Assembly (NCBI GenBank): GCA_017445905.1
Contig: JAFSRX010000009.1
Coordinates: 81,559 to 145,558, forward strand
Length of the DNA stretch: 64,000 bases
Source: Eubacterium sp.
GTDB lineage: Bacteria > Bacillota > Clostridia > Oscillospirales > Acutalibacteraceae
Reading direction: 5' to 3'
Part shown: positions 1-64,000 of the stretch, piece by piece
Layout of the letters: each line of letters begins with the position of its first letter
Position numbering within the stretch: position 1 is the first letter of the stretch
Notes under the pieces: model-generated
Told to the model about the DNA's origin: nothing
What the model saw: only the letters and a program-made list of their open reading frames with translations
Databases searched by the model: none
Made by a program: the position numbers and the translations under genes

Positions 1-1419
1 AAATATCTTTTCGCTTGTTTCGGGCATATATGGAGAAAGCAAAACTCCGATAAAACGAATTGCTTCAAGAAGATTATATAAAACGGTGCCGAGTCTTGCC
101 TGTTTTGCTTCATCCTTGGCAAGCGCCCAGGGCATCGTTTCATCGATATATTTATTTGAACGTTTAGCGAGGTTTAATACAGCCTCAACTGAATCAGCAA
201 TTCTGTATGAATCAAAGCTCTTTTCAACCTTTCCGACTGTTTCAAGCGCAAAGTTTTTGAGTTCTTCGTCAACTGCTTCATTATCAGAAGGAGTCTGAAT
301 AACGCCGTCAAAATACTTTTTCTGCATTGCAATAGTTCTGTTAACAAGATTTCCTATTGTGTTTGCAAGGTCTGAATTATAACGTTCAATAATAGTTTCA
401 TATGAAATTGAGCCGTCATTTGTATAGGGCATTTCAGAAAGAAGATAATATCTTACTGCATCAACACCAAAGAAATTTACAAGGTCATCGGCATAGATAA
501 TATTTCCCCTTGACTTGCTCATTTTATCCTCGCCAAAAAGGAGCCACGGATGGCCGAAGACCTGTTTAGGAAGAGGCTCGCCGAGAGCCATGAGCATAAT
601 CGGCCAATAGATAGTATGGAAACGAACAATATCCTTACCTATGATATGAACATCGGCAGGCCAATATTTCTTATATAAATCCGAGCTTCCGTCTGGGTCA
701 TAGCCTATGGCTGTTATATAGTTTGAAAGCGCATCAATCCAAACATAAACAACGTGTTCGGGGTCAAAATCAACGGGTATTCCCCATTTGAATGATGTTC
801 TTGAAACACATAAATCCTGAAGTCCGGGTTTAATGAAATTATTGAGCATTTCCTTCTTCCTGAGTTCTGGATAAATGAAATCCTCGTTATTTTCGATAAA
901 GTCTTCAAGCTGTTTCTGATACTTTGAAAGGCGCAGGAAATAAGCCTCCTCCTTGGCAGGCTTAACCTCTCTGCCGCAGTCGGGGCACTTTCCGCCAACA
1001 AGCTGGCTTTCCGTCCAGAAGCTTTCACAGGGAGTGCAATACATTCCCTCATATTCACCCTTATATATATCATCCTGTTCATAGAGCTTTTTGAAAATCT
1101 TTTGAATAATTCTCATATGGTTAGGGTCGGTTGTTCTGATGAATTTATCATAGCTTGTGTTAAGAAGGTCGCAAATTTCCCTTATTTCGCCTGCAACCTT
1201 ATCAACATATTCCTGAGGCTCAACGCCTGCTGCCTTTGCATATTCCTCAATTTTAACGCCATGTTCATCAGTTCCGGTAAGAAAGAAAACATCTTTTCCC
1301 TGAAGCCTTCTGAAACGAGCTATTGCGTCGGTTAAAACAATCTCATAGCTGTTACCGATATGGGGCTTTCTTGAGGTGTAGGCAATCGCAGTTGTTATAT
1401 AAAACTTTTCTTTTTCCAT
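1..1419 (-). CDS. metG: Methionyl-tRNA synthetase, C-terminal part beyond window
   Basis: Charges tRNA(Met) with methionine in the cytosol. The gene reads leftwards and its 3' end is outside the window; 473 codons are visible. PHIGNSYE (about residues 19-26) is the class I HIGH-type motif. Four cysteines in CTPC and CPDC (about residues 126-147) form the zinc knuckle. KMSKSRGN near residue 298 is the second ATP-binding motif, followed by the anticodon-binding helical domain. The ATG at 1417-1419 has GGAGG five bases upstream, which fixes the start. The usual length is about 640 residues, so the C-terminal tRNA-binding domain cannot be judged. Identification is secure. Confidence 0.97.
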   Translation of the reverse strand, partial: MEKEKFYITTAIAYTSRKPHIGNSYEIVLTDAIARFRRLQGKDVFFLTGTDEHGVKIEEYAKAAGVEPQEYVDKVAGEIREICDLLNTSYDKFIRTTDPNHMRIIQKIFKKLYEQDDIYKGEYEGMYCTPCESFWTESQLVGGKCPDCGREVKPAKEEAYFLRLSKYQKQLEDFIENNEDFIYPELRKKEMLNNFIKPGLQDLCVSRTSFKWGIPVDFDPEHVVYVWIDALSNYITAIGYDPDGSSDLYKKYWPADVHIIGKDIVRFHTIYWPIMLMALGEPLPKQVFGHPWLLFGEDKMSKSRGNIIYADDLVNFFGVDAVRYYLLSEMPYTNDGSISYETIIERYNSDLANTIGNLVNRTIAMQKKYFDGVIQTPSDNEAVDEELKNFALETVGKVEKSFDSYRIADSVEAVLNLAKRSNKYIDETMPWALAKDEAKQARLGTVLYNLLEAIRFIGVLLSPYMPETSEKIF

Positions 1420-1448
1420 TTTATCCTCCATTAAATATATCATTATTG

Positions 1449-1590
1449 CCTCCCTTATCAAAGGGAGGGGGACCGCTTGCGGTGGAGGGATGGTCGTTTA
1501 AGATTTAGAATGCATTATTGCAACCCATTCTAAAATCCAACAAAATCCCTCAGTCACCTTCGGTGACTGCTCACTTTAGCAAGGGAGCCA
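1449..1590. repeat. Long palindromic intergenic element
   Basis: A nested inverted repeat fills the gap between metG and the lipoprotein gene. CCTCCCTT/AAGGGAGG (1449-1468) is a local hairpin whose left arm can also pair with AAGGGAG near 1580. GGAGGGAT near 1483 matches ATCCCTC near 1546. TTTAGAATG (1504-1512) pairs with CATTCTAAA (1525-1533). CAGTCACC/GGTGACTG (1551-1569) is a perfect hairpin. No protein reads through it. It looks like a non-coding MITE/REP-like element; similar CTCCCTT...AAGGGAG elements are, as far as I recall, common in gut Clostridia. Confidence 0.7.
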
Positions 1591-1618
1591 AATATGTTTC
1601 TCACTTCGCTCGATCAAT
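1591..1618. repeat. Half copy of a CTCRCTTCGCTC intergenic core
   Basis: The stretch GTTTCTCACTTCGCTCGATC (starting near 1595) matches the left half of a core that recurs at 12000, 52518, 54090 and, inverted, 59180. Only the left half is present here, just after the palindromic element and just before the stop of the lipoprotein gene. Confidence 0.6.
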
Positions 1619-1620
1619 CA

Positions 1621-2088
1621 TTAAACTAAAAGATTAAATGTATTTATTTCTCCTGAATGTTCAATTATTTCTTTTGCATCCGAGGTTTTAAGATTTACTT
1701 CAACTTTTGCATAGAGATTTCCGAGATTATCCCGAACTTCATAATTCTGAATATTTCCCTTTTTATCTTTTTGTTCAACATGGTATGCACTGCCATAAAA
1801 ATCAGACATTTTTTCCAGCGCTTCTCTGCTTGAAATACCTACAGCATCTTTCGCCTTGGTTTCAGGCATCGGAGTTGTTGTTGACACCGTAGCGTTTTTC
1901 TTTGATTTTTTAGTTGTTTCTTTTGTTTCTTTACTTTTATCTGATGAAACGGCTGTTCCGTCGCCTGTTTGCGTTTGACCAGTTACGCCGCCTGAATCGG
2001 TTATAACGCCACTTGCTTCACCTTTTTTACAGGAAGAAAAAGCAAAAGCAATAATAACACAGATAAATAAACAAACTATCTTTTCCAT
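1621..2088 (-). CDS. Small secreted lipoprotein, function unknown
   Basis: A 155-residue protein with a basic start, a hydrophobic stretch (CLFICVIIAFAFSSC) and a cysteine that fits a lipobox, so it is probably anchored outside the membrane. A Thr/Ser/Lys-rich linker follows, then a folded C-terminal part of about 90 residues that I do not recognise. The frame stays open to 2145, but those 19 extra codons are made of the intergenic repeat, so I place the start at the ATG before the signal sequence (2086-2088). Neither start has a clear Shine-Dalgarno sequence. The gene lies 65 bases after nagB on the same strand and may depend on its promoter. Confidence 0.7.
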   Translation of the reverse strand: MEKIVCLFICVIIAFAFSSCKKGEASGVITDSGGVTGQTQTGDGTAVSSDKSKETKETTKKSKKNATVSTTTPMPETKAKDAVGISSREALEKMSDFYGSAYHVEQKDKKGNIQNYEVRDNLGNLYAKVEVNLKTSDAKEIIEHSGEINTFNLLV

Positions 2089-2097
2089 TTTTATTAT

Positions 2098-2152
2098 AAT
2101 CGGGTGCGGGTAACCCGCCCTCAATTCTCCATTCTCAATTTTCAATTTTCAA
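2098..2152. repeat. Intergenic repeat: GGGTGCGGG hairpin plus TCAATTT heptamers
   Basis: A hairpin module (AATCGGGTGCGGGTAACCCG, then CCCT) is followed by a decaying tandem run of TCAATTT-like heptamers. The same hairpin module with a different heptamer occurs at 34676. The repeat separates nagB from the lipoprotein gene. Confidence 0.65.
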
Positions 2153-2153
2153 T

Positions 2154-2879
2154 TCATATAAGGCTTGCTGCTCCTTTATCAAGCATAAGTGTTACATCGG
2201 TGTGGAACTGCAAAACAGAGGCGGGACAACTTGGAGTTACATTACCGTCAATTAACTGTTTTATTGCCTTTGCTTTATGTTCACCGAGTGCAATAATAAG
2301 TATTCTTTTTGCCTGCATTATTGATCCGATGCCCATTGTTACAGCTCGGGTTGGAACATCATTAATATTATCAAAAAATCTGCTGTTATCCTTAATAGTT
2401 GACTCTTTGAGTTCAACAACATGGCTCCATCTCTGAAAGGACTGAGCAGGTTCGTTGAAAGCAATATGACCGTTTGAGCCAATACCGAGAAGCTGAATAT
2501 CAATACCTCCGGCAGTCTTTATTTTATTCTCATAATCACGGCATTCCTTTTCTAAATCATCGGCATTACCGTTAAGAAAGTTAATATTTTCATCGGGAAT
2601 ATTGATATGATTAAAAAGATTTTCATACATAAAAGTATGGTATGAATTTCTGTCTTTAACATCAAGGTTAACATATTCATCAAGATTAAAGGTTGTAACC
2701 TTTGAAAAATCAACAGCCTTTTTGTTATAAAGCTCAATCATATGTCGATATGCTTTAACGGGAGTTGAGCCTGTTGCAAGGCCGAGAACTGAATCAGGCT
2801 TTTGCAAAACCTGTCCGCACATATAATAGCCTGCAGCAATTCCGATTTGTTCCTCATTATCAAAAGTAATAACATTCAT
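2154..2879 (-). CDS. nagB: Glucosamine-6-phosphate deaminase
   Basis: Converts glucosamine 6-phosphate to fructose 6-phosphate and ammonia, linking amino-sugar use to glycolysis. At 241 residues it has the normal Bacillus NagB length. GLATGSTPVKAY is the phosphate-binding loop (about residues 33-44), NLDEYVNL contains the catalytic aspartate (near 65), and GIGSNGHIAFNEP (near 132-144) carries the ring-opening histidine and glutamate. The ATG at 2877-2879 has GGAGAA upstream. No nagA is adjacent. A sigma-A promoter with a dyad between its boxes lies just upstream, inside the end of the VanZ gene. Confidence 0.95.
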   Translation of the reverse strand: MNVITFDNEEQIGIAAGYYMCGQVLQKPDSVLGLATGSTPVKAYRHMIELYNKKAVDFSKVTTFNLDEYVNLDVKDRNSYHTFMYENLFNHINIPDENINFLNGNADDLEKECRDYENKIKTAGGIDIQLLGIGSNGHIAFNEPAQSFQRWSHVVELKESTIKDNSRFFDNINDVPTRAVTMGIGSIMQAKRILIIALGEHKAKAIKQLIDGNVTPSCPASVLQFHTDVTLMLDKGAASLI

Positions 2880-2907
2880 AATTATTCTCCGTGGTTTTAT
2901 TTTTTAT

Positions 2908-2936
2908 ATATTATTACTCAGAGTGTACTCTGTCAA
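2908..2936 (-). promoter_or_regulatory. nagB promoter with dyad in the spacer
   Basis: On the minus strand TTGACA (2931-2936) and TAATAT (2908-2913) are 17 bases apart. CAGAGTACACTCTG (2919-2932), a dyad with a two-base centre, overlaps the -35 box and fills most of the spacer, a natural place for a repressor. The promoter lies in the last codons of the upstream gene. Confidence 0.7.
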
Positions 2937-3381
2937 TCTTTTTTTGTTTATATTGATTTGCTATAAAAGTTATAATAACAAACACCGTCAATCCAACAAT
3001 CGCACCCGCTGTATCAATCGCCCAGTCCCTGAGTTCACAGGAGCGTCCTTCAACAAATATCTGGTGGATTTCATCAGTTGCAGCATAAAGCGATGTAAGT
3101 GCAAGAGATAGCCAAGTTCTATTCTTTTTAAAAGTTAAATAAAACGAACAGTTAAATAAAAAGCACAACAAAACATATTCGCAAAAATGCGCAGCTTTTC
3201 TGATAATAAAATCAGTAAGCGTTGCGCCGAATATCGAATTGATAATTGTTAAAAGCCACGAACTCTGAGAGGCTGATTCATCTGCATTTCTTGAAGAAAG
3301 AAAAAAAATTATTGCCATAACGAACGCCGTAAGTATCCAGAAAACAACTGAAAGCGTTTTATTCTTTTTCTCTCTGGGCAT
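2914..3381 (-). CDS. VanZ-family membrane protein
   Basis: A 155-residue integral membrane protein. It has four hydrophobic segments (about residues 10-30, 55-78, 85-103 and 130-150) and the family signature: RKAAHFCEY before the second segment, TDEIHQIFVEGR in the loop and RDWAIDTAGA before the last. Family members include VanZ of teicoplanin resistance, but most are of unknown role, so no resistance is implied. The ATG at 3379-3381 sits nine bases after AGGGTGA; a TTG two codons upstream is possible. It overlaps the end of the peptide-binding gene by 23 bases, so the two are co-transcribed. Confidence 0.85.
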   Translation of the reverse strand: MPREKKNKTLSVVFWILTAFVMAIIFFLSSRNADESASQSSWLLTIINSIFGATLTDFIIRKAAHFCEYVLLCFLFNCSFYLTFKKNRTWLSLALTSLYAATDEIHQIFVEGRSCELRDWAIDTAGAIVGLTVFVIITFIANQYKQKKIDRVHSE

Positions 3382-5056
3382 TAACAAAGCTCACCCTTCC
3401 TGTTCCGACATGGAACTGAACATTTTTTACGCCCCTCGCCAGAGCAAAATAGCCCGATTGCCATAAAACGGGACAGACAGAATAAGATTCAATAATAATC
3501 TCTTCCGCCTTTTTAACATATTCAGCCTTTTTATTTATATCAGAAGTTTTTTCAGCATTTAAAAGTGCATTTTCCAGCTTTGTTTTATTAACACCGCTGT
3601 TTGTTAAAAATGAATTTCTTAAAAATGATAGCGCAGAATTTGATGTTGCCTTATACTCAACAAAAGCAATATCGTATTCGCCTTTTGCCATAGCACTTGA
3701 AAGTTCACTTTTTTCAAGAGATTTAACCTTGAGGGTAAAGTTTATCGTATCCCCGCTTTTATTCTTTGTCTGAGCACCGATACCGCTTTGAATTCCCTGA
3801 AGCATCAGTTTTGCTGTTTCTTCAAGCTGTGGTGTTGTTATAACTGTTACGGATATATCATTTATTTTTAAAATATCAATAGCTTTTTTGAAAAGCTCGT
3901 TGCTTTTGGTCTGATTCTGTTTTTTAACAGTTGTTCCTATAAGATCAGTTGCTTTTTTAGAGCCGATTTTACTTGATGAGGGAATCAGATTCATTGCAGG
4001 TGCAAGATATTCTTTTTCGGTTTTTTCATCCCTTGAAAATCCAAGACAAAATGCCTTTCTCATCATTTTGCTCTGGAATACTTCGCCCGCTGTATTGAAA
4101 ACAAATGCAAGAGTTGAATCGTTATAAGGAATAAATGTCAGTCCTGAATCATCCTTAATCTGTTCACTCTGTTCAGATGTTATATAAGCAGCGTCATAAT
4201 ATCCGCTCACCAATCTTTCAACGGTCTTTTTGCTTTCATCCTCATCGGGAATTTTAAGAGTCAGTTCAGTTGCTTTAGTTGGAGAAGGTCCTTTGTAATA
4301 CTCATTATTCTTAAGGAGATATGAGCTTTCCAAAATCTGATAAACATAAAACTGTCCGTTAAATAAAGTATATTTTGTTGAAAGACCGTATTTTCCCTTT
4401 GTTGCATTAAAAAATTCCTCGTTACAGGGCATTGCTGCAGCGCTTGTAAGAGTTTCCATAAAAGAGCTATCATTGCCGTTTAGTTGAATTTCGAGTGTAT
4501 AATCATCAATAGCCTTAACGCCAAGAGCTGAGGTTTTCATTTTACCGCTGTTTATTGCAGTTGCATTTTTAATTGATGAAAGGGATGAAAACAATGGGCA
4601 CTGAGTATTGCTATCAACAGCTCTTCTAAGGGCAAAAACAAAATCATGAGCAGTGATATCGGGGTTAAACTCACGTCCGAGGAACTGAAGTCGGCTATCC
4701 CTGAACTCACCTTTTTTCTCACCCTGGGTATATTTATCAGTTCTTATATCCCATTTGAGCCCCTTCTGAATCTTGAAGGTATAGGTTTTTCCGTTGTCGC
4801 TAATGCTCCAGCTTTCAGCAACACCGGGCTTTACTTTTCCGTTATCATCAATTCTGATAAGTCCTTCAAAGGTGTTTTCAACAATAAGATATTCGTCACT
4901 TGTTGCGGCAACCTGGGGATCATAGCTGTTAACATTACCCGAAAAAGGATATATAAAGTCAATCGGCTTATCTTTTTTTGAGCAGGAGGAAAAAACGCTT
5001 GCTGACAAACAAACGCAAAGGAGCAAGGTTATTATTCTTAAAATTGCCTTTTTCAT
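3359..5056 (-). CDS. Solute-binding lipoprotein of ABC transporters, family 5 (peptide type)
   Basis: Extracellular lipoprotein that captures peptides or similar solutes for an ABC importer. The signal sequence ends in a lipobox (SVFSSC, cysteine near residue 25). NTFEGLIRIDDNG and VAESWSISDNGKTYTF are the typical family 5 (OppA/DppA) start. At 565 residues the length fits. I start at ATG 5054-5056 because GGAGG lies six bases before it; the frame extends five codons to a TTG that would place the Shine-Dalgarno inside the gene. No permease or ATPase gene is adjacent, so it is an orphan binding protein and its substrate is open. Confidence 0.9.
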   Translation of the reverse strand: MKKAILRIITLLLCVCLSASVFSSCSKKDKPIDFIYPFSGNVNSYDPQVAATSDEYLIVENTFEGLIRIDDNGKVKPGVAESWSISDNGKTYTFKIQKGLKWDIRTDKYTQGEKKGEFRDSRLQFLGREFNPDITAHDFVFALRRAVDSNTQCPLFSSLSSIKNATAINSGKMKTSALGVKAIDDYTLEIQLNGNDSSFMETLTSAAAMPCNEEFFNATKGKYGLSTKYTLFNGQFYVYQILESSYLLKNNEYYKGPSPTKATELTLKIPDEDESKKTVERLVSGYYDAAYITSEQSEQIKDDSGLTFIPYNDSTLAFVFNTAGEVFQSKMMRKAFCLGFSRDEKTEKEYLAPAMNLIPSSSKIGSKKATDLIGTTVKKQNQTKSNELFKKAIDILKINDISVTVITTPQLEETAKLMLQGIQSGIGAQTKNKSGDTINFTLKVKSLEKSELSSAMAKGEYDIAFVEYKATSNSALSFLRNSFLTNSGVNKTKLENALLNAEKTSDINKKAEYVKKAEEIIIESYSVCPVLWQSGYFALARGVKNVQFHVGTGRVSFVNAQREKE

Positions 5057-5145
5057 ATATTCCTCCGTCAATTATTCGAAATATTATTATAACAGAATAT
5101 AATATATAAATCAATGAAAATTAGGATAATTATAAATATAAAATA

Positions 5146-5164
5146 GGGAGGGCAACGCCCTCCC
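5146..5164 (-). terminator. Terminator after the NhaC-family gene
   Basis: A perfect 8-bp stem (GGGAGGGC/GCCCTCCC) with a 3-base loop, followed on the minus strand by TATTTTAT. It lies 17 bases after the stop codon. The T run is imperfect. Confidence 0.7.
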
Positions 5165-5180
5165 CTGAAAGTTTTTTGTT

Positions 5181-6995
5181 TTATGCAGTCTTCTTTGATG
5201 TTATTGCTTTTATAATAAAGAGCGTTGCAATCATAAGAACGATTGAAATTGGAAGAACAATCCAAGCGTTCTGAATTAAACCTGCAAGAATATAGCTTAC
5301 GAATGAAACGCCTGCAACTGTAAGCGCATATGGAAGCTGGGTTGAAACGTGGTTAACGTGGTTACACTGAGCACCTGCGCTTGCCATAATTGTTGTATCC
5401 GAAATCGGTGAGCAGTGGTCGCCGCAAACCGCACCAGCCATACAAGCTGAAACAGCGATAATTGTAATCTTGCTGTCTGTTCCTGCGAAAACGCTGAGAA
5501 CAATAGGAATGAGAATACCAAATGTACCCCATGAGGTTCCTGTTGCGAATGAAAGTCCTACTGCAATAAGGAAGATAATTGCCGGAAGCATCATCTGTAG
5601 TCCTGCTGCAGAGCCTTCAATAAGCTGAGAAATGAATATCTTTGCTCCGAGAGAATCGGTCATTGTCTTTAATGTCCATGCACAGCAAAGAATAAGAATA
5701 GCAGGAGTCATTGCATTAAAGCCTTCCGGAATTGCGCCCATGCAGTCTTTAAACGAAATAACTCTTCTGCAAACGAAATAGATAATTGCAAAAATAACAG
5801 TTATAAATGAACCATATACAAGTCCTACAGAGGCATCGCTGGCTGAGAATGCACCGACGAAATCATGATAGTAATCTTCACCGTTTGTAAAGAAACCGCC
5901 AGTATAAATCAAGCCAATAATACAGGATATGATAAGGAAGAGAACAGGAATAATAAGGTCGAAAACTCTTCCCTTCGGATTTGCTTTTTCTTCTGCTTTT
6001 TCTGTTAACTCTTCAAGCTTTTCAACAGCTACGCCCTTCTGAGCTGCTGCTTCAAAACGCTTCATCGGACCGTAGTCAAACTTAGCAAGAGAAATAGTTA
6101 CCATCATAACGATTGTTAAAAGAGCGTAGAAATTATAAGGAATTGCAGAGATGAAGAGACTCATTCCGCTTTCTGCACCTGCTCCCTTTGCGAAACCTGC
6201 TACTGCTGCTGCCCATGATGAAATAGGAGCAATGATACAAACAGGAGCAGCTGTTGCGTCTATAAGATAAGAGAGCTTTTCTCTTGAAATATTCTTCTTA
6301 TCGGTAACAGGGCGCATAACAGAGCCAACTGTTAAGCAGTTGAAATAGTCATCAACAAAGATAAGAACGCCAAGAGCAATAGTCGCAAGCTGAGCGCCTA
6401 TTCTTGTTTTGATATGCTTTGAGGTCCATTCACCGAATGCAGCTGAACCTCCCGTTTTATTCATCATCGCAACAAGTGCGCCGAGAAGAACAAGGAATAT
6501 AATAATACCGATATTCCATGAATCGGTTATTGTATCAATAAATCCGTCTTTGAAAACATGAATAACCGTTTTTTCAAAGTTGCCTCCTGAATAGATAATA
6601 CCGCCTGCAAGAATACCAAGGAAGAGGGATGAATAAACCTCTTTTGTTATAAGTGCAAGAAGAATTGCAATAATCGGCGGAACAAGTGCCCAGAAGGTAG
6701 CATATTTTGAAATAGACTCACGAACCTTTGCAAGTGCGGTTTTGATATTTGTTTCAAAGTTTGAATCGCTTGTTACATTATCTGCGTAGCCGTCAACATA
6801 TTCTGCGGCGCCCTCATCCGTTGCAAGGTCATATTCAACAGCTTCTCCGTCAACATCAACTGTTACAACGCCTGAACCCGATGTAACTTCGGGAGCAGCC
6901 TCATCTGCAAATACAGGTAGTGCTGTTAATCCAAAAATAACAAGCATCACTGACAAAATGAGGTATGAACTTATTTTTTTTGCTTTGTTAAACAT
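5181..6995 (-). CDS. NhaC-family Na+/H+ antiporter-like transporter with secreted-type N-terminal extension
   Basis: A 604-residue polytopic membrane protein of the NhaC group of the ion transporter superfamily. At least ten hydrophobic segments begin near residue 105. VDDYFNCLTVGSVMRPV and, near the end, GDHCSPISDTTIMASAGA are the conserved NhaC membrane motifs. Unusually, the first 30 residues look like a signal peptide ending in VFADEA, and about 75 acidic residues precede the transporter domain, probably outside the cell. The start has GGAGG eight bases upstream. Function is inferred from family: Na+/H+ or amino-acid/Na+ exchange. A his-operon-like operator upstream raises the possibility of histidine uptake. 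Confidence 0.88.
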   Translation of the reverse strand: MFNKAKKISSYLILSVMLVIFGLTALPVFADEAAPEVTSGSGVVTVDVDGEAVEYDLATDEGAAEYVDGYADNVTSDSNFETNIKTALAKVRESISKYATFWALVPPIIAILLALITKEVYSSLFLGILAGGIIYSGGNFEKTVIHVFKDGFIDTITDSWNIGIIIFLVLLGALVAMMNKTGGSAAFGEWTSKHIKTRIGAQLATIALGVLIFVDDYFNCLTVGSVMRPVTDKKNISREKLSYLIDATAAPVCIIAPISSWAAAVAGFAKGAGAESGMSLFISAIPYNFYALLTIVMMVTISLAKFDYGPMKRFEAAAQKGVAVEKLEELTEKAEEKANPKGRVFDLIIPVLFLIISCIIGLIYTGGFFTNGEDYYHDFVGAFSASDASVGLVYGSFITVIFAIIYFVCRRVISFKDCMGAIPEGFNAMTPAILILCCAWTLKTMTDSLGAKIFISQLIEGSAAGLQMMLPAIIFLIAVGLSFATGTSWGTFGILIPIVLSVFAGTDSKITIIAVSACMAGAVCGDHCSPISDTTIMASAGAQCNHVNHVSTQLPYALTVAGVSFVSYILAGLIQNAWIVLPISIVLMIATLFIIKAITSKKTA

Positions 6996-7024
6996 AATTT
7001 TCCTCCGTTTTCTCGTTTTAATAA

Positions 7025-7038
7025 TTTAGCGTACTAAA
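7025..7038 (-). promoter_or_regulatory. Candidate TrpR-family (HisR-like) operator upstream of the NhaC-family gene
   Basis: TTTAGTACGCTAAA on the minus strand is a dyad (TTTAG-N4-CTAAA) at about the transcription start. It matches the his-operon operator candidate at 44420-44432 in 11 of 13 bases. The link to a TrpR-family regulator is inference from the CTAG-like half sites and the his context. Confidence 0.45.
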
Positions 7039-7048
7039 TCACTAAAAG

Positions 7049-7077
7049 ATAATATCATATTTTAATACATATGTCAA
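7049..7077 (-). promoter_or_regulatory. Sigma-A promoter of the NhaC-family gene
   Basis: TTGACA (7072-7077) and TATTAT (7049-7054) are 17 bases apart, with TG one base before the -10 box. The predicted start is near 7042, leaving a 46-base leader. Confidence 0.8.
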
Positions 7078-7086
7078 TTATAAATA

Positions 7087-7116
7087 AACACAAATTCTCA
7101 TTTTTATCATAAAATG
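7087..7116 (+). promoter_or_regulatory. Possible sigma-K-type promoter of dpaA
   Basis: AACA (7087-7090), then 17 bases, then CATAAAATG (7108-7116) resembles the mother-cell sigma-K pattern (AC, 16-17, CATANNNTA) with one mismatch in the -10 box. Bacillus spoVF is sigma-K dependent. If used, mRNA would begin after the ATG at 7114, very close to the ribosome-binding site. Confidence 0.35.
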
Positions 7117-7134
7117 GTTTGGAGGGTGATTCAT

Positions 7135-7848
7135 ATTAAAAAGTTTTATATGCCCGATACCTCGGATAAAAGGATTGAATATGCAAAAAAAGAGCTTGAA
7201 AAGCTTGGTTATATTTCTATTAATAATTCAGATAATGCTGATTTTATTGTTTTAGGAGTTAATCCTGAAAAAGAATACCTTAACTACATCATTCCTGTTT
7301 TTGCAGGAAATGTTAGTAAGAAAGGCGTTATTGACTATACAAAGAATGAAATTTTTGCTATAAAAAATGCTTATTTAACGGCAGAAGCAGCAATTTCAGT
7401 TGCAATTAATAACAGTGATTTCAGTTTAATAAACTCCCCTGTTTTAATTTGCGGATACGGAAGAATCTCAAAGGCGCTAAAAAGATATCTTGAAGCGTTT
7501 ACAAATGATATAACGATATGCTTAAGAAATCCTCAGCAAAGAGCACATGCCGAGTCAACAGGGGCAAAAACAATAAGCTTTGATGAGTTGAATTGCAGAG
7601 AATACGATTTTATTTTTAATACTGTTCCACACCCTGTTTTTAATAAAAAAGAACTTAAAACGATAAAAAAAGAAGCGCTTTTAATAGAACTCGCCTCATT
7701 CCCCGGCGGAGTTGATAAGCACTTTGCTGATTATTACAAAATAAATCTTATTACTGCAGGAGGACTACCCGGAAAATATTCGCCCCAATCTGCAGGAGAA
7801 ATAGTTGCACATACAATAGATAATCTGATAAAGGAGGAAGGCTTATGA
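7135..7848 (+). CDS. dpaA: Dipicolinate synthase subunit A
   Basis: With DpaB it makes dipicolinic acid from dihydroxytetrahydrodipicolinate in the mother cell for spore-core dehydration. The N-terminal domain is shorter than in Bacillus (237 residues in total, against about 297). LICGYGRISKALKRYLE (about residues 103-120) is the nucleotide-binding Rossmann motif, and ELASFPGGVD and AGGLPGKYSPQSAGEI are conserved. The frame runs back to ATG 7114, but GGAGGGTGA (7121-7129) lies inside that extension. The family N terminus (M-KKFY...) begins exactly at ATT 7135, five bases after the Shine-Dalgarno, so I infer an AUU start. ATG 7114 is the conventional alternative. Confidence 0.88.
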   Translation: MKKFYMPDTSDKRIEYAKKELEKLGYISINNSDNADFIVLGVNPEKEYLNYIIPVFAGNVSKKGVIDYTKNEIFAIKNAYLTAEAAISVAINNSDFSLINSPVLICGYGRISKALKRYLEAFTNDITICLRNPQQRAHAESTGAKTISFDELNCREYDFIFNTVPHPVFNKKELKTIKKEALLIELASFPGGVDKHFADYYKINLITAGGLPGKYSPQSAGEIVAHTIDNLIKEEGL

Positions 7849-8408
7849 AAATCGGATACTGTTTAACAGGCTCCTTCTGTACTTTCTCAAAGAGCATTGA
7901 AACAGTTAAAGAGCTTGTTAAAGCAGGTCATGAGGTTACGCCGATAATGAGTGAAAACGCCTTTTCAACAGATACCCGTTTCGGCGATGCAAAAGATATT
8001 CAAAACGAGCTTATCAGCATAACCGGAAACAGCATAATCCACACCATTAAACAGGCCGAGCCAATAGGTCCGAAAAAAATGTTTGATGTTCTTTGTGTTG
8101 TTCCCTGCACTGGAAATACCCTTGCAAAGCTTTCAAACGGAATAACCGACACATCTGTTACTATGGCTGTTAAATCGCATATAAGAAATTCACGCCCCGT
8201 TGTTATCGGCGTTTCAACAAATGATGCTCTCGGCGCAGCGGCAAAAAATATCGGAACGCTGATGAATTATAAGAATTATTATTTTGTTCCTATTGGAATG
8301 GATGACTGCATAAACAAGCCAAAATCAATGGTATGCGACTTCACAAAGGTTTTAAACACTATTGAGCTTGCCAATGAAGGAAAAGAAGTTGTGCAAAAAA
8401 TATTCTAA
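7845..8408 (+). CDS. dpaB: Dipicolinate synthase subunit B (flavoprotein)
   Basis: Flavoprotein subunit of dipicolinate synthase, 187 residues. The start KIGYCLTGSFCTF, the PCTGNTLAKLSNGI stretch (about residues 86-99) and VIGVSTNDALG are typical of this Flavoprotein/SpoVFB family. Its ATG overlaps the dpaA stop in ATGA, and GGAGG lies nearby inside dpaA, so the two subunits are translationally coupled. The Bacillus neighbours asd and dapG are missing; the pair stands alone, divergent from the transporter gene. Confidence 0.95.
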   Translation: MKIGYCLTGSFCTFSKSIETVKELVKAGHEVTPIMSENAFSTDTRFGDAKDIQNELISITGNSIIHTIKQAEPIGPKKMFDVLCVVPCTGNTLAKLSNGITDTSVTMAVKSHIRNSRPVVIGVSTNDALGAAAKNIGTLMNYKNYYFVPIGMDDCINKPKSMVCDFTKVLNTIELANEGKEVVQKIF

Positions 8409-8417
8409 AAGCAAAAA

Positions 8418-8438
8418 CCGTGGATGCTATATCCACGG
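8418..8438. terminator. Bidirectional terminator between dpaB and ispH/rpsA
   Basis: CCGTGGAT/ATCCACGG with a 5-base loop. On the minus strand it is followed by TTTTTG, on the plus strand by CTTTATTT. It serves two convergent genes ending at 8408 and 8453. Confidence 0.85.
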
Positions 8439-8452
8439 CTTTATTTGTTATA

Positions 8453-10636
8453 TTATTCTTCAGTTGTTTCTTCAGCAGGTGCTTCGGCAACTTCTTCAAC
8501 AGGAGCAACTTCCTCCGCAGGAGCTTCTTCAACTGTAGGTACTTCCTCAACTGCCGGAACTTCTTCAACAGGAGCCCCTTCTTCAACTGCAAGCTCAGGA
8601 ATAACTTCGTTTTCCTCGGGCTTTTCAAGAAGCTCTTTGATTGAAAGAGAAACTCTCTTCTTCTCAAAGTCGATATCAATTATTTTAGCCTTAACTACTT
8701 CGCCAACCTTAAGAACATCCTGAGGAGTCTTAATTCTCTCCCAGGCTATCTGGCTTATATGGATAAGACCGTCAACTGTCGGAAGGATATTAGCGAATGC
8801 ACCGAATGTTGCAAAGCTAACAATTTTAGCATCAACAACAGAACCAATGGGATAATCTCTCTTGAGGATTTCCCACGGATTGTCTTCAATCTTTCTGAAG
8901 CCGAGTGAAATCTTTCTTGTTTCCTCGTCAAGCTTCTTAATTGTTACTTCAACAACGTCGCCAACCTTAACAACCTCGCTGGGATGCTTGATTCTTGACC
9001 ATGAAAGCTCGGAAATATGTATCATTCCGTCGATTCCGCCAAGGTCAACAAATGCGCCGTATGAAGTTAATGATTTAACTGTTCCTTCGAGCTTCATGCC
9101 TTCTTCGAGCTTAGCCCAAGCAGCATCCTGCTCTTCTTTTCTCTTTGCATCAGCAACAACCTTGATTGATGCACGCGCTCTTCTTCTTGATGGGTCAACA
9201 TCAATAATCTTGAACTGAACAGTGCAGCCCATAAGTACATCGAGCTCCTGATTTCTCGGGAGACCGGTAAGTGGTGCCGGAACAAATACTCTTGTTCCTT
9301 TTGTTGTAACAAGAATTCCGCCGCGGACAATCTGGGTAACAGTTCCTTCGAGAACTTCATCAGCCTCTTTAGCAGCAACAATATCTTCCCAACCTTTTGT
9401 TGCATCGAAAAGACGCTTTGAAAGCTTAAGAACTCCGTCCTGATCGTCGGTTTTCATAATAACCAGGTCGATTACATCACCAATTGCAACAACATCTTCA
9501 CATTTTGCTACAGACTCAGCGCTTAAATCATCGAGAGCAACTACGCCGGTCTGCTTTCTTCCGGGAACATCAACGTAAACCTCTGTTGGAGTAATTCCAA
9601 CAACAGTTCCCTTTACTACTTTTGAGTTGTCGCTTTCCTTAAAAGACTCATTGAGTAATTCTTCAAAGGATGCCTCACCATCAGCAGATGCTTCGACAGC
9701 AGGCTTTTTTTCAGCCGTTTCAGCGATTTCTGCTGTCTCCACAACTTCTTCAGTTACGGCTGAAGTTGTTTCAACTTCCTTTTCTTTAATTTCTTCGGAC
9801 ATGGATTTGAGTACCTCCTTGATAATTACCGAGGGTGTCGAAGCCCCGGCAGTAACACCTACAACATCGTAATCTTCAAGATTAATATCTTTGAGCTCAT
9901 CAGCCGTTTCAATCAGGAACGACACGCAGTTCTCTGAACATACTTCATGAAGCTTACATGTGTTTGATGAATGACGCCCTCCAATGACAATCATAGCATC
10001 TGATTGTTTTGAGATTTCAGCTGCCTCATATTGTCTTTCAGACGTTGCATTGCATATTGTATCAAAAATTTGACAGTTTGTACATACCTTTTTAATAATT
10101 TTCTCGCATTTTTCCCATTCTTTTTTGGAAAAAGTTGTCTGACAAACACAAATGCACTCTAGATTATTTACATAATCGTTGTTTTGTATAATTTTTAGTA
10201 ATTCTGTTTCATTTTTAAAAACAAAATATTTGCCCTTACAGTAAGATGCAATACCCAAAACCTCAGGGTGTTTTTCATCCCCTGCAATAAGAACAGTAAC
10301 ATTTTCGTTTTGCTTTTTAACTATATTATGGATTTTTGTAACAAACGGACAGGTTGCGTTAACAAAATCAACGTCGCTGTTTTCAAGTTCTTCAATAATC
10401 TGTTTTTCAACGCCGTGAGTTCTGATAACTAACTTATATCCTTCTTTGCAATCGGAAGGCGACTCAGCAATCAGGACTCCCCTGCTCTTTAAATCATCTA
10501 CAAGCTGAGCGTTATGAATTATCGGTCCGAGAGTACAAACCTTCTCGCCCTTTTCAACCATTTCATAAACGAGTTCAACTGCTCTGTTAACTCCGAAACA
10601 AAATCCCGCTGTTTTCGCAAGTTTAATCTCTTTCAA
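8453..10636 (-). CDS. ispH: Fusion: IspH (HMBPP reductase) + four-domain S1 protein
   Basis: Residues 1-280 are 4-hydroxy-3-methylbut-2-enyl diphosphate reductase, the last MEP-pathway enzyme. Three iron-sulfur cysteines are visible (GFCFGV near 13, NATCPF near 96, TICNATSE near 193). After an acidic linker (about 280-340) come four S1 RNA-binding domains (about 341-410, 427-495, 511-580, 597-665), the latter two with the classic YGAFVDL and HISELSW or HISQIAW pattern. A Glu/Ala/Pro repeat tail of about 60 residues closes the protein. This fusion is known in Clostridia, and the S1 half acts as ribosomal protein S1-like (rpsA). The start overlaps plsC by 14 bases, so it is coupled to cmk-plsC. 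Confidence 0.95.
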   Translation of the reverse strand: MKEIKLAKTAGFCFGVNRAVELVYEMVEKGEKVCTLGPIIHNAQLVDDLKSRGVLIAESPSDCKEGYKLVIRTHGVEKQIIEELENSDVDFVNATCPFVTKIHNIVKKQNENVTVLIAGDEKHPEVLGIASYCKGKYFVFKNETELLKIIQNNDYVNNLECICVCQTTFSKKEWEKCEKIIKKVCTNCQIFDTICNATSERQYEAAEISKQSDAMIVIGGRHSSNTCKLHEVCSENCVSFLIETADELKDINLEDYDVVGVTAGASTPSVIIKEVLKSMSEEIKEKEVETTSAVTEEVVETAEIAETAEKKPAVEASADGEASFEELLNESFKESDNSKVVKGTVVGITPTEVYVDVPGRKQTGVVALDDLSAESVAKCEDVVAIGDVIDLVIMKTDDQDGVLKLSKRLFDATKGWEDIVAAKEADEVLEGTVTQIVRGGILVTTKGTRVFVPAPLTGLPRNQELDVLMGCTVQFKIIDVDPSRRRARASIKVVADAKRKEEQDAAWAKLEEGMKLEGTVKSLTSYGAFVDLGGIDGMIHISELSWSRIKHPSEVVKVGDVVEVTIKKLDEETRKISLGFRKIEDNPWEILKRDYPIGSVVDAKIVSFATFGAFANILPTVDGLIHISQIAWERIKTPQDVLKVGEVVKAKIIDIDFEKKRVSLSIKELLEKPEENEVIPELAVEEGAPVEEVPAVEEVPTVEEAPAEEVAPVEEVAEAPAEETTEE

Positions 10637-11279
10637 CTTCAGCCCTCCAGAGCTCAGTTATTCTGTCCATAACAAGATTTGCTGCCGCCTTAATATCGTG
10701 GGGACCGAAATCCTCTTTATCAAAGCCCATTTCTTCGGGAGTTATCAGCTTTCCGTATGAAACAGTTACCTTTGTTCCGATTTTAATTTTTTCATTAGCA
10801 CAAATTGCAACGGGAAGAACGCCTGAATTTGTTGCTTTTGCAATAACTGCAACGCCTGATTTTGCCTTCTGAGGAACACCGTTTTTATCCTTGATTCTTC
10901 TTCCCTCGGGGCAAATTGCCATAACGTGGCCCTCTTCAATAATCTTTTCGCCGTATGTAATTGCCGAGTTATCGCCCTGACCTCTTTTAACAGGAAAACC
11001 GTACATATGGGTTATAAACCATGCTGCAAAAGGATTTTTGAAAAGCTCTGCCTTTGCCATAAAGTGAAGAGCGGGCATTTCTTTGGGCGCTGCCGCAAAA
11101 ACAGGGTCAAAGGCGCAGGTATGGTTAACTGCAACGATGAATTTCTCGTTACCCTGAGGTATGTTTTCAACGCCTTTGAATTTCATTTTATAAAGCGGCT
11201 GAATAATCGGCTTAAAAACAGTTTTAATAAAGCCGTAAAGCTTATAATGCTTCACCTCGGAATAATCAAATTCTTTCAT
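10623..11279 (-). CDS. plsC: 1-acyl-sn-glycerol-3-phosphate acyltransferase
   Basis: Adds the second acyl chain to lysophosphatidate in membrane phospholipid synthesis. VNHTCAFDPVF (about residues 51-61) is the catalytic NHX4D motif and CPEGRRI (near 118) is the EGxR substrate motif. A hydrophobic stretch near residues 14-28 may dip into the membrane. At 218 residues it is of normal size. The ATG overlaps the cmk stop by one base. The order cmk-plsC-ispH/rpsA is conserved in Clostridia. Confidence 0.93.
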   Translation of the reverse strand: MKEFDYSEVKHYKLYGFIKTVFKPIIQPLYKMKFKGVENIPQGNEKFIVAVNHTCAFDPVFAAAPKEMPALHFMAKAELFKNPFAAWFITHMYGFPVKRGQGDNSAITYGEKIIEEGHVMAICPEGRRIKDKNGVPQKAKSGVAVIAKATNSGVLPVAICANEKIKIGTKVTVSYGKLITPEEMGFDKEDFGPHDIKAAANLVMDRITELWRAEVERD

Positions 11280-11938
11280 TATATATTCTCCTTAACGATA
11301 TTTATAACTGCCTGAATTGACTCTTCAAGGTTAAGTTCTGAAGTATCAAGCATTATTGATTCCTCACTCGGTTTAAGGGGAGCAATCTCTCTGTGTGAAT
11401 CCTGATAATCACGCTGATTAACATCTGCAAGAACATCTTCAAACATAACGCTCTCGCCTTTTTCAATCAGTTCATCATATCTTCTTTTTGCTCTGCACTC
11501 AGGTGAGGCAAAAAGAAAGATTTTAACCTTTGCATCCGGAAGAACAACCGTTGCAATATCCCTTCCGTCCATAATAACGTTATTCTTTTTTGCAATATCT
11601 CTCTGCAAATCAAGGAGGAATTCACGAACCTTTGGTATTGCTGAAACAGCGCTTGCTCCCATTGAGATTTCGGGTGTTCTTATTAATGAAGAAACGTCCT
11701 CGCCATTGAGAAAAACAGCCTGAACGCCGTCTATATATTTAAGCTCAACATTTATATCACTGAGCATATCTATGATTTTATCGGTATCGCCTAAAAATCC
11801 TTTTCTCTGAGCGCCGAGCGCAACAGTTCTGTAAAGCGCGCCTGTATCAACATAGATATATCCCAGCTCCTTTGCTGCAGCTTTAGCAACTGTGCTTTTT
11901 CCTGCGCCTGCAGGTCCATCGATTGCAACATTAATCAT
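11279..11938 (-). CDS. cmk: Cytidylate kinase
   Basis: Phosphorylates CMP and dCMP with ATP in the cytosol. IDGPAGAGKSTVAK (about residues 6-19) is the P-loop, VDTGALYR (near 31-38) binds the nucleotide, and MDGRDIATVVLPDA is the conserved central motif. At 219 residues the length is normal. AAGGAG lies nine bases before the ATG. It is first in the cmk-plsC-ispH/rpsA operon; the 137-base gap upstream holds an intergenic repeat. Confidence 0.97.
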   Translation of the reverse strand: MINVAIDGPAGAGKSTVAKAAAKELGYIYVDTGALYRTVALGAQRKGFLGDTDKIIDMLSDINVELKYIDGVQAVFLNGEDVSSLIRTPEISMGASAVSAIPKVREFLLDLQRDIAKKNNVIMDGRDIATVVLPDAKVKIFLFASPECRAKRRYDELIEKGESVMFEDVLADVNQRDYQDSHREIAPLKPSEESIMLDTSELNLEESIQAVINIVKENI

Positions 11939-11952
11939 TTTGTTTTCTCCTT

Positions 11953-12074
11953 ATTTCAGTTAGGAGTGAGGGAAGAGAAATGAGGAGTTAATGTTTCTCG
12001 CTTCGCTCAATCAATAATAGAATAGCTGTCTGCAAGACCCAAAATTCATAATTCCTAATTCCTAATTCCTAATT
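11953..12074. repeat. Modular intergenic repeat, full copy
   Basis: Left arm of AGGAGTGAG-like units (from 11960), core GTTTCTCGCTTCGCTCAATC ... CTGTCTGCAAGACCC (about 11992-12040), right arm of tandem CTAATTC heptamers. The arms are roughly complementary, so the element could fold into a long hairpin. Other copies are at 52473, 54057 and (inverted) 59111. Confidence 0.75.
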
Positions 12075-12075
12075 T

Positions 12076-13305
12076 TTATATGTTTTCCCCGCAGACATAT
12101 CCCGTTGAAAACGCTATCTGCAGATTGAATCCGCCCGTATAGGCATCAACATCAATTATTTCTCCTGCAAAATAAAGATTATCAATAATCTTTGATTTCA
12201 TTGTTTTCGGGTCAATTTCCTTAACGTCAACTCCACCCGAGGTTATAACTGCCTCATCAATCGGTCTGAAATCAGTTATATCAACAGAAAAATTCTTTAA
12301 AAGATTAACAAGGTTTCTTCTTTTTTCCCTGGTTATCTGATTACATTTAACTGATGGCTCAATTTTGCTGAGTTTTACCACAGTCGGAATAATCTTATTA
12401 GGAAGAAGCTTTGAAAGTGAATTGATAAAATCCTTGTTTTTATTTTCTTCAAAATCCCGCTGAATGCGTTTATCGAGAGTTTTTTCATCAAGTGCAGGTT
12501 TCAAGTCAATAACAAGTTTATATTTCTTTTCTTTCGGATTACTCATATGAGCTGAGGCAGAAAGAATAACGGGTCCGCTTACTCCGAAATGAGTAAAAAG
12601 CATTTCACCGAAATCACTATATATTGTTTTATCGCCATCAAACAATTTAATACTGATATTTTTAAGCGACAACCCCTGCAATGAAGGAATAAAATTATTT
12701 GAGCAAACAAGTGGAACAAGCGAAGGTCTGAGCGGAGTTACATTATGACCCGCCATTTTTGCAAATTCATATCCGTCACCGGTTGAGCCTGTCTGGGGAT
12801 AGCTTTTTCCGCCTGTGCAAATTGCAAGAGCATCGCATTCAAGACTTTTTCCCTCATCAAGCATAACTGCTTTAACTCTGTTATCCTCAATAACAATTGA
12901 TTTAACAGTATTGTTTATTATTCTTGCTCCGCTTTTTTCAGCATATCTAACAAGCGCATCAACAATATCAACTGCCTTATCCGAAACAGGAAAAACTCTG
13001 TTTCCCCTTTCGATTTTTGTTTCAACTCCGAGTTCTTCAAAAAGCGCTATTGTGTCATACGGCATAAACACTGAAAACGCAGAGAACATAAATCTCGGAT
13101 TTTTCGGAACATTTGAAATTAATTCATTAATATCAAAGCAGGCATTTGTTACATTGCATCTGCCCTTGCCCGTTATCATAACCTTTCTGGCAGGACGTGC
13201 GTTTTTTTCAATCACTGTTACATCGAGTCCTCTTTTGCCACTTCTTGCAGCAGCCATTAATCCCGATGCGCCCGCACCGATAATTATAACCTTTTTATTA
13301 TCCAT
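12076..13305 (-). CDS. BaiN/HI0933-type NAD(P)/FAD-dependent oxidoreductase
   Basis: A 409-residue flavoprotein. IIGAGASGLMAA (about residues 7-18) is the FAD-binding Rossmann start, KVMITGKGRCNVTN (near 41-54) is the family signature, and CTGGKSYPQTGSTGDGYEFA (near 162) and the C-terminal YFAGEIIDVDAYTGGFNLQ complete it. The substrate in this family is mostly unknown; some members act on bile-acid intermediates, but that should not be assumed. The gene starts 16 bases after the ABC-F stop and has no visible Shine-Dalgarno, so translation may depend on coupling to the upstream gene. Confidence 0.9.
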   Translation of the reverse strand: MDNKKVIIIGAGASGLMAAARSGKRGLDVTVIEKNARPARKVMITGKGRCNVTNACFDINELISNVPKNPRFMFSAFSVFMPYDTIALFEELGVETKIERGNRVFPVSDKAVDIVDALVRYAEKSGARIINNTVKSIVIEDNRVKAVMLDEGKSLECDALAICTGGKSYPQTGSTGDGYEFAKMAGHNVTPLRPSLVPLVCSNNFIPSLQGLSLKNISIKLFDGDKTIYSDFGEMLFTHFGVSGPVILSASAHMSNPKEKKYKLVIDLKPALDEKTLDKRIQRDFEENKNKDFINSLSKLLPNKIIPTVVKLSKIEPSVKCNQITREKRRNLVNLLKNFSVDITDFRPIDEAVITSGGVDVKEIDPKTMKSKIIDNLYFAGEIIDVDAYTGGFNLQIAFSTGYVCGENI

Positions 13306-13321
13306 AATTTAATATTATAAT

Positions 13322-15226
13322 TTATACATCAAGTTCTGTCAATTCTTCGCTGAGATTTTCCCACTCTTCATAAAGACTTTCTTTCAGCTTTGTTTTTTCA
13401 TCAAGCGCTTTTGTCAGCTCCATTAATTCTTCGTAATTTGCGTTTTGCATTTTTTCTTCAATAAGAGCGGTTTCAGTTTCAGCCTCTTCAATTTCCTGTT
13501 CACATTTTTTCAGCCTTGTTTTTGCTTTTCTCAAAGCTGACTGACGTTCTTTTTTGAGCTGATATTCATTTGGTTTCTTTTCCTTTGGTGACTTTTCAGA
13601 AGAAGTATTATTTATTGAAATACTGTTTTTCTTTTCAATATATTCATCATAATTACCGAGATACTCGCAAACGCCGTCTTTTTTGAGTTCAAGAATTCGG
13701 GTTGCAAGCTTATTTATAAAATATCTGTCGTGGGATACGATAAGCATTGTTCCGCTGTAATCAATAAGAGTGTTTTCAAGTTCTTCTCTTGAAAAAGCGT
13801 CAAGGTGATTAGTAGGCTCGTCGAGGAGAAGAAAATTGAACTTACCAAGCATCAGTTTAAGAAGCGCAACTCTCGCCCTTTCTCCGCCCGAACACTCTGA
13901 AAGATTTTTGAAAACATCCTCGCCTTTGAAAAGAAATGCTGCAAGCGCTGAGCGAACAGAGGTTTCACTCATAGAAGGAAATGACGACCAAATTTCTTCA
14001 ATAACTGTTTTTGATAAATCGAGCTTTGCCTGAACCTGGTCAAAATAACCTGTAAAAACATTTGCTCCGAACTTAAAGTATCCGCCGTCGGCACTGTAAT
14101 CCTTCATAAGAATTTTGAGAAGTGTTGTTTTTCCGCAGCCGTTTTCACCGAGAAGAAAAACTCTTTCATTTCTTCTTATGTTAAATGAAGCATTTTCAAA
14201 TATCTTCTTTGTGCCGAAGCTCTTTTTAAGTTCGCTTACATTTAAAACCTCTTCACCGCTGATGAATTTCGGAGTGAAATCAAAACGTATTCTTTCAACT
14301 TTTGAATCGGGAACAACTAACTGAGCTTTCAGTTTTTCAAGTCTTTTTTCTTCGCTTTCAGCTTTTTTTATGCTCTTTTCTCTGTTCCACTGTCTTTGCT
14401 GAGTAATAATTCCCTCAATACGCTCGATTTCCTTCATATCGTTTTCGTATTTATCCTCAATAGCTTTCTGCTCTGCTTCCTTTTTCTTTAGAAAAACAGA
14501 ATAATTGCCCATATATGAACGGCATTTTCCGTTTTCAATTTCAATGGTTTTATTTGTTATTCTATCGAGAAAATATCTGTCGTGGGAAACAATTAAGAGT
14601 GCGCCCGAAAAGTCCTTTAAAAAGCCCTCAAGCCATTCAAGAGCGTTTAAATCAAGATGGTTTGTCGGCTCGTCAAGAAGAAGAAAATCCGCTTTTGATA
14701 AAAGGAGCTTTGCAAGAATGAGTTTTGATTTCTGCCCGCCCGAAAGAGAAGAGGTCGGCATATCAAAATCCTTTTCATCAAAGCCGAGTCCTATAAGCGA
14801 TGAACGGGTCAGGCTCTTATAAGTCAGTCCGCCGTCACGAGAAAAAACATTTGTTAAGTAGTCCTGGCGTTCGATATTCTTTTCCTGGTTGCCGATACCG
14901 TTTGTCAGGTTATAGGAAATTTCTTCAAGCTCATTTTCAATTTTAATTAAATCATCAAATACTGAAATGAGTTCATTATATACGGTTTTGTTTTCGGAAC
15001 AGGTATGCTGCTCCATATATCCAATTTTAGCATTTCTTGAAATAAAGCAGTTTCCGTCTGTTGCCTCATATTCACCTGTTATAATTTTGAAAAGAGAAGT
15101 TTTGCCGGCTCCGTTACATCCGATTAAGCCAACCTTTTCCTTCTCTTTTATATCAAAGGAAACGCCCTCAAAAAGCGTTTTTTCTCCGAAAGAGAGTGTT
15201 AAATTCTGAACATCAAGAATTGCCAT
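13322..15226 (-). CDS. ABC-F family ATPase, translation factor type
   Basis: A soluble protein with two ATP-binding cassettes and no membrane segments, 634 residues. Cassette 1 has GCNGAGKTS (near 38), LSGGQKSK (near 160) and LLLDEPTNHLD. Cassette 2 has GENGCGKTT (near 361), CSGGERARV and the same Walker B. The linker between them (about 245-320) is charged and helical, and a C-terminal coiled coil (about 550-630) follows. Such proteins act at the ribosome E site to relieve stalling; the subtype cannot be told by eye, and resistance roles should not be assumed. GGTGA lies before the ATG. Confidence 0.9.
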   Translation of the reverse strand: MAILDVQNLTLSFGEKTLFEGVSFDIKEKEKVGLIGCNGAGKTSLFKIITGEYEATDGNCFISRNAKIGYMEQHTCSENKTVYNELISVFDDLIKIENELEEISYNLTNGIGNQEKNIERQDYLTNVFSRDGGLTYKSLTRSSLIGLGFDEKDFDMPTSSLSGGQKSKLILAKLLLSKADFLLLDEPTNHLDLNALEWLEGFLKDFSGALLIVSHDRYFLDRITNKTIEIENGKCRSYMGNYSVFLKKKEAEQKAIEDKYENDMKEIERIEGIITQQRQWNREKSIKKAESEEKRLEKLKAQLVVPDSKVERIRFDFTPKFISGEEVLNVSELKKSFGTKKIFENASFNIRRNERVFLLGENGCGKTTLLKILMKDYSADGGYFKFGANVFTGYFDQVQAKLDLSKTVIEEIWSSFPSMSETSVRSALAAFLFKGEDVFKNLSECSGGERARVALLKLMLGKFNFLLLDEPTNHLDAFSREELENTLIDYSGTMLIVSHDRYFINKLATRILELKKDGVCEYLGNYDEYIEKKNSISINNTSSEKSPKEKKPNEYQLKKERQSALRKAKTRLKKCEQEIEEAETETALIEEKMQNANYEELMELTKALDEKTKLKESLYEEWENLSEELTELDV

Positions 15227-15285
15227 AATTTCACCGTTAATACACTAATGTGATTTCAATCTTTTATATTTTACATCAAAACTGC

Positions 15286-15314
15286 TTGAATGTGAAGTAA
15301 AAATTTGATATTAT
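15286..15314 (+). promoter_or_regulatory. manA promoter
   Basis: TTGAAT (15286-15291), 17 bases, TATTAT (15309-15314) with a TG extended -10. The predicted start lies about 25 bases before the manA ATG. Confidence 0.7.
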
Positions 15315-15345
15315 TATTCAAATAAAATAATTGTGAGGATTAATT

Positions 15346-16299
15346 ATGGAAATACTAAAATTAAATCCCGTTTTTAAAGATTATATCTGGGGCGGAAACA
15401 GGCTCAGCAGCGACTATGGCTTTGAAACAGGTTTAGATAAGACCGCTGAGGGCTGGATGCTCGCTTGTCATAAAGACGGAATGAACACCATTTCTTCGGG
15501 TGAATTTAAAGGCAAAACACTTCAGGAGGTTTTTGACAGCGAAGGTCTTGAAAAAATCGCAGGAAAAAACTGCCTCAAATTCCCGTATTTTCCTGTTCTT
15601 ATTAAACTCATTGATGCATTTGATAATCTTTCTGTTCAGGTTCATCCCGATGATGAATACGCAAGAAGAGTTGAAAATGAATTCGGAAAAACCGAAATAT
15701 GGTATGTTCTTGATGCAGTTAACGATGCTGAACTCATTTACGGCTTTAAAGAAAAAATAACATCTCAGGAATTTAAAGAGGCTATTGAAAACAATACTCT
15801 GCTTGATAAACTAAACAGAGTTAAGGTTAATAAAGGCGATTTGTTCTTCATTGAAGCGGGAACAGTTCACGCAATCGGAAAAGGCGCTCTTATTGCAGAA
15901 ATTCAGCAGAATTCAAACTGCACTTACAGAGTTTATGACTATGGAAGAGTTGGCAAAGACGGAAAGCCGAGAGAGCTTCACATTCAGAAGGCTATTGACG
16001 TTTCTAAAACCGAGCCGCCAAAATATGATATTAAGCCTCAGGGAAATGAAATAAAAATAAGCGGCGGAATATCCCAGCTTTTAACAAAATGCGACTTATT
16101 CACCGTTAATAGATATCTTGTTAACGGCGAAATAACTCTTAAAACCGATGAAACAAGCTTCAATCATATTCTTGTTATCGACGGAAACGGTAAAATAGAA
16201 AACGAAAATGCAAAGAAAGGCGATTCCTTCTTTATTCCTGCAAACTTCGGCAAATATAAAATCAGCGGTAACATAGAATTTCTGGTAACAAATATTTAA
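15346..16299 (+). CDS. manA: Mannose-6-phosphate isomerase, class I
   Basis: Interconverts mannose 6-phosphate and fructose 6-phosphate using zinc. VQVHPDDEYA (about residues 96-105) supplies two metal ligands, EIWYVLDA follows, and AGTVHAIGKG (near 171) supplies another. At 317 residues it matches the short Firmicute form. GAGGA lies seven bases before the ATG. It is monocistronic unless transcription passes the hairpin after it. Confidence 0.95.
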   Translation: MEILKLNPVFKDYIWGGNRLSSDYGFETGLDKTAEGWMLACHKDGMNTISSGEFKGKTLQEVFDSEGLEKIAGKNCLKFPYFPVLIKLIDAFDNLSVQVHPDDEYARRVENEFGKTEIWYVLDAVNDAELIYGFKEKITSQEFKEAIENNTLLDKLNRVKVNKGDLFFIEAGTVHAIGKGALIAEIQQNSNCTYRVYDYGRVGKDGKPRELHIQKAIDVSKTEPPKYDIKPQGNEIKISGGISQLLTKCDLFTVNRYLVNGEITLKTDETSFNHILVIDGNGKIENENAKKGDSFFIPANFGKYKISGNIEFLVTNI

Positions 16300-16310
16300 T
16301 AGTATAAAAA

Positions 16311-16351
16311 CACCCTTTATAGTCAAAACTAAACTATAAGGGGTGATTTTT
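16311..16351 (+). terminator. Terminator-like hairpin whose 3' arm is the next gene's Shine-Dalgarno
   Basis: CACCCTTTATAGT (16311-16323) pairs with ACTATAAGGGGTG (16333-16345), 13 bp with one G-T pair, followed by ATTTTTT. The 3' arm contains AAGGGGTGA, the only Shine-Dalgarno of the gene starting at 16353, and the T run is the spacer. It would both end manA transcription and mask translation on read-through mRNA. Confidence 0.75.
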
Positions 16352-16352
16352 T

Positions 16353-16559
16353 ATGAGAATACTTGATAGAATTGCGCTTATTTTAACAATAATAGGCGGA
16401 CTCAACTGGGGACTCATCGGAATATTTCAGTTTGACTTAGTTGCCTGGATAGGCGGAGGTCAGGACGGAGTTCTCGCAAGAATTATTTACACACTTGTTG
16501 CTCTTGCAGCAATCTGGTGCATCAGTCTTTTATTCAGAAACAAAAACTATGCTGACTGA
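16353..16559 (+). CDS. DUF378 small membrane protein
   Basis: A 68-residue protein with two membrane helices (about residues 5-30 and 42-60). LTIIGGLNWGLIG, FDLVAWI and RIIYTLVALAA are the DUF378 signature. Its function is unknown; it is widespread in Firmicutes and some Bacteria. The Shine-Dalgarno lies in the 3' arm of a strong hairpin, so expression is likely low unless a transcript starts inside the hairpin. It is followed by its own terminator. Confidence 0.9.
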   Translation: MRILDRIALILTIIGGLNWGLIGIFQFDLVAWIGGGQDGVLARIIYTLVALAAIWCISLLFRNKNYAD

Positions 16560-16563
16560 TTTG

Positions 16564-16597
16564 AAAATCGCACAGGATTATTTCCTGTGCGATTTTT
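16564..16597. terminator. Bidirectional terminator between DUF378 gene and sigE
   Basis: AAAATCGCACAGGA pairs with TCCTGTGCGATTTT over 14 bp with a 5-base loop, flanked by A and T runs, so it works on both strands for the two convergent genes. Confidence 0.9.
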
Positions 16598-16599
16598 AC

Positions 16600-16626
16600 T
16601 CGGAGCTCGGCACTCGGAACTCGGGG
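16600..16626. repeat. Short tandem CTCGGNAC octamers
   Basis: CTCGGAGC, CTCGGCAC, CTCGGAAC and CTCGGGG follow each other directly. It resembles a single arm of the modular intergenic repeats, with its own unit sequence. Confidence 0.5.
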
Positions 16627-17340
16627 CTATTTTATTGCCATATGATTTTGCATTTCATCCTTTATTTTTGAGAGTATTCGTTTTTCAAGTCTTGATATGT
16701 ATGACTGAGAAATACCCATATTATCGGCAAGCTCCTTTTGTGTCTGAACTTTTACTCCCCCAAGTCCGAAGCGCTGCTGCATAATATGCTTTTCTTTTTG
16801 CGAAAGATTTGAAACAATATATCTTAGTAGCCTTTTTTCATCCTCATACTCTATTCCCTGACTGATTTCATCCGGCTCCGATCCGAGAACATCTCTTAAA
16901 GTCAGCTCATTGCCGTCCCAGTCAACAGATAACGGCTCATCAAATGACATTTCTGTTTTTGAATTTGACGCCTTTCTTAAGTACATAAGAATTTCATTTT
17001 CTATACACCTTGATGCATATGTTGCAAGCTTTATATTTTTATCGGGATTATATGTTTTAACCGCCTTCATCAAGCCGATTGTTCCTATTGAAACAAGGTC
17101 CTCTGCTCCTGCGGTTTTTGATTCATATTTCTTTGCTATATATACAACAAGTCTCAGATTATGAGTAACAAGCAAATCCCTGTTTTCATTATTGCCGTTT
17201 CTTATTTGATTAATTATTCTGTTTTCCTCCTCTTTACTGAGCGGTGGAGGAAGAGTTTCGGGTCCGTTTATATAACAGCAATACTCCTCATATGCTATTA
17301 CTCTGACTATAAAATTAAATACTTTATTTAAAATACTCAT
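16627..17340 (-). CDS. sigE: RNA polymerase sporulation sigma factor SigE (pro-sigma-E)
   Basis: Early mother-cell sigma factor, made as an inactive membrane-tethered precursor. The first 20-odd residues are a hydrophobic/amphipathic pro-sequence; YEEYCCYINGPETLPPPL spans the expected cleavage region. Region 2 (NLRLVVYIAKKY, DLVSIGTIGLMKAV, KLATYASRCIENEI) and region 4 helix-turn-helix (TQKELADNMGISQSYISRLE) are intact. The start is ATG 17338-17340 with AGGTG six bases upstream; a GTG nine bases earlier is unlikely. It lies directly after spoIIGA, its activating protease. At 237 residues it is of normal size. Confidence 0.96.
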   Translation of the reverse strand: MSILNKVFNFIVRVIAYEEYCCYINGPETLPPPLSKEEENRIINQIRNGNNENRDLLVTHNLRLVVYIAKKYESKTAGAEDLVSIGTIGLMKAVKTYNPDKNIKLATYASRCIENEILMYLRKASNSKTEMSFDEPLSVDWDGNELTLRDVLGSEPDEISQGIEYEDEKRLLRYIVSNLSQKEKHIMQQRFGLGGVKVQTQKELADNMGISQSYISRLEKRILSKIKDEMQNHMAIK

Positions 17341-17349
17341 TAAAATCAC

Positions 17350-18153
17350 CTATACAGAAATAATTTCGGGGTTGATTATCGCAGAAAAGCTTTCAGCGTT
17401 CATCTCTTCACTAAGTGCAACATAAACATTTTCTATTTTCTCATACCCCCTTGATGTTTTAACTTTAACGCACTGCGGCTTGTATGCAGTTAAATAAGAT
17501 GATGAATTAATTGTTGATGACGGAATAAGTCTTGCGCTGTTCTCATCAAAAAGCTCCTTACAACTATCCTTTTTAACAATAATAACAGGATAATCGGAAA
17601 ACGGCTCTCTGAGTTTATTCCCTGTATCACTCAGCGCAAAAAGAGAAACCTCTTTTGAATTGTTTTCAATAATTATGCTGTATATCTCGCCTGCTCCAAG
17701 CTTTTTATTATAAAGCCTTATGATAATACATGCAGCAAGATATGCAAACAAAGCGCTAAGAATCAGTTCTTTTGCGTTGATATCAATATAGATTTCGCCG
17801 TTATTTGTGCATATTCTGTTGCTTTTAAAAAGCATCTGAATACCCGTTATTACTCCCAAAAATACAAAATTCGAAAACAAAAAAATCATAAGAACTGAAA
17901 TAAAGCTCTTGATTCTCATAAAACCGAATGTAATAAGAATTAATAAAACTGCGCACAATATCTTTGATGAGAGAAATATGTAGATTGGTATATCATCAAT
18001 AAGAATTATCAGTGAATACGCACCGCCAAGAGTTGCTCCTGCAACCAGGCGCAGTGTTTTTGCTCCCCTCTTTGCAATTTTCGATGAAATTTGAAGAAGC
18101 AAAAATGTTATGAAAAAATTTATTATAAACAAAATATCTGCGTAAATAACAAT
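17350..18153 (-). CDS. spoIIGA: Sigma-E processing peptidase SpoIIGA
   Basis: Membrane aspartic protease that cleaves pro-sigma-E after a signal from the forespore. Five hydrophobic segments fill about residues 1-150, and the C-terminal half has the protease motif SDTGNKLREPFSDYPVII (near 175). The family starts as M-x-I-Y-x-D-x-x-x-x-x-N-F; here VIYADILFIINF begins at the second codon after ATT 18151-18153, which lies six bases after AAGGGGGG. No ATG, GTG or TTG is near; the frame extends to a TTG at 18189, but that lies upstream of the predicted transcription start. I therefore infer an AUU start (268 residues). sigE follows nine bases later. Confidence 0.9.
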   Translation of the reverse strand: MVIYADILFIINFFITFLLLQISSKIAKRGAKTLRLVAGATLGGAYSLIILIDDIPIYIFLSSKILCAVLLILITFGFMRIKSFISVLMIFLFSNFVFLGVITGIQMLFKSNRICTNNGEIYIDINAKELILSALFAYLAACIIIRLYNKKLGAGEIYSIIIENNSKEVSLFALSDTGNKLREPFSDYPVIIVKKDSCKELFDENSARLIPSSTINSSSYLTAYKPQCVKVKTSRGYEKIENVYVALSEEMNAESFSAIINPEIISV

Positions 18154-18159
18154 AAAAAT

Positions 18160-18208
18160 CCCCCCTTGCAGATTTATTATAATCTGCAAGGGAGGATTAT
18201 TTTGTCAA
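18160..18208 (-). promoter_or_regulatory. spoIIGA promoter with long spacer inside a palindrome
   Basis: TTGACA (18203-18208) and TATAAT (18176-18181) are 21 bases apart. Bacillus spoIIG is known for a similarly over-long spacer and Spo0A dependence; TTTGACAAA and an upstream TGTTGAA are each one base from a Spo0A-box core. A 12-bp inverted repeat (CCCTTGCAGATT/AATCTGCAAGGG, 18164-18193) spans the -10 box and the Shine-Dalgarno (18160-18167). Confidence 0.6.
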
Positions 18209-18229
18209 ATTGCGTTCAACAATTAAAAA

Positions 18230-18450
18230 TTAAAAGCGCAAGGAGTAAGAAAAACTATTCTCTATTATCTATTATGTTTTATCTCTTATCATTTTTTAGA
18301 TAACGGATAATAGATAAGGGATAATAGAGATTAACGTCGGGTCTTGCAGACAGCATTTTTACTTTAAGAGACCGCGGAAGCCCTTCCCTACGAATTCGCA
18401 ACTAAAAAAACAGTAGGGGCGTGTCTCCCGACACGCCCGATACTTTATTT
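18230..18450. repeat. Composite intergenic repeat region
   Basis: A CTATTATC-type tandem arm and its inverted partner GATAATAG (about 18257-18330) are followed by the core GGGTCTTGCAGACAGC (18338-18354) in the inverse sense of 12030. Then comes GGGCGTGTC/GACACGCCC (from about 18418 to 18440), a 9-bp hairpin that probably ends transcription of the M23 gene on the minus strand. No protein is visible. Confidence 0.6.
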
Positions 18451-18452
18451 AA

Positions 18453-20762
18453 CTATTTCTTAGTAGTAACAGTTCTAGCTTTGCTCCAGGAGGAATAATA
18501 CTTTTTGCCGTTAACTGTTTTATAGGTTCTTATGCGAACATAGTATTTCTTCTTCCCTTTAAGCTTCTTGATTGTTTTTGACGTTGTTTTGTTTGAAGAA
18601 ACGGTAACAGTCTTTTTATTGCTTGTGAAACTGCTGTTTGTTGCATACTGAATCTGATAGCCAGTTGTTTGGGTGGTCTGTTTATTCCATTTAACTGCGA
18701 AACCTTTTGACTTAGATGAAACCGTTGAAATGCTTGTTCCTTTAGGATTGATTGTAAAGCGTAGAGTTTTTGATCCTTCAAAAGCACCTTTAAGTTTTAC
18801 ATTTACTTTATATTCTCCTACATTCTTTCTTCCACTGTCATATTTGATATCAGCATAGCCATCTGATAATTCAAATCTATTTTCATCATAATAAACACCA
18901 TATGCTTTAGGTTTCTTGACGTTGCCGTTATAAGTATAAGTTGTTGTTGATAATTCTATTCGTTCTATTCCAAGAAACTCTTTAACATCCAGAGTTTTAT
19001 TACAATTTGAACAGCGGATTTCATACTTACCGTTATATCCAATTCCAGCCTTCTTTGTTCTAACTTCGTATGTTTCATATACATTATGGTCACATGTTTC
19101 AGGCTCTTCTTTATAATTAGGATTAACTGTTCCGCACCCATTTTTACAATACTTTGAATTGCTGTCAAAGCTATGTCCCAATGCAGGAATTGTTGTTTGT
19201 GCTGTTATTACTGTTCCGCAAACAGAGCAATGGTTTCCCTCAGTCTTGCCGGATTTTGTACAAGTAGCAGCAACCGCTGAATCTTTAACAGGAGTATGCG
19301 CAATTTTAGGAATTGTTTCAGTATATGAATCACCACACAATGAACATGTAAAGGTTTTTATTCCCGTTGATGTACAGGTGGCTTCTTTTGTGACTTTGCT
19401 TAAATACAAGTGAGAACAGGTTTCAGATATTGAGAAATTGGCTTCCTCATATTTATATATACCGCCTTTATATATAGCATCAACATACGCTTTATATTCA
19501 CCCGGCTCAAATGTTTTTGTTGCACTCGTTGTTTCAACATTCCAAATGCTGTAATCATCATCTGTTTCTTTACCGTTTTCTATCTTTTTGATTCTGACAT
19601 TATAGAGTGTTGCGGTGGGATATTCTTTCCAAGAGAAAGTAATTTTTCTGCCTTGATTAAGAATATTTGTTTTTCTGGTTGCTGATTTAATTGTAAAACT
19701 TGCATTCTTGTATTTATATGTAGAATTACTGCAAACTGCATCAACATATGCTCTATAAGTTCCGTCGGGTAATTCTACCGAAGTTGATGTTGACTTAATA
19801 CTCCATGCACTATAGTCTTCGCTTGTTTCAGCACCGTCTACAATACGTTTAATTCTGACGTTATAAACAGACGCACCACTATAAGCAGCCCAGCTAAACT
19901 TTGCCGTGCTGTTTGTTACAGACACATTTGTTGGATTAATACTATTGCTTGAATTAATTGTAAAATATGTTTCAGAATACTTTACAGTGCCGCTGCTGCA
20001 TACAGCGTCAACATAGACTTTATAATAGCCATTTTCAAATTCTTTGCCGGTATATGGCGTGGAGACATTCCAAATGCTATAATCATCAGATGTTTCAGCG
20101 CCGTTAACTATTTTCTTAATTCTTACATTATATACTGTTGCGCCTGGATAGGCGTACCAACTAATATTTGCATAATTATCAATAACATTAACATAAGTCT
20201 CTGTATTATTAACAGAAACAGGTGAATCAATATATGTATATGCTAAAGAACTTGGATTAACATTCAAACAAGTTGAAGTAGAGCGAGTCGCTCCATATGA
20301 CGTTCTGATTTCAAAATGCAAATGATAGCCGGTACTGTAACCTGATGATCCAACATTTGCAATTTGCTGACCTGCAATAACATTATCCCCAACTGAAACC
20401 TTTATACTATCTTTTTTCAAATGACCATAATATGAGCATTTACCATCGTTATGTCTTATAGCTACCATATTCCCATAAGTTGAATAATGTTCACATTGAT
20501 AACCGCACGAAACATGAGGACAGCTATTTGCAACACTTACAACAGTACCAGATGCGGTCGCTACAACTATGTTAGCTTGTCCACTTGTTGCAACATCAAT
20601 TCCGTAATGATATCCGCTATTTCTACTACCGTAAGGCGAAGAAATACTATAACTTCCTAAAACAGGAAATATATAATCCGCTGCCGATGAGGTAATAGTC
20701 ATTCCCGTTGTAACACTTAGCAAAACGACTAATGATAAAATCACGCTTATTAATCTTTTCAT
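18453..20762 (-). CDS. Secreted M23 (LytM-type) metallopeptidase with Fn3-like and CxxC repeats
   Basis: A 769-residue exported protein. A signal peptide (about 1-28) precedes an M23 peptidase domain with HYGIDVA (near 54) and HLHFEI (near 150), the zinc and catalytic residues of peptidoglycan endopeptidases. Then come three similar modules of about 80 residues (YNVRIKKIVNGAETSDDYS and variants; Fn3-like), two CxxC modules (CSLCG, CSVCG; about 460-555), an Ig-like domain and a final Fn3 domain. There is no LPXTG. AAAGGAGG lies eight bases before ATG 20760-20762; the longer frame (to 20825) runs into the leader RNA. It probably remodels the wall. A structured RNA with terminator precedes it. 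Confidence 0.9.
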   Translation of the reverse strand: MKRLISVILSLVVLLSVTTGMTITSSAADYIFPVLGSYSISSPYGSRNSGYHYGIDVATSGQANIVVATASGTVVSVANSCPHVSCGYQCEHYSTYGNMVAIRHNDGKCSYYGHLKKDSIKVSVGDNVIAGQQIANVGSSGYSTGYHLHFEIRTSYGATRSTSTCLNVNPSSLAYTYIDSPVSVNNTETYVNVIDNYANISWYAYPGATVYNVRIKKIVNGAETSDDYSIWNVSTPYTGKEFENGYYKVYVDAVCSSGTVKYSETYFTINSSNSINPTNVSVTNSTAKFSWAAYSGASVYNVRIKRIVDGAETSEDYSAWSIKSTSTSVELPDGTYRAYVDAVCSNSTYKYKNASFTIKSATRKTNILNQGRKITFSWKEYPTATLYNVRIKKIENGKETDDDYSIWNVETTSATKTFEPGEYKAYVDAIYKGGIYKYEEANFSISETCSHLYLSKVTKEATCTSTGIKTFTCSLCGDSYTETIPKIAHTPVKDSAVAATCTKSGKTEGNHCSVCGTVITAQTTIPALGHSFDSNSKYCKNGCGTVNPNYKEEPETCDHNVYETYEVRTKKAGIGYNGKYEIRCSNCNKTLDVKEFLGIERIELSTTTYTYNGNVKKPKAYGVYYDENRFELSDGYADIKYDSGRKNVGEYKVNVKLKGAFEGSKTLRFTINPKGTSISTVSSKSKGFAVKWNKQTTQTTGYQIQYATNSSFTSNKKTVTVSSNKTTSKTIKKLKGKKKYYVRIRTYKTVNGKKYYSSWSKARTVTTKK

Positions 20763-20782
20763 TATTATTCCTCCTTTGATAT

Positions 20783-20941
20783 AAAAAAGCGCAGCATTGA
20801 GCTGCGCAAAAAACGCATAGTTCACTGCTGCGACACAAATCTGAACGGTTAAAAATCAACACGCCAAATTGAGCATGCATTTTTATCAGAAGATAAAAAT
20901 AGCGTGCATGATTTTTCCAAAAATATTCAGATTTATGTCGC
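20783..20941 (-). ncRNA. Structured leader RNA with intrinsic terminator (candidate riboregulator or small RNA)
   Basis: From the predicted +1, GCGACATAAATCTGAA (20926-20941) pairs with TTCAGATTTGTGTCGC (20830-20845) over 16 bp. Inside, 20902-20918 pairs with 20847-20865 and a hairpin forms at 20879-20900. CATGCA/TGCATG (20874-20879 with 20905-20910) is an alternative pairing that excludes part of the second stem. GCGCAGC/GCTGCGC plus T6 (20783-20807) terminates the RNA 15 bases before the Shine-Dalgarno of the M23 gene. I do not recognise a known riboswitch; a free 6S-like RNA is the main alternative. Confidence 0.6.
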
Positions 20942-20947
20942 AAAAAT

Positions 20948-20976
20948 ATTTTATCATTATTATTTGAATAAGTCAA
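20948..20976 (-). promoter_or_regulatory. Sigma-A promoter of the leader RNA / M23 gene
   Basis: TTGACT (20971-20976), 17 bases, TAAAAT (20948-20953), with TG one base before the -10 box. It places +1 at about 20941, the first base of the closing stem. Confidence 0.8.
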
Positions 20977-20988
20977 CAAATAAAATAA

Positions 20989-21016
20989 GCGTATAAGGCT
21001 TTGACTCCTTATACGC
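20989..21016 (-). terminator. Terminator after the RNA methyltransferase gene
   Basis: GCGTATAAGG/CCTTATACGC, 10 bp with an 8-base loop, then TTATTTTATTT on the minus strand. It is about 107 bases after the stop; the sequence between is AT-rich with GCGATAT repeats and no visible gene. Confidence 0.8.
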
Positions 21017-21122
21017 AAAATTTTTTAAAACGATGTTGCTTGCCAAAATGCGATATTGTTTTTTAAAACAGCGATATTTTAAACTTCATTTAAAGCGATA
21101 TAATCAAAACAAGTTTTGATTG

Positions 21123-22238
21123 TTATTTAAAATACATATAATATTGGCATTTTATTGTTCCGTTATAGAGCTTACGGCGCTTATCTGCTTTTCTGCCGAA
21201 GGCTTTTTCAAATTCTTCATCGGGAGAAATAATTCCATATGACCATCCGTATTTTGAAACGAACTTTTCACCCATAATATGATAGATGCGCTTCGCTTCT
21301 TTGTAATCAAGCATTCTTTCGCCGTAGGGTGGATTTGTTACGAGCGTTCCTTTTTCGCTGGATGGAACAAAATTTTTAACATCGAGTTTATCAAGTTTCA
21401 GGAATTTATCAACCTTTGCATTTTTAGCATTAGTTAACGCAAGTTCAATCGAATTCTCATCAATATCGCTGCCAAAAGCACGAAAATCAGTATCTTTTTT
21501 AATTAAGTCGTGGCATCTTTCACGTTCGCTCATCCAGATGCTTTCACTGATAAAGCCCCATCTGTCGATATCAAAATTACGGTTGATACCGGGCGCGATA
21601 TTATTAGCGAGCATTGCCCCTTCAATCAGGATTGTTCCGCTTCCGCAGCAGGGGTCATACAAAGTATGATAATGTCTTAATTTTGAAAGAGAACACATAG
21701 CAGCAGCGAGAGTTTCTCTTATCGGGGCGTCATTTCCTTTAGGACGGTATCCCCTTTTATGAAGGCTTGCGCCGCTTGTATCGAGCATAATACAAACTTC
21801 ATCCTTCATAATTGAAAACTGAACCTGGTGAACAGGACCCGTTTCCTCAAACCACGAGATATTATAATCCTCTTTTAGCGATTCAACTATCGCTTTTTTT
21901 ATAATACTCTGACAGTCAGGAATTGAATGAAGGGTTGAATTTATCGAAAAACCTTTAACGGGAAAAGTATCGCTGCTCCCGATGAACTCAGACCAGGGAA
22001 GATTTTTAACTCCCTGAAAAAGCTCTTCAAAGGTTACGGCGTTAAATCTGTCGAGAACAATTAAAATTCTCTCTGAAAAACGTGACCAAATATTTGCTCT
22101 TGCAAGAATTGTTTTATCACCTTCAAAAAACACCCTTGCATTTTCGCTTGAAACATTCTCAGCGCCCATCATTTTAAGCTCATCACTCACCAAACCTTCA
22201 ACGCCAAGAAGGCAGGGAGCACACATTAACATTTTCAT
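21123..22238 (-). CDS. THUMP-domain 23S rRNA (guanine-N2) methyltransferase, RlmL/YpsC type
   Basis: A 371-residue class I SAM-dependent RNA methyltransferase. An N-terminal THUMP domain (about 50-160) binds RNA. YDPCCGSGTILIEGAM (near 181-196) is SAM-binding motif I and TNPPYGERM (near 298) is the N6/N2-methylase NPPY motif. It resembles the first half of E. coli RlmL and Bacillus YpsC; the exact target is inferred. It lies after divIC on the same strand. Confidence 0.9.
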   Translation of the reverse strand: MKMLMCAPCLLGVEGLVSDELKMMGAENVSSENARVFFEGDKTILARANIWSRFSERILIVLDRFNAVTFEELFQGVKNLPWSEFIGSSDTFPVKGFSINSTLHSIPDCQSIIKKAIVESLKEDYNISWFEETGPVHQVQFSIMKDEVCIMLDTSGASLHKRGYRPKGNDAPIRETLAAAMCSLSKLRHYHTLYDPCCGSGTILIEGAMLANNIAPGINRNFDIDRWGFISESIWMSERERCHDLIKKDTDFRAFGSDIDENSIELALTNAKNAKVDKFLKLDKLDVKNFVPSSEKGTLVTNPPYGERMLDYKEAKRIYHIMGEKFVSKYGWSYGIISPDEEFEKAFGRKADKRRKLYNGTIKCQYYMYFK

Positions 22239-22263
22239 AGTTTTATCCTTACATATTAATAAC

Positions 22264-22285
22264 GGGAGGGCGTGGAAGCCCTCCC
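22264..22285 (-). terminator. GGGAGGGC hairpin after divIC
   Basis: GGGAGGGC/GCCCTCCC with a 6-base loop; only CGTTATTAAT follows, so termination is doubtful. The same arms occur at 5146, which suggests a mobile hairpin module. Confidence 0.45.
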
Positions 22286-22299
22286 CTACATTATATTAT

Positions 22300-22599
22300 T
22301 TATGAAATATCGTAAAAAACGATTTCGCCGTCTTTAACATAGCCCTTTTCTCTTGCTTTTTGCTCAATATATTCCTCTTTATTATCGGAATTAAGAATAG
22401 CTTTAATCTTTTCGTTTTCTTTTATCTGATTTTCATACTGAGCATCAAGTTCAACAGCCTGGGCTTTAAGACGGCTGATATCCGAATAATTTGAAACAAG
22501 AGTATATGAGCAATATGAAACAAGCCCGATGAAGAAGATTGCTATAACGAGCTTAATAAACGATTTACTTTTAATGAATTTTGAAATATTTTTATTCAT
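22300..22599 (-). CDS. divIC: Septum formation initiator DivIC/FtsB
   Basis: A 99-residue bitopic division protein. A short cytoplasmic start and one membrane helix (about 16-37) are followed by a leucine/glutamate-rich coiled coil (about 38-75) and the C-terminal EEYIEQKAREKGYVKDGEIV typical of DivIC. It is probably part of the DivIB-FtsL-DivIC complex. It follows yabP-yabQ as in Bacillus and has its own promoter candidate (22639-22668). Confidence 0.9.
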   Translation of the reverse strand: MNKNISKFIKSKSFIKLVIAIFFIGLVSYCSYTLVSNYSDISRLKAQAVELDAQYENQIKENEKIKAILNSDNKEEYIEQKAREKGYVKDGEIVFYDIS

Positions 22600-22638
22600 T
22601 CCTATCGCCCCTACACATCATATACGCTTAGTATATTT

Positions 22639-22668
22639 ATTATAATACATTATATAGGTAAATTGCAA
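22639..22668 (-). promoter_or_regulatory. Possible divIC promoter
   Basis: TTGCAA (22663-22668), 18 bases, TATAAT (22639-22644). A vegetative promoter here would keep the division gene independent of the sporulation genes upstream. Confidence 0.5.
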
Positions 22669-22676
22669 TAGTTTTT

Positions 22677-23015
22677 TTAAAGTTTTTCATTATTTTTTTG
22701 TGCTTTTTTCGCTTTGAGAAGCTTCTTTTTAACATTTATTAAACGTATAGTTGAAAACTTGGCGATTTTATGGAATAAAGCCAAATATAAAAGGAATGAC
22801 GACAGGCAAAAGGCAACATAAATCACTCTGATTTCTCCACTGCTGAAACCAATCAAAAAGCTAAAAAACAAAAAAGCGCTGACCACCATAAATAGTATAT
22901 CGGCAAAAAATACAAAAATTCGATTTTTTATTATTTTTTCAAAAACATAAAACACATCGTATATTATTCCGAGAATTAATCCGAGAATAAAAAAAGCAAC
23001 AAATCCCTTTTCTAT
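22677..23015 (-). CDS. yabQ: Spore cortex biosynthesis protein YabQ
   Basis: A membrane protein needed for the spore cortex in Bacillus, 112 residues if it starts at ATA 23013-23015. GFVAFFILGLILGIIYDVF is the first membrane helix and its end; GxxxGxxYD is the family motif. Two or three further helices follow, with GEIRVIYVAFCL between them, then a lysine-rich tail. The first standard start codon (GTG at 22955) would remove the first helix, and no ATG, GTG or TTG exists between the upstream stop and that helix. ATA overlaps the yabP stop (ATAG), suggesting re-initiation. A local base error is the alternative. Confidence 0.82.
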   Translation of the reverse strand: MEKGFVAFFILGLILGIIYDVFYVFEKIIKNRIFVFFADILFMVVSAFLFFSFLIGFSSGEIRVIYVAFCLSSFLLYLALFHKIAKFSTIRLINVKKKLLKAKKAQKNNEKL

Positions 23016-23284
23016 GAAAACAACTTCCCGAAAAGTTTTTTTGCATCCGATTTATCGCTATATACTATTGCCGTTATTCTTCCGCTTACCTTCAGTATTC
23101 CGTTATCAAGGTCCAGGGTTTCAACTAAGAGGTGACTTCCCTTTATCAGAACATTACCCAAATCGCAAGCCGCATTTATTTCTTCTTCGTTAAAGGAAGA
23201 AACATCGTTAATTCCGGTTAAGTCAACTTCTTCCCTATTCACTGCGCTCAGGGTATGCTTTTTCTTTTCAAAATTATCCTGCAT
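23012..23284 (-). CDS. yabP: Sporulation protein YabP
   Basis: A YabP/YqfC-family protein of 90 residues, needed for sporulation in Bacillus. LTGINDVSSFNEEEI, DLGNVLIKGSHL and GILKVSGRITAIVYSD are the family blocks, a beta-rich domain. I start at ATG 23282-23284, eight bases after GGAGG. That Shine-Dalgarno is the 3' arm of a strong hairpin (23292-23325). The gene precedes yabQ with a 4-base overlap. Confidence 0.92.
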   Translation of the reverse strand: MQDNFEKKKHTLSAVNREEVDLTGINDVSSFNEEEINAACDLGNVLIKGSHLLVETLDLDNGILKVSGRITAIVYSDKSDAKKLFGKLFS

Positions 23285-23291
23285 ATAACAA

Positions 23292-23325
23292 AACCTCCGA
23301 TAAAGCATATGCTAAATCGGAGGTT
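23292..23325 (-). promoter_or_regulatory. Palindrome masking the yabP Shine-Dalgarno, with possible sigma-E promoter
   Basis: AACCTCCGAT (minus 5' arm, 23316-23325) pairs with ATCGGAGGTT (23292-23301), with an inner AGCAT/ATGCT. The 3' arm holds GGAGG. TTATAAC, 14 bases, CATATGCT loosely fits the sigma-E pattern; its transcript would start in or after the loop and lack the 5' arm. Confidence 0.6.
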
Positions 23326-23332
23326 GTTATAA

Positions 23333-23572
23333 CTAATTATTTCCCATATTTCTGAGATTGCTGACCAGATTTTCGATTTCGCCTTTAAGACTTTGAAGAA
23401 TCTCTATATTTTCGCCGAGTTCGCGATTTGATTCCGCTAGCTGTCTTTCAAGATTTGCATTAATTATCTCAAGCCGCTGATTCTCAAACTCAGCTTCATT
23501 CAAAGCTGCCTTAAGTCTTGCGTTTTCTTTTTTCAGCTGTTCATTCTCTTTGTTTTTAGGATATATAGCCAT
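23333..23572 (-). CDS. Small coiled-coil protein, unknown
   Basis: A 79-residue protein almost entirely predicted as a coiled coil, with leucines and glutamates in heptads (KENEQLKKENARLKAALNEA and onward). No signal, membrane helix or known domain. It lies 16 bases after the larger PPIase gene and before yabP. It resembles DivIC-type or cell-division coils only in composition. Function unknown. Confidence 0.6.
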   Translation of the reverse strand: MAIYPKNKENEQLKKENARLKAALNEAEFENQRLEIINANLERQLAESNRELGENIEILQSLKGEIENLVSNLRNMGNN

Positions 23573-23588
23573 ATTATAAAATGATTAA

Positions 23589-25496
23589 TTATGAATCAAT
23601 ATCTGTATCGGTTTCAAAGTAGCGTGAACCGAGCCATGTCTGTTTGATTGAATAACCTTTTTCGAGCTTTTCAATTGCTTTTGAAGTATCTTCACTTGCG
23701 AGTGACTGCTGAGCTGTATATTCCCAAACAGTTAAATCATTTGTCTTTTCGAAGTAGATAATATGATAACCATATTCAGTCTTAACAATACTTACATCGC
23801 CTGCTTTACGGCTTGAATCGAAGCACCATGCATTAAATGTCGGAACCATCTGGTTAGGAGTGATATTTTCATAGATTCCGCCGTCGCTTGCATTACTATC
23901 CTTTGAATATTCCTCAGCAAGCTTTCCGAAAGCAGCAGCAGTTTTCTTACTCTTGTTATATTCAGCAAGAACCTTGTCTGCCTTTTTCTTAGCATTTTTC
24001 CACTCCTTATCAGAAGCTTCGCTTGCATTCTCTGAATCAGTTTCGGTTGTTTTTCCGTCCTCGCCCTTTTCATTCTTGAAAGGCTTAATAAGAATGTGGC
24101 GAACGGTTACAGTCTTAGTATCTGAAAGTCTTGCAGGTGTAATGATATAAACAACTGATGTTGAGAGCTGTTTAACGTCGCCTGCTCTTCTCTTTGACGA
24201 GAATACCCAGTCAAGACCTGAATACTTATGCTCTTCTTCCTCGTCCTCAGAATGCTCGTGTTCATCAGCCTGAGCTATTGCGCCATTCATTCCCTGAAGA
24301 GTTGGTTTTGTTAAATCTTTATAAGTTGTTTCAACTTCGTTTTTATTAGCTTTTTTATCAAAGTCACTTGAAGAATACTTTGATGCAAGTTCAGCGAAAT
24401 TAGAACCGTCTGCATTAAGTGCTTTTTTAAATGCTTTTGCATCATCTTCGCTATCACATTCAAAATACTTAATGTCAACGCTTACAAGGTCGTCCTTGTT
24501 TTCATCACGGTATTTTTCATATTCTTTCTTATCATACTGCTTTGCTTTAAGCTCTTTCTGATAATCTTCCTGATAGTTTTCAGAAATATATGAAATCTTT
24601 GCTTCCTTGCGGAAAACTTCCTCAGTTACACCCTTACCCATTGCAGCAGTAAGATATCCGCTTACGGTAAAGTCGTAGCCTTGAGCAGTTGATTTATAGT
24701 TATCAAGAGCCTCATCAAGCTCTTTTTGCTGATCCTTGGTGATTGAAGGCTCCTTGCCCTTGTTAGCCTTAACAGCTTCATAATAATAAGTGTAGGTTGA
24801 TTTGATATTATCAAGAACCTGATCATGCATATACTGAGCCCAGGTGATTTCTTTTTTCTCATCATCGGGGTCTTTTGTTTTCTGAGCAGATAATTTCTTA
24901 TCAAAATCAATCTTCTGATCCTCAGGAACTTCCATTCCGTACTGAGAATACTGCTCCTGAGTTTGCTGAAGCTGATTATAGAGCATTGCAAAATAGTAGT
25001 TATAAGTGCTTACTTTGATATTATGCTTATTTCCATCTCCGTCTTTAACAACAACTCCTACAAAAGTGCTCTGAGGAATGCCGAGTGAGCCCATTAAACC
25101 ATGGCGAACCATTCCGGTCTGGAGATAAACAAAGAGAAGTGCAATAACAACAATAATTGCAATACAAGCTTTAATTCTCTTCTGAGCAAGCGGAGCAAGA
25201 GGAATTGTCATTCCGTCCTTACTCTTTATGATTGCATCGCGCTGAGCGATTAAATCATCACGCTGACGGCGGAGCTTTTTCTTCTTCTTTTCATCAGTTT
25301 CCTCGGCAATCTGAGCTTTAAGCTCACGAACCTGGGAAACAATTTCGCTTTTCTTTGCTTCTGCCTTTTCTTTTTTCTGATTAAGCTTTTCTTCTGCCTT
25401 CTTTTCTTTTGCGGCAGCTTTTTCAGCTTTCTTTTCAGCCTTCTGCTCCTTTTTATCAATAAGCTCTTCGGTTTCTTTTTCGATATCCTTTGCCAT
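23589..25496 (-). CDS. Membrane-anchored parvulin-type peptidyl-prolyl isomerase (SurA/PrsA-like), long charged N terminus
   Basis: A 635-residue foldase. Residues 1-105 are a Lys/Glu-rich cytoplasmic coiled coil, a membrane helix follows (about 107-126), then a SurA N-like helical region and a parvulin domain (VRHILIKPF near 462, ending at GYHIIYFEK near 602). It presumably helps fold exported proteins outside the membrane. The ATG at 25494-25496 has only a weak GGA upstream; a TTG seven codons earlier is the other choice. A related protein is encoded just upstream. Confidence 0.88.
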   Translation of the reverse strand: MAKDIEKETEELIDKKEQKAEKKAEKAAAKEKKAEEKLNQKKEKAEAKKSEIVSQVRELKAQIAEETDEKKKKKLRRQRDDLIAQRDAIIKSKDGMTIPLAPLAQKRIKACIAIIVVIALLFVYLQTGMVRHGLMGSLGIPQSTFVGVVVKDGDGNKHNIKVSTYNYYFAMLYNQLQQTQEQYSQYGMEVPEDQKIDFDKKLSAQKTKDPDDEKKEITWAQYMHDQVLDNIKSTYTYYYEAVKANKGKEPSITKDQQKELDEALDNYKSTAQGYDFTVSGYLTAAMGKGVTEEVFRKEAKISYISENYQEDYQKELKAKQYDKKEYEKYRDENKDDLVSVDIKYFECDSEDDAKAFKKALNADGSNFAELASKYSSSDFDKKANKNEVETTYKDLTKPTLQGMNGAIAQADEHEHSEDEEEEHKYSGLDWVFSSKRRAGDVKQLSTSVVYIITPARLSDTKTVTVRHILIKPFKNEKGEDGKTTETDSENASEASDKEWKNAKKKADKVLAEYNKSKKTAAAFGKLAEEYSKDSNASDGGIYENITPNQMVPTFNAWCFDSSRKAGDVSIVKTEYGYHIIYFEKTNDLTVWEYTAQQSLASEDTSKAIEKLEKGYSIKQTWLGSRYFETDTDIDS

Positions 25497-25575
25497 TTTT
25501 AATCCATAGCCTTTCAATTTAGTATTTTTTCCATAACATTTTACAATAAATTATAAAATATTACAAGTATTATTT

Positions 25576-27402
25576 TCATTCTGCAGTAGCTTCACTGTTC
25601 GTTGTTGCTGCCTGAGGCTTTGCAACAGTTGTTTTCTTCATTGCACCACTGTGTTTTTTTACTTCGAACGATTTGATATATTCCATCTCTTTTTCAGATT
25701 TAACTGCTGATTCGCATTTGAAAAGAGTTGAAGTAGTATCTTCTACAAAGAACATAATATGGTAACCAAAATCAGATTTAACGATATCGGTGTCCCCGTA
25801 TTTTCTCTTTTTATCAGTTGACCACTCCTCAAAGCTCTTAACCATCTGTCCGAGAGTTGTTCCCTCATAAAGACCGCCATACAGTCCGCTTGAGCCTTTT
25901 GAGGTTGACTCGGTATCCTCTGAATACTTTTCAGCAAGAAGAGCAAACGAATACTCAGTTTTGTCGCCTTTTTTATATTCATCATAAATCTTCTTTGCTT
26001 TCTTTTCTGCTTCAGCCCACTGAGCTTTTGTTGCCTCTTTTGCTTCTTCGCCTTCTTTTGCCTCATCCTTCTTCGGCATAATAAGGATATGTCTTACAGA
26101 ATAAACTTCATCATCTGCAACCTTTGGCTCGGAGGTTTTGAGAAGAATGAAGAACATTGAATTGTTTTCGTCATAGAAGTATTTGCAATCGTTAATATTT
26201 GTTTTTTCATCAAAGAGCCATTTTACTCCATCTTCTGTAAATGAAGTGTCATCCTTTGTAATTGAGGTTTCAACACTTTTTGCTATTTCTTCTGCGCAGT
26301 CATCGGCATTTTCAAAACTGCCTGAAGCGATAGCGTTGTCAATAATATCTTTGCAGGCATTCGGAATTAATTTCTTTAAATCTTTAATGTTTTTGATTTT
26401 TGAAACATATTCCTTAACGTCTTTTTCAACCTTTGATTTTGCATCCTTTTCCTCAGATGATATAACAACAGGAAGATATGCAAAGCTAATCTGGGTATAT
26501 TCGTTTTTATGCTTATTGAAATAATCCTCAACATCTTTATCATCAACTTTATTGTTGATAAGATACTGATGATAATAGTTGTTTGCGATATAAGACTGGG
26601 TCATAAGCTTTTCGATTGTTGCAAGACCGCAATACTCTCCGTATGTTTCGGAAATATAAGCATCAATCGACTGTTCTGATTCTTTTGCTGAATCCTTTAT
26701 TGTTTTAATGTTTGACTTAATCGCTTCTTTTTGAGTTTCAGTTATTGTAACACCGTTTTTAACAGCTTCCTGATAATACGCCGTTATATACTGAATTTGC
26801 TCAAAAGCTTCATTTTCAAACATCTGAGCCCAGGTTATCTCATTACCGTCGTGGTCCTTTGTTTTCTGTTTTGAAAAATCCTTAGTCGGATCAAGATCCG
26901 CAATTCCGCCCTGCTGAGCATAACTGATATAGTTATTTGAAACAGCGTTATAGTAGTAGTTATACATTCCTATTGAAACATCTGTATCGCCGATAGTTAC
27001 AGCAACATTACCGGGATTCATTTTTTCGTTTGTATTAGGAAGTGTAAAATATCTTACTCCGAAGAACACCAAAACAGCAGTAATAATAACACACAATACT
27101 GCAGCCAAAGCAAATTTAACAGCGTTTTTTGAAGGTTTGTTTTTAACAGGAACAACAGCAGCCTTTTCAGGTGCTTTTGCCGGGGCTTCATTTGCAATAG
27201 TTATCGGAGCTTCATTTTTATCTTCGGTTACAGTAACTCCCTCATCAGCTTCAAACTCATCATTTTCAAGAGTCATTGCTTTTGCCTCAAACTCCCAGTT
27301 ATCATTTTCTTCAAAATTTACTTTATTAGCATCATATGGCTTTTCTTCTGAATTCGTATTCTTGTTTTCATCGAATTCATTCTCTTTAATTTTATCGCTC
27401 AT
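25576..27402 (-). CDS. Membrane-anchored parvulin-type peptidyl-prolyl isomerase (SurA/PrsA-like)
   Basis: A 608-residue paralogue of the downstream protein. An acidic cytoplasmic N terminus (about 1-90) is followed by one membrane helix (about 93-115), a helical SurA N-like region with the shared motif TWAQMFENEAFEQIQ, and a parvulin domain (SVRHILIMPKK near 432 to GYHIMFFVED near 565). AGGAG lies eight bases before the ATG. Its promoter is mirrored by that of the divergent ligase gene. Confidence 0.9.
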   Translation of the reverse strand: MSDKIKENEFDENKNTNSEEKPYDANKVNFEENDNWEFEAKAMTLENDEFEADEGVTVTEDKNEAPITIANEAPAKAPEKAAVVPVKNKPSKNAVKFALAAVLCVIITAVLVFFGVRYFTLPNTNEKMNPGNVAVTIGDTDVSIGMYNYYYNAVSNNYISYAQQGGIADLDPTKDFSKQKTKDHDGNEITWAQMFENEAFEQIQYITAYYQEAVKNGVTITETQKEAIKSNIKTIKDSAKESEQSIDAYISETYGEYCGLATIEKLMTQSYIANNYYHQYLINNKVDDKDVEDYFNKHKNEYTQISFAYLPVVISSEEKDAKSKVEKDVKEYVSKIKNIKDLKKLIPNACKDIIDNAIASGSFENADDCAEEIAKSVETSITKDDTSFTEDGVKWLFDEKTNINDCKYFYDENNSMFFILLKTSEPKVADDEVYSVRHILIMPKKDEAKEGEEAKEATKAQWAEAEKKAKKIYDEYKKGDKTEYSFALLAEKYSEDTESTSKGSSGLYGGLYEGTTLGQMVKSFEEWSTDKKRKYGDTDIVKSDFGYHIMFFVEDTTSTLFKCESAVKSEKEMEYIKSFEVKKHSGAMKKTTVAKPQAATTNSEATAE

Positions 27403-27433
27403 AATCCTACTCCTAAATAAAATTAATGTATTA

Positions 27434-27462
27434 ATTATACTATATTATAATTAATAATGCAA
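27434..27462 (-). promoter_or_regulatory. Promoter of the PPIase gene
   Basis: TTGCAT (27457-27462), 17 bases, TATAAT (27434-27439). The -35 box lies in TCTTGCATTAT, which is repeated inverted at 27508-27518 in the divergent promoter. Confidence 0.7.
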
Positions 27463-27509
27463 GACCTAATAATTCTTAATAGAATAACAATATATTATTA
27501 CAATTATTC

Positions 27510-27538
27510 TTGCATTATACAAGTTCTTGTGTTATTAT
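27510..27538 (+). promoter_or_regulatory. Promoter of the O-antigen-ligase-like gene
   Basis: TTGCAT (27510-27515), 17 bases, TATTAT (27533-27538), a mirror image of the promoter on the other strand. An 11-base inverted repeat covers both -35 boxes, so one regulator could act on both genes. Confidence 0.65.
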
Positions 27539-27574
27539 CTCATTAAGATTCATAAAGTTCAAGGAAGTGAAGTT

Positions 27575-28888
27575 ATGCTCACAAAGAGCACTTGGCAAAC
27601 TGATAAAAAACTCTTTACGTTACTTTTGATAACGCTGAGTGTTTCATTTATTTTTCCTGAATATATCGCTCCCCTATTTGTTTTTTTTCTTTACATATAT
27701 TTTATAATTCATTTTAAGAAAACAGGAAGAAACGCAAAACTTGGCGATTTAGGAAAAGTTTTTTTTGCTTACACATGCTATATGGTTATATCGGGAATAT
27801 GGAGTAATACTCATATTCTTTCATCTTTAATCGGTCTTTTATGGATGGGATGTTTTCTTGGCTATCTCATGGTTGCAAACGCTGTTAATACCGAGGAAAA
27901 ACTAAAAAATGCATTTACTGCAATCAATATTTCCGCGGGAATTACAGGGGCAATCGGAATTGCTGAATTTGTTACATATAACCTAACAAAACACACTAAA
28001 TGGTTTAATTTTATTGTTGCAAATCCGCTGTATTATAAGTTTAATGACAAGATTTTTGACCTGTTCAGCTTTGATGTTGTTAATAATGTCTATCCATCAA
28101 GAGCAACTTCAACTTTTGATAATCCACTGATACTTGCAACATTTCTTGTTATGGCTGCTCCGTTTGGCATTTTCGGAATGATTTACTTTAAAGAAAAGGT
28201 ACACAGAGCAATTAGCACAATATGTTTGTTGCTGACTCTCGGAGGACTTCTCTGCACTGAATCAAGAGGTGCTTATATTGCTGTTGCGCTGAGTGTTTTA
28301 ATGCTTTTAATCAGCAATAAAAAGGTTTTCAAAAAGTTGATTCCGTTTATTATTATTCTTGCAATAGCACTTCCTGCAATTCTTTTCATAAGGTTTAAAA
28401 ACTCGCCTCCGGGTGATTTATTTGTTTCAAATCAATCAAGAATGAACATTTGGAAAGCAGGCTTCAAAATTTTTACTGAACACCCGATTTTCGGACTTGG
28501 AGCAGGAACTGAAAACATTCATCAAATTATTATTAGCAGACTTCACGTTGACAGAGCGCATACTCATAATCTGTTTTTGCAGATTGCTGCTGAAGGTGGC
28601 ATTATTGGTCTTGCCTTTGCAATTGCAATAATTGTTGTTTTAATTAAGAATCTTAAAAAGCTTTTCAAAAACGAAGACAGTATATTAAAAGCATATGCAT
28701 TCACTTATATATCTGCTTTTGTTGGATTTATTACAATGTCTGTATTTGAACACACTCTTCAGACTCCTAAAGAAATGATGATGTTTCTTTTCCTTCTCGG
28801 ATTTACTGAAGCCACTGTCAGGTTAGCTGATAATACCGTTCAGCTTGCAGATGATGAAAAAGAGGAAAAAGAAGAAATAACTGTTTAA
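27575..28888 (+). CDS. O-antigen ligase / Wzy-type polysaccharide membrane protein
   Basis: A 438-residue protein with about ten membrane helices and the family's large outer loop containing SRMNIWKAGFKIFTEHPIFG and AGTENIH ... RAHTHNLFLQIAAEGG, the conserved H-N motif. It likely joins or polymerises surface glycans; substrate unknown. No glycosyltransferase genes are adjacent. ATG 27575 follows AAGGAAGTGA; the longer frame starts in the promoter. Confidence 0.85.
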   Translation: MLTKSTWQTDKKLFTLLLITLSVSFIFPEYIAPLFVFFLYIYFIIHFKKTGRNAKLGDLGKVFFAYTCYMVISGIWSNTHILSSLIGLLWMGCFLGYLMVANAVNTEEKLKNAFTAINISAGITGAIGIAEFVTYNLTKHTKWFNFIVANPLYYKFNDKIFDLFSFDVVNNVYPSRATSTFDNPLILATFLVMAAPFGIFGMIYFKEKVHRAISTICLLLTLGGLLCTESRGAYIAVALSVLMLLISNKKVFKKLIPFIIILAIALPAILFIRFKNSPPGDLFVSNQSRMNIWKAGFKIFTEHPIFGLGAGTENIHQIIISRLHVDRAHTHNLFLQIAAEGGIIGLAFAIAIIVVLIKNLKKLFKNEDSILKAYAFTYISAFVGFITMSVFEHTLQTPKEMMMFLFLLGFTEATVRLADNTVQLADDEKEEKEEITV

Positions 28889-28931
28889 AAAATAATATGA
28901 GGCGGTCAATTTGACTGCCTCATATTATTTT
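28889..28931. terminator. Bidirectional terminator overlapping a stop codon
   Basis: A 19-bp imperfect stem (AAAATAATATGAGGC..., one G-T pair, 5-base loop) begins one base after the ligase stop and includes the TGA stop of the convergent S4 gene (28918-28920). T runs lie on both sides. Confidence 0.9.
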
Positions 28932-29159
28932 ATACATTTTTGCAGCATCCTCTTTAAGGGCGTGTTCATTAATTTCAAGAACTTCATAACTTCTGCTATT
29001 TTGTGAAAGATTAACTGTTATTTTATCGCCTACTTTAACGTTATAAGACGCTCTGGCAATCTTTCCGTTAACCTCAATTCTGCCTGCGTCACAAGCTTCA
29101 TTAGCAATAGTTCTTCTCTTTATTATTCTTGAAACCTTAAGAAATTTATCAAGTCTCAT
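28920..29159 (-). CDS. S4-domain RNA-binding protein, YabO/HslR type
   Basis: A 79-residue single S4 domain (MRLDKFLKVSRIIKRRTIA ... VNGKIARASYNVKVGDKITV). E. coli HslR (Hsp15) and Bacillus YabO/RqcP belong here; they bind stalled 50S-peptidyl-tRNA in ribosome rescue. Its place after mazG and HU fits YabO. Its last codons lie in the terminator stem. Confidence 0.9.
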   Translation of the reverse strand: MRLDKFLKVSRIIKRRTIANEACDAGRIEVNGKIARASYNVKVGDKITVNLSQNSRSYEVLEINEHALKEDAAKMYKII

Positions 29160-29179
29160 TTTTCAACTCCAAAAGAATT

Positions 29180-29202
29180 ACGGGGTTGCAAAGCAACCCC
29201 GT
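29180..29202 (-). terminator. Hairpin after the HU gene
   Basis: ACGGGGTTGC/GCAACCCCGT, 10 bp with a 3-base loop, 18 bases after the HU stop, followed by AATTCTTTTG on the minus strand. It probably limits read-through from HU into the S4 gene. Confidence 0.65.
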
Positions 29203-29219
29203 CGAAAAGTTTAATTCAA

Positions 29220-29492
29220 TTATTTAACAGCGTCCTTAAGAGCCTTACCTGCTTTGAATGCAGGAGCCTTTGATGCAGGAATTGAAAGCTTTTCGCCTGT
29301 GCGGGGGTTGAGACCTGTGCGAGCTGCACGAGTTTTAACTTCGAAAGTACCGAAACCAACAAGAGAAACCTTGTCGCCGTCAGCAAGAGCGTCTGTGATA
29401 GAAGCGATAACTGCAGATACAGCTGCTTCAGCGTCTTTCTTAGAAATTTCTGCTTTTGCAGCAACTGCTGCTACGAGATCAGTTTTGTTCAT
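29220..29492 (-). CDS. hup: HU-type histone-like DNA-binding protein
   Basis: A 90-residue DNA-bending protein. [39 protein letters not shown] and [20 protein letters not shown] are the HU signature; the proline-bearing beta arm and C-terminal helix are present. GGAGG lies nine bases before the ATG. It has fewer rare codons than its neighbours, as expected for a highly expressed gene. Confidence 0.97.
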
Positions 29493-29513
29493 AATAATTT
29501 CCTCCGTTGCGAT

Positions 29514-30323
29514 TTAATCGCGTATTTTTATTTTCTTAGCCTTGTCCCACAAAGCATCAAGCTCTTCTATTGAAGATTCTTTCATATTGATGCCAATTTC
29601 ATTTGCCAGTTTTTCAACCTCAGTGAATCTTTCTAAAAACTTATCAGTTGCCAAGGTTAATGCCTCTTCACTGTCGGTTTTAAGAAAGCGTGAAATATTG
29701 ACGCACGAAAATAAAACATCACCGAATTCATCCTCAATTTCGGATTTAACGCCATGAGCCATAGCTATTTTTAACTCATTAATCTCTTCATTAAGCTTAT
29801 CAAAAGCGCCGTTGATATTATCCCAATCGAAGCCGACTTTTGCCGCTTTTTGCTGAATTTTCTGCGCTCTCATAAGAGCTGGAAGTTCCCTTGGAACACT
29901 GAGCATACTTTCACTTTGAGATTTCATTCCTTTGGATTTTGCTTTCGCATTATCCCAGGAGGATAAAGCCTCTTCTTCTGTTTGAGCCGAAACATCTCCA
30001 AAAACATGGGGATGGCGAATTATAAGCTTTTTAACAATATCGTTTGCTATATCATCAAAATCAAAGTTACCCGACTCTCTTTCCATTTCGGCATGGAGAG
30101 CAACCTGCAATAAAACATCCCCCAGCTCTTCCTTGAGCATATCGGGATTGTTTTTATTAATTGCCTCTATTACTTCATAGGTTTCCTCTATAAAATTCTT
30201 TTTTATTGAGGAGTGAGTCTGTTCTCTGTCCCACGGACAACCGCCCGGAGCACGAAGAACCTTGACTATTGAAATCAAATCATAGACGTTATATTTATCT
30301 TTAAATTCAAAATCAACAGACAT
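29514..30323 (-). CDS. mazG: Nucleoside triphosphate pyrophosphohydrolase MazG (YabN type)
   Basis: Hydrolyses non-canonical (d)NTPs. Two tandem MazG domains are visible: the first has PWDREQTHSSIKKNFIEE and EELGDVLLQVALHAEM, the second EIEDEFGDVLFSCVNISRF. Only the MazG part of Bacillus YabN is present; the N-terminal methyltransferase-like domain is missing. I start at ATG 30321-30323; two GTG codons upstream are possible and no start has a strong Shine-Dalgarno. It lies 45 bases after the flippase gene. Confidence 0.9.
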   Translation of the reverse strand: MSVDFEFKDKYNVYDLISIVKVLRAPGGCPWDREQTHSSIKKNFIEETYEVIEAINKNNPDMLKEELGDVLLQVALHAEMERESGNFDFDDIANDIVKKLIIRHPHVFGDVSAQTEEEALSSWDNAKAKSKGMKSQSESMLSVPRELPALMRAQKIQQKAAKVGFDWDNINGAFDKLNEEINELKIAMAHGVKSEIEDEFGDVLFSCVNISRFLKTDSEEALTLATDKFLERFTEVEKLANEIGINMKESSIEELDALWDKAKKIKIRD

Positions 30324-30386
30324 TTTATTCTTCACTTTCACAAGATTAATTAGCTGTTATAAATATACTATATTTTACCTGAAAAA

Positions 30387-32081
30387 TCAAGTATTTAAGC
30401 CATTTTTTTTGCTTTTAAATAACCAAAAAAGCTCGCCTAAACTGGGCACTTTGAACAAAAAACACAACATACAGAAAATTAAGCAAAAAACGACTGATTT
30501 CATCAATAAATTGATTGGTTGATTTTTAAAAAAGTTGATATGTTTTATAATAAAATCTGATGAAAAATAAGTTAAAACACTTACCAAAAGAGGCTTAATT
30601 ATTATTTTAATCTCACTGATTTTTATATCACAGGCTTTTTTAACAATTTTTCTATTCCAGAAAAACATAACCCAATAACCGACAGCACCCGAAATAATGC
30701 AGCCGTTTAAAATCATTTTTTCATTACTAACAAGAAGTATGTTCAGTATAACTCTTATTATTCCTGAAATAACGTAAGGTGCAATAGATTTTTTCGCATT
30801 TCCTGTTGCCTGAACACAGAATACTGCAGTTCCTGCAAGCGAATAAAACGGAACTGTTAATGCAAAATATTTTATCAATTCATCACAGGATATAACAATA
30901 TCAGGCGCAGAAGATGAATAAAACAAATTCAGAATATCCGTTGAACAAAGAGCTATCAGCATTCCTCCTGCTGATGAAATAATGAATGTATATTTAAAAA
31001 CTGAATTAATCAGCGACGATAAATGCTCTTTATCATTTGTTTCATATGCAGCGCTGACGGCAGGAACAGCGCAAACGCCCAGAGCCATTGTTATTCCTGG
31101 AACAAGATTTTTAAAATCGGTTGCGCTTGAAAGAATTCCATAAACATATGCGCCTATATCATCGACCGACGTATTTGCAACTGCCAAGCTGTTTGAATAA
31201 ATACTTCTCAGCTCATTTGAATTAATCAGTGAGAGCGCCCACTGAACACTCGCTGTATCAAGAAACTGAAAAACGCTTTGAACAGCACAGCTTATCATAA
31301 TCGGAAACGAAAATGACAGAAGTTCGTTTTCGTAATGCTTTGTTTTTGTTCTGTTTTTCACAGGAATACTGGGTTTATTAATTTGGTGATAAATAAAAAC
31401 ATAAATAAGACTGAGAAAACAACCGAAGGTAACTCCAAGAATGGCAGCGGCAGAGGTTACAGGATATATTAGCGAAAACGCCTCTTCTTCAGAACTGACT
31501 TTGTTTCCGAGAACAATACCATATTTCAGATATGAAGTATATAAATAGCTCATTGAAAGCCTTGCAAAAACTAGACCAAAAACCATTTTAAAAAGCGCTT
31601 CAATAAGCTGGGACACCGAGGTTGGCTTCATATTCATAAAGCCCTCATAGTAGCCCCTATATGATGAGGCAAGAGCAGAAAAGAGTATTGACGGAGCAAG
31701 AACAACAACCGACAGAAAGCTTTTCGGCGATGAGGCTATAAGATTACAATATGGCTTTGAAATAAGAAGAATTACCGCCATACCGATTAAGCCAACTTTA
31801 AAAAACAACTTATGGGCTGCAGTTTTAATAAGAGAAACTGCCTCATCATTGTTTTGAGCATTATATTTTCCCGTTATTTTTGAAAGTGCAATAGGAAATG
31901 CGCCCATAATCAGCGCATGAAACGGTAAGTAGAGATTATATGCCGAGGCATAATATCCCCTGCCTACAGCGCCTATGTAAGCGGTTAAGGGAATTTTATA
32001 TACAGCACCGATAATCTTAACAATGACAGAAGTCAGAAGCAAAAGAAATGCAGAAGAAAGATATTTAGATTTCAAATTCAC
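30387..32081 (-). CDS. SpoVB/MurJ-type MOP-superfamily flippase
   Basis: A 564-residue polytopic protein with about 14 membrane helices. KIIGAVYKIPLTAYIGAVGR at the start and SSYRGYYEGFMNMKPT near 140 are typical of SpoVB/YabM polysaccharide transporters that flip lipid-linked precursors in cortex or peptidoglycan synthesis. The order flippase-mazG-HU-yabO matches Bacillus yabM-yabN-yabO. It starts with GTG, four bases after GGTGA, right behind the upstream terminator. Confidence 0.88.
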   Translation of the reverse strand: MNLKSKYLSSAFLLLLTSVIVKIIGAVYKIPLTAYIGAVGRGYYASAYNLYLPFHALIMGAFPIALSKITGKYNAQNNDEAVSLIKTAAHKLFFKVGLIGMAVILLISKPYCNLIASSPKSFLSVVVLAPSILFSALASSYRGYYEGFMNMKPTSVSQLIEALFKMVFGLVFARLSMSYLYTSYLKYGIVLGNKVSSEEEAFSLIYPVTSAAAILGVTFGCFLSLIYVFIYHQINKPSIPVKNRTKTKHYENELLSFSFPIMISCAVQSVFQFLDTASVQWALSLINSNELRSIYSNSLAVANTSVDDIGAYVYGILSSATDFKNLVPGITMALGVCAVPAVSAAYETNDKEHLSSLINSVFKYTFIISSAGGMLIALCSTDILNLFYSSSAPDIVISCDELIKYFALTVPFYSLAGTAVFCVQATGNAKKSIAPYVISGIIRVILNILLVSNEKMILNGCIISGAVGYWVMFFWNRKIVKKACDIKISEIKIIIKPLLVSVLTYFSSDFIIKHINFFKNQPINLLMKSVVFCLIFCMLCFLFKVPSLGELFWLFKSKKNGLNT

Positions 32082-32098
32082 ATTATCACCAAAAAAAT

Positions 32099-32126
32099 AA
32101 GGAAGTCTGATAAATTAGACTTCCTT
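32099..32126 (-). terminator. Terminator upstream of the flippase gene
   Basis: AAGGAAGTCT/AGACTTCCTT, 10 bp, 8-base loop, then ATTTTTTT on the minus strand. The T run is directly followed by GGTGAT, the Shine-Dalgarno of the next gene. Confidence 0.85.
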
Positions 32127-32143
32127 AAAATATTTAAAAATAA

Positions 32144-32554
32144 TTATTCCGTTTCTTCAACCTTTACATCAATATCATCTTCGGTTTTTTTATCGTGGCG
32201 CAAAGAATCAACAAATGCATCGTGAAGGTTTTTAACTTCAACCTCTAAAAGATCAACTCTTGATTTATTGAGTTGAATCTCCTGAAGCTTAGTCTGAATA
32301 TCCTCTTCGCTGACATCTTCGCCGACATATGCTTCATACTGAAGCTTACCGAAAGCTTCATATGCTTTATTCAGCTTTGTTTTAGAATCAAGAAGCTCGA
32401 TTCTTTTTCTTGATATTTCAAGCCTTTCAGCACTTTTTTTGGTTGCGTGTTCAGCATAATTTTTAGTTTTTGTTAAAACCTCTTCAAAATTTCCGTGTTT
32501 CGCACTGTTTAAAACATGGTCAACACCTGTAAAGATATCATTAAGACTTTTCAT
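32144..32554 (-). CDS. Uncharacterised coiled-coil protein
   Basis: A 136-residue soluble, strongly charged protein, mostly helical with heptads from about residue 35 to 110. The C terminus is acidic. No known domain recognised. AGGTGA lies five bases before ATG 32552-32554. It stands between hemZ and its own terminator. Confidence 0.65.
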   Translation of the reverse strand: MKSLNDIFTGVDHVLNSAKHGNFEEVLTKTKNYAEHATKKSAERLEISRKRIELLDSKTKLNKAYEAFGKLQYEAYVGEDVSEEDIQTKLQEIQLNKSRVDLLEVEVKNLHDAFVDSLRHDKKTEDDIDVKVEETE

Positions 32555-32628
32555 CGGAATCACCTCTCTGATATCATTATATTACAATCTGTTTAATATT
32601 GCAATACTATTTGCAATATTATTAATAC

Positions 32629-34050
32629 TTATGCGTTATAAAATAATGATATTCCTTCTTTTCTATTTAAAACATTTTCAAAGTTATTGATATATTCATA
32701 AGGATATTTATAGTTATATATTCTCTCGATATGATTATCGCTGAGTCTTTTTAGTTTTGTAACGGCGCCTGCGCCCGCTGCGAAAACGCTGTGGGTTTCA
32801 TCCATCATAAATATATTATAAAGACACTCAAAACCCTGTTTTGCATAGCCTGTGTTTTCAAGATTTCCGAGGGAGCGGCTCTGACGGTACATATAGTATG
32901 GATTATAGCCGTTTTTCGTGAGCATTTCATACGAAAAATCAATCATATCTTTTGTTTCGTTTTTTCTTGAAATATCGAAATACTCATTTTCGGTTACAAG
33001 AAACGCTCCGCTTTTTAGCGAAAGATTATGCACAGTTATGCTTGCGCATTCAAGATTAATAGCAGTTTCAACACTGTTTTTAAATGATGAAAGATTATCT
33101 CCGCTAAGTCCTGCGATTAAATCGGTATTGATATTCTTAAATCCAAGTTTTTTTGCAAGCTCAAAAGCATCTAAGGTCTGCTTGACGCTGTGTTTTCTTC
33201 CGACTGCTTTTAAAACATCATCATTAAAGCTCTGGGCGTTAATGCTAATTCTGTCAACATTATGTTTCAGCAATGTGCTGAGCTTTTCTTCGGTTATAGT
33301 ATCTGGTCTGCCCGCTTCAACAGTAAGCTCTCTTAAAGTTGATAAATCAAAGTTGTTTTCAAGTGCTGATAATACTGTATCAAGCTGAGTGGCTGAAAGC
33401 GTTGTCGGAGTTCCTCCGCCGAAATATATTGTTTCAAGATTGAGGCTCAGATTATTCGCAATTCTTCCGATTTCTTCAAGCTCTTTGCAAAGCAGATGAA
33501 CATATGGCTCAATTAAGTCTTTTGCATTTTCAATACTATGGGATACAAACGAACAATATGAGCACCTCGAAGGGCAGAAAGGAATTGAAATATAAAGAGA
33601 AAATGAGTTGTTTTTTGAAAGAGAAATAATCTCATTTTCTTTTTTCATAACCTCAAGAGCAAGAGCAATTTTCTTTTCATCTGCTAAATCTGCTTTGAAC
33701 AGCTCTTTTGCTTTTTCTTCTCCGAACTTTTCACTTCTCGCGTGCATAAGTCTTGCAGGGCGAACACCGTAGAGTATTCCCCAAGGCGGTCTGAAAGAAG
33801 TCAGCTCGCTCAATGCCTCATAAAGCAAAACGGATATGCAGTGCTGCGTATCCTCGTTTTGTTTTTTTATTCTGTTTTTGCTAAGTCTCTTATCTCCCAG
33901 TTTAATATCTGCAAAAGCAGTATTGTTTTCAAGCCTTGTTTCAACAATTATATCATCTTCCTCATCTTCGAGCTTTGCAAGGGGAAAGAAAGTTAAGGCA
34001 ATTTTCTCGGTCTGATAAGAAAATTCGTGGTTAATGTTTTTTAAAATCAT
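32629..34050 (-). CDS. hemZ: HemZ-type radical SAM protein (coproporphyrinogen dehydrogenase-like)
   Basis: A 473-residue protein. SIPFCPSRCSYCSF (near residues 163-176) is the radical SAM CxxxCxxC cluster; GGGTPTTLSATQL and INTDLIAGLSG follow, as in HemN/HemZ. An N-terminal extension of about 150 residues is typical of HemZ. The oxygen-independent heme enzyme role is taken from family; some HemZ/HemW-like proteins act otherwise. Its start overlaps the MBL gene by four bases. The order relA-dtd-MBL-hemZ is common in Clostridia. Confidence 0.88.
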   Translation of the reverse strand: MILKNINHEFSYQTEKIALTFFPLAKLEDEEDDIIVETRLENNTAFADIKLGDKRLSKNRIKKQNEDTQHCISVLLYEALSELTSFRPPWGILYGVRPARLMHARSEKFGEEKAKELFKADLADEKKIALALEVMKKENEIISLSKNNSFSLYISIPFCPSRCSYCSFVSHSIENAKDLIEPYVHLLCKELEEIGRIANNLSLNLETIYFGGGTPTTLSATQLDTVLSALENNFDLSTLRELTVEAGRPDTITEEKLSTLLKHNVDRISINAQSFNDDVLKAVGRKHSVKQTLDAFELAKKLGFKNINTDLIAGLSGDNLSSFKNSVETAINLECASITVHNLSLKSGAFLVTENEYFDISRKNETKDMIDFSYEMLTKNGYNPYYMYRQSRSLGNLENTGYAKQGFECLYNIFMMDETHSVFAAGAGAVTKLKRLSDNHIERIYNYKYPYEYINNFENVLNRKEGISLFYNA

Positions 34051-34664
34051 AGAAGTTTCATATATGGATTGTTTTTGCGTTCATAATCAAGTGTTGAGGT
34101 TTCGTCGTGACCCGTCATAACTTTATAATCACCGTTAAGTTTTTTTAGCCTTTTCAGTGAACTGAGCATTTCTTTTTCTGAGCCTCCCGGAAAATCAGTT
34201 CTGCCAAAGGAGCAATAAAAGAGCGTATCACCCGAAAAGAGGTAATCCTCCGCAATAAAACAAACGCTTCCCTTTGTATGCCCCGGGGTTGAAATAACCT
34301 TAATCTCGGTTTCACCAAGATTGATTATATCGCCGTCTTTAATAATTATGTCGGCGCTTACATCATTCTGGGGCTCATTAAAGAAAAGAGCAAGAGAAAG
34401 TCTTGCTGAACTAAGCATACCCTCGTCCTCAGATGATATTGCCACTTTACAGGAATACTTTTCCTTAACCTCTTTAGTTCCGATTATATGGTCAAAATGC
34501 CCGTGGGTTAAAAGAATATATTCAAGTTTCGTGTCGCCTATTAAATCAATCATTTTCTGATTGAATTCAGTACAGTCAACAAGAGCTGATTTATTAGTTT
34601 TTTCATCGATAATAAGATAACAGTTGTTATTCATATTGCCGAATACTGAATGTTTTACTATCAT
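34047..34664 (-). CDS. MBL-fold metallohydrolase, glyoxalase II-like
   Basis: A 205-residue protein of the YqgX/GloB-like group. LLTHGHFDHIIG (near residue 52) is the metal-binding HxHxDH motif, STPGHTKGSVCF (near 126) and TGHDETSTLDYE supply later ligands. The substrate, perhaps a thioester, is unknown. It lies between dtd and hemZ. Confidence 0.9.
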   Translation of the reverse strand: MIVKHSVFGNMNNNCYLIIDEKTNKSALVDCTEFNQKMIDLIGDTKLEYILLTHGHFDHIIGTKEVKEKYSCKVAISSEDEGMLSSARLSLALFFNEPQNDVSADIIIKDGDIINLGETEIKVISTPGHTKGSVCFIAEDYLFSGDTLFYCSFGRTDFPGGSEKEMLSSLKRLKKLNGDYKVMTGHDETSTLDYERKNNPYMKLL

Positions 34665-34675
34665 AACTACCTATT

Positions 34676-34733
34676 AATCGGGTGTGGGAGTCCCACCCTA
34701 AATTCGTAATTCGTAACTCGTAATTCGTAATTA
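34676..34733. repeat. Intergenic repeat: GGGTGTGGG hairpin plus CGTAATT heptamers
   Basis: AATCGGGTGTGGGAGTCCCA, then CCCT, then four or five CGTAATT/CGTAACT heptamers. It shares the hairpin module with 2098-2152 but has a different heptamer. Confidence 0.65.
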
Positions 34734-34735
34734 TC

Positions 34736-35185
34736 CTATAATTCTTGAGAATCAAGAATTATAGTCACAGGTCCGTCGTTTATCAAGGACACCTGCATAT
34801 CTGCGCCGAACTCCCCGGTTTCAACCTTTTTAATTCCTGCTTCCTTAAGTCCCTGAATAAAATATTCATAAAGTGGGATTGCCTCACTCGGTGCGGCTGC
34901 ACCAATGAAGGAAGGACGTCTTCCATGGGAACAGTCGGCTGCAAGAGTGAACTGTGAAATAACAAGCATTTCACCATCAACATCAAGGCAGGATAAATTC
35001 ATTTTATCATTTTCATCCTCGAAAATTCTTAAATATGGAATTTTTTTGAGAAGTTTATCTGCATCAGCTTTTGTATCTCCTTCAATAACTCCAAGAAGAA
35101 TCATAAAGCCTTTTTCAATTTCTCCAACGGTTTTTGAGTCGATATCGACTTTTGATTTACTTACTCTCTGAATAACTGCTTTCAT
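34736..35185 (-). CDS. dtd: D-aminoacyl-tRNA deacylase
   Basis: Removes D-amino acids from mischarged t[16 protein letters not shown] at the start, [19 protein letters not shown] (near 77) with the catalytic Ser-Gln-Thr and GPVTIILDS at the end are diagnostic; 149 residues is standard. ATG 35183-35185 follows GGAGG by four bases; the longer frame reads into a repeat. Confidence 0.95.
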
Positions 35186-35202
35186 ATTTCCTCCAGATAG
35201 TT

Positions 35203-35285
35203 GCGAGTTTCGTTCAAACATTCTGCGGACCACGGATCACGAGCCACGCACCACTCTTTAAGGAATCGGAGCGAAGCGACCCACA
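35203..35285. repeat. Intergenic repeat with CCACGNAN units and inverted core
   Basis: A run of ACCACGGA, TCACGAGC, CACGCACCAC octamer-like units (35229-35253) precedes GGAGCGAAGCGACCC (35267-35281), the inverted TCGCTTCGCTC core. Confidence 0.5.
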
Positions 35286-35295
35286 ATCGAAATTT

Positions 35296-37500
35296 TTATA
35301 GTTCAGAGCGTTCTATAAGATATACGCCCTTAATCTTATTTAGCAGCTTAATAACTGCTTCAAGATGTTCTTTTCCATTGACGGCAATAGTTAAATTAGT
35401 TACGCAGTTACCATCGTTAATCGGTCTTGCGCTGATTGCGTGAATTTTGATATGCGCGCCCGCAAGTGCAGTTGTTATATCAAGCAAAACGCCGTCTCGG
35501 TTGATTGCATAGATATTAATTGTTGACCGAGCTTCTATCTGAATATCACCGTTCCAGCTTGCGTTAACCCAGCGTTCAGGCTCGGGAGAATTTGCAATAT
35601 CAACGGGAACATTCTTACATTCTCTTCTGTGAATAGTAATACCGTGACCCCTGGTTATAAATCCGATAATATTCTCTCCCGGAAGCGGGTTACAGCATTT
35701 GCCCATATTTATCGGTGAGTTATCAAAGCCTTCAACAATAATTCCGTTACTGCCTTTTGATGAAGGTTTATTAATTTTTTCAATAGTTTCAGTTATGTTC
35801 TGAACTTCTTCCTTGGGTTTCCAGTTTCGGTTATATTCGTCTTTGATACCGGGAATAAGACGGCCCAGCTGAATTCCGCCATAGCCTATTGCAGCATAAA
35901 AATCCTCCGCTGTTGTAAGATGTGAGCGCTCGGCGAGTTTCAAGATGAATTTTTCATAGTTTTCATCATCCAGCCTTATATAGTTTCTCTTGAATTCTCT
36001 TTCAAGCTCCGCCCTGCCCTGAACAATATTTTCATCTCTTTTCTCATGTTTGAACCAGGCACGGATTTTTGAACGGGCGCCACCCGTTTTAACAAAGTTC
36101 AGCCAGTCTCTTGACGGCCCTTTATCCGGCGCCTTTGAGGTTATTATTTCAACAACCTGACCGGTTTTAACAACCGTATCGAGCGGAACAATTTTTCCGT
36201 CTATCTTTGCGCCAACGGTTTTATTTCCGACTGCAGAGTGAATAGCATAGGCAAAGTCGATAACTGTTGAACCTCTCGGAAGGCTTTTAACATCTCCCTT
36301 AGGAGTTAAAACATATATCTCATCCATCGAAAGGTCGCCTTTAATGGTTGAAATAAGCTCTGCTGCACTATCGGCGTTATCATTTTCGATAACGTTATTA
36401 ATCCACTGTAGCTGAGCATCAAGGCTATCTTTTCCACTCTTTCCGAGCTTATACTTCCAGTGAGCTGCGATACCGTATTCAGCAGTTCTGTGCATTTCCC
36501 AAGTTCTTATCTGAACTTCAAAAGGAATACCTTTTTTAGATAAAACAGTTGTATGAAGCGACTGATATAAATTCGGCTTTGGCATTGAAATATAATCCTT
36601 AAACCTGCCGGGAAGCGGAGTAAACATATCGTGGATTATTCCAAGCGCATTATAGCAATCCCTTGTATCATCAACAATAATTCTTATTGCATAAATATCG
36701 TATATTTCATCAAAGCTTCTGCCTTTGATATAGACCTTTCTGAAAATACCATGAACCGATTTAACTCTTGAGGTTATTTTTACATTCTTCATTATAGGGC
36801 TCAGCTTATCGCTTATCTGCTGCTTTATTTCAGTCAGAAATTCAACGCCGTCCTCGGTTTTCATTGAAAGCGAGTTTTCAATCTCCTCATAAGCAATGGG
36901 ATCAAGATAGCGAATAGCAAGGTCCTCAAGCTCTTCTTTAAACTGACGGATACCAAGCCTGTGAGCTATCGGAGCATATATCTCAAGAGTTTCAAGAGAT
37001 TTTTCCCTCTGCTTATATTTCGGCATATGCTCAAGAGTTCGCATATTATGAAGTCTGTCGGCAAGCTTTATAATAATAACCCTGACGTCCTGATTCATTG
37101 CGATAAACATTTTTCTTATATTTTCAGCCTGAACCTCTTCCTTAGTTGAAAGCGGAATCTGACCGAGTTTTGTTACTCCATCTACAAGAAGCGAAACATC
37201 GCTTCCAAAGTTTTTTCCGATATAATCAAGGTTATACTCAGTATCTTCAACAACGTCGTGAAGAAGCGCTGCAATAATACATTCGTTATCCATTCCCATT
37301 TCAAAAAGAATTTTTGCAACGGCAACAGGGTGCATTATATAAGGCTCGCCGCTTCTTCTGCGCTGGTCCTTGTGCGCTGCTCTGGCAAGCTCGTATGCTT
37401 TTTCTATTTTTTCATAGTCATATGAGGGATTTTCTTTAACCTTTTCAATTAGTTCATCAAAATGGTCGTTATAATCCTCATATTTGATTTCATTGCTCAA
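35296..37500 (-). CDS. relA: Bifunctional (p)ppGpp synthetase/hydrolase RelA/SpoT
   Basis: Makes and degrades the stringent-response alarmone. The HD hydrolase domain (AALLHDVVEDTEY near 78, LADRLHNMRTLEHM near 145) is intact, so it is bifunctional. The synthetase domain (YDIYAIRIIV, PKPNLYQSLHTTV near 300), TGS domain (VLTPKGDVKSLPRGSTVIDF near 397) and C-terminal ACT domain follow. 734 residues is the normal Rel length. Its start overlaps recJ by 11 bases; the usual apt gene between them is absent. Confidence 0.96.
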   Translation of the reverse strand: MSNEIKYEDYNDHFDELIEKVKENPSYDYEKIEKAYELARAAHKDQRRRSGEPYIMHPVAVAKILFEMGMDNECIIAALLHDVVEDTEYNLDYIGKNFGSDVSLLVDGVTKLGQIPLSTKEEVQAENIRKMFIAMNQDVRVIIIKLADRLHNMRTLEHMPKYKQREKSLETLEIYAPIAHRLGIRQFKEELEDLAIRYLDPIAYEEIENSLSMKTEDGVEFLTEIKQQISDKLSPIMKNVKITSRVKSVHGIFRKVYIKGRSFDEIYDIYAIRIIVDDTRDCYNALGIIHDMFTPLPGRFKDYISMPKPNLYQSLHTTVLSKKGIPFEVQIRTWEMHRTAEYGIAAHWKYKLGKSGKDSLDAQLQWINNVIENDNADSAAELISTIKGDLSMDEIYVLTPKGDVKSLPRGSTVIDFAYAIHSAVGNKTVGAKIDGKIVPLDTVVKTGQVVEIITSKAPDKGPSRDWLNFVKTGGARSKIRAWFKHEKRDENIVQGRAELEREFKRNYIRLDDENYEKFILKLAERSHLTTAEDFYAAIGYGGIQLGRLIPGIKDEYNRNWKPKEEVQNITETIEKINKPSSKGSNGIIVEGFDNSPINMGKCCNPLPGENIIGFITRGHGITIHRRECKNVPVDIANSPEPERWVNASWNGDIQIEARSTINIYAINRDGVLLDITTALAGAHIKIHAISARPINDGNCVTNLTIAVNGKEHLEAVIKLLNKIKGVYLIERSEL

Positions 37501-39520
37501 AACCGATTATCTCCTTCAAAGATTTAAGAATTTTGGTTTCTTCAAGATTAACTTTGTTTTTTATTTCATTTAGTTTGATTTTATCACCGAAAACAGATAT
37601 CAGCCCCGTTTCCTTAAAGGCTTCAAGGGAAAATAGGAGCTGTCCGTAAGTCAGCTTATCCTGCATACGAAAATAAAGATTTTCAACTCCGTAATTATAT
37701 CCGCCGTTCAGTGATAAAAAGCGATAAACATCTGCGCTGACATTCCGCTTTGGATAAAGGCTTTTATCCGCTATTTTGCTTTGAATAAACAGTTCATATT
37801 TATTCTTTTCATCAAAATACCTTTCGTCATCAGAGGAACTAAGACGAATATCAGTTGCCTGAACAGAAAGAAAGTGTTTTCCATTAAAAAAATTATCAGT
37901 TATTCTGACTGCGAGATCAAGATAATCCCCGGTTGAATACGGAAATTCATCATATGGGGAAGAAAACTTAATAACTCTGAAAACTCTTCCTCTTTTTTCA
38001 AGTTCAAGCCTTATATGCTTTCCCTCGCTCATTGGCGAAACGCTTATGAGCTTCATTTTCTTAATACCGAAAACTGCCTGGGGATTTGATGCGCCATATG
38101 GTTCAAGGACGCTGAGATTTTTTAATAAATCAAGGCTTAAATAAAACGGAGAGAGCATACAGTCAACAACAAGTTTTTGCGGCGGCATTATTTCATATTC
38201 TCTGAGTGCATATTCATTTATATGCTTTGTAAACAATTCGATATTTTCTTCTTTAAGCGTTACTCCTGCTGCAAGCGGATGTCCGCCAAACTGAATAATA
38301 TCCTCCTGACAGGAATTTATTGCTTCAAATATATTAAATCCGTCTATTGACCTTGCCGAACCCCTTGCAGTTCCATTTTTATCAATTCCGATTATTATTG
38401 CAGGCTTTGAATACTTTTCAACTATATGGCTTGCAACAATTCCAACAACGCCCTGATGATATCCCTGACCCGCTATAACAATAACCCTGTTTGAAACAAG
38501 AAAAGGATTCTTTTCTATCTTATGAGATATATCATCAAGAATGTTTTTTTCTTCTTCCTGACGGTTTGCGTTTTCAGATAGTAACTCATTGAATTTTTCA
38601 GAGCATTCTATATAATCATCACTTATTAAGAATTCAAGAGCTGCATTTGCGTGCGACATTCTGCCAACCGCATTGATTTTCGGACACAGCTGAAAAACAA
38701 TATCATTTGCAGAATACTTCTTATCCTTATTAATATCTTTAAACGCTTTAACGGCAGGAGACGGATTATTATTAATCTTTTTTAAGCCCTCCCGAACAAA
38801 CACTCTGTTTTCATTAACAAGAGGAACAACGTCGCCGATAGTTCCAATCGCAACTAAATCAATATATTCATCAATAAGTTTATCGGAATTATTTCCTTCT
38901 AACGCACAAATAAGTTTAAATGCAACCCCTGCTCCGCAGTATTCACGAAATTCGAGGTTATTGTCTTTTAAGTGGGGATTAACAACTGCCTCAGCTCTTG
39001 GAAGAATCTCAGAGGGCTGATGATGGTCTGTTATAACAAGCTTCATTCCGAGTGAGTATATGTGATCAGCTTCATCAAACGCGCTGATTCCGTTATCAAC
39101 AGTAATAATGAGCGAGGTGTTTTTACGCTTAATCTCATCAATGGCGTTATTATTAAGTCCGTAGCCCTCGCCTTCCCTACTCGGAATATAGTGAAAAACA
39201 TCTGCTCCCTGTTTTCTTAAGTATTTGAGCATAATGGCTGTTGAGGTTACGCCGTCGCAGTCGTAATCGCCAAAAATACATATTCTTTCGTTATTCTTGA
39301 GGGAAGTATTGATTGTTTGGGCAGCCCTGTCCATATCTTTAAAATCAAACGGCGAAACAAGCTTAACACTTTCAGACACAAAATCCGAAAATGCAAGCTC
39401 TGAATCAACGCCCCTTGCAACGAGTAAATATGCAATAAATGGGTCGATATTAAATTTTTCGCTTAAATCATTTGCCAAAGACTTATCAGCCTCTCGCAAA
39501 ACCCATTTTTTGTGAGCCAT
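37490..39520 (-). CDS. recJ: Single-stranded-DNA-specific exonuclease RecJ
   Basis: A 5'-3' exonuclease of DNA repair, 676 residues. FGDYDCDGVTSTA (near 82) is the DHH motif I, VITDHHQP (near 160) contains the DHH triplet, and the DHHA1 GGHPLAAG (near 414) and OB-fold regions follow. A helical C-terminal extension of about 110 residues resembles Firmicute RecJ. Its ATG overlaps the hisE stop by one base, joining the his operon to the repair and stringent-response genes. Confidence 0.95.
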   Translation of the reverse strand: MAHKKWVLREADKSLANDLSEKFNIDPFIAYLLVARGVDSELAFSDFVSESVKLVSPFDFKDMDRAAQTINTSLKNNERICIFGDYDCDGVTSTAIMLKYLRKQGADVFHYIPSREGEGYGLNNNAIDEIKRKNTSLIITVDNGISAFDEADHIYSLGMKLVITDHHQPSEILPRAEAVVNPHLKDNNLEFREYCGAGVAFKLICALEGNNSDKLIDEYIDLVAIGTIGDVVPLVNENRVFVREGLKKINNNPSPAVKAFKDINKDKKYSANDIVFQLCPKINAVGRMSHANAALEFLISDDYIECSEKFNELLSENANRQEEEKNILDDISHKIEKNPFLVSNRVIVIAGQGYHQGVVGIVASHIVEKYSKPAIIIGIDKNGTARGSARSIDGFNIFEAINSCQEDIIQFGGHPLAAGVTLKEENIELFTKHINEYALREYEIMPPQKLVVDCMLSPFYLSLDLLKNLSVLEPYGASNPQAVFGIKKMKLISVSPMSEGKHIRLELEKRGRVFRVIKFSSPYDEFPYSTGDYLDLAVRITDNFFNGKHFLSVQATDIRLSSSDDERYFDEKNKYELFIQSKIADKSLYPKRNVSADVYRFLSLNGGYNYGVENLYFRMQDKLTYGQLLFSLEAFKETGLISVFGDKIKLNEIKNKVNLEETKILKSLKEIIGFEQ

Positions 39521-39843
39521 TATGAATTCTTATCTACCTTGTGAAATATTTTTAGATTGCCCGCTTTCTGAGCTCTTTTATGAAGTTCCTTTTCAATATC
39601 CTCAACGGAAATATCCTGATATGCCATTAATACAAGAGTGTGATAAAGCAAATCACAGATTTCGCCGACGGTATCTTCATTTTTTCCATTTTTCGCAGCA
39701 ATAATCACTTCTGAGGATTCCTCGCCGATTTTTTTGAGTATCTTATCTATTCCCTGTTCAAAAAGATAGCTTGTATATGAGCCTTCGGCTTTAGCTTCCC
39801 TTCTTTCAAGAATAGTTTCATAGTCATTTCTTATGTAGTCCAT
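39520..39843 (-). CDS. hisE: Phosphoribosyl-ATP diphosphatase
   Basis: Second step of histidine synthesis, removing pyrophosphate from PR-ATP. EESSEVIIAAKN and EICDLLYHTLVLMAY are the MazG-like metal-binding motifs; 107 residues is standard. It is separate from hisI here, 10 bases downstream of it. Confidence 0.95.
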   Translation of the reverse strand: MDYIRNDYETILERREAKAEGSYTSYLFEQGIDKILKKIGEESSEVIIAAKNGKNEDTVGEICDLLYHTLVLMAYQDISVEDIEKELHKRAQKAGNLKIFHKVDKNS

Positions 39844-39853
39844 ATATTCTTCC

Positions 39854-40192
39854 TCAGTTCTGTTTGTTAAACTCTATATTATTGAAAAAGCAAGAGTGAT
39901 TGCCCGTATGACAGGCTGCTCCTGTCTGAATAACTTCTATAAGCAAAGTATCATCATCGCAGTCGCCCTTAATTGAAACAATTTTCTGAAAATGTCCCGA
40001 GGTTGCTCCCTTGTTCCAAAGTTCCTGACGTGAGCGTGAAAAAAACCAGGTGTAGCCCGTTTCAAGAGTTTTAGTAAGCGATTCTTCGTTCATATATGCG
40101 AGCATTAAAACCTCATTTGTTCCCTTTTCCTGAATTATTGCAGGAATCAAATCACTCTTTTTAAAATATTTTTTTACATCAATCATTGGCAC
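39854..40192 (-). CDS. hisI: Phosphoribosyl-AMP cyclohydrolase
   Basis: Third step of histidine synthesis, opening the adenine ring of [25 protein letters not shown] (metal aspartates) and [13 protein letters not shown] (zinc cysteines) are all present in 112 residues. Its start overlaps hisA by 14 bases. Confidence 0.96.
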
Positions 40193-40895
40193 ACCTCAGA
40201 GCTTCTTTCAGATCAAGAGTTTTTTTATAGATTGATTTTCCACAGATTGCACCGTAAAGACCGTTTTCTTTAAGCGAAATGATATCCTCAATAGTAGCAA
40301 CTCCGCCCGACGCGGTTATGTTACAGGATACCGCCTCGTTAAGCTCAGTTAACTGCTTAATGTTTGGTCCCGCAAGAGTTCCGTCCTTTGAAATATCGGT
40401 ATAGATAATTGTTTCAACGCCGATTTGCTCCATTTTCTTTGCAAGGTCAACAAAATAGATTTCACTTTTTTCAGTCCATCCCTCCGTTGCTGCAAAGCCG
40501 TCTTTTGCATCAATACCAACAGCAATTAAATCTCCGAAACTATTAACAGCATCTTCAACCAATTTCGGATTTTTAAGCGCAACCGAGCCGAGAATTATTC
40601 GGCTTATTCCGTTTTCAGCATAAAACTCTATATCTTCAATAGTTCTTATTCCGCCGCCGAGTTCAACTTTTAAATTGGTCTTTTTTGCAACCTCCGTAAA
40701 AACCTCGTGATTAACGCGTTTTTTTTGAAGAGAACCGTCAAGATCAACCATATGAACCCACTTAGCGCCCGTTTCTTCAAAACTCTTAGCGGTTTCAAGT
40801 GCATTTTCGGCAACCTGTTCAGTTGTTTTAAAATCGCCCTTAAAAAGACGAACAGGCTTACCGTCAATAATATCAATTGCAGGAAAAATAATCAT
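40179..40895 (-). CDS. hisA: ProFAR isomerase
   Basis: Fourth step of histidine synthesis, an Amadori isomerisation in a TIM barrel. [17 protein letters not shown] (catalytic aspartate near 8), [11 protein letters not shown] and [13 protein letters not shown] (phosphate loops), and [14 protein letters not shown] (second catalytic Asp near 127) are intact; 238 residues. It directly follows hisB, with hisH and hisF missing from the usual order. Confidence 0.96.
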
Positions 40896-41473
40896 TAAAG
40901 AACTCCTTTGGTTGAAAGTGTTGAGCCGTCAGCATTAGGAGTAACGGCAATTTTCAGTGCGTGAGCTACTGCTTTGAATATCGCTTCAATCTGGTGGTGA
41001 GCATTATTTCCGTAAGGAACATTAATATGAAGTGTTATGCCCGCATTCATTGCAAAAGCTCTCCAGAATTCTTCGCATACCGCTGTTTCAAAATCACCGC
41101 ATATTTCCTGAGCCAGTTTTGCATTGAAGACAAGGAACGGTCTGTTTGATAAATCAAGAGAAACATTTGCAAGGCTTTCATCCATAGGAATACTGAAAGA
41201 GCCATAGCGCTCAATTCCCGAAAAATCGCCGATTGCCTTTTTAAAAGCTGTTCCAAGAACTATTCCCGTATCCTCAGCAGTATGGTGGTTATCAACCTCA
41301 AGATCGCCTTTTACATCAAGTTTTAATCCAAAACCTGCGTGATGAGCAAAAGCAATAATCATATGGTCAAAAAAGCCTATTCCTGTTTTAACATCAATTT
41401 CTCCGCCATCAAGACAGATGCTGCATTTTATCTGGGTTTCTTTAGTGTTTCTTTCTATTTTTGCGTCTCTCAT
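40895..41473 (-). CDS. hisB: Imidazoleglycerol-phosphate dehydratase
   Basis: Manganese-dependent dehydratase of histidine synthesis, 192 residues, monofunctional. GFFDHMIIAFAHHAGF (near 32) and DNHHTAEDTGI (near 62) supply metal ligands, repeated at NAHHQIEAIFKA near 155. It lies 12 bases after hisD. Confidence 0.96.
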   Translation of the reverse strand: MRDAKIERNTKETQIKCSICLDGGEIDVKTGIGFFDHMIIAFAHHAGFGLKLDVKGDLEVDNHHTAEDTGIVLGTAFKKAIGDFSGIERYGSFSIPMDESLANVSLDLSNRPFLVFNAKLAQEICGDFETAVCEEFWRAFAMNAGITLHINVPYGNNAHHQIEAIFKAVAHALKIAVTPNADGSTLSTKGVL

Positions 41474-41485
41474 ATTTTCACTTCC

Positions 41486-42769
41486 TTATTCAAATCGAAC
41501 TTTAATCGAATTTGCGTGAGCAGAAAGTCCTTCAGTCTGAGCAAGTTTTATTATATCATCCTTTGCATTTCTTAGTTTACTGCAGGTATAGTAAATAAAG
41601 GACGATTTCTTGATAAAGCTATCTACTGAAAGAGGTGAGAAAAATCTTGCCGTTCCCGATGTTGGAAGAACATGGTTTGGACCTGCATAGTAATCACCGA
41701 GCGGCTCAGGAGACCAGTTTCCGAGGAAAACAGAGCCTGCATTATCAATTCTTCCGATATATTTAAGCGGTTCGGTTATGCAAAGTTCAAGATGCTCAGG
41801 AGCAAGCTCATTTGCAAATTTTATTGCCTGTTCTATATCCTCACAAACAATTATTTCACCGTAGTTATCAAGTGATTCCCTGATAATTTCGCGCCTTTCA
41901 AGGTTTTTAATCTGCTTATCAATTTCGTGGAGGGTTGATTTTGCAATATCATTTGAGGTTGTAAGAAGGATTGCGGAAGCCATCTTATCGTGTTCAGCCT
42001 GACTCATTAAATCCGCTGCAAGAAATGCAGGGTCGGCAGTTTTATCAGCAACAATAAGGATTTCACTCGGTCCTGCAACCATATCAATATCAACAATTCC
42101 GTAAAGCAATCTTTTAGCAGTTGCAACGAAGATATTTCCGGGACCGACAATCTTATCAACCTTCGGCACTTTTTCTGTTCCGTATGCAAGAGCGGCAACA
42201 GCCTGTGCTCCTCCTATAAGAAACACTTTATCAACACCTGCAATAGCAGCTGCAGCCATAATGCTCGGGTTTGGCATACCGTCCTTTCCCGGTGGCGTTA
42301 CCATAATTATCTCTTTAACGCCTGCAATTTTTGCAGGAATTGCATTCATAAGAACGGAAGAAGGATATGCGGCAGTTCCTCCGGGAACATAGATGCCCAC
42401 TCTTTCAAGTCCTCTGACTCTCTGACCCATAATAATTCCGTTTTCCTGAGTTGTCATCCATGACTGCTGGAGCTGGCGTTTATGAAAATCAAAGATATTT
42501 CTTTTAGCGTTTTCAAGTGCGTTTTTGAAATCTTCATCAACCTGGTTGAGATATTCATTAAGCTCTTCTTTTTCAACAACAGTTTTTTTAGGAAGTCCGC
42601 CGTCAAAGCGAACTGTATATTCTCTTACAGCCTCGTCGCCGCCCTCTTTAACGCCTTTGATAATTGCAGATACTCTTTTAACAATTTTACTATCTGTTTC
42701 CTGATTTCTCTTTTTGAGATTATCAATGAGAGCATATTCAGTTTTTCCGTTAGCTTTTGTTATTTTCAT
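41486..42769 (-). CDS. hisD: Histidinol dehydrogenase
   Basis: Final two oxidations of histidine synthesis, zinc- and NAD-dependent. VYVPGGTAAYPSSVLMNAIP (near 125), GGAQAVAALAYGTE (near 191), and ELAPEHLEL with the catalytic Glu-His pair (near 323) are present; 427 residues. It lies 10 bases after the hisZ-hisG fusion. Confidence 0.96.
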   Translation of the reverse strand: MKITKANGKTEYALIDNLKKRNQETDSKIVKRVSAIIKGVKEGGDEAVREYTVRFDGGLPKKTVVEKEELNEYLNQVDEDFKNALENAKRNIFDFHKRQLQQSWMTTQENGIIMGQRVRGLERVGIYVPGGTAAYPSSVLMNAIPAKIAGVKEIIMVTPPGKDGMPNPSIMAAAAIAGVDKVFLIGGAQAVAALAYGTEKVPKVDKIVGPGNIFVATAKRLLYGIVDIDMVAGPSEILIVADKTADPAFLAADLMSQAEHDKMASAILLTTSNDIAKSTLHEIDKQIKNLERREIIRESLDNYGEIIVCEDIEQAIKFANELAPEHLELCITEPLKYIGRIDNAGSVFLGNWSPEPLGDYYAGPNHVLPTSGTARFFSPLSVDSFIKKSSFIYYTCSKLRNAKDDIIKLAQTEGLSAHANSIKVRFE

Positions 42770-42779
42770 TTCATTACTC

Positions 42780-44393
42780 CTACACTTTACTTGCTAATTC
42801 CAAATCATTAAGAAATGACTCGATTTCGGCTTTTCTCAGTTTCATTGAAGCCATATTAACAATAACTCTTGCTGAAATAGGCATTATTTCATCAACAACA
42901 ACAAGTCCGTTTTCTTTCAGTGTTGAGCCTGTTTCAACAATATCAACTATTCCGTCTGCAAGTCCGAGAAGCGGTGCGAGTTCAACGCTTCCTTCGATTT
43001 TAATAACGGTTACATCCATTCCCTTGCTTTCAAAAAATTCCTTTGCAACCTTTGGATATTTTGATGCAATAACCTTTCTTTTATATCCCGAATAGATGTC
43101 ATACCCTTCAGGACATGCAAGAGCAAAGCGGCATTTTCCGATATTCAGATCAATTACTTCATAGAACGACGAGCCATGTTCAACAATAGTATCTTTTCCG
43201 ACTATTCCGATATCACATACACCGTGTTCAACATAGGTTATAACATCGGGCGCCTTTGATAAAACCGCCTCATATTCATCAACAGGAAGAATGAGTCTTC
43301 TTCCCTTATTTTCAAGCTCTTTTGTATTTAAACCCATTGTTTTAAACAGTTTAATTGAGCTTTTTTCAAGTCTTCCTTTTGTAAGGGCAATTCTTAGAGG
43401 TCGCTGAGTGTTGATAGTTTCCCTCATTGCCTGGCATAAATCGGTTACCTCAACTGCAAAGCCTATCGCAGGCGCCGGCAAACCGAACTCACCGAGAAGA
43501 TTATCATATCTTCCGCCCGAAAGAACTGTTAATCCCGACCCCTCTGCATAGCCTCTGAATATAACGCCTGTATAGTAGTTATTCTTTCCGAGAAGAGCAA
43601 GGTCAATCATAATATAATCGCCCAGCCCTTTTTCACAGAGAGCCTCATATATACGTTTTAAGTTCTTTAAAGCGTTTTTTGACTCCTCTTCATCAAAGAG
43701 CTTTTTCGCCTCATCAAGAACTTCCGCTCCACCGAAAAGACTCGGCAGTTTTTTAATTAGTTTAATCTCTTTGCTCTCTTCCAGTTCATCAAGCAAATCT
43801 CCGAGAGCTGAGAAGTTTTTATCTTCAATGAGTTTGACTATATCGGATTTAACACCTGAAGGAGCGCTCATATTCTTTAAAACAGATTTTAAAAACGCCG
43901 CATTGCCTATTTCAATTTTAAAGGAATTGAAATTACATCTTTTAAGGCTTTCAACCGCCATTGAAATAACCTCAACATCAGCATCTTCGCTTCCATCTCC
44001 GATAAGCTCGATACCGCTTTGAGCAACTTCATTAGGTCTTCCGTTTAAATCATTGTTTCTCGTAAAAACATTCTGATTGTAGTAAAGACGAACGGGAAAA
44101 TCCTCTTTTGAGAGCCTTGTTGCAACCATTCGCGCAATGGGCATTGTGTTATCCGCTCTTAAAACAGTTGTTCTTCCCTTTGAATCCGTCATTTTAAACA
44201 TTTCATCGGATTCAACAAGTGAGCTTTCGTTTCTGAAAACGTCGAAAAATTCTATTGATGGAGTAATAACCTTCTTATAGCTATTCTCCTTGAATAAAAC
44301 AGCAAGGATTTTTTCGATATTGCGAATATCGTCGCATTCTTCAAAGAGATAATCCCTGCTTCCCTCAGGAGTTAATCTTGATAATCTTTTCAT
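42780..44393 (-). CDS. hisG: Fusion: HisZ regulatory subunit + HisG (short) ATP phosphoribosyltransferase
   Basis: First and feedback-controlled step of histidine synthesis. Residues 1-325 are a HisRS-like HisZ (LTPEGSRDYLFEE; LRADNTMPIARMVATRLS; SGGRYDNLLGEFG near 294). From about residue 330 a short-form HisG follows (LRIALTKGRL; VEHGVCDIGIVGKD; LGLADGIVDIVETGSTLKEN near 484). The short HisG lacks its own ACT domain and normally needs separate HisZ. The frame is uninterrupted across the joint. ATG 44391-44393 follows GAAAGG by ten bases. 537 residues. It heads the operon, behind a sigma-A promoter and operator. Confidence 0.93.
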   Translation of the reverse strand: MKRLSRLTPEGSRDYLFEECDDIRNIEKILAVLFKENSYKKVITPSIEFFDVFRNESSLVESDEMFKMTDSKGRTTVLRADNTMPIARMVATRLSKEDFPVRLYYNQNVFTRNNDLNGRPNEVAQSGIELIGDGSEDADVEVISMAVESLKRCNFNSFKIEIGNAAFLKSVLKNMSAPSGVKSDIVKLIEDKNFSALGDLLDELEESKEIKLIKKLPSLFGGAEVLDEAKKLFDEEESKNALKNLKRIYEALCEKGLGDYIMIDLALLGKNNYYTGVIFRGYAEGSGLTVLSGGRYDNLLGEFGLPAPAIGFAVEVTDLCQAMRETINTQRPLRIALTKGRLEKSSIKLFKTMGLNTKELENKGRRLILPVDEYEAVLSKAPDVITYVEHGVCDIGIVGKDTIVEHGSSFYEVIDLNIGKCRFALACPEGYDIYSGYKRKVIASKYPKVAKEFFESKGMDVTVIKIEGSVELAPLLGLADGIVDIVETGSTLKENGLVVVDEIMPISARVIVNMASMKLRKAEIESFLNDLELASKV

Positions 44394-44420
44394 AATATAT
44401 ATACCTTTCAGCAATTCACT

Positions 44421-44432
44421 TTAGCGCGCTAA
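44421..44432 (-). promoter_or_regulatory. Candidate HisR-like operator of the his operon
   Basis: TTAGCGCGCTAA is a perfect 12-base palindrome just downstream of the -10 box. A second dyad, GTGCTA-N6-TAGCGC, overlaps the -10 box and shares a half site. It closely matches the site upstream of the NhaC-family gene (7025-7038). Confidence 0.5.
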
Positions 44433-44433
44433 T

Positions 44434-44462
44434 ATGCTAGCACATTAAAGCAACGGTGTCAA
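44434..44462 (-). promoter_or_regulatory. Sigma-A promoter of the his operon
   Basis: TTGACA (44457-44462), 17 bases, TAGCAT (44434-44439). It begins 17 bases after the polC stop. No T-box or leader peptide is visible in the short leader. Confidence 0.8.
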
Positions 44463-44478
44463 TATATATTTTTAATAA

Positions 44479-47400
44479 TTAAAATAGTGAAATCTGGCGT
44501 GTTTCGGGCAAATCGCCGAGAGCGCCCGCATTTCTGAGCGCATCAACAACCGATTTACCTACCCCGGGCTCGGCTGCAAGGTCATCGGAAGCAACAAAGC
44601 CCTGTGGATTTCTTTCAACAGCATCGGCTATTGAACGCGCCGCAGTTTCGCCTATTCCGTCTATTGCAGAAAACGGAAGTCTTATTTTTCCGTCTTCAAT
44701 TTTATAAATTCTCCAGTCGGATTTATGCAAATCAACGCTTAGGAATTCAAAGCCTCTTGCAAGCATTTCAATAACTATCTGAAGAACAACATACTGCGCT
44801 TCCTCTTTAGCCGTTGCGTCATTGCCCTTGAGCTTTATTTCCTGCATTTTCTTTTTAACCGCTGCTTTGCCCTGAACGGCTGCAACAGCATCAATAGCAT
44901 CACCACGTACGGTAAAAAATGCTGAATAGAACTGCAAGGGATAATAAATCTTATACCAAGCTATTCTGAGCGCCGCAATAACATATGCCGCCGCGTGAGC
45001 CTTCGGGAACATATACTTGATTTTATAGCAGGAGTCAATGTACCACTGCTCAACTCCAACCTTTTTCATCTTATCCTCATAAGGAGGAAGCATTTTCATT
45101 GCCTTTCCCTTACGGGTTAGCTCCATAATTGTAAAGCAATCCTTGTTAGAAAGCGGTGATTTCTCACCTGTTCTCTTTTCATATGCGTTACAAACGTGGA
45201 TAAGATGGGTCATAATATCATCACGACATCCGATTACATCAGAAATTGTGCAGGTTCCGTTTTGAATAAGCTCCTGCGCATTACCGAGCCATACATCAGT
45301 TCCGTGTGAAAGTCCTGAAATCTGAAGCAAATCGGCAAAGGTTTTCGGCTGAGCTTCCGTTAGCATTCCGATAACGAACGGAGTTCCCATTTCGGGAATT
45401 GCAAGCGTTCCTGTAGGACAGTCGATATCCTCAGGACTTACTCCGATTGGCTCGGTTGAGGTTATCAGCTTATATAAATTCTTATCGGATAAATCAACCT
45501 CCATAACCGGAATTCCTGTTAAGTCCTCTAGATATTTATAGAGCGTTGGATTATCGTGACCGAGCTCATCAAGCTTTAAAAGAGTATCGTGAAGTGAGTT
45601 TTTAAAGTCGAAGTGAGTTGTATATGTTCCTTTTTTCTCATCGTTTGAGGGATACTGAATAGGAGTGAAATCCTCAACAGTATATTTATCGGGAACAACA
45701 ACCATTCCGCCGGGGTGCTGACCCGTTGTTCTCTTAATTCCCGTGCAGCCTTTTGTAAGTCTGTCTATCTCCGCCCTCGGAGTTACTGCAAGGAGTCCTC
45801 TCTCTTCAAGATATTTGCAGACATATCCGTATGCTGTTTTATCAGCAACGGTTGCCATTGTTCCCGCTTTAAAGACATATTCCTTTCCGAAAAGCTCTTC
45901 GGTAAAGCGGTGAGAACGTGACTGATATTCACCCGAGAAGTTAAGGTCGATATCAGGAGCCTTGTCCCCTTCAAATCCGAGGAAGGTTTCAAACGGTATT
46001 TCATGTCCGTCGCGCTTCATAGGTTCTCCGCATTCAGGACAGTTTTTAGCGGGCAAATCAAAGCCTGAGCCATATTCACCGTTTAAGAAGAACTCGCTGT
46101 GTTTACACTTTTTGCAATAGTAGTGAGGAGCGAGGGGATTAACCTCGGATATTCCTCCGAAGTGAGCAGCAAGTGAGGAACCGACAGAGCCTCTTGACCC
46201 AACAAGATAGCCGTTTCTCTCACTCTCTTCAACAAGGCGCTTTGCAATAACATATAAAACGCCGTAACCGTTTGAAATAATTGAATTAAGTTCTCTTTCA
46301 AGTCGCTTTGCAACATATTCGGGAACGGGGTCGCCGTATAAATCCTTAGCCATACTCCAGCATTTTTCGGTAAGCTCCTCGTCTGCTCCCTCAATGCTTG
46401 GCTGGAAAGTTCCGGGAGGAATCGGCGGGATATCATCCTGAATCATATCGGCAATCTTATTCGGATTATCGATAACAAATTCCTCTGCTCTCTCCCCTGC
46501 CCATGCAAAGTCGCTGAGCATTTCTTCGGTTGTTTTGAAATAGAGGGGAGCCTGCTTATCAGCATCATCAAAACCCTTTGATGCCATTATGATTGCTCTA
46601 AACTGAGCGTCCTTTTCATCAAGGAAATGAACGTCGCCCGTTGCAACAACCATTTTGCCCTGCTTGTCCGCTATTTCAACTATTCTTTTATTAATAGAGA
46701 TAAGGTCTTCTTCGCTGTTAATATGAGCATACATTTCCTTATCGCTTCTTATCATAAACGCATTATTTCCGTTTGGCTGAATCTCAAGATAGTCATAGAA
46801 GGAGGCAATTCTTTCAATTTCCTCTTGACTTTCGCCTCTGATAATAGCCTGATAAACCTCGCCCTGCTCACAAGCTGAGCCGATAATAATTTCGTCCCTC
46901 TTCTGAGCAAGAAGTGATTTTGGAATAATCGGACGGGCATTCGTAAAGGTTTTAACATTGGAATGAGAAATCAATTCATAGAGATTTTTTCTTCCGTATT
47001 TTCTCTCTTCCTTCGGAATGCTCTCATCAAACGAGGTATCCTCTTTAACAAGGAGAATTATGTGATGGCGGCGATACTGGGAGCGCTTTAAGGTCATAAA
47101 ATCGGGATAGAGTTCATCATCAACGATATATCCCTCCATACCTAAAATGAGCTTAATGCCGTTTGCTTTTGCTGCGCCATATGCCTCGGGGAGCGCCTGA
47201 ACAACGCCGTGGTCGGTTACGGCAATTGCTTTATGACCCCATTTTGCTGCACGGTTAACAAGCTCTTTTGGAGCATTAATTGCATCCATTTCAGATAAAG
47301 AAGTATGTAAATGAAGCTCAACTCTTTTTCTCTCAGCATCGTCTGTTTTTTCGCTCTTTTCAACCCTTTCAATGCTTCTTGGTAGAAGAACATATTCGTT

Positions 47401-48282
47401 ATTGAATTTATCAAACTGATAAGCGCCTGAAACAATAACCGTTTTCGCGCCCTGGAGCGCTTTTTCAGTATGCTCAACATCACTGCTCTTCTCAAATATC
47501 TTAACCGACATTGAAGAGGTATAGTCAGATATATCAAAAGTGAGTATTTTTGAATATCCCCTCTTCGTTTCCCTTGTTTCAAGATTAAGTATATCGCCCC
47601 AGATTGTTATCAGGTCATCCTCAGTTGTTATATCCTTAATCGGCGTGGGAAGTGTTCTTATAGAGCTGCCGTAGATAACTTTTCTTGTATCGTCATAAAG
47701 AGGGGTATTTCCAAGAAGAGTATGAACAACATTCTTCTTTTCTTCCTCTTTTTGCTTCTTTTCTTTTTCTTCCCTTGCGGCAACTGCTTCGCGAACAGCC
47801 TTTTCCATATCAAAGCTTTCAACTTCCATAAACGAAACATCAATATCAACATCGAATTGATTATAAATCAGCTTTGAAATCTCGGTATCAACCTTCTGTG
47901 CTTCAAGGAGCTCTTTACCGCCTTTTTTCAGGCAGAGGGTTAAGGTATTATCCTCCATTTCAGCATCAACGCCTTCAAAAAATCCGTTAACAACGGGCAT
48001 TGTTTGTCTTATCGGAGAAATAATCTTTTCAATATTTTCTATTTCAAAAAGGCTTTTCGGATATTTCATCAATATCAAAACCTTTTTTAAATTCATTTTA
48101 TCACAGAGTGATTTCTGAGTTCTTTCAATCAAGGAATAATCAAGCACAGTATCATTTGTTAAATCAATTTCCATGCTTCTGTCTTCCCTGAAAACTCTCA
48201 TGCCCAAAATTCTTGCATATGCAATAGAGGGCAAATCGCTCTCATTTATGTAGTTTGAAAAATAGTTATAAAATTCAGTCAT
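44479..48282 (-). CDS. polC: DNA polymerase III alpha subunit PolC lacking the exonuclease domain
   Basis: Replicative DNA polymerase, 1267 residues. An N-terminal domain and OB fold (about 220-300) precede the PHP domain (from about 320: RVELHLHT, VTDHGVV, GMEGYIV, RRHHIILLV, GSACEQGE, GDVHF). In typical PolC (about 1440 residues) a DnaQ-like 3'-5' exonuclease of about 170 residues interrupts PHP after the EGY-VDD stretch. Here DDELYPDFMTLKRSQYRRHH passes straight to the rest of PHP and no DxE exonuclease motifs exist. Zinc cysteines (CKKC, CPEC, 723-751), catalytic APDIDLNFSGEYQ (near 776) and LLKLDELGHDNPT (near 901) are intact. Its ATG overlaps the ispG stop (TAATG). Confidence 0.95.
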   Translation of the reverse strand: MTEFYNYFSNYINESDLPSIAYARILGMRVFREDRSMEIDLTNDTVLDYSLIERTQKSLCDKMNLKKVLILMKYPKSLFEIENIEKIISPIRQTMPVVNGFFEGVDAEMEDNTLTLCLKKGGKELLEAQKVDTEISKLIYNQFDVDIDVSFMEVESFDMEKAVREAVAAREEKEKKQKEEEKKNVVHTLLGNTPLYDDTRKVIYGSSIRTLPTPIKDITTEDDLITIWGDILNLETRETKRGYSKILTFDISDYTSSMSVKIFEKSSDVEHTEKALQGAKTVIVSGAYQFDKFNNEYVLLPRSIERVEKSEKTDDAERKRVELHLHTSLSEMDAINAPKELVNRAAKWGHKAIAVTDHGVVQALPEAYGAAKANGIKLILGMEGYIVDDELYPDFMTLKRSQYRRHHIILLVKEDTSFDESIPKEERKYGRKNLYELISHSNVKTFTNARPIIPKSLLAQKRDEIIIGSACEQGEVYQAIIRGESQEEIERIASFYDYLEIQPNGNNAFMIRSDKEMYAHINSEEDLISINKRIVEIADKQGKMVVATGDVHFLDEKDAQFRAIIMASKGFDDADKQAPLYFKTTEEMLSDFAWAGERAEEFVIDNPNKIADMIQDDIPPIPPGTFQPSIEGADEELTEKCWSMAKDLYGDPVPEYVAKRLERELNSIISNGYGVLYVIAKRLVEESERNGYLVGSRGSVGSSLAAHFGGISEVNPLAPHYYCKKCKHSEFFLNGEYGSGFDLPAKNCPECGEPMKRDGHEIPFETFLGFEGDKAPDIDLNFSGEYQSRSHRFTEELFGKEYVFKAGTMATVADKTAYGYVCKYLEERGLLAVTPRAEIDRLTKGCTGIKRTTGQHPGGMVVVPDKYTVEDFTPIQYPSNDEKKGTYTTHFDFKNSLHDTLLKLDELGHDNPTLYKYLEDLTGIPVMEVDLSDKNLYKLITSTEPIGVSPEDIDCPTGTLAIPEMGTPFVIGMLTEAQPKTFADLLQISGLSHGTDVWLGNAQELIQNGTCTISDVIGCRDDIMTHLIHVCNAYEKRTGEKSPLSNKDCFTIMELTRKGKAMKMLPPYEDKMKKVGVEQWYIDSCYKIKYMFPKAHAAAYVIAALRIAWYKIYYPLQFYSAFFTVRGDAIDAVAAVQGKAAVKKKMQEIKLKGNDATAKEEAQYVVLQIVIEMLARGFEFLSVDLHKSDWRIYKIEDGKIRLPFSAIDGIGETAARSIADAVERNPQGFVASDDLAAEPGVGKSVVDALRNAGALGDLPETRQISLF

Positions 48283-49328
48283 TATAGCTTTTCAATTTCC
48301 TTCATTAATTCATCAAGTAAGTTTTCTTCATCAACTTTTCTGAGGATTTCGCCCTTTTTGAAAATCAGACCGCAACCGTCGCCGCCTGCAATTCCAATAT
48401 CAGCTTCCTTTGCTTCACCGGGACCGTTAACGACGCAGCCCATAACTGCAACCTTTATCGGCTTTTTGCAGTCCTTAAGTTTATCTTCAACCTGATTGGC
48501 AAGGGATACCAAGTCAATCTTTGTTCTTCCGCAGGTCGGACATGAAATAAGATACGGACAGTCGGTTTTAAGCCCGAGCGCCTTTAATATATCAAATGCT
48601 GCATAAACCTCTTTAACAGGGTTGTCCGTCAGGCTTACTCTGATTGTGTCACCAATGCCATGGGCAAGAAGCGAGCCTATGCCTATTGAGGATTTAATAA
48701 TGCCCATTCGCTCTGTTCCCGCTTCGGTTACGCCGAGGTGCAGAGGATAAATGCTTTTTTGGGCAGCAAGCTCATATGCCTTAATCATAGTTTGAACGTT
48801 TGAAGATTTAATCGAGATAACAATATCGTCGAAATCAAATTTTTCAAGAAGTGAAGCGTGAAACATAGCGCTTTCAACCATTGCTTCGGGAGTAGGAGAG
48901 CCGTATTTTGCAAGTATTTCTTTTTCAAGAGAGCCTGAGTTTACGCCAATACGAATCGGTATCTGCTTTTGATTGCAGATATCTGCAACCGCCTTGACCC
49001 TGCTTTCATCGCCGATATTACCGGGGTTAATTCTTATTTTATCAATTCCCCTTTCGGCTGCGCCGAGAGCAAGACGATAATCGAAATGTATATCGGCAAC
49101 AAGAGGAACTGAAACAGCTTTTTTTATCGGCTCAACTAAATTAAGCGCTTTTTCATTGGGTATTGCAAAACGAATAACATCGCAGCCAGCCTTTTCAAGC
49201 TCAACAGCCTGTTTAACGCTACCTTCAATATTTTCCGCAGGGATATTGAGCATACTCTGAACAAGTATTCTCGAATCACCGCCAAGATATGTGTTACCAA
49301 GTTTTATTCTTTTACTTTTTCTTTCCAT
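48282..49328 (-). CDS. ispG: HMBPP synthase (flavodoxin/ferredoxin-dependent)
   Basis: Sixth MEP-pathway enzyme, a 4Fe-4S protein. VQSMLNIPAENIEGSVKQ and FAIPNEKALN open the TIM barrel; SCPTCGRTKIDLV (near 258) and VMGCVVNGPGEA (near 295) hold the cluster cysteines. 348 residues. AGGTAAG lies before the ATG. Confidence 0.95.
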   Translation of the reverse strand: MERKSKRIKLGNTYLGGDSRILVQSMLNIPAENIEGSVKQAVELEKAGCDVIRFAIPNEKALNLVEPIKKAVSVPLVADIHFDYRLALGAAERGIDKIRINPGNIGDESRVKAVADICNQKQIPIRIGVNSGSLEKEILAKYGSPTPEAMVESAMFHASLLEKFDFDDIVISIKSSNVQTMIKAYELAAQKSIYPLHLGVTEAGTERMGIIKSSIGIGSLLAHGIGDTIRVSLTDNPVKEVYAAFDILKALGLKTDCPYLISCPTCGRTKIDLVSLANQVEDKLKDCKKPIKVAVMGCVVNGPGEAKEADIGIAGGDGCGLIFKKGEILRKVDEENLLDELMKEIEKL

Positions 49329-49344
49329 AGCTTACCTCGTTATA

Positions 49345-49391
49345 CAATAGCCGTGCGCAGCACCCAAAATTTGTAACTCGTAATTCGTAAT
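49345..49391. repeat. Partial modular repeat (right half)
   Basis: AATAGCCGTGCGCAGCACCC (core right half, cf. 54127) followed by CGTAATT/CGTAACT heptamers running up to the rseP stop. Confidence 0.55.
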
Positions 49392-50426
49392 TTATACAAG
49401 TTTGCTAATATCAGAAAACGTTATTACTGCCATCAGTCCCAAAAGCAGTGCAAGACCTATTGCATTAATCACCCATTCCCATTTTGACGGGAGTTTTTTT
49501 CTGAATATTCCTTCAAAAATCAAAAGGAAAAGTCTCCAGCCATCAAGGGCTGGAATCGGGAAGAGATTGAACAGACCGACATTGATTGTCAGCAGCGCCA
49601 TAATTCTAAACATTGAAATACTGCTTGTTTTAACAGCTGTTGAAACAACGCTTACCGCGCCGACAGGTCCGCTTAAATCGGATACTCCATAGCGCCCTGC
49701 AATTAAGTCGTGAACAGAAAGGAAAACCATTCTTGCAAAAGACATAAACTGCATTGCAGTTTCTTTAATAACGCTCGAAAAAGTCTTTTTAACTCCGAGT
49801 ATCCAGAAATCCATCTGAATATACTTCTTACCCTCGTATTCCTCCATATCAAATTCGGCAGTTACTTTCTTTTCCTTGCCGTCTCTGATAATAACCATAT
49901 CAAGAGTATTGTCCTCGCTTCTCGTTAAGCCGGTTGTTACATCGGTTGAGGTAAAAACTCTCATACCGTCGATTGATTTAATTGTGTCGCCCGCCATAAG
50001 AGTCTGGGAGCTTTTTGCGTTTTCATCAAATCTTGCAATAGTTGTTGTTCCAACAAGATTCTGGGAACAAACAATTATTCCGACAATAATAAATCCCAGC
50101 AGAAGATTCATTAACGCTCCCGCAACAACAACGAATATTCTTTGAATAACCTTTTTATTTGAAAAGGCGTGTTCATCATCGCTGTCTTCATCTTCGCCTT
50201 CCATAGCGCAGTAGCCGCCGAAAAGAATCCATCTGAGCGAATATGTTGTTTCTCCTTTTTTAAACTGAAAAACCTTCGGTCCCATTCCGATTGAAAACTC
50301 ATTAACCCTGATTTTCATCAGTCTGGCAGCAATAAAATGTCCGCCCTCATGAACAATAATAATCAGTTCAAAAAAAAGAATTGCAATTATAACGGGATAA
50401 ACCGTATTCCAAATATTACTTAACAA
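49392..50426 (-). CDS. rseP: RIP (site-2) zinc metalloprotease RseP/RasP
   Basis: Cleaves membrane-embedded substrates such as anti-sigma factors and signal-peptide remnants. IIVHEGGHFIAA (near 24-35) is the zinc HExxH motif in the first helix, a PDZ domain follows (about 125-190), and LFNLFPIPALDGWR (near 292) gives the LDG motif. 344 residues. The start is a TTG eight bases after GGAG, overlapping the dxr stop, which indicates coupling. Confidence 0.93.
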   Translation of the reverse strand: MLSNIWNTVYPVIIAILFFELIIIVHEGGHFIAARLMKIRVNEFSIGMGPKVFQFKKGETTYSLRWILFGGYCAMEGEDEDSDDEHAFSNKKVIQRIFVVVAGALMNLLLGFIIVGIIVCSQNLVGTTTIARFDENAKSSQTLMAGDTIKSIDGMRVFTSTDVTTGLTRSEDNTLDMVIIRDGKEKKVTAEFDMEEYEGKKYIQMDFWILGVKKTFSSVIKETAMQFMSFARMVFLSVHDLIAGRYGVSDLSGPVGAVSVVSTAVKTSSISMFRIMALLTINVGLFNLFPIPALDGWRLFLLIFEGIFRKKLPSKWEWVINAIGLALLLGLMAVITFSDISKLV

Positions 50427-51571
50427 CCAACCGTCTCCAAAACATAATTTCTTGCCAATCTGTCTGCCTCAAGAACATCATCAAGAGTAAAATCATTAAT
50501 ATCCTTAGCATTCTTCATAGCTTCATTATTAAGATATGCAATATCACTGAATTTAATTTTACCTTCAAGAAATAAACGATTGCTAACTTCGTTAGCGCCG
50601 TTTGCAGCAGCAGGATGCAGTCCGCCGAGTTCTATTGCATCTTTACATACATTAATGCACTTAAAGGTTTTATAATCGGGCTCAAAAAATGTCAGTTTTC
50701 CATAGTCGGAAAGCTTTAGTTCTTTTACAGGGCTCGGCTTTCTTTCAGGATATGTTAACGCATACTGAATGGGTATTCTCATATCGGGAACACCGAGCTG
50801 AGCTATCATCGAATTATCCTGATAAACAATTGCTGAATGAAGAACACTTTCTCTGTGGATAACAATTTCAATATCCTCATTCTTCATATCAAAAAGCCAT
50901 TTTGCTTCAATAAATTCAAGACCCTTGTTCATCATTGTAGCGCTGTCGATTGTGATTTTTGCACCCATATCCCAGTTAGGATGCTTTAAAGCATCGGCAG
51001 CGGTTACGTTTTCAAGTTCAGAAAGCTTCTTCCCGAAGAAAGGTCCGCCTGAAGCGGTAAGAATTATTTTTTTAATCGCCTTATCATTCGGGCATCCCTG
51101 AAGCGCCTGAAAAATCGCTGAATGCTCGCTATCTACAGGAAGAATTGCAACGCCCATTTCTTTTGCAAGATTTGTTACAAGATGACCGCCTGCAACAAGT
51201 GTTTCTTTATTGGCAAGGGCAATAGTTTTCTTTGCCTTAATAGCTTCAAGAGTGGGCTGAAGTCCTACCATTCCGACAACGGAATTTAAAACTGTGTCTG
51301 CGCCGTCATAGGTTGCGCACTGAATAAGTCCTTCCATACCGCTGACAACTTTTGTATTTGTATCTGAAATTCTTGTTTTAAGCTCCTTTGCGGAGTCTTC
51401 ATTCATAAGACATACAAGTTCGGGTTTGAACTCTCTTACCTGGTTTTCAATAACATCAACCTTTGAATTTGCAGTAAGACATTTAACGCTGTATCCGTGC
51501 ATTCTGCAAACGTCAAGCGACTGAGTTCCTATTGAGCCTGTTGAACCTAAAAGTGAAATATTCTTTGTCAT
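50420..51571 (-). CDS. dxr: 1-deoxy-D-xylulose 5-phosphate reductoisomerase
   Basis: Second, committed MEP-pathway step, NADPH- and metal-dependent. LLGSTGSIGTQSLDV (near 6-20) binds NADPH, LPVDSEHSAIFQ (near 143) carries catalytic Asp and Glu, and NKGLEFIEAKWLF is the flexible-loop region. 383 residues. It lies 16 bases after cdsA. Confidence 0.97.
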   Translation of the reverse strand: MTKNISLLGSTGSIGTQSLDVCRMHGYSVKCLTANSKVDVIENQVREFKPELVCLMNEDSAKELKTRISDTNTKVVSGMEGLIQCATYDGADTVLNSVVGMVGLQPTLEAIKAKKTIALANKETLVAGGHLVTNLAKEMGVAILPVDSEHSAIFQALQGCPNDKAIKKIILTASGGPFFGKKLSELENVTAADALKHPNWDMGAKITIDSATMMNKGLEFIEAKWLFDMKNEDIEIVIHRESVLHSAIVYQDNSMIAQLGVPDMRIPIQYALTYPERKPSPVKELKLSDYGKLTFFEPDYKTFKCINVCKDAIELGGLHPAAANGANEVSNRLFLEGKIKFSDIAYLNNEAMKNAKDINDFTLDDVLEADRLARNYVLETVGC

Positions 51572-51586
51572 ATCATTTTCCTATTA

Positions 51587-52453
51587 TCAAACGATGAAAG
51601 TTGCAACACAATAAACAAGCGGCAGTGTGAAAAGAGAAGAATCGAATCTATCCATAACCCCGCCGTGACCGGGGAATATTTTTCCGAAATCCTTAACGCC
51701 GAAATTTCTTTTAAGAACGGAAGCAGTTAAATCGCCCATCATTCCCATAAACGAAATAAACGGAGCGCAAATCATTAAAACGCTTGCCTGTGTTCTTGTT
51801 AATTCAAACAGAGCAAATTTATTATATAAAACGATTGCAACGGCATTTAATATTATTGAAAAAATAATTCCGCAGGCTGCGCCTTCAACTGTTTTTTTAG
51901 GCGAAATATTCGGACTCATTTTTGTTTTCCCAAATGCCATACCGCCGAGTTGAGCACCCGTATCTGTTGCAAGAGCACAGATAAGAGCATAAAATATTAA
52001 ATAAACTCCAATCTGATCGCCATAGCCTGCTTTATCTCTTAGAATTCCGAAGATTGAAAATCCCATCGGAACAACTATTGAAGCAACAATAGCCATTGCA
52101 ACATCTTCAAACTTTGTATGAGCATAATCCTTTAGCATTGCAAGAAAATAAATAAGAATTATTGCAATAAGCCAAACCATGAGCGGAACAAAGTTAGTTA
52201 CTCTGTACCATACCTTATGTTCAACAATCGGCTCAAGAATGCTTGCACTTGATAAATAAGGCAAGCAAAATGCGACAACTGTTCCAAATATTTGAATAAA
52301 TTTATTGCTGATTTTTGCACATTTCATTATTTCATTTGCGGCAATCGCTGAGAAAACTGAAATAACAATAATAAAAATAGGCGTATATATTTGCCAAACA
52401 ACAACTGCAAGGAGTGTTAATAACACTGCTGCTGTTATAACTCTTTGTTTCAT
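51587..52453 (-). CDS. cdsA: Phosphatidate cytidylyltransferase
   Basis: Makes CDP-diacylglycerol in the membrane. About eight hydrophobic segments; the C-terminal signature SVLKRNFGVKDFGKIFPGHG followed by GVMDRFDS is the CTP-transferase motif. 288 residues. AAGGAG lies nine bases before the ATG. Confidence 0.95.
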   Translation of the reverse strand: MKQRVITAAVLLTLLAVVVWQIYTPIFIIVISVFSAIAANEIMKCAKISNKFIQIFGTVVAFCLPYLSSASILEPIVEHKVWYRVTNFVPLMVWLIAIILIYFLAMLKDYAHTKFEDVAMAIVASIVVPMGFSIFGILRDKAGYGDQIGVYLIFYALICALATDTGAQLGGMAFGKTKMSPNISPKKTVEGAACGIIFSIILNAVAIVLYNKFALFELTRTQASVLMICAPFISFMGMMGDLTASVLKRNFGVKDFGKIFPGHGGVMDRFDSSLFTLPLVYCVATFIV

Positions 52454-52472
52454 AGTGTAATCTCCTTCGTCA

Positions 52473-52573
52473 ATTAGTTAGGAGTTAGGAGAGAGGAGTG
52501 CGTAGTTTTTGTTACTCGCTTCGCTCAGACAATTTTATTATTGCCGTCTGCAATCCCCAATACTCCTAACTCA
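52473..52573. repeat. Modular intergenic repeat, full copy
   Basis: Left arm TTAGGAGTTAGGAGAGAGGAG, shortened on purpose to its TTAGGAG unit, then core GTTACTCGCTTCGCTCAGAC ... ATTGCCGTCTGCAATCCCC, then right arm ACTCCTAACTC. Arms are complementary. It separates cdsA from uppS. Confidence 0.75.
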
Positions 52574-52574
52574 T

Positions 52575-53294
52575 TTATGCTCCGAATCTTCTGTTTCGGT
52601 TTTCAAAATCCTTTAAAGCTCTGTATAAATCCTTCTTTGAAAAATCGGGCCAAAGAACATCACTGTACCAGAATTCACTGTACGCAGCCTGCCAGAGAAG
52701 GAAATTTGATAAACGCTGTTCGCCGGAAGGTCTGATTATTAAATCACATTCGGGATAAGTATAGAGCTTTTGTGAAATATCATTTTCGTTTATCTCGGTT
52801 TTACCCTCTTTAATGAGAGCATTGACTGCGCTTGCAATTTCCTGGCGTCCGCCGTAGTTAACTGCAAGATAAACAGTTGTTCCTGTATGAGAAGAGGTTT
52901 CTTCTTCTGCCTCATCCATAAGCTTAAGGAGTTCCTGACTTATTCCCTCTCTCTCGCCGATAAACTTGATTTTGTTGTTTCCTGCTTTAACCATATCTGC
53001 TTTAGCTTCAAGAAGATAATCCTTGAAAAGCGCCATAAGCGCGTCAACCTCTTCCTTCGGGCGTTTCCAGTTTTCAGTTGAAAACGCATAGAAGGTTACA
53101 TACTTAATTCCCAGAGCAGCACATTCATCGGATATTGTTCTGAAAACATTTGCTCCCGCCTTATGTCCCGCTGAACGAGGAAGTCCTCTTTTCTTTGCCC
53201 ATCTTCCGTTACCGTCCATAATTATTCCGAGATGAGTAGGAAGTGTTTCAAACTGAGGAACTTCATTTGTTTCTTTTTTTGAAAATAAAGCCAT
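52575..53294 (-). CDS. uppS: Undecaprenyl diphosphate synthase / isoprenyl transferase
   Basis: Builds the C55 lipid carrier for wall synthesis from isopentenyl diphosphate. LGIIMDGNGRWAKKRGLPRS (near 22) with the catalytic Asp, and DLIIRPSGEQRLSNFLLWQ (near 190) are diagnostic. 239 residues. AGAGG lies eight bases before ATG 53292-53294; upstream in-frame sequence is repeat-derived. Confidence 0.96.
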   Translation of the reverse strand: MALFSKKETNEVPQFETLPTHLGIIMDGNGRWAKKRGLPRSAGHKAGANVFRTISDECAALGIKYVTFYAFSTENWKRPKEEVDALMALFKDYLLEAKADMVKAGNNKIKFIGEREGISQELLKLMDEAEEETSSHTGTTVYLAVNYGGRQEIASAVNALIKEGKTEINENDISQKLYTYPECDLIIRPSGEQRLSNFLLWQAAYSEFWYSDVLWPDFSKKDLYRALKDFENRNRRFGA

Positions 53295-53322
53295 AGTTTT
53301 TACCTCTGAAAAAAGAGTTATA

Positions 53323-53480
53323 GGGCGGAAAATTCCGCCCAAAATATATTTTTGTTCGCCGTTAGTGTGCCATAAAATTAACATCTATTCGTACGCCATG
53401 GGGACGCACCTCTACGCGTAACTAATAATAACTGTTCAACAAGGACGAGGAACGTCCCCGTGTGTCGTTGAGGGAACGAC
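53323..53480. repeat. Hairpins and repeat fragments between frr and uppS
   Basis: GGGCGGAA/TTCCGCCC (53323-53340) is a hairpin that may end or attenuate frr transcription. Further on, GGGGACGCACC and GGACGAGGAACGTCCCC with GTCGTTGAGGGAACGACC (to 53480) form more short inverted repeats. No gene is seen. Confidence 0.45.
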
Positions 53481-54035
53481 CTAAATTGAAAGGATTTCCT
53501 TTTCCTTCTTATCTCCCATTTCATCAATCTGCTTAACATAATTGTCTGTTATCTTCTGCAATTCTTTTTCGCCGTCTTTCTGATCGTCTTCGGTTATTGC
53601 ATTATCCTTTTTAAGCTTTTTGATGTCATCCATTGCATCTCTTCTGATGTTTCTGATTGCAACCTTTGCTTCCTCTGCTTTCTTTGAAACATCCTTAACG
53701 AGAGATTTTCTGTGTTCCTCTGTAAGCTGAGGGAATGCAAGACGGATAACCTTACCGTCATTCTGAGGATTGATTCCGATTTCGGAAGTATTGATTGCTT
53801 TTTCAATTTCTTTAAGCATTGATGCATCCCAGGGCTGAACAGTTAATAGTCTTGGCTCCGGAACTGAGATTGCAGCCATCTGATTAAGAGGGGTCGGCGT
53901 TCCATAGTAATCAACAACAATATTGTTTAAAACCTTGGGATTTGCTCTTCCTGCTCTGATAGCTGAATATTCTCTATCGAGCGCATCAAGTGTTTTTTCC
54001 ATTCTGTTTTTAGTATTTTCAAAAACCTGTTCCAT
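53481..54035 (-). CDS. frr: Ribosome recycling factor
   Basis: Splits post-termination ribosomes with EF-G. LDREYSAIRAGRANPKVL (near 19), YYGTPTPLNQMA (near 43) and VRLAFPQLTEEHRKSLVK-like text (near 103) identify it. 184 residues. AGGAG lies eight bases before the ATG. Confidence 0.97.
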   Translation of the reverse strand: MEQVFENTKNRMEKTLDALDREYSAIRAGRANPKVLNNIVVDYYGTPTPLNQMAAISVPEPRLLTVQPWDASMLKEIEKAINTSEIGINPQNDGKVIRLAFPQLTEEHRKSLVKDVSKKAEEAKVAIRNIRRDAMDDIKKLKKDNAITEDDQKDGEKELQKITDNYVKQIDEMGDKKEKEILSI

Positions 54036-54056
54036 AAATTACTCCTTTTATTTAAG

Positions 54057-54175
54057 TGTTGAGTGTTAAGAGTGGAGAGTTGAGTTATGGTTACTCGCTT
54101 CGCTCAAACAATTAATCACTATAATTGCCGTGCGCAGCACCCGAAACTCCACGCTTCGCTTTCCACACTCCAAAC
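54057..54175. repeat. Modular intergenic repeat, full copy
   Basis: Left arm of GAGTGTTRA-like units, core GTTACTCGCTTCGCTCAAAC ... ATTGCCGTGCGCAGCACCC (about 54089-54143), right arm AACTCCACGC...CCAAACTCAA complementary to the left. It lies between pyrH and frr. Confidence 0.75.
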
Positions 54176-54883
54176 TCAATTTTTAACTGTTGTTCCAATA
54201 TTTTCACCGTCAACAACCTTAACCATATTATCGGGATCGTTAAGATTGAAAACGATTATCGGCATATTATTGTCTTTACAAAGAGAGAACGCTGTTGAAT
54301 CCATAACCTTGAGATCTTTTGTAAGAACTTCCATAAATGATACTTCATCAAATTTAACTGCATCATCAAACTTGTTAGGATCCTTATCGTAAACGCCGTC
54401 AACATTTGTTGCTTTAAGAAGTGCATCTGCATTAATTTCAACGCTCCTAAGAGCAGCAGCTGTATCGGTTGAGAAGAACGGTGAACCTGTTCCGCAACCG
54501 AAAATGACAATTCTTCCCTTTTCAAAATGGCGGATAGCCCTGTTTCTAATATAAGGCTCAGCAATCTGGCGCATTTCAATAGCGGTTTGAACTCGGACGG
54601 TTGCACCGAGCTGTTCAAGCGCATCGCAAAGAGCAAGTGAATTCATTGCAGTTGCGAGCATTCCGATATGGTCAGCTCTTGTTCTGTCCATATGTTCGCT
54701 TGTTCTTCCTCTCCAGAAGTTTCCGCCGCCAACAACAATTCCGACTTCAACTCCCATATCTGAAACCTTTTTAACCGATTCGCAGATTCTTAAAACGGTA
54801 TCGTTATCAATTCCCTTTCCGAGGGGACCCGCAAGAACTTCACCGCTTATTTTAAGCAAAATTCTTTTATACTTAACACTCAT
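54176..54883 (-). CDS. pyrH: UMP kinase
   Basis: Phosphorylates UMP in pyrimidine nucleotide synthesis; an amino-acid-kinase fold. [11 protein letters not shown] (near 9), [13 protein letters not shown] (near 49) and [15 protein letters not shown] (near 151) are the family motifs. 235 residues. GGAGG lies ten bases before the ATG. Confidence 0.97.
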
Positions 54884-54989
54884 TAATAAACAACCTCCAT
54901 ATAATATTTTATTTCTTTTATATAATAATATAATTATTCTTTAAAGTAAAGTATTTATAATTAACAATAAGTTACAAAATGGTAAAAAA

Positions 54990-55011
54990 ATCCGCCCTGA
55001 GCAGGGCAGAT
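54990..55011 (-). terminator. Terminator after the surface-protein gene
   Basis: ATCTGCCCTG pairs with CAGGGCGGAT (one G-T pair), followed by TTTTTTT on the minus strand, nine bases after the stop. It isolates the surface-protein gene from pyrH. Confidence 0.85.
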
Positions 55012-55019
55012 TAAAAGAT

Positions 55020-58016
55020 TTATTCATTTATTTCCGGGTTTTCTTCAGGTTTTTCCTCATCGTTTTCTTCGCCCGAATCAGTTTCGCCCTTGGTAACAAA
55101 AATCTTATAGTTTCCTGTTGCCTCTGAGTTAACAAGACCGGTTAAAATATGATATGTTACTCCTTCTTCACATTCATACTCAATTTTGAAATTGTACAAA
55201 TTTCCGCTGTTATCATCATATTTTTCCCATGATACTGCATCATCGCCTATTTCAATAAAAGCCATAGTATCAAGAAGACCCGATGAATAGAAAGTATATG
55301 TTCCGCTTTCAGTCGGAGTGAATGTAAATTCGTGAAGTTCGCCGTCTTCAATTTTAACCGATATGTCTTCTTCTGCATCGGCTGTTATTTCTCCGTCGCT
55401 AACACGTTCTCTTCCATACTGCTCTGAAAATGACTCTTCTCTTTCTTCAATTAGCTTTTTCTCGTTCTTGCAAAGATACAGTATTCTTGAATAGTCCTTT
55501 GCATTGATAACTCCATTTCTATCTAAATCAAGATATCCCGAATTATCCGTTGCCGTTCTGTTAGGAGCTGAGTTAATGGGCTTTATTTCTTCCCAGTATT
55601 CCAGAAGAGTTTCAGGCGAAACAATCGTATTTGTTAAGCAGTGTGAACAAGTGAGAGTTACACCCTCATAGGACTGGCTTACATAGAAGTATTCATGCCC
55701 CAATCCGTCAGTTTGGTGTATTCTTGTTTCATTACATCCCGAGATTGAACATCTGTCGGTTGTATAGGTTGTTTCACATAGTGCAACACTGTTTCCCGAA
55801 GTTGTATAGTATCCCTCAATCCATTCCTTGTGAACAACTTTTCCTTTTTCTGTTGCTCCGCAGCGAGTGCATGTCGGAATTGCAAGAACGTGACCCGGTT
55901 TTCCGTCTTCGGTTAAGTCGGTTTCAACGTCCTGATAATCGTGTCCAAGCGCCTCAACAGTGTCTTCATATGCCTCTCCGCAAACTGAACACTGAGCAAC
56001 AGCGAGACCCGTTTTTGTGCAATCAGGATTTGTTACAATTACATATGTTCCATCTGCAGGAGTATGTCCTGTTGCGGGAACTGTGTCGGTTTTTGACGCT
56101 GAACAAACTGAACAGTAGTAAACATTTTTTCCGCTTTCAGTACAGGAGGGTGCAACTGTTTTTTCTTCATCTAGAATATAATCGTGACCTTTTGCAGGAA
56201 GATACTCCGTTCTTGTCTGATCGCAGTTTTTACATCTGTATGTTACCGAACCCCTTGTTGTGCAGCCCGGCTCTGTTCTGCTTTCCTCTTCATATTCGTG
56301 CTCTCCCGTTGCCTGAACAACCTGAGTTCTTGTTTCTCCGCAGATATTACAGGTATCTCTTGCAAGTCCGGGAATTGTACAGGTTGCGCGGGTCAGCATA
56401 TTTCTTGTATATAAACCTTCAATCCATTCGGTATGTTCTTTTTCTTCAACAATACCGCCGCAGTTTTTACATCTGAAATAATAATATGTGTGACCGTCCT
56501 CTTCGCTTTCTTCAGTTGAAATAAGGTCTGTGTCTTCATAGCTGTGTCCTATAGCAGGAATGCTTTCTGTAATAGTTTCACCGCACTCAGAGCAAACACC
56601 TTCCCTCTGTCCTGCTTCTGTGCAGGTTGCAGGAGTTTCGTTCCATTCAGCAATTTTATGTCCCGAATTAACAACTTTTCTGTCGCTTGTAGGTCTGCCA
56701 AGAGCATTGGTGCAGCCTTCTACAGTACAGGTATAAACAGCAACGCCCGGTCTTGTACATGAAGGCTCGGTTAAATAACTTAACTCATAGTATCCTTCAA
56801 CCCAAACATGGTAAACTGAATTTTCCATTGCATGCTCAACTGTTTCATTTGTTTCATCGCAGCGAGAACACTTATATGAGCGATAGATATGACCGTCAAG
56901 CTCAGTACTGTCGTTTTCCTGGTCAAGAACAAAATCGTGACCTAAAGCAGGGATTTCTGTTTCAGAAACAACAAATTCGCAGTCATTACAGATTTCCTTC
57001 TGAAGCCCTGCCTCTGTACAAGTTGCCTCTTCTATAATTTCAGTTCTTGTATCAAGATGGTCGCAGTCGTCCATTGAAACAAAGGTATAGCCATAGTTGT
57101 TTGCAAAGGTTTGAGCAGTTGACTGTGAGTGACCGATAATTGTTACAGTCTGATTCGAGCCCGAGAAGTTATTTGATGTTGTATTATTAGTTCCCTTAAA
57201 CTCCATACTTGCGTTGTTGACCTTAACGCTCATAAGCGAGGTATTATTTGCAAACGCTCTTGTTCCGACGCTCTTGATCTGGTCGGGAAATTCAATATCC
57301 TTCATGTTGCATTTATAGAAAGACTGGTTGCTGACCTCTGTAATTGAGCCCCAGTTAATTCTTTTAACTCCGCTTTCAGCAAAGGCATAATCCCCTGTTA
57401 CCGAAAGCCCTGTTCCGAAGGTTACGGTTTCAAGAGCTGTGCAGTTAAGAAAAGCACATCTGCCAAGGCTTGTCAGTGTATTTGGGAAAGAAATGCTTTT
57501 TAACGCAGTGCAGTTTTTAAAAGCATATGGCTCAATGGTTTCAAGTCTGTCAGGAAGCGCTATTTCCTCAAGAGAAGTACAGTTTTGGAACGCACCATAG
57601 CTTGCAGAAGCCAAATCCATTCCTGCACCCCTTCCGTCAATTGAAACAAGTGTTGACGGAAGACTAACAGAAGTAAGAGCGGTGCAATTAAAGAAATTAT
57701 ATTCTCCGATATTTGTTATTCCCTCGCCGACAACAAGCTTTGTCATTAAGCTTTTAATAGTATCGTTGCCTATTTTTTCGGTTTCCCAAGGGGATCTTTT
57801 ATTGGTTAATGCATCTGTTGCACGGTAATCGGGCATAGCGCCAGTTCCGGTTAAAGTCAGTGTTTTTGAGGCAGCATTATAAGACCACTTAATAGTAGTC
57901 GTGCAATCTCCACTTGTTGCAGCAGAAGCAACATTGACTCCCAGCGCAAACAAAGTAGTCATCATAAGAACAAGGCTCATTAATGCCGCCAGTGTTTTTT
58001 TCATAATGTTCTTCAA
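55020..58016 (-). CDS. Secreted BspA-like leucine-rich-repeat protein with CxxC repeats and dockerin-like half
   Basis: A 998-residue exported protein. A signal peptide (to about VASAA, 33) precedes LRR_5/BspA repeats (about 60-305; ALTSVSLPSTLVSIDGR, SLEEIALPDRLETIEPYAF). About nine modules of the pattern ATCT..G...C..CG......P..GH follow (about 330-790). GYLDLDRNGVINAKDYSRIL (near 830) resembles one dockerin EF-hand half, and a PPC-like beta domain (about 890-975) closes it. There is no LPXTG; attachment is unclear. The start is TTG 58014-58016, because AGGTGAT lies four to five bases upstream. It has its own promoter and terminator inside the tsf-pyrH cluster. Confidence 0.88.
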   Translation of the reverse strand: MKNIMKKTLAALMSLVLMMTTLFALGVNVASAATSGDCTTTIKWSYNAASKTLTLTGTGAMPDYRATDALTNKRSPWETEKIGNDTIKSLMTKLVVGEGITNIGEYNFFNCTALTSVSLPSTLVSIDGRGAGMDLASASYGAFQNCTSLEEIALPDRLETIEPYAFKNCTALKSISFPNTLTSLGRCAFLNCTALETVTFGTGLSVTGDYAFAESGVKRINWGSITEVSNQSFYKCNMKDIEFPDQIKSVGTRAFANNTSLMSVKVNNASMEFKGTNNTTSNNFSGSNQTVTIIGHSQSTAQTFANNYGYTFVSMDDCDHLDTRTEIIEEATCTEAGLQKEICNDCEFVVSETEIPALGHDFVLDQENDSTELDGHIYRSYKCSRCDETNETVEHAMENSVYHVWVEGYYELSYLTEPSCTRPGVAVYTCTVEGCTNALGRPTSDRKVVNSGHKIAEWNETPATCTEAGQREGVCSECGETITESIPAIGHSYEDTDLISTEESEEDGHTYYYFRCKNCGGIVEEKEHTEWIEGLYTRNMLTRATCTIPGLARDTCNICGETRTQVVQATGEHEYEEESRTEPGCTTRGSVTYRCKNCDQTRTEYLPAKGHDYILDEEKTVAPSCTESGKNVYYCSVCSASKTDTVPATGHTPADGTYVIVTNPDCTKTGLAVAQCSVCGEAYEDTVEALGHDYQDVETDLTEDGKPGHVLAIPTCTRCGATEKGKVVHKEWIEGYYTTSGNSVALCETTYTTDRCSISGCNETRIHQTDGLGHEYFYVSQSYEGVTLTCSHCLTNTIVSPETLLEYWEEIKPINSAPNRTATDNSGYLDLDRNGVINAKDYSRILYLCKNEKKLIEEREESFSEQYGRERVSDGEITADAEEDISVKIEDGELHEFTFTPTESGTYTFYSSGLLDTMAFIEIGDDAVSWEKYDDNSGNLYNFKIEYECEEGVTYHILTGLVNSEATGNYKIFVTKGETDSGEENDEEKPEENPEINE

Positions 58017-58050
58017 AATATCACCTGCTTAGTTAGACTATTTCACCTTT

Positions 58051-58079
58051 AGTATATCATATTATTATTTTTAATTCAA
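58051..58079 (-). promoter_or_regulatory. Promoter of the surface-protein gene
   Basis: TTGAAT (58074-58079), 17 bases, TATACT (58051-58056), with a TG extended -10. The leader is about 28 bases. Confidence 0.75.
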
Positions 58080-58109
58080 GTATGATATCTTGTAACAATT
58101 ATAACAAAA

Positions 58110-58137
58110 AACTCCCCATCCTTGAGGATGAGGAGTT
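58110..58137 (-). terminator. Terminator after tsf
   Basis: AACTCCTCATCC pairs with GGATGGGGAGTT over 12 bp with one T-G pair and a 4-base loop, then TTTTG on the minus strand. It lies 14 bases after the tsf stop. Confidence 0.85.
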
Positions 58138-58151
58138 ATAATGATTATCTA

Positions 58152-59093
58152 TTAGCCGTTAATCTGCTTTGCGATTTCTTCTGCAAAGTTTTCTTCTCTC
58201 TTTTCAAGACCTTCACCCTTCATCATTCTGATGAAGCCGTTAACCTTGATATCACAGCCAAGCTCTTTAGCTACTGAATCAACATAACCTTTAACTGAGC
58301 CCTGGAAAAGATCTGATCTAACGAATTCTTGCTCAACAAGGCAGTTCTCTTTGTAGTACTTGCCCATCTTACCTTCAGCAATCTTAACAAGAACCTGCTC
58401 AGGCTTTGAAGCCATCTTCGGGTCTTCTTTCATCTGAGCAGCAAGAATGCCTTTCTCGTGCTCAACAACATCTGCAGGAACAGATGCCTGATCAAGGTAT
58501 GCAGGACTCATAGCAGCAATCTGCATTGCAACGTTTTTACCCATAGCAACGAAAGCATCATCAGCAGCCTTTGCTTCATCTGAAACATCGAAGCCAACCA
58601 TAACGCCTACTGCGCCGCCTGCGTGAATATATGTTGAAACAACGCCTTCCATTCTCTCAAAGCGGCGAACTTTCATATTCTCACCGATTGAAAGAACAAG
58701 GTCGTTAAGTGTTTCTGTTACAGTTCTGTCTGTTCCGTTGAACTTCTCTTCTTTAAGAGTTTCAACATCTGCAGGATTTGTTGCAAGAATAGTTTTTGCA
58801 ACGCCCTCAACAAAGTTCATAAACTTCTCGTTCTTAGCAACGAAGTCTGTTTCTGAGTTAACCTCAACAACAACGCCCTGCTTTGCAGCTGCATCATAGT
58901 ATGGAAGAACAACGCCCTCAGCGGCAATTCTTGTTGCCTTTTTCTGAGCTGCTGCAAGACCTCTTTCACGAAGATAGTCTATTGCCTTATCCATATCACC
59001 GTCTGCTTCAACAAGAGCTTTTTTACACTCCATCATACCAACGCCGGTTTTCTCACGGAGTTCTTTAACATCTTTAGCTGAAATATTTGCCAT
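58152..59093 (-). CDS. tsf: Elongation factor Ts
   Basis: Nucleotide-exchange factor of EF-Tu. KDVKELREKTGVGMMECKKA (near 6) is the N-terminal signature, VEVNSETDFVAKNEKF (near 76) the core EF-Tu contact. 313 residues, a little longer than Bacillus (293), mainly near the C terminus. GGAGG lies eight bases before the ATG. Confidence 0.97.
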   Translation of the reverse strand: MANISAKDVKELREKTGVGMMECKKALVEADGDMDKAIDYLRERGLAAAQKKATRIAAEGVVLPYYDAAAKQGVVVEVNSETDFVAKNEKFMNFVEGVAKTILATNPADVETLKEEKFNGTDRTVTETLNDLVLSIGENMKVRRFERMEGVVSTYIHAGGAVGVMVGFDVSDEAKAADDAFVAMGKNVAMQIAAMSPAYLDQASVPADVVEHEKGILAAQMKEDPKMASKPEQVLVKIAEGKMGKYYKENCLVEQEFVRSDLFQGSVKGYVDSVAKELGCDIKVNGFIRMMKGEGLEKREENFAEEIAKQING

Positions 59094-59110
59094 TTTCTTT
59101 TCCTCCTATT

Positions 59111-59233
59111 ATTAGTGAGGAGTTAGGAGCGAGGAGTGAGGAGTTTAGGGACCTGCGGTCGGCAATATAAAATAATTGATCGAACGAAGTGAGAAACCGA
59201 AACTCCTAATTCCTAATTCCTAATTCCTAATTA
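59111..59233. repeat. Modular intergenic repeat, full inverted copy
   Basis: Arm TGAGGAGTTAGGAGCGAGG, inverted core (GGGACCTGCGGTCGGCAAT ... GATCGAACGAAGTGAGAAAC), arm of CTAATTC heptamers. It is the copy of 11953 with the core turned round, between rpsB and tsf. Confidence 0.75.
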
Positions 59234-59238
59234 AGCTA

Positions 59239-59259
59239 AGGGCGGAAAAAATCCGCCCT
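59239..59259 (-). terminator. GGGCGGA hairpin after rpsB
   Basis: AGGGCGGA/TCCGCCCT with a 5-base loop, ten bases after the rpsB stop, with no T run after it on the minus strand (the T run is in the loop). It may protect the rpsB mRNA end rather than terminate fully. Confidence 0.45.
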
Positions 59260-59269
59260 GATAATCAAA

Positions 59270-60043
59270 TTATTCTGCAACTTCTTCTGTTTCTTCTGCT
59301 GCTTCTTCAACTGCCTCTTCAGCCTTTTCTTCTTCATCTGCTGCAGCGATAGCATCCTCACCGTCTCTACCTTCGATAACAGCATTAGCCATTGCGCCTG
59401 CAATAAGCTTTACTGCACGAATAGCATCGTCGTTTCCGGGGATAACATAATCGATTTCATCAGGATCACAGTTTGTGTCAACAATAGCAACGATTGGAAG
59501 ACCGAGTTTCATTGCTTCTGCAACTGCAATTCTCTCTTTTCTCGGGTCAACAATGAACATTGCCTCGGGAACTTTTCTCATTTCGGTGATACCGCCGAGA
59601 TATTTTTCGAGCTTTTCGATTTCAAGTTCAAGACCTGCAACCTCTTTCTTCGGAAGAAGATCAAAGGTTCCGTCCTCCTGCATCTTCTTGAGCTGAGCAA
59701 GACGAGCAACTCTGCCTCTGATAGTTTTGAAGTTGGTGAGCATACCGCCAAGCCATCTTGCATTAACATAAGGCATTCCGCAGCGAAGAGCTTCTTCCTT
59801 AACGCTCTCCTGAGCCTGCTTCTTTGTTCCTACGAAGATAATTGAACCTCCGTCTGCTGCAAGGTCGCGAACAAACATATAAGCCTCATCGAGCTTCTTA
59901 ACTGTTTTCTGAAGGTCGATGATATAGATGCCGTTACGCTCTGTGAAGATGTATTCTGCCATTTTAGGGTTCCATCTTCTTGTCTGGTGTCCGAAATGAA
60001 CGCCTGCTTCTAAAAGCTGTTTCATTGAAACTACATTTGCCAT
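59270..60043 (-). CDS. rpsB: 30S ribosomal protein S2
   Basis: Structural small-subunit protein. [20 protein letters not shown] (near 7) and [20 protein letters not shown] (near 180) are signatures. 257 residues including an acidic Glu/Ala tail of about 30. AAGGAGG lies eight bases before the ATG. It heads the translation/lipid/isoprenoid cluster. Confidence 0.97.
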
Positions 60044-60170
60044 TATTAATTTCCTCCTTTAAGGTTATTCCTCCACGAAAAGCTATGGCAAAAACCCATT
60101 TTTATAACCTCAGGCTTTAACTCTTCGTGTGCGTATTCGTGCGTATATAACTATTAATTACACGAACGTG
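60044..60170 (-). promoter_or_regulatory. Structured rpsB leader
   Basis: The roughly 125-base 5' UTR can close on itself: TTCCACG near its start matches CGTGG near its end, and AGGTTAT pairs with ATAACCT just before the Shine-Dalgarno (7 bp). This layout suits autogenous control by S2, as seen for other rpsB leaders, but I cannot match a named motif. Confidence 0.4.
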
Positions 60171-60176
60171 GAATAA

Positions 60177-60205
60177 ATTATAACAGAAAGATATAAGAAA
60201 ATCAA
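60177..60205 (-). promoter_or_regulatory. rpsB promoter
   Basis: TTGATT (60200-60205), 17 bases, TATAAT (60177-60182). Confidence 0.8.
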
Positions 60206-60311
60206 GAAAAAAATAAACAAATTTTTCCTATATTATAACATCAATATTGGTTGATATTTACCCCGATGCAAAACAAAACAGTTACAAAAAATTACAAAAC
60301 TTTCATTCCTA

Positions 60312-60340
60312 TTGATAAGAATTGAGCCTTTTGTTATTAT
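60312..60340 (+). promoter_or_regulatory. upp promoter
   Basis: TTGATA (60312-60317), 17 bases, TATTAT (60335-60340); start near 60347. The short leader shows no attenuator. From 60206 to 60311 I see only AT-rich sequence with a small ATCAA/TTGAT inverted repeat. Confidence 0.7.
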
Positions 60341-60376
60341 AGCAAGGATAAAAAGATTATCAAAGGAGAACGAATT

Positions 60377-61009
60377 ATGGATAGAAAAGTAGTAATATTT
60401 GACCATCCTCTTATTCAGCACAAGCTCAGCATTCTTCGCGATAAAAGAACAAGAACTATGGACTTCCGCGCTCTTGTTGACGAAATTGCAAGTCTTATGA
60501 TGTTTGAAGCAACAAGAGATCTTCCGACTGAAGACGTTAAGGTTGAAACTCCCTGTGGCATTGCTGACTGCAAACAAATTGCAGGCAGAAAACTCGCATT
60601 TGTTCCTATTCTTCGCGCAGGTCTCGGAATGGTTGACGGTTGCATAAAGATGGTTCCTGCAGCTCGTATAGGTCATATTGGTCTTTACAGAGATGAAGAA
60701 ACTCTTCAGCCCGTAGAGTATTATTGCAAATTACCTAAGGACATCGAGAGAAGAGATGTTTTTGTTGTTGACCCAATGCTTGCAACGGGCGGTTCTGCTA
60801 TTGACGCTATCGGACAGATAAAGAAAAGAAATCCCAGAAAAGTAACATTTATGTGTATTATTGCCGCTCCTGAAGGACTTGAGGCTTTGCAGAAGGCTCA
60901 TCCCGATGTTGACATTTATTGCGCTGGTCTTGACAGCCATCTCAATGAAAACGGCTATATTGTTCCCGGTCTCGGTGATGCGGGCGACAGAATATTCGGT
61001 ACAAAATAA
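60377..61009 (+). CDS. upp: Uracil phosphoribosyltransferase
   Basis: Salvages uracil to UMP with [17 protein letters not shown] (near 75), [15 protein letters not shown] (near 128; PRPP loop) and the C-terminal [16 protein letters not shown] (uracil binding) are intact. 210 residues. AAAGGAGAACGAATT precedes the ATG. Confidence 0.97.
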
Positions 61010-61013
61010 AGCA

Positions 61014-61058
61014 GAGAACAGAGAATGGAGCAATCCATTCTCCGTTCTCCGTTTTTTT
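61014..61058 (+). terminator. Terminator between upp and uraA
   Basis: GAGAAC, one mismatch, GAGAATGG pairs with CCATTCTC and GTTCTC (14 bp in all), then CGTTTTTTT. It would lower uraA expression relative to upp. Confidence 0.9.
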
Positions 61059-61092
61059 GTTAGATAAAAAATTATTTATTGGAGGAAAAACA

Positions 61093-62454
61093 ATGAAACT
61101 TACTTATGACATTAAAGACAAGCCAAGCTTTGGTAAGCTTATAATCTTTGCTTTCCAGCAGCTTTTGGCAATCCTTGCAGCAACAATCGCTGTTCCCGCA
61201 ATCGTAGGCAACGGAATGAGCCAGTCGGCTGCACTTTTCGGAGCAGGTATCGGAACAATCGTTTACCTTCTCTTCACAAAGTTCAGAAGCCCCGTATTCC
61301 TTGGTTCATCCTTCGCTTTCCTCGGCTCAATGTTTGCAGCATTTGCAGGCGCTGTTTCAGCTGAAGCAGGTTTCGCAGGAATCATCCTCGGTGCATTCTT
61401 CGCAGGTCTTGTTTATGTTGTTATCGCAATCATTGTTAAGGTTGCAGGCGTTAAATGGATTGACAAGATTATGCCCGCAGTTGTTATCGGTCCCACAGTT
61501 TCAATCATCGGACTCTCTCTTGCAGGAAACGCAGTCGGCGATATGCTCGGACTTGCTGAGAAAACCGACAGCGGATTTGCAATGAATACTCACGGCTGGA
61601 TTGGATTTGTTTGCGCACTTGTAACACTCTTTGTTGTTATGATCTGCTCTGTTTTCGGTAAAAGAATGGGCAAACTCATTCCCTTTATTATCGGTATTCT
61701 TGCAGGATACGCAGTTGCTACTTGTTTCACCTTAATCGGCACAAAAACAGGTAATCCTGATTTAATCGTTATTGATTTCAGCGTATTCAGTGGTATGAAG
61801 TTCTTTGCACTTCCAGATTTCACATTCATTAAGGCTGCAAAAGGCATTTCAGCAGTTGACGGCAAATATGTTGCTTCAATCGCAGTTGCATATGTTCCCG
61901 TTGCATTCGTTGTTTTTGCTGAGCATATTGCAGACCATAAAAACCTTTCATCAGTTATCAATAAAGACCTTCTTGAGGATCCCGGTCTCCACAGAACTCT
62001 TCTTGGTGACGGCGTTGGTTCAATGGTTGGCGCATTCTTCGGTGGATGTCCCAACACAACATACGGCGAATCAGTTGGATGCGTTGCTATCACAGGAAAC
62101 GCTTCAATCGTAACAATTCTTTGCACTGCTATTATGTCAATCATTATCTCATTCTTCGGACCTTTCGTAACCTTCCTTTCAACAATCCCCGCTTGTGTTA
62201 TGGGCGGCGTTTGCGTTACTCTTTACGGTTTCATCGCTGTATCAGGTCTTAAAATGATTCAGAAAGTTGACCTTGACCAGAACAAGAATCTCTTCGTTGT
62301 TGCAGTTATTCTTATCTCAGGTATCGGCGGAATGACTCTTAATATAGGCAAAGTAACTCTTACTGAGATTGCTTGCGCACTCATCCTCGGCATCATCACA
62401 AATGTTATTCTTTCAAAGAAAAAGGATGATGTTGTTGAAGAAAAAGCTGAATAA
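61093..62454 (+). CDS. uraA: Uracil permease, NCS2 family
   Basis: Proton-linked uracil uptake through the membrane, 453 residues with 14 expected helices. QQLLAILAATIAVPAIVG (near 18), AEHIADHKNLSS (near 276; the acidic transport residue) and GGCPNTTYGESVGCVAITG (near 316) are NCS2 motifs. ATG 61093 is seven bases after GGAGG; the longer frame begins in the terminator. Confidence 0.95.
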   Translation: MKLTYDIKDKPSFGKLIIFAFQQLLAILAATIAVPAIVGNGMSQSAALFGAGIGTIVYLLFTKFRSPVFLGSSFAFLGSMFAAFAGAVSAEAGFAGIILGAFFAGLVYVVIAIIVKVAGVKWIDKIMPAVVIGPTVSIIGLSLAGNAVGDMLGLAEKTDSGFAMNTHGWIGFVCALVTLFVVMICSVFGKRMGKLIPFIIGILAGYAVATCFTLIGTKTGNPDLIVIDFSVFSGMKFFALPDFTFIKAAKGISAVDGKYVASIAVAYVPVAFVVFAEHIADHKNLSSVINKDLLEDPGLHRTLLGDGVGSMVGAFFGGCPNTTYGESVGCVAITGNASIVTILCTAIMSIIISFFGPFVTFLSTIPACVMGGVCVTLYGFIAVSGLKMIQKVDLDQNKNLFVVAVILISGIGGMTLNIGKVTLTEIACALILGIITNVILSKKKDDVVEEKAE

Positions 62455-62482
62455 TTTTCAAACAGCTTAATAAAAAATCAAT

Positions 62483-62515
62483 TCCCTGTTCATAATAGAA
62501 CAGGGAGTTTTTTTT
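62483..62515 (+). terminator. Terminator after uraA
   Basis: TCCCTGTTC/GAACAGGGA, 9 bp with a 6-base loop, then GTTTTTTTT. Confidence 0.9.
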
Positions 62516-62757
62516 AATTAAGAATTAAGACTTAAGACTGAAGAATATCGGGTCGCAAGCGACGATTATATAATACAAATCAAAAAGCAACGAAGTGAAA
62601 TTTTGATTTGAGAGGAGAAACATTCGGAGTGATTATTAACATATTGCATTCAAATTAACCCAGCAATATGTTTCAATCACGCAGAATGTTTGGACGAAAC
62701 GCGCAACGCGAGGCGCGAAACTATTAGTCTGTACATAAAAACTAAAGGAATGATTAT
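62516..62757. repeat. Series of hairpins upstream of sigG
   Basis: After a short run of TTAAGACT units come GTCGC/GCGAC (62552-62563), CAAATCAAAA/TTTTGATTTG (62576-62610) around a repeat-core-like ACGAAGTGAAA, and a long hairpin of 24 bp in three blocks (AAACATTC, GTGATT, AACATATTGC with their complements; 62618-62691). CG-rich CGCGCAACGCG follows. AAAGGA near 62741 is the sigG Shine-Dalgarno. I see no gene. Confidence 0.6.
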
Positions 62758-63072
62758 GTGCAGTATTATAACAAAGTCGAAATTTGCGGAATCAACACGA
62801 GTGAGATTAAAGTTCTCAGCGAGAAAGAAAAACTTGAACTATTAAGAAAAGCTCACGACGGTGATATGAAAGCAAGGGATGAGCTTATTCAAGGCAATCT
62901 GCGTCTTGTTCTCTCGGTTGTTCAGCGCTTTGCAAACAGGAATGAAAATATGGATGATTTATTTCAGGTCGGCGTTATCGGACTTATTAAAGCGATAGAT
63001 AATTTCAATCTCGATTTAGATGTTCGTTTCAGCACCTATGCTGTGCCTATGAGGTGTATCTTGGGGAAATGA
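62758..63072 (+). pseudogene. sigG: Sporulation sigma factor SigG, 5' fragment cut by an inserted element
   Basis: Late forespore sigma factor, of which only the first 98 of about 258 residues are present. NKVEICGINTSEIKVLS is specific to SigG (not SigF), followed by region 2: QGNLRLVLSVVQRFANRNEN, DDLFQVGVIGLIKAIDNF and RFSTYAVPM. Then the frame leaves the family (RCILGK, stop); the expected IIGEIRRFLRD, region 3 and region 4 are missing. The GTG start follows AAAGGA by eight bases. Downstream is mobile-element DNA, so the rest of sigG probably lies at the other end of that element. Confidence 0.9.
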
Positions 63073-63090
63073 AAAGAGAGGGATACACCA

Positions 63091-63648
63091 ATGACGAGAA
63101 ATACTGCAATAGCAACGGTTTTAGAATACTTTAGAGATGTTGACGATATTAATGCACCTATGCGTGAGGCATTAAGTGAATTACAAAAAGCATTTGATAA
63201 CTATAATAAGGTTTGGGACGCAGAAACAATAAAGGAAGCGGTTGATAAATTCGTTAAAGAGAAAGGTAGAAGACCATTGTCAAGAGAACTTGACAATAAC
63301 AAGGAACTACCATCTCATAATGCTATTTTGAGAGAATTCAAAATGACAGCGGCAGAATGGCTGGCTGAAAACTACCCCAACAATCTTAACCCTAATTGGA
63401 GAGAGTACTATAAACAGTTTTCTAATGAAGATTTAAGGAATATTTTTATTTCAGAACATAATAGGATTAATCCGAGAAGTGCAATTGAATACAACGCTAA
63501 AAGAGATAACAATACGCCCGCTTGGCAGTATATTGCTGCAAAAATGGGTACAAGCCGATGGATAGAATTGAAAGAAATCTGCGGCGTTGAATACATAAGA
63601 CCGATTAAAACCTATAAGGTCACATCAATAGTTCAAAATATAAATTAG
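63091..63648 (+). CDS. Element-borne protein with homing-endonuclease-associated-type repeat, unknown
   Basis: A 185-residue soluble protein. Residues about 45-92 (VDKFVKEKGRRPLSRELD, LPSHNAILREFKMTAAEWL) resemble the small helix-turn-helix repeat found with homing endonucleases, and a weaker second copy may lie at about 110-165. No nuclease motif is seen, so DNA binding is the only suggestion. AGAGG lies before the ATG. It is the first gene inside the element. Confidence 0.6.
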   Translation: MTRNTAIATVLEYFRDVDDINAPMREALSELQKAFDNYNKVWDAETIKEAVDKFVKEKGRRPLSRELDNNKELPSHNAILREFKMTAAEWLAENYPNNLNPNWREYYKQFSNEDLRNIFISEHNRINPRSAIEYNAKRDNNTPAWQYIAAKMGTSRWIELKEICGVEYIRPIKTYKVTSIVQNIN

Positions 63649-63654
63649 TTAATT

Positions 63655-63687
63655 AAACTACTCATTGAATAATGGGTAGTTTTTTTA
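63655..63687 (+). terminator. Terminator after the first element gene
   Basis: AAACTAC-CATT pairs with AATG-GTAGTTT (one T/G mismatch, 4-base loop) and runs into seven or more T. Confidence 0.85.
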
Positions 63688-63730
63688 TATTCAAAATCAA
63701 TTAAGAAATAATAAGAACAGGAGGCTAAAT

Positions 63731-64000
63731 ATGGCTAAATGCAAAACGATTGCTATATGCAATCAGAAAGGCGGTGTGGGAAAGACGACAACCGCCGTCA
63801 ATCTCGGCGTAGGTTTAGCAAGGCAAGGAAAAAAGGTACTCCTTGTGGATGCAGACCCACAGGGAGATTTAACAATCAGTCTTGGATGGCAGGACAACGA
63901 CAGTTTGGATATTACTCTTGCTGACAAAATCAATTCGGTTATTACCGACATTGACTTTGATAAAACAGCGGGTATTCTGCACCACACAGAAGGTGTTGAC
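63731..64000 (+). CDS. parA: ParA-family ATPase, N-terminal part
   Basis: Partition or transfer-linked ATPase of a mobile element, 90 codons before the right edge. [20 protein letters not shown] (near 10) is the deviant Walker A and [18 protein letters not shown] (near 39) the Walker A' motif. The text up to [10 protein letters not shown] matches, as I recall, ParA proteins of Firmicute conjugative elements. AGGAGG lies seven bases before the ATG. Confidence 0.93.

Follow-up and report, generated by a model that had tools for sequence, protein, structure and literature searches.

A site-specific element of likely phage origin splits the sigma factor gene sigG, which may be rejoined reversibly in the forespore

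The systems closest to the one described here are elements that interrupt genes of sporulation. In Clostridioides difficile, the directionality factor of the skin element, CD1234, is a protein of 53 amino acids (PMC10747680); it is made under sigma E and SpoIIID, which limits skin excision to the mother cell, as passages of PMC5025042 and PMC4191935 state. Other intervening elements named in passages of PMC4191935, PMC5595907 and PMC10747680 are SP-beta in spsM, vfbin in spoVFB, vrin in spoVR, gin in gerE and yin in yabG. Confinement of the rearrangement to the terminal mother cell is presented as the rule by which the known elements are retained (PMC4191935). Active lysogeny is the term for a prophage that works as a switch by interrupting a host gene in a reversible way (PMC10747680). 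Could a gene of the other compartment be interrupted in a similar manner? sigG is a forespore gene (PMC4191935, PMC5942855), and the rearrangement of an element inside it therefore cannot be confined to the mother cell if the gene is rejoined where it acts. The first-pass annotation of the DNA analysed here, which proposed that an integrative element interrupts sigG, knew of no well-described case for this gene; a full-text literature search, whose scope left out preprints and most subscription papers so that an earlier report is possible, likewise returned no report of an element in sigG.

The window, by which we mean the whole stretch of 64,000 nucleotides that was analysed (G000:C59:81559-145558), belongs to a genome of 75 contigs that is 97.4% complete, and its end coincides with the end of contig C59. 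Close to this end, an open reading frame of 104 amino acids with a GTG start (62758-63072) matches two equivalog models of SigG, NF006071 (E 4e-44) and TIGR02850 (E 1e-42), the match being limited to about the first 97 model positions. After FSTYAVPM the frame reads RCILGK and reaches its stop codon at 63070-63072. The first-pass annotation had described a good SigG frame up to FSTYAVPM with an early stop, a junction at about 63050 and parA among the element genes behind it. The model matches over some 97 codons confirm the broken frame, a ParA ATPase match begins at 63731, and the position given for the junction is accurate, the CC of the crossover core lying at 63046-63047. For the 185-residue product of the gene between junction and parA (63091-63648), Pfam and PHROG gave nothing at E <= 0.01 and NCBIfam nothing convincing, and an Rfam scan of the window yielded nothing at gathering score. 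The middle of the element is absent from C59 and from the contig with the other half of the gene, C63; parA and small ORFs are all that is visible of it there. The remainder of parA was not located, as no matching C-terminal part is found among the seven AAA_31 matches of the genome.

Where is the rest of the gene? A SigG model search of the whole genome gave nine sigma-like matches. Besides other sigma factors these are two pieces of sigG, the 5' part on C59 and a 3' part on C63; none of the nine is an intact sigG. The 3' part (G000:C63:130788-131276, minus strand) covers model positions 89-252 without a stop, reads ...PMCIGEVRRFLRD... and begins at the very codon of the cut (PMCIGEVRR). The two features that the first-pass annotation suggested looking for beyond the contig end, a 3' part of this kind and an integrase beside it, are thus both present on C63: a large serine recombinase is encoded directly upstream of the 3' part, on the same strand, its ORF ending about 64 bp before the crossover core. 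In the same-genus contig L045 (from G003), sigG, a HAD gene, tsf and rpsB adjoin one another; in G000 these neighbours are divided, with HAD on C63 and tsf and rpsB on C59. The stretches compared were L045:1-3473 and positions 58152-60043 of the window. When 13 further loci from genus mates were searched with UraA, Upp, HAD and its neighbour, and longer stretches of five were read, HAD/tsf/rpsB-type neighbours of sigG were not found; the sigG neighbourhood therefore varies in the genus.

The attachment sites can be read directly from the two contigs. In G000, attL on C59 consists of GCTGTGCC followed by TATGAGGTGTATCTTGGGGAAATG, and attR on C63 of TTTTTCCCCAAGGTACACCCTGTGCC followed by AATGTGCATCGG. 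The heptamer CTGTGCC is common to both, and because the base after its central CC differs between attL and attR, crossover should take place at or before the CC of the proline codon. The element sides, when joined, make a near-perfect palindrome, TTTCCCCAAGgTACACC ... GGTGTAtCTTGGGGAAA, with agreement at 16 of 17 inner-arm bases by hand count; a palindrome is the usual form of a serine-integrase attP. The host sides, when joined in silico at the shared core, give an in-frame SigG of 256 amino acids that is 81-84% identical to the SigG of ten intact genus mates. Of 138 alignment columns with no variation among the 13 other SigG sequences, this protein departs from 3; the same test gives 0-4 changes for each of the ten genus mates and for two outgroups, while a third outgroup has 19 of 156 (six outgroup loci were tried, of which three gave SigG). 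Since so few invariant columns are changed, as in the genus mates, the joined SigG shows no sign of decay. Judged from these sequences, sigG of G000 is split by a site-specific element whose attB is the Val-Pro-Met stretch of region 2, between FSTYAVPM and IIGEIRR.

Table 1. Features of the divided sigG locus and its element in G000. Plain coordinates are positions in the window.
Feature	Position	Strand	Basis
sigG 5' part, roughly the first 97 codons as far as the crossover core	62758..63047	+	SigG models; joining with the C63 3' part
attL: host half, core CTGTGCC (central CC 63046-63047), then element half TATGAGGTGTATCTTGGGGAAATG	63025..63071	+	
Element-encoded tail of the truncated sigG ORF, RCILGK end, TGA stop	63048..63072	+	
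First element gene, 185 aa, no assigned family	63091..63648	+	ORF; relatives in viral contigs L112, L113
parA of the element (ParA partition ATPase), truncated where the contig stops	63731..64000	+	Profile match
Large serine recombinase, 474 aa	L011:11329-12753 (C63)	-	Resolvase, Recombinase and Zn_ribbon_recom domains; PHROG 95 integrase
attR with TTTTTCCCCAAGGTACACCCTGTGCC	C63, L011 central CC 11265-11264	-	Counterpart of attL

Is the split restricted to a single genome? In G000's own genus it is, this genome being the only carrier among 60 members. In all, 97 relatives were searched with the SigG model; 82 of them match over nearly the whole model (hand count), and the other 15 comprise G060, cut at the same codon, and 14 genomes with partial matches at contig ends or none. 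Candidate splits in G003, G009, G017 and G030 were rejected, as their matches are truncated at contig ends and not at the VPM codons, and the model search found no sigG match in G071 and G084. In G060 the 3' half and the recombinase share a contig, where about 3 kb separates them, and in G172 a single contig carries the 5' half, 6.4 kb, a recombinase 51% identical to that of G000 and the 3' half.

We widened the search with the recombinases themselves. Three of them, used as queries in an order-wide survey of 394 genomes, gave strong matches in 35. Thirty of these loci were read, and in 21 of them a sigG half is no more than about 1 kb away from the recombinase, usually only tens of bases. When 391 genomes of the class were surveyed, 11 new loci appeared, of which two, in G537 and G897 and hence in other families, have a sigG half near the recombinase; a survey of the phylum (398 genomes) added one more distant recombinase, at a contig start in G910 and with no sigG. 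No sigG half is close by at the other 9 of 30 order-survey loci and 9 of 11 new class-survey loci. Six g130 genomes, G416, G093 and G910 have same-subfamily recombinases with no sigG half in the stretches examined, and none was seen around three distant relatives picked up by a contig scan with the G000 recombinase. In the six g130 genomes (family f17; L086, L098-L101, L104) the recombinase stands after a terminase-like gene and, in the five where it is listed, before a small conserved gene of ATPase-like type, a place that is perhaps a second integration target.

Altogether, sigG is cut at the same place in 42 genomes of seven families, that is, in 41 besides G000, and the junctions listed across genomes fall at the VPM codons. 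The count comprises G000, G060, 11 genomes of genus g81, 22 of genus g142, and G306, G495, G501, G375, G486, G537 and G897, these last seven being included on the evidence of a sigG half next to or not far from their recombinase, with both halves seen only in G495. In g81 the split affects 11 of 20 genomes, both halves being found in all 11; in g142 it affects 22 of 25, and the 5' half is listed for 11 of the 22. One g81 genome, G526 (82% complete), has two whole sigG copies (C48:34420-35178 and C167:2787-3542), perhaps because its bin is mixed. Species with a split sigG may be mistaken in gene surveys for species that lack the gene.

The halves are not arranged alike in the two genera. In eight g81 genomes they stand in direct orientation, 3.1 to 6.4 kb apart, so that excision would join them. 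In the other three (G409, G525, G533), which form one supported clade, they point apart at a distance of about 3.4 kb with the recombinase between them and the sites in inverted orientation; inversion restores the ORF in all three as computed, and in G409 an in silico inversion between the cores restores full SigG together with its usual neighbours. In g142 the recombinase goes with the 3' half in 22 of 22 loci, and in genomes of one or two contigs the halves are 112 kb apart on the same strand (G443) or 757 kb apart on opposite strands (G449), distances that a simple small-element model does not explain. The 5' half in G288, also of g142, follows SpoIIGA-like and sigE-like genes (by eye), the usual place of sigG. 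Both half-sites keep similar arms through g142. Joining in silico restores a full-length ORF in 23 of 25 genomes and in G000 as well, the ORF of the remaining one, G288, being cut by a contig end. The arms of attR and attL are more complementary within than between genomes (14.2 versus 12.5 of 24 in 25 genomes; 0 of 20,000 permutations), a figure that kinship of the genomes also raises.

Several observations bear on whether the divided gene is still in service. No stop was found in any half compared, which were the 3' halves of 22 g142 and 11 g81 genomes and the 5' halves of 11 genomes of each. Median dN/dS in g142 is 0.041 for the 3' half and 0.089 for the 5' half, with 69 3' pairs of dS > 2 excluded and the two intact g142 genes omitted; in split g81 it is 0.053 (3') and 0.038 (5'), and in intact g81 0.15 and 0.056. 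Distances between recombinases correlate with those between sigG genes (Mantel r 0.43 in g142, 0.91 in g81), and the two are therefore inherited together within each genus. With E <= 1e-60 as the limit, all 10 split genomes tested have the recombinase and none of the 11 tested with intact sigG has it (in G523, 74 of 84 candidates were scored); G517, which is without a SigG match, is without the recombinase at this threshold too. A tree of 24 sequences requires two state changes in all, and because split and intact genomes cluster on it, the split has few independent origins. Genes for SASPs, a class that includes the sigma-G-regulated sspC (PMC8270828), are present in all 14 split genomes tested, with partial matches only in G443 and in G000, where there are two, one of them at a contig start. 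They are missing from G084, the genome noted above as being without a sigG match. G071 (100% complete) has a SASP gene (locus L267) and sigF, and no sigG match whole or split; it may manage without sigG in some other manner, or have a sigG too diverged to see. Taken together, the preserved halves make it seem that the split sigG of g142 and g81 is in use.

If so, what would rejoin it? Just upstream of the recombinase, 24 of 37 loci have an ORF of 41-65 codons with the motif [RK]Y[IVL]N. Its carriers are all 11 split g81 genomes, the 10 g142 genomes looked at, G000, G060 and G486; at the other 13 of the 37 loci no such ORF was accepted. A match at phage locus L111 was dropped as a dUTPase-like fragment, and phage locus L109, which matches the pattern, is excluded from the count. 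By its position, and by a size resembling that of known factors, the small ORF is a candidate directionality factor. Upstream of it in G000, on C63 and inside the element, lies a match to pemK RNA (Rfam RF02913, 40.4 bits; L011:13167-13219, minus strand).

We searched the 60 nt before this ORF for a strict sigma-F-type -10 box, GGnnAnAHTR, a consensus for the sigma-F -10 that is expected 0.03 times per search window. It occurs at 17 of the 24 loci, with an imperfect -35: in all eight g81 genomes with direct halves, always at -27, and in 9 of 10 of g142, at -31 to -35. The genomes with no such box ahead of the candidate factor are G000, G060 and G486, one of g142 and the three of g81 with inverted halves. 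For comparison, among 210 other ORFs at loci from these genera the box precedes 4, and one of these four is sigG itself. Before sigG, the strict box is found in 23 of 37 sequences, namely all 20 of g81, G060, G486 and G495, in none of 13 g142 sequences and not in viral contig L110; upstream of sigG in g142, GTATA and GGGGAAAATC form a near match to the sigma-F box (by eye). A sigma-F-type promoter before sigG is known in B. subtilis (PMC5942855), and in C. difficile a G upstream of the -10 marks sigma-F promoters (PMC3789822); the predicted promoter before sigG agrees with both.

The element probably came from a phage. Two viral contigs, L112 (114 kb) and L113 (115 kb), carry a related recombinase, a palindromic attP and then an ORF related to 63091-63648, with identities to the protein in the window of 25% and 35%, respectively. 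A scan of viral contigs with that protein found no relative; relatives were seen only beside the recombinases of L112 and L113. The attP cores of the two contigs resemble that of the sigG element (TTCATCGGGATGAA, which is TTCATCCCGATGAA on the other strand, and AGTCATTCCGATGACT). An unintegrated attP between integrase and end gene thus appears in L112 and L113 and would hold for G000 by homology, and the gene order of the G000 element is that expected for the integrated form of such a phage. Of 79 viral loci tested, L110 and L115-L117, all four on IMG/VR contigs, include half of sigG next to the recombinase; three of the four have nearly the same junction sequence. Surveys report sigG homologues in phages (PMC10294663), and some of those may be host halves.

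Two of the smaller elements were read gene by gene, and phage structural genes were seen in neither. That of G172 (L074:883-5453) encodes an Fe-alcohol dehydrogenase, a ferredoxin-like protein, an aldehyde ferredoxin oxidoreductase and ThiS/ThiF proteins, metabolic genes parked within a sporulation gene. That of G495 (6.7 kb; L236:7129-11892) has, by eye, a pair resembling BlaI/BlaR1, a glycosyltransferase-like protein, and possible spore-surface proteins whose sequences contain repeated or threonine-rich tracts. Integration of a phage at sigG followed by domestication would be the simplest history.

How, then, might a cell with a divided sigG complete a spore? The best explanation, to which we assign a probability of roughly 0.7, is that a phage-derived element splits sigG and that a recombinase triggered by sigma F rejoins it reversibly, the latter part being drawn from the related genera. 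By extension from these, vegetative cells would hold sigG split. Once sigma F is active in the forespore, it would drive synthesis of the small directionality factor encoded just upstream of the recombinase; recombinase and factor together would join attL and attR and restore sigG in frame, and transcription of the restored gene would bring about late forespore gene expression. After germination the recombinase alone would re-integrate the element and reset the split state. Because the forespore chromosome is inherited, rejoining should be reversible or lossless, and the genomes with inverted halves, joinable only by inversion, fit this; such lossless layouts may have arisen since a forespore gene cannot rely on confinement to the mother cell. 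For g142 and g81 the evidence, read from genomes, favours regulated rejoining of sigG. A wider proposal stands at even odds in our view: that sigG is controlled, each time a cell sporulates, by a forespore-specific, sigma-F-triggered, reversible rearrangement of the germ line, which may be an excision, an inversion of 3-4 kb or the joining of sites more than 100 kb apart, and which is reset after germination. On this view the arrangement is of long standing in two genera or more and goes back to phages with an attachment site in sigG.

For G000 itself a simpler account is quite plausible. Its element looks like a rather recent, phage-like arrival, and since it is recent-looking and confined to one of 60 genus members, programmed rejoining is less certain there than the insertion. 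The element might be a plain temperate prophage or integrative element that uses sigG as its attB, the lysogen being asporogenous or sporulation being left to cured cells, with no developmental regulation. The matching attP beside a related recombinase in L112 and L113, the solitary occurrence of the split in the genus of G000 and the missing sigma-F-like box before its candidate factor all suit this account. As a general explanation it is nevertheless unlikely, for the split persists through two genera with halves that are intact and strongly selected, recombinase and split are strictly associated, SASP genes are kept, the small elements of G172 and G495 are devoid of phage structural genes, and sigma-F-like boxes occur in two genera.

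Need the DNA be rearranged at all? The B. subtilis pair SigO/RsoA is a known two-subunit sigma factor, and the halves of SigG could likewise be translated separately and work as two subunits, to which the far-apart halves of g142 on the same or opposite strands of one- or two-contig genomes and the in-frame ATG that starts the 3' half would be suited. Yet the cut falls inside the conserved region 2, no stretch resembling a ribosome-binding site precedes the 3' ATG in the listed junctions (by eye), and the tail of the 5' half varies as protein and contains stops while its DNA arms stay similar. The matching of arm complementarity within genomes and the recombinase adjoining the 3' half in every one of the 22 g142 loci also speak for sites that recombine, and we regard two separate subunits as highly improbable. 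That assembly or binning has made chimeric contig ends of a gene that is whole in the cell is very unlikely and receives next to no weight from us: C59 and C63 do both end soon after the junctions, C63 in a TCAG tandem repeat, but the junctions are internal to the contigs, with about 0.95 kb of element assembled on C59 and 3.8 kb on C63, the joined halves give the 256-residue SigG and the foreign ends one attP palindrome around the core, the same type of junction recurs in independent assemblies that include one- or two-contig genomes, and both halves share a contig with the recombinase in G172, G329, G256, G203, G520, G524, G529, G530 and G495, so that neither of the refuting findings named in the first-pass annotation, a chimera near 63050 or an intact sigG elsewhere, is borne out by the contigs.

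The preferred reading, a sigG split by a phage-derived element and rejoined under sigma F, would matter beyond this locus. A split sigG breaks the rule of mother-cell confinement, for its rearrangement has to take place in the very cell that passes on its DNA. If this is right, bacterial development includes programmed, reversible recombination of the germ line, and the element offers a clean test bed for serine recombinases run forwards and backwards within one life cycle. Listeria comK is an example of active lysogeny; unlike there, reversibility of the sigG element is deduced from inheritance of the forespore chromosome. The elements in spsM, spoVFB, spoVR, gerE and yabG resemble that of sigG in being phage-derived or of other kinds and, as the sources cited above describe them, several have a serine recombinase with a known or putative directionality factor; their targets are given there as mother-cell or sigma-K-controlled genes, whereas the attB of the sigG element is formed by the VPM codons of SigG. 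A close parallel is the sigK skin of B. subtilis and C. difficile, which also lies inside the gene for a late sporulation sigma factor, also has a serine recombinase and on excision leaves the gene joined in frame, as is proposed here for sigG. Some sigG splits, unlike skin, require inversion and not excision, and the halves in g142 are far apart. Above all, sigK is a gene of the mother cell, whose rearranged genome dies, whereas sigG acts in the forespore, whose genome is passed on.
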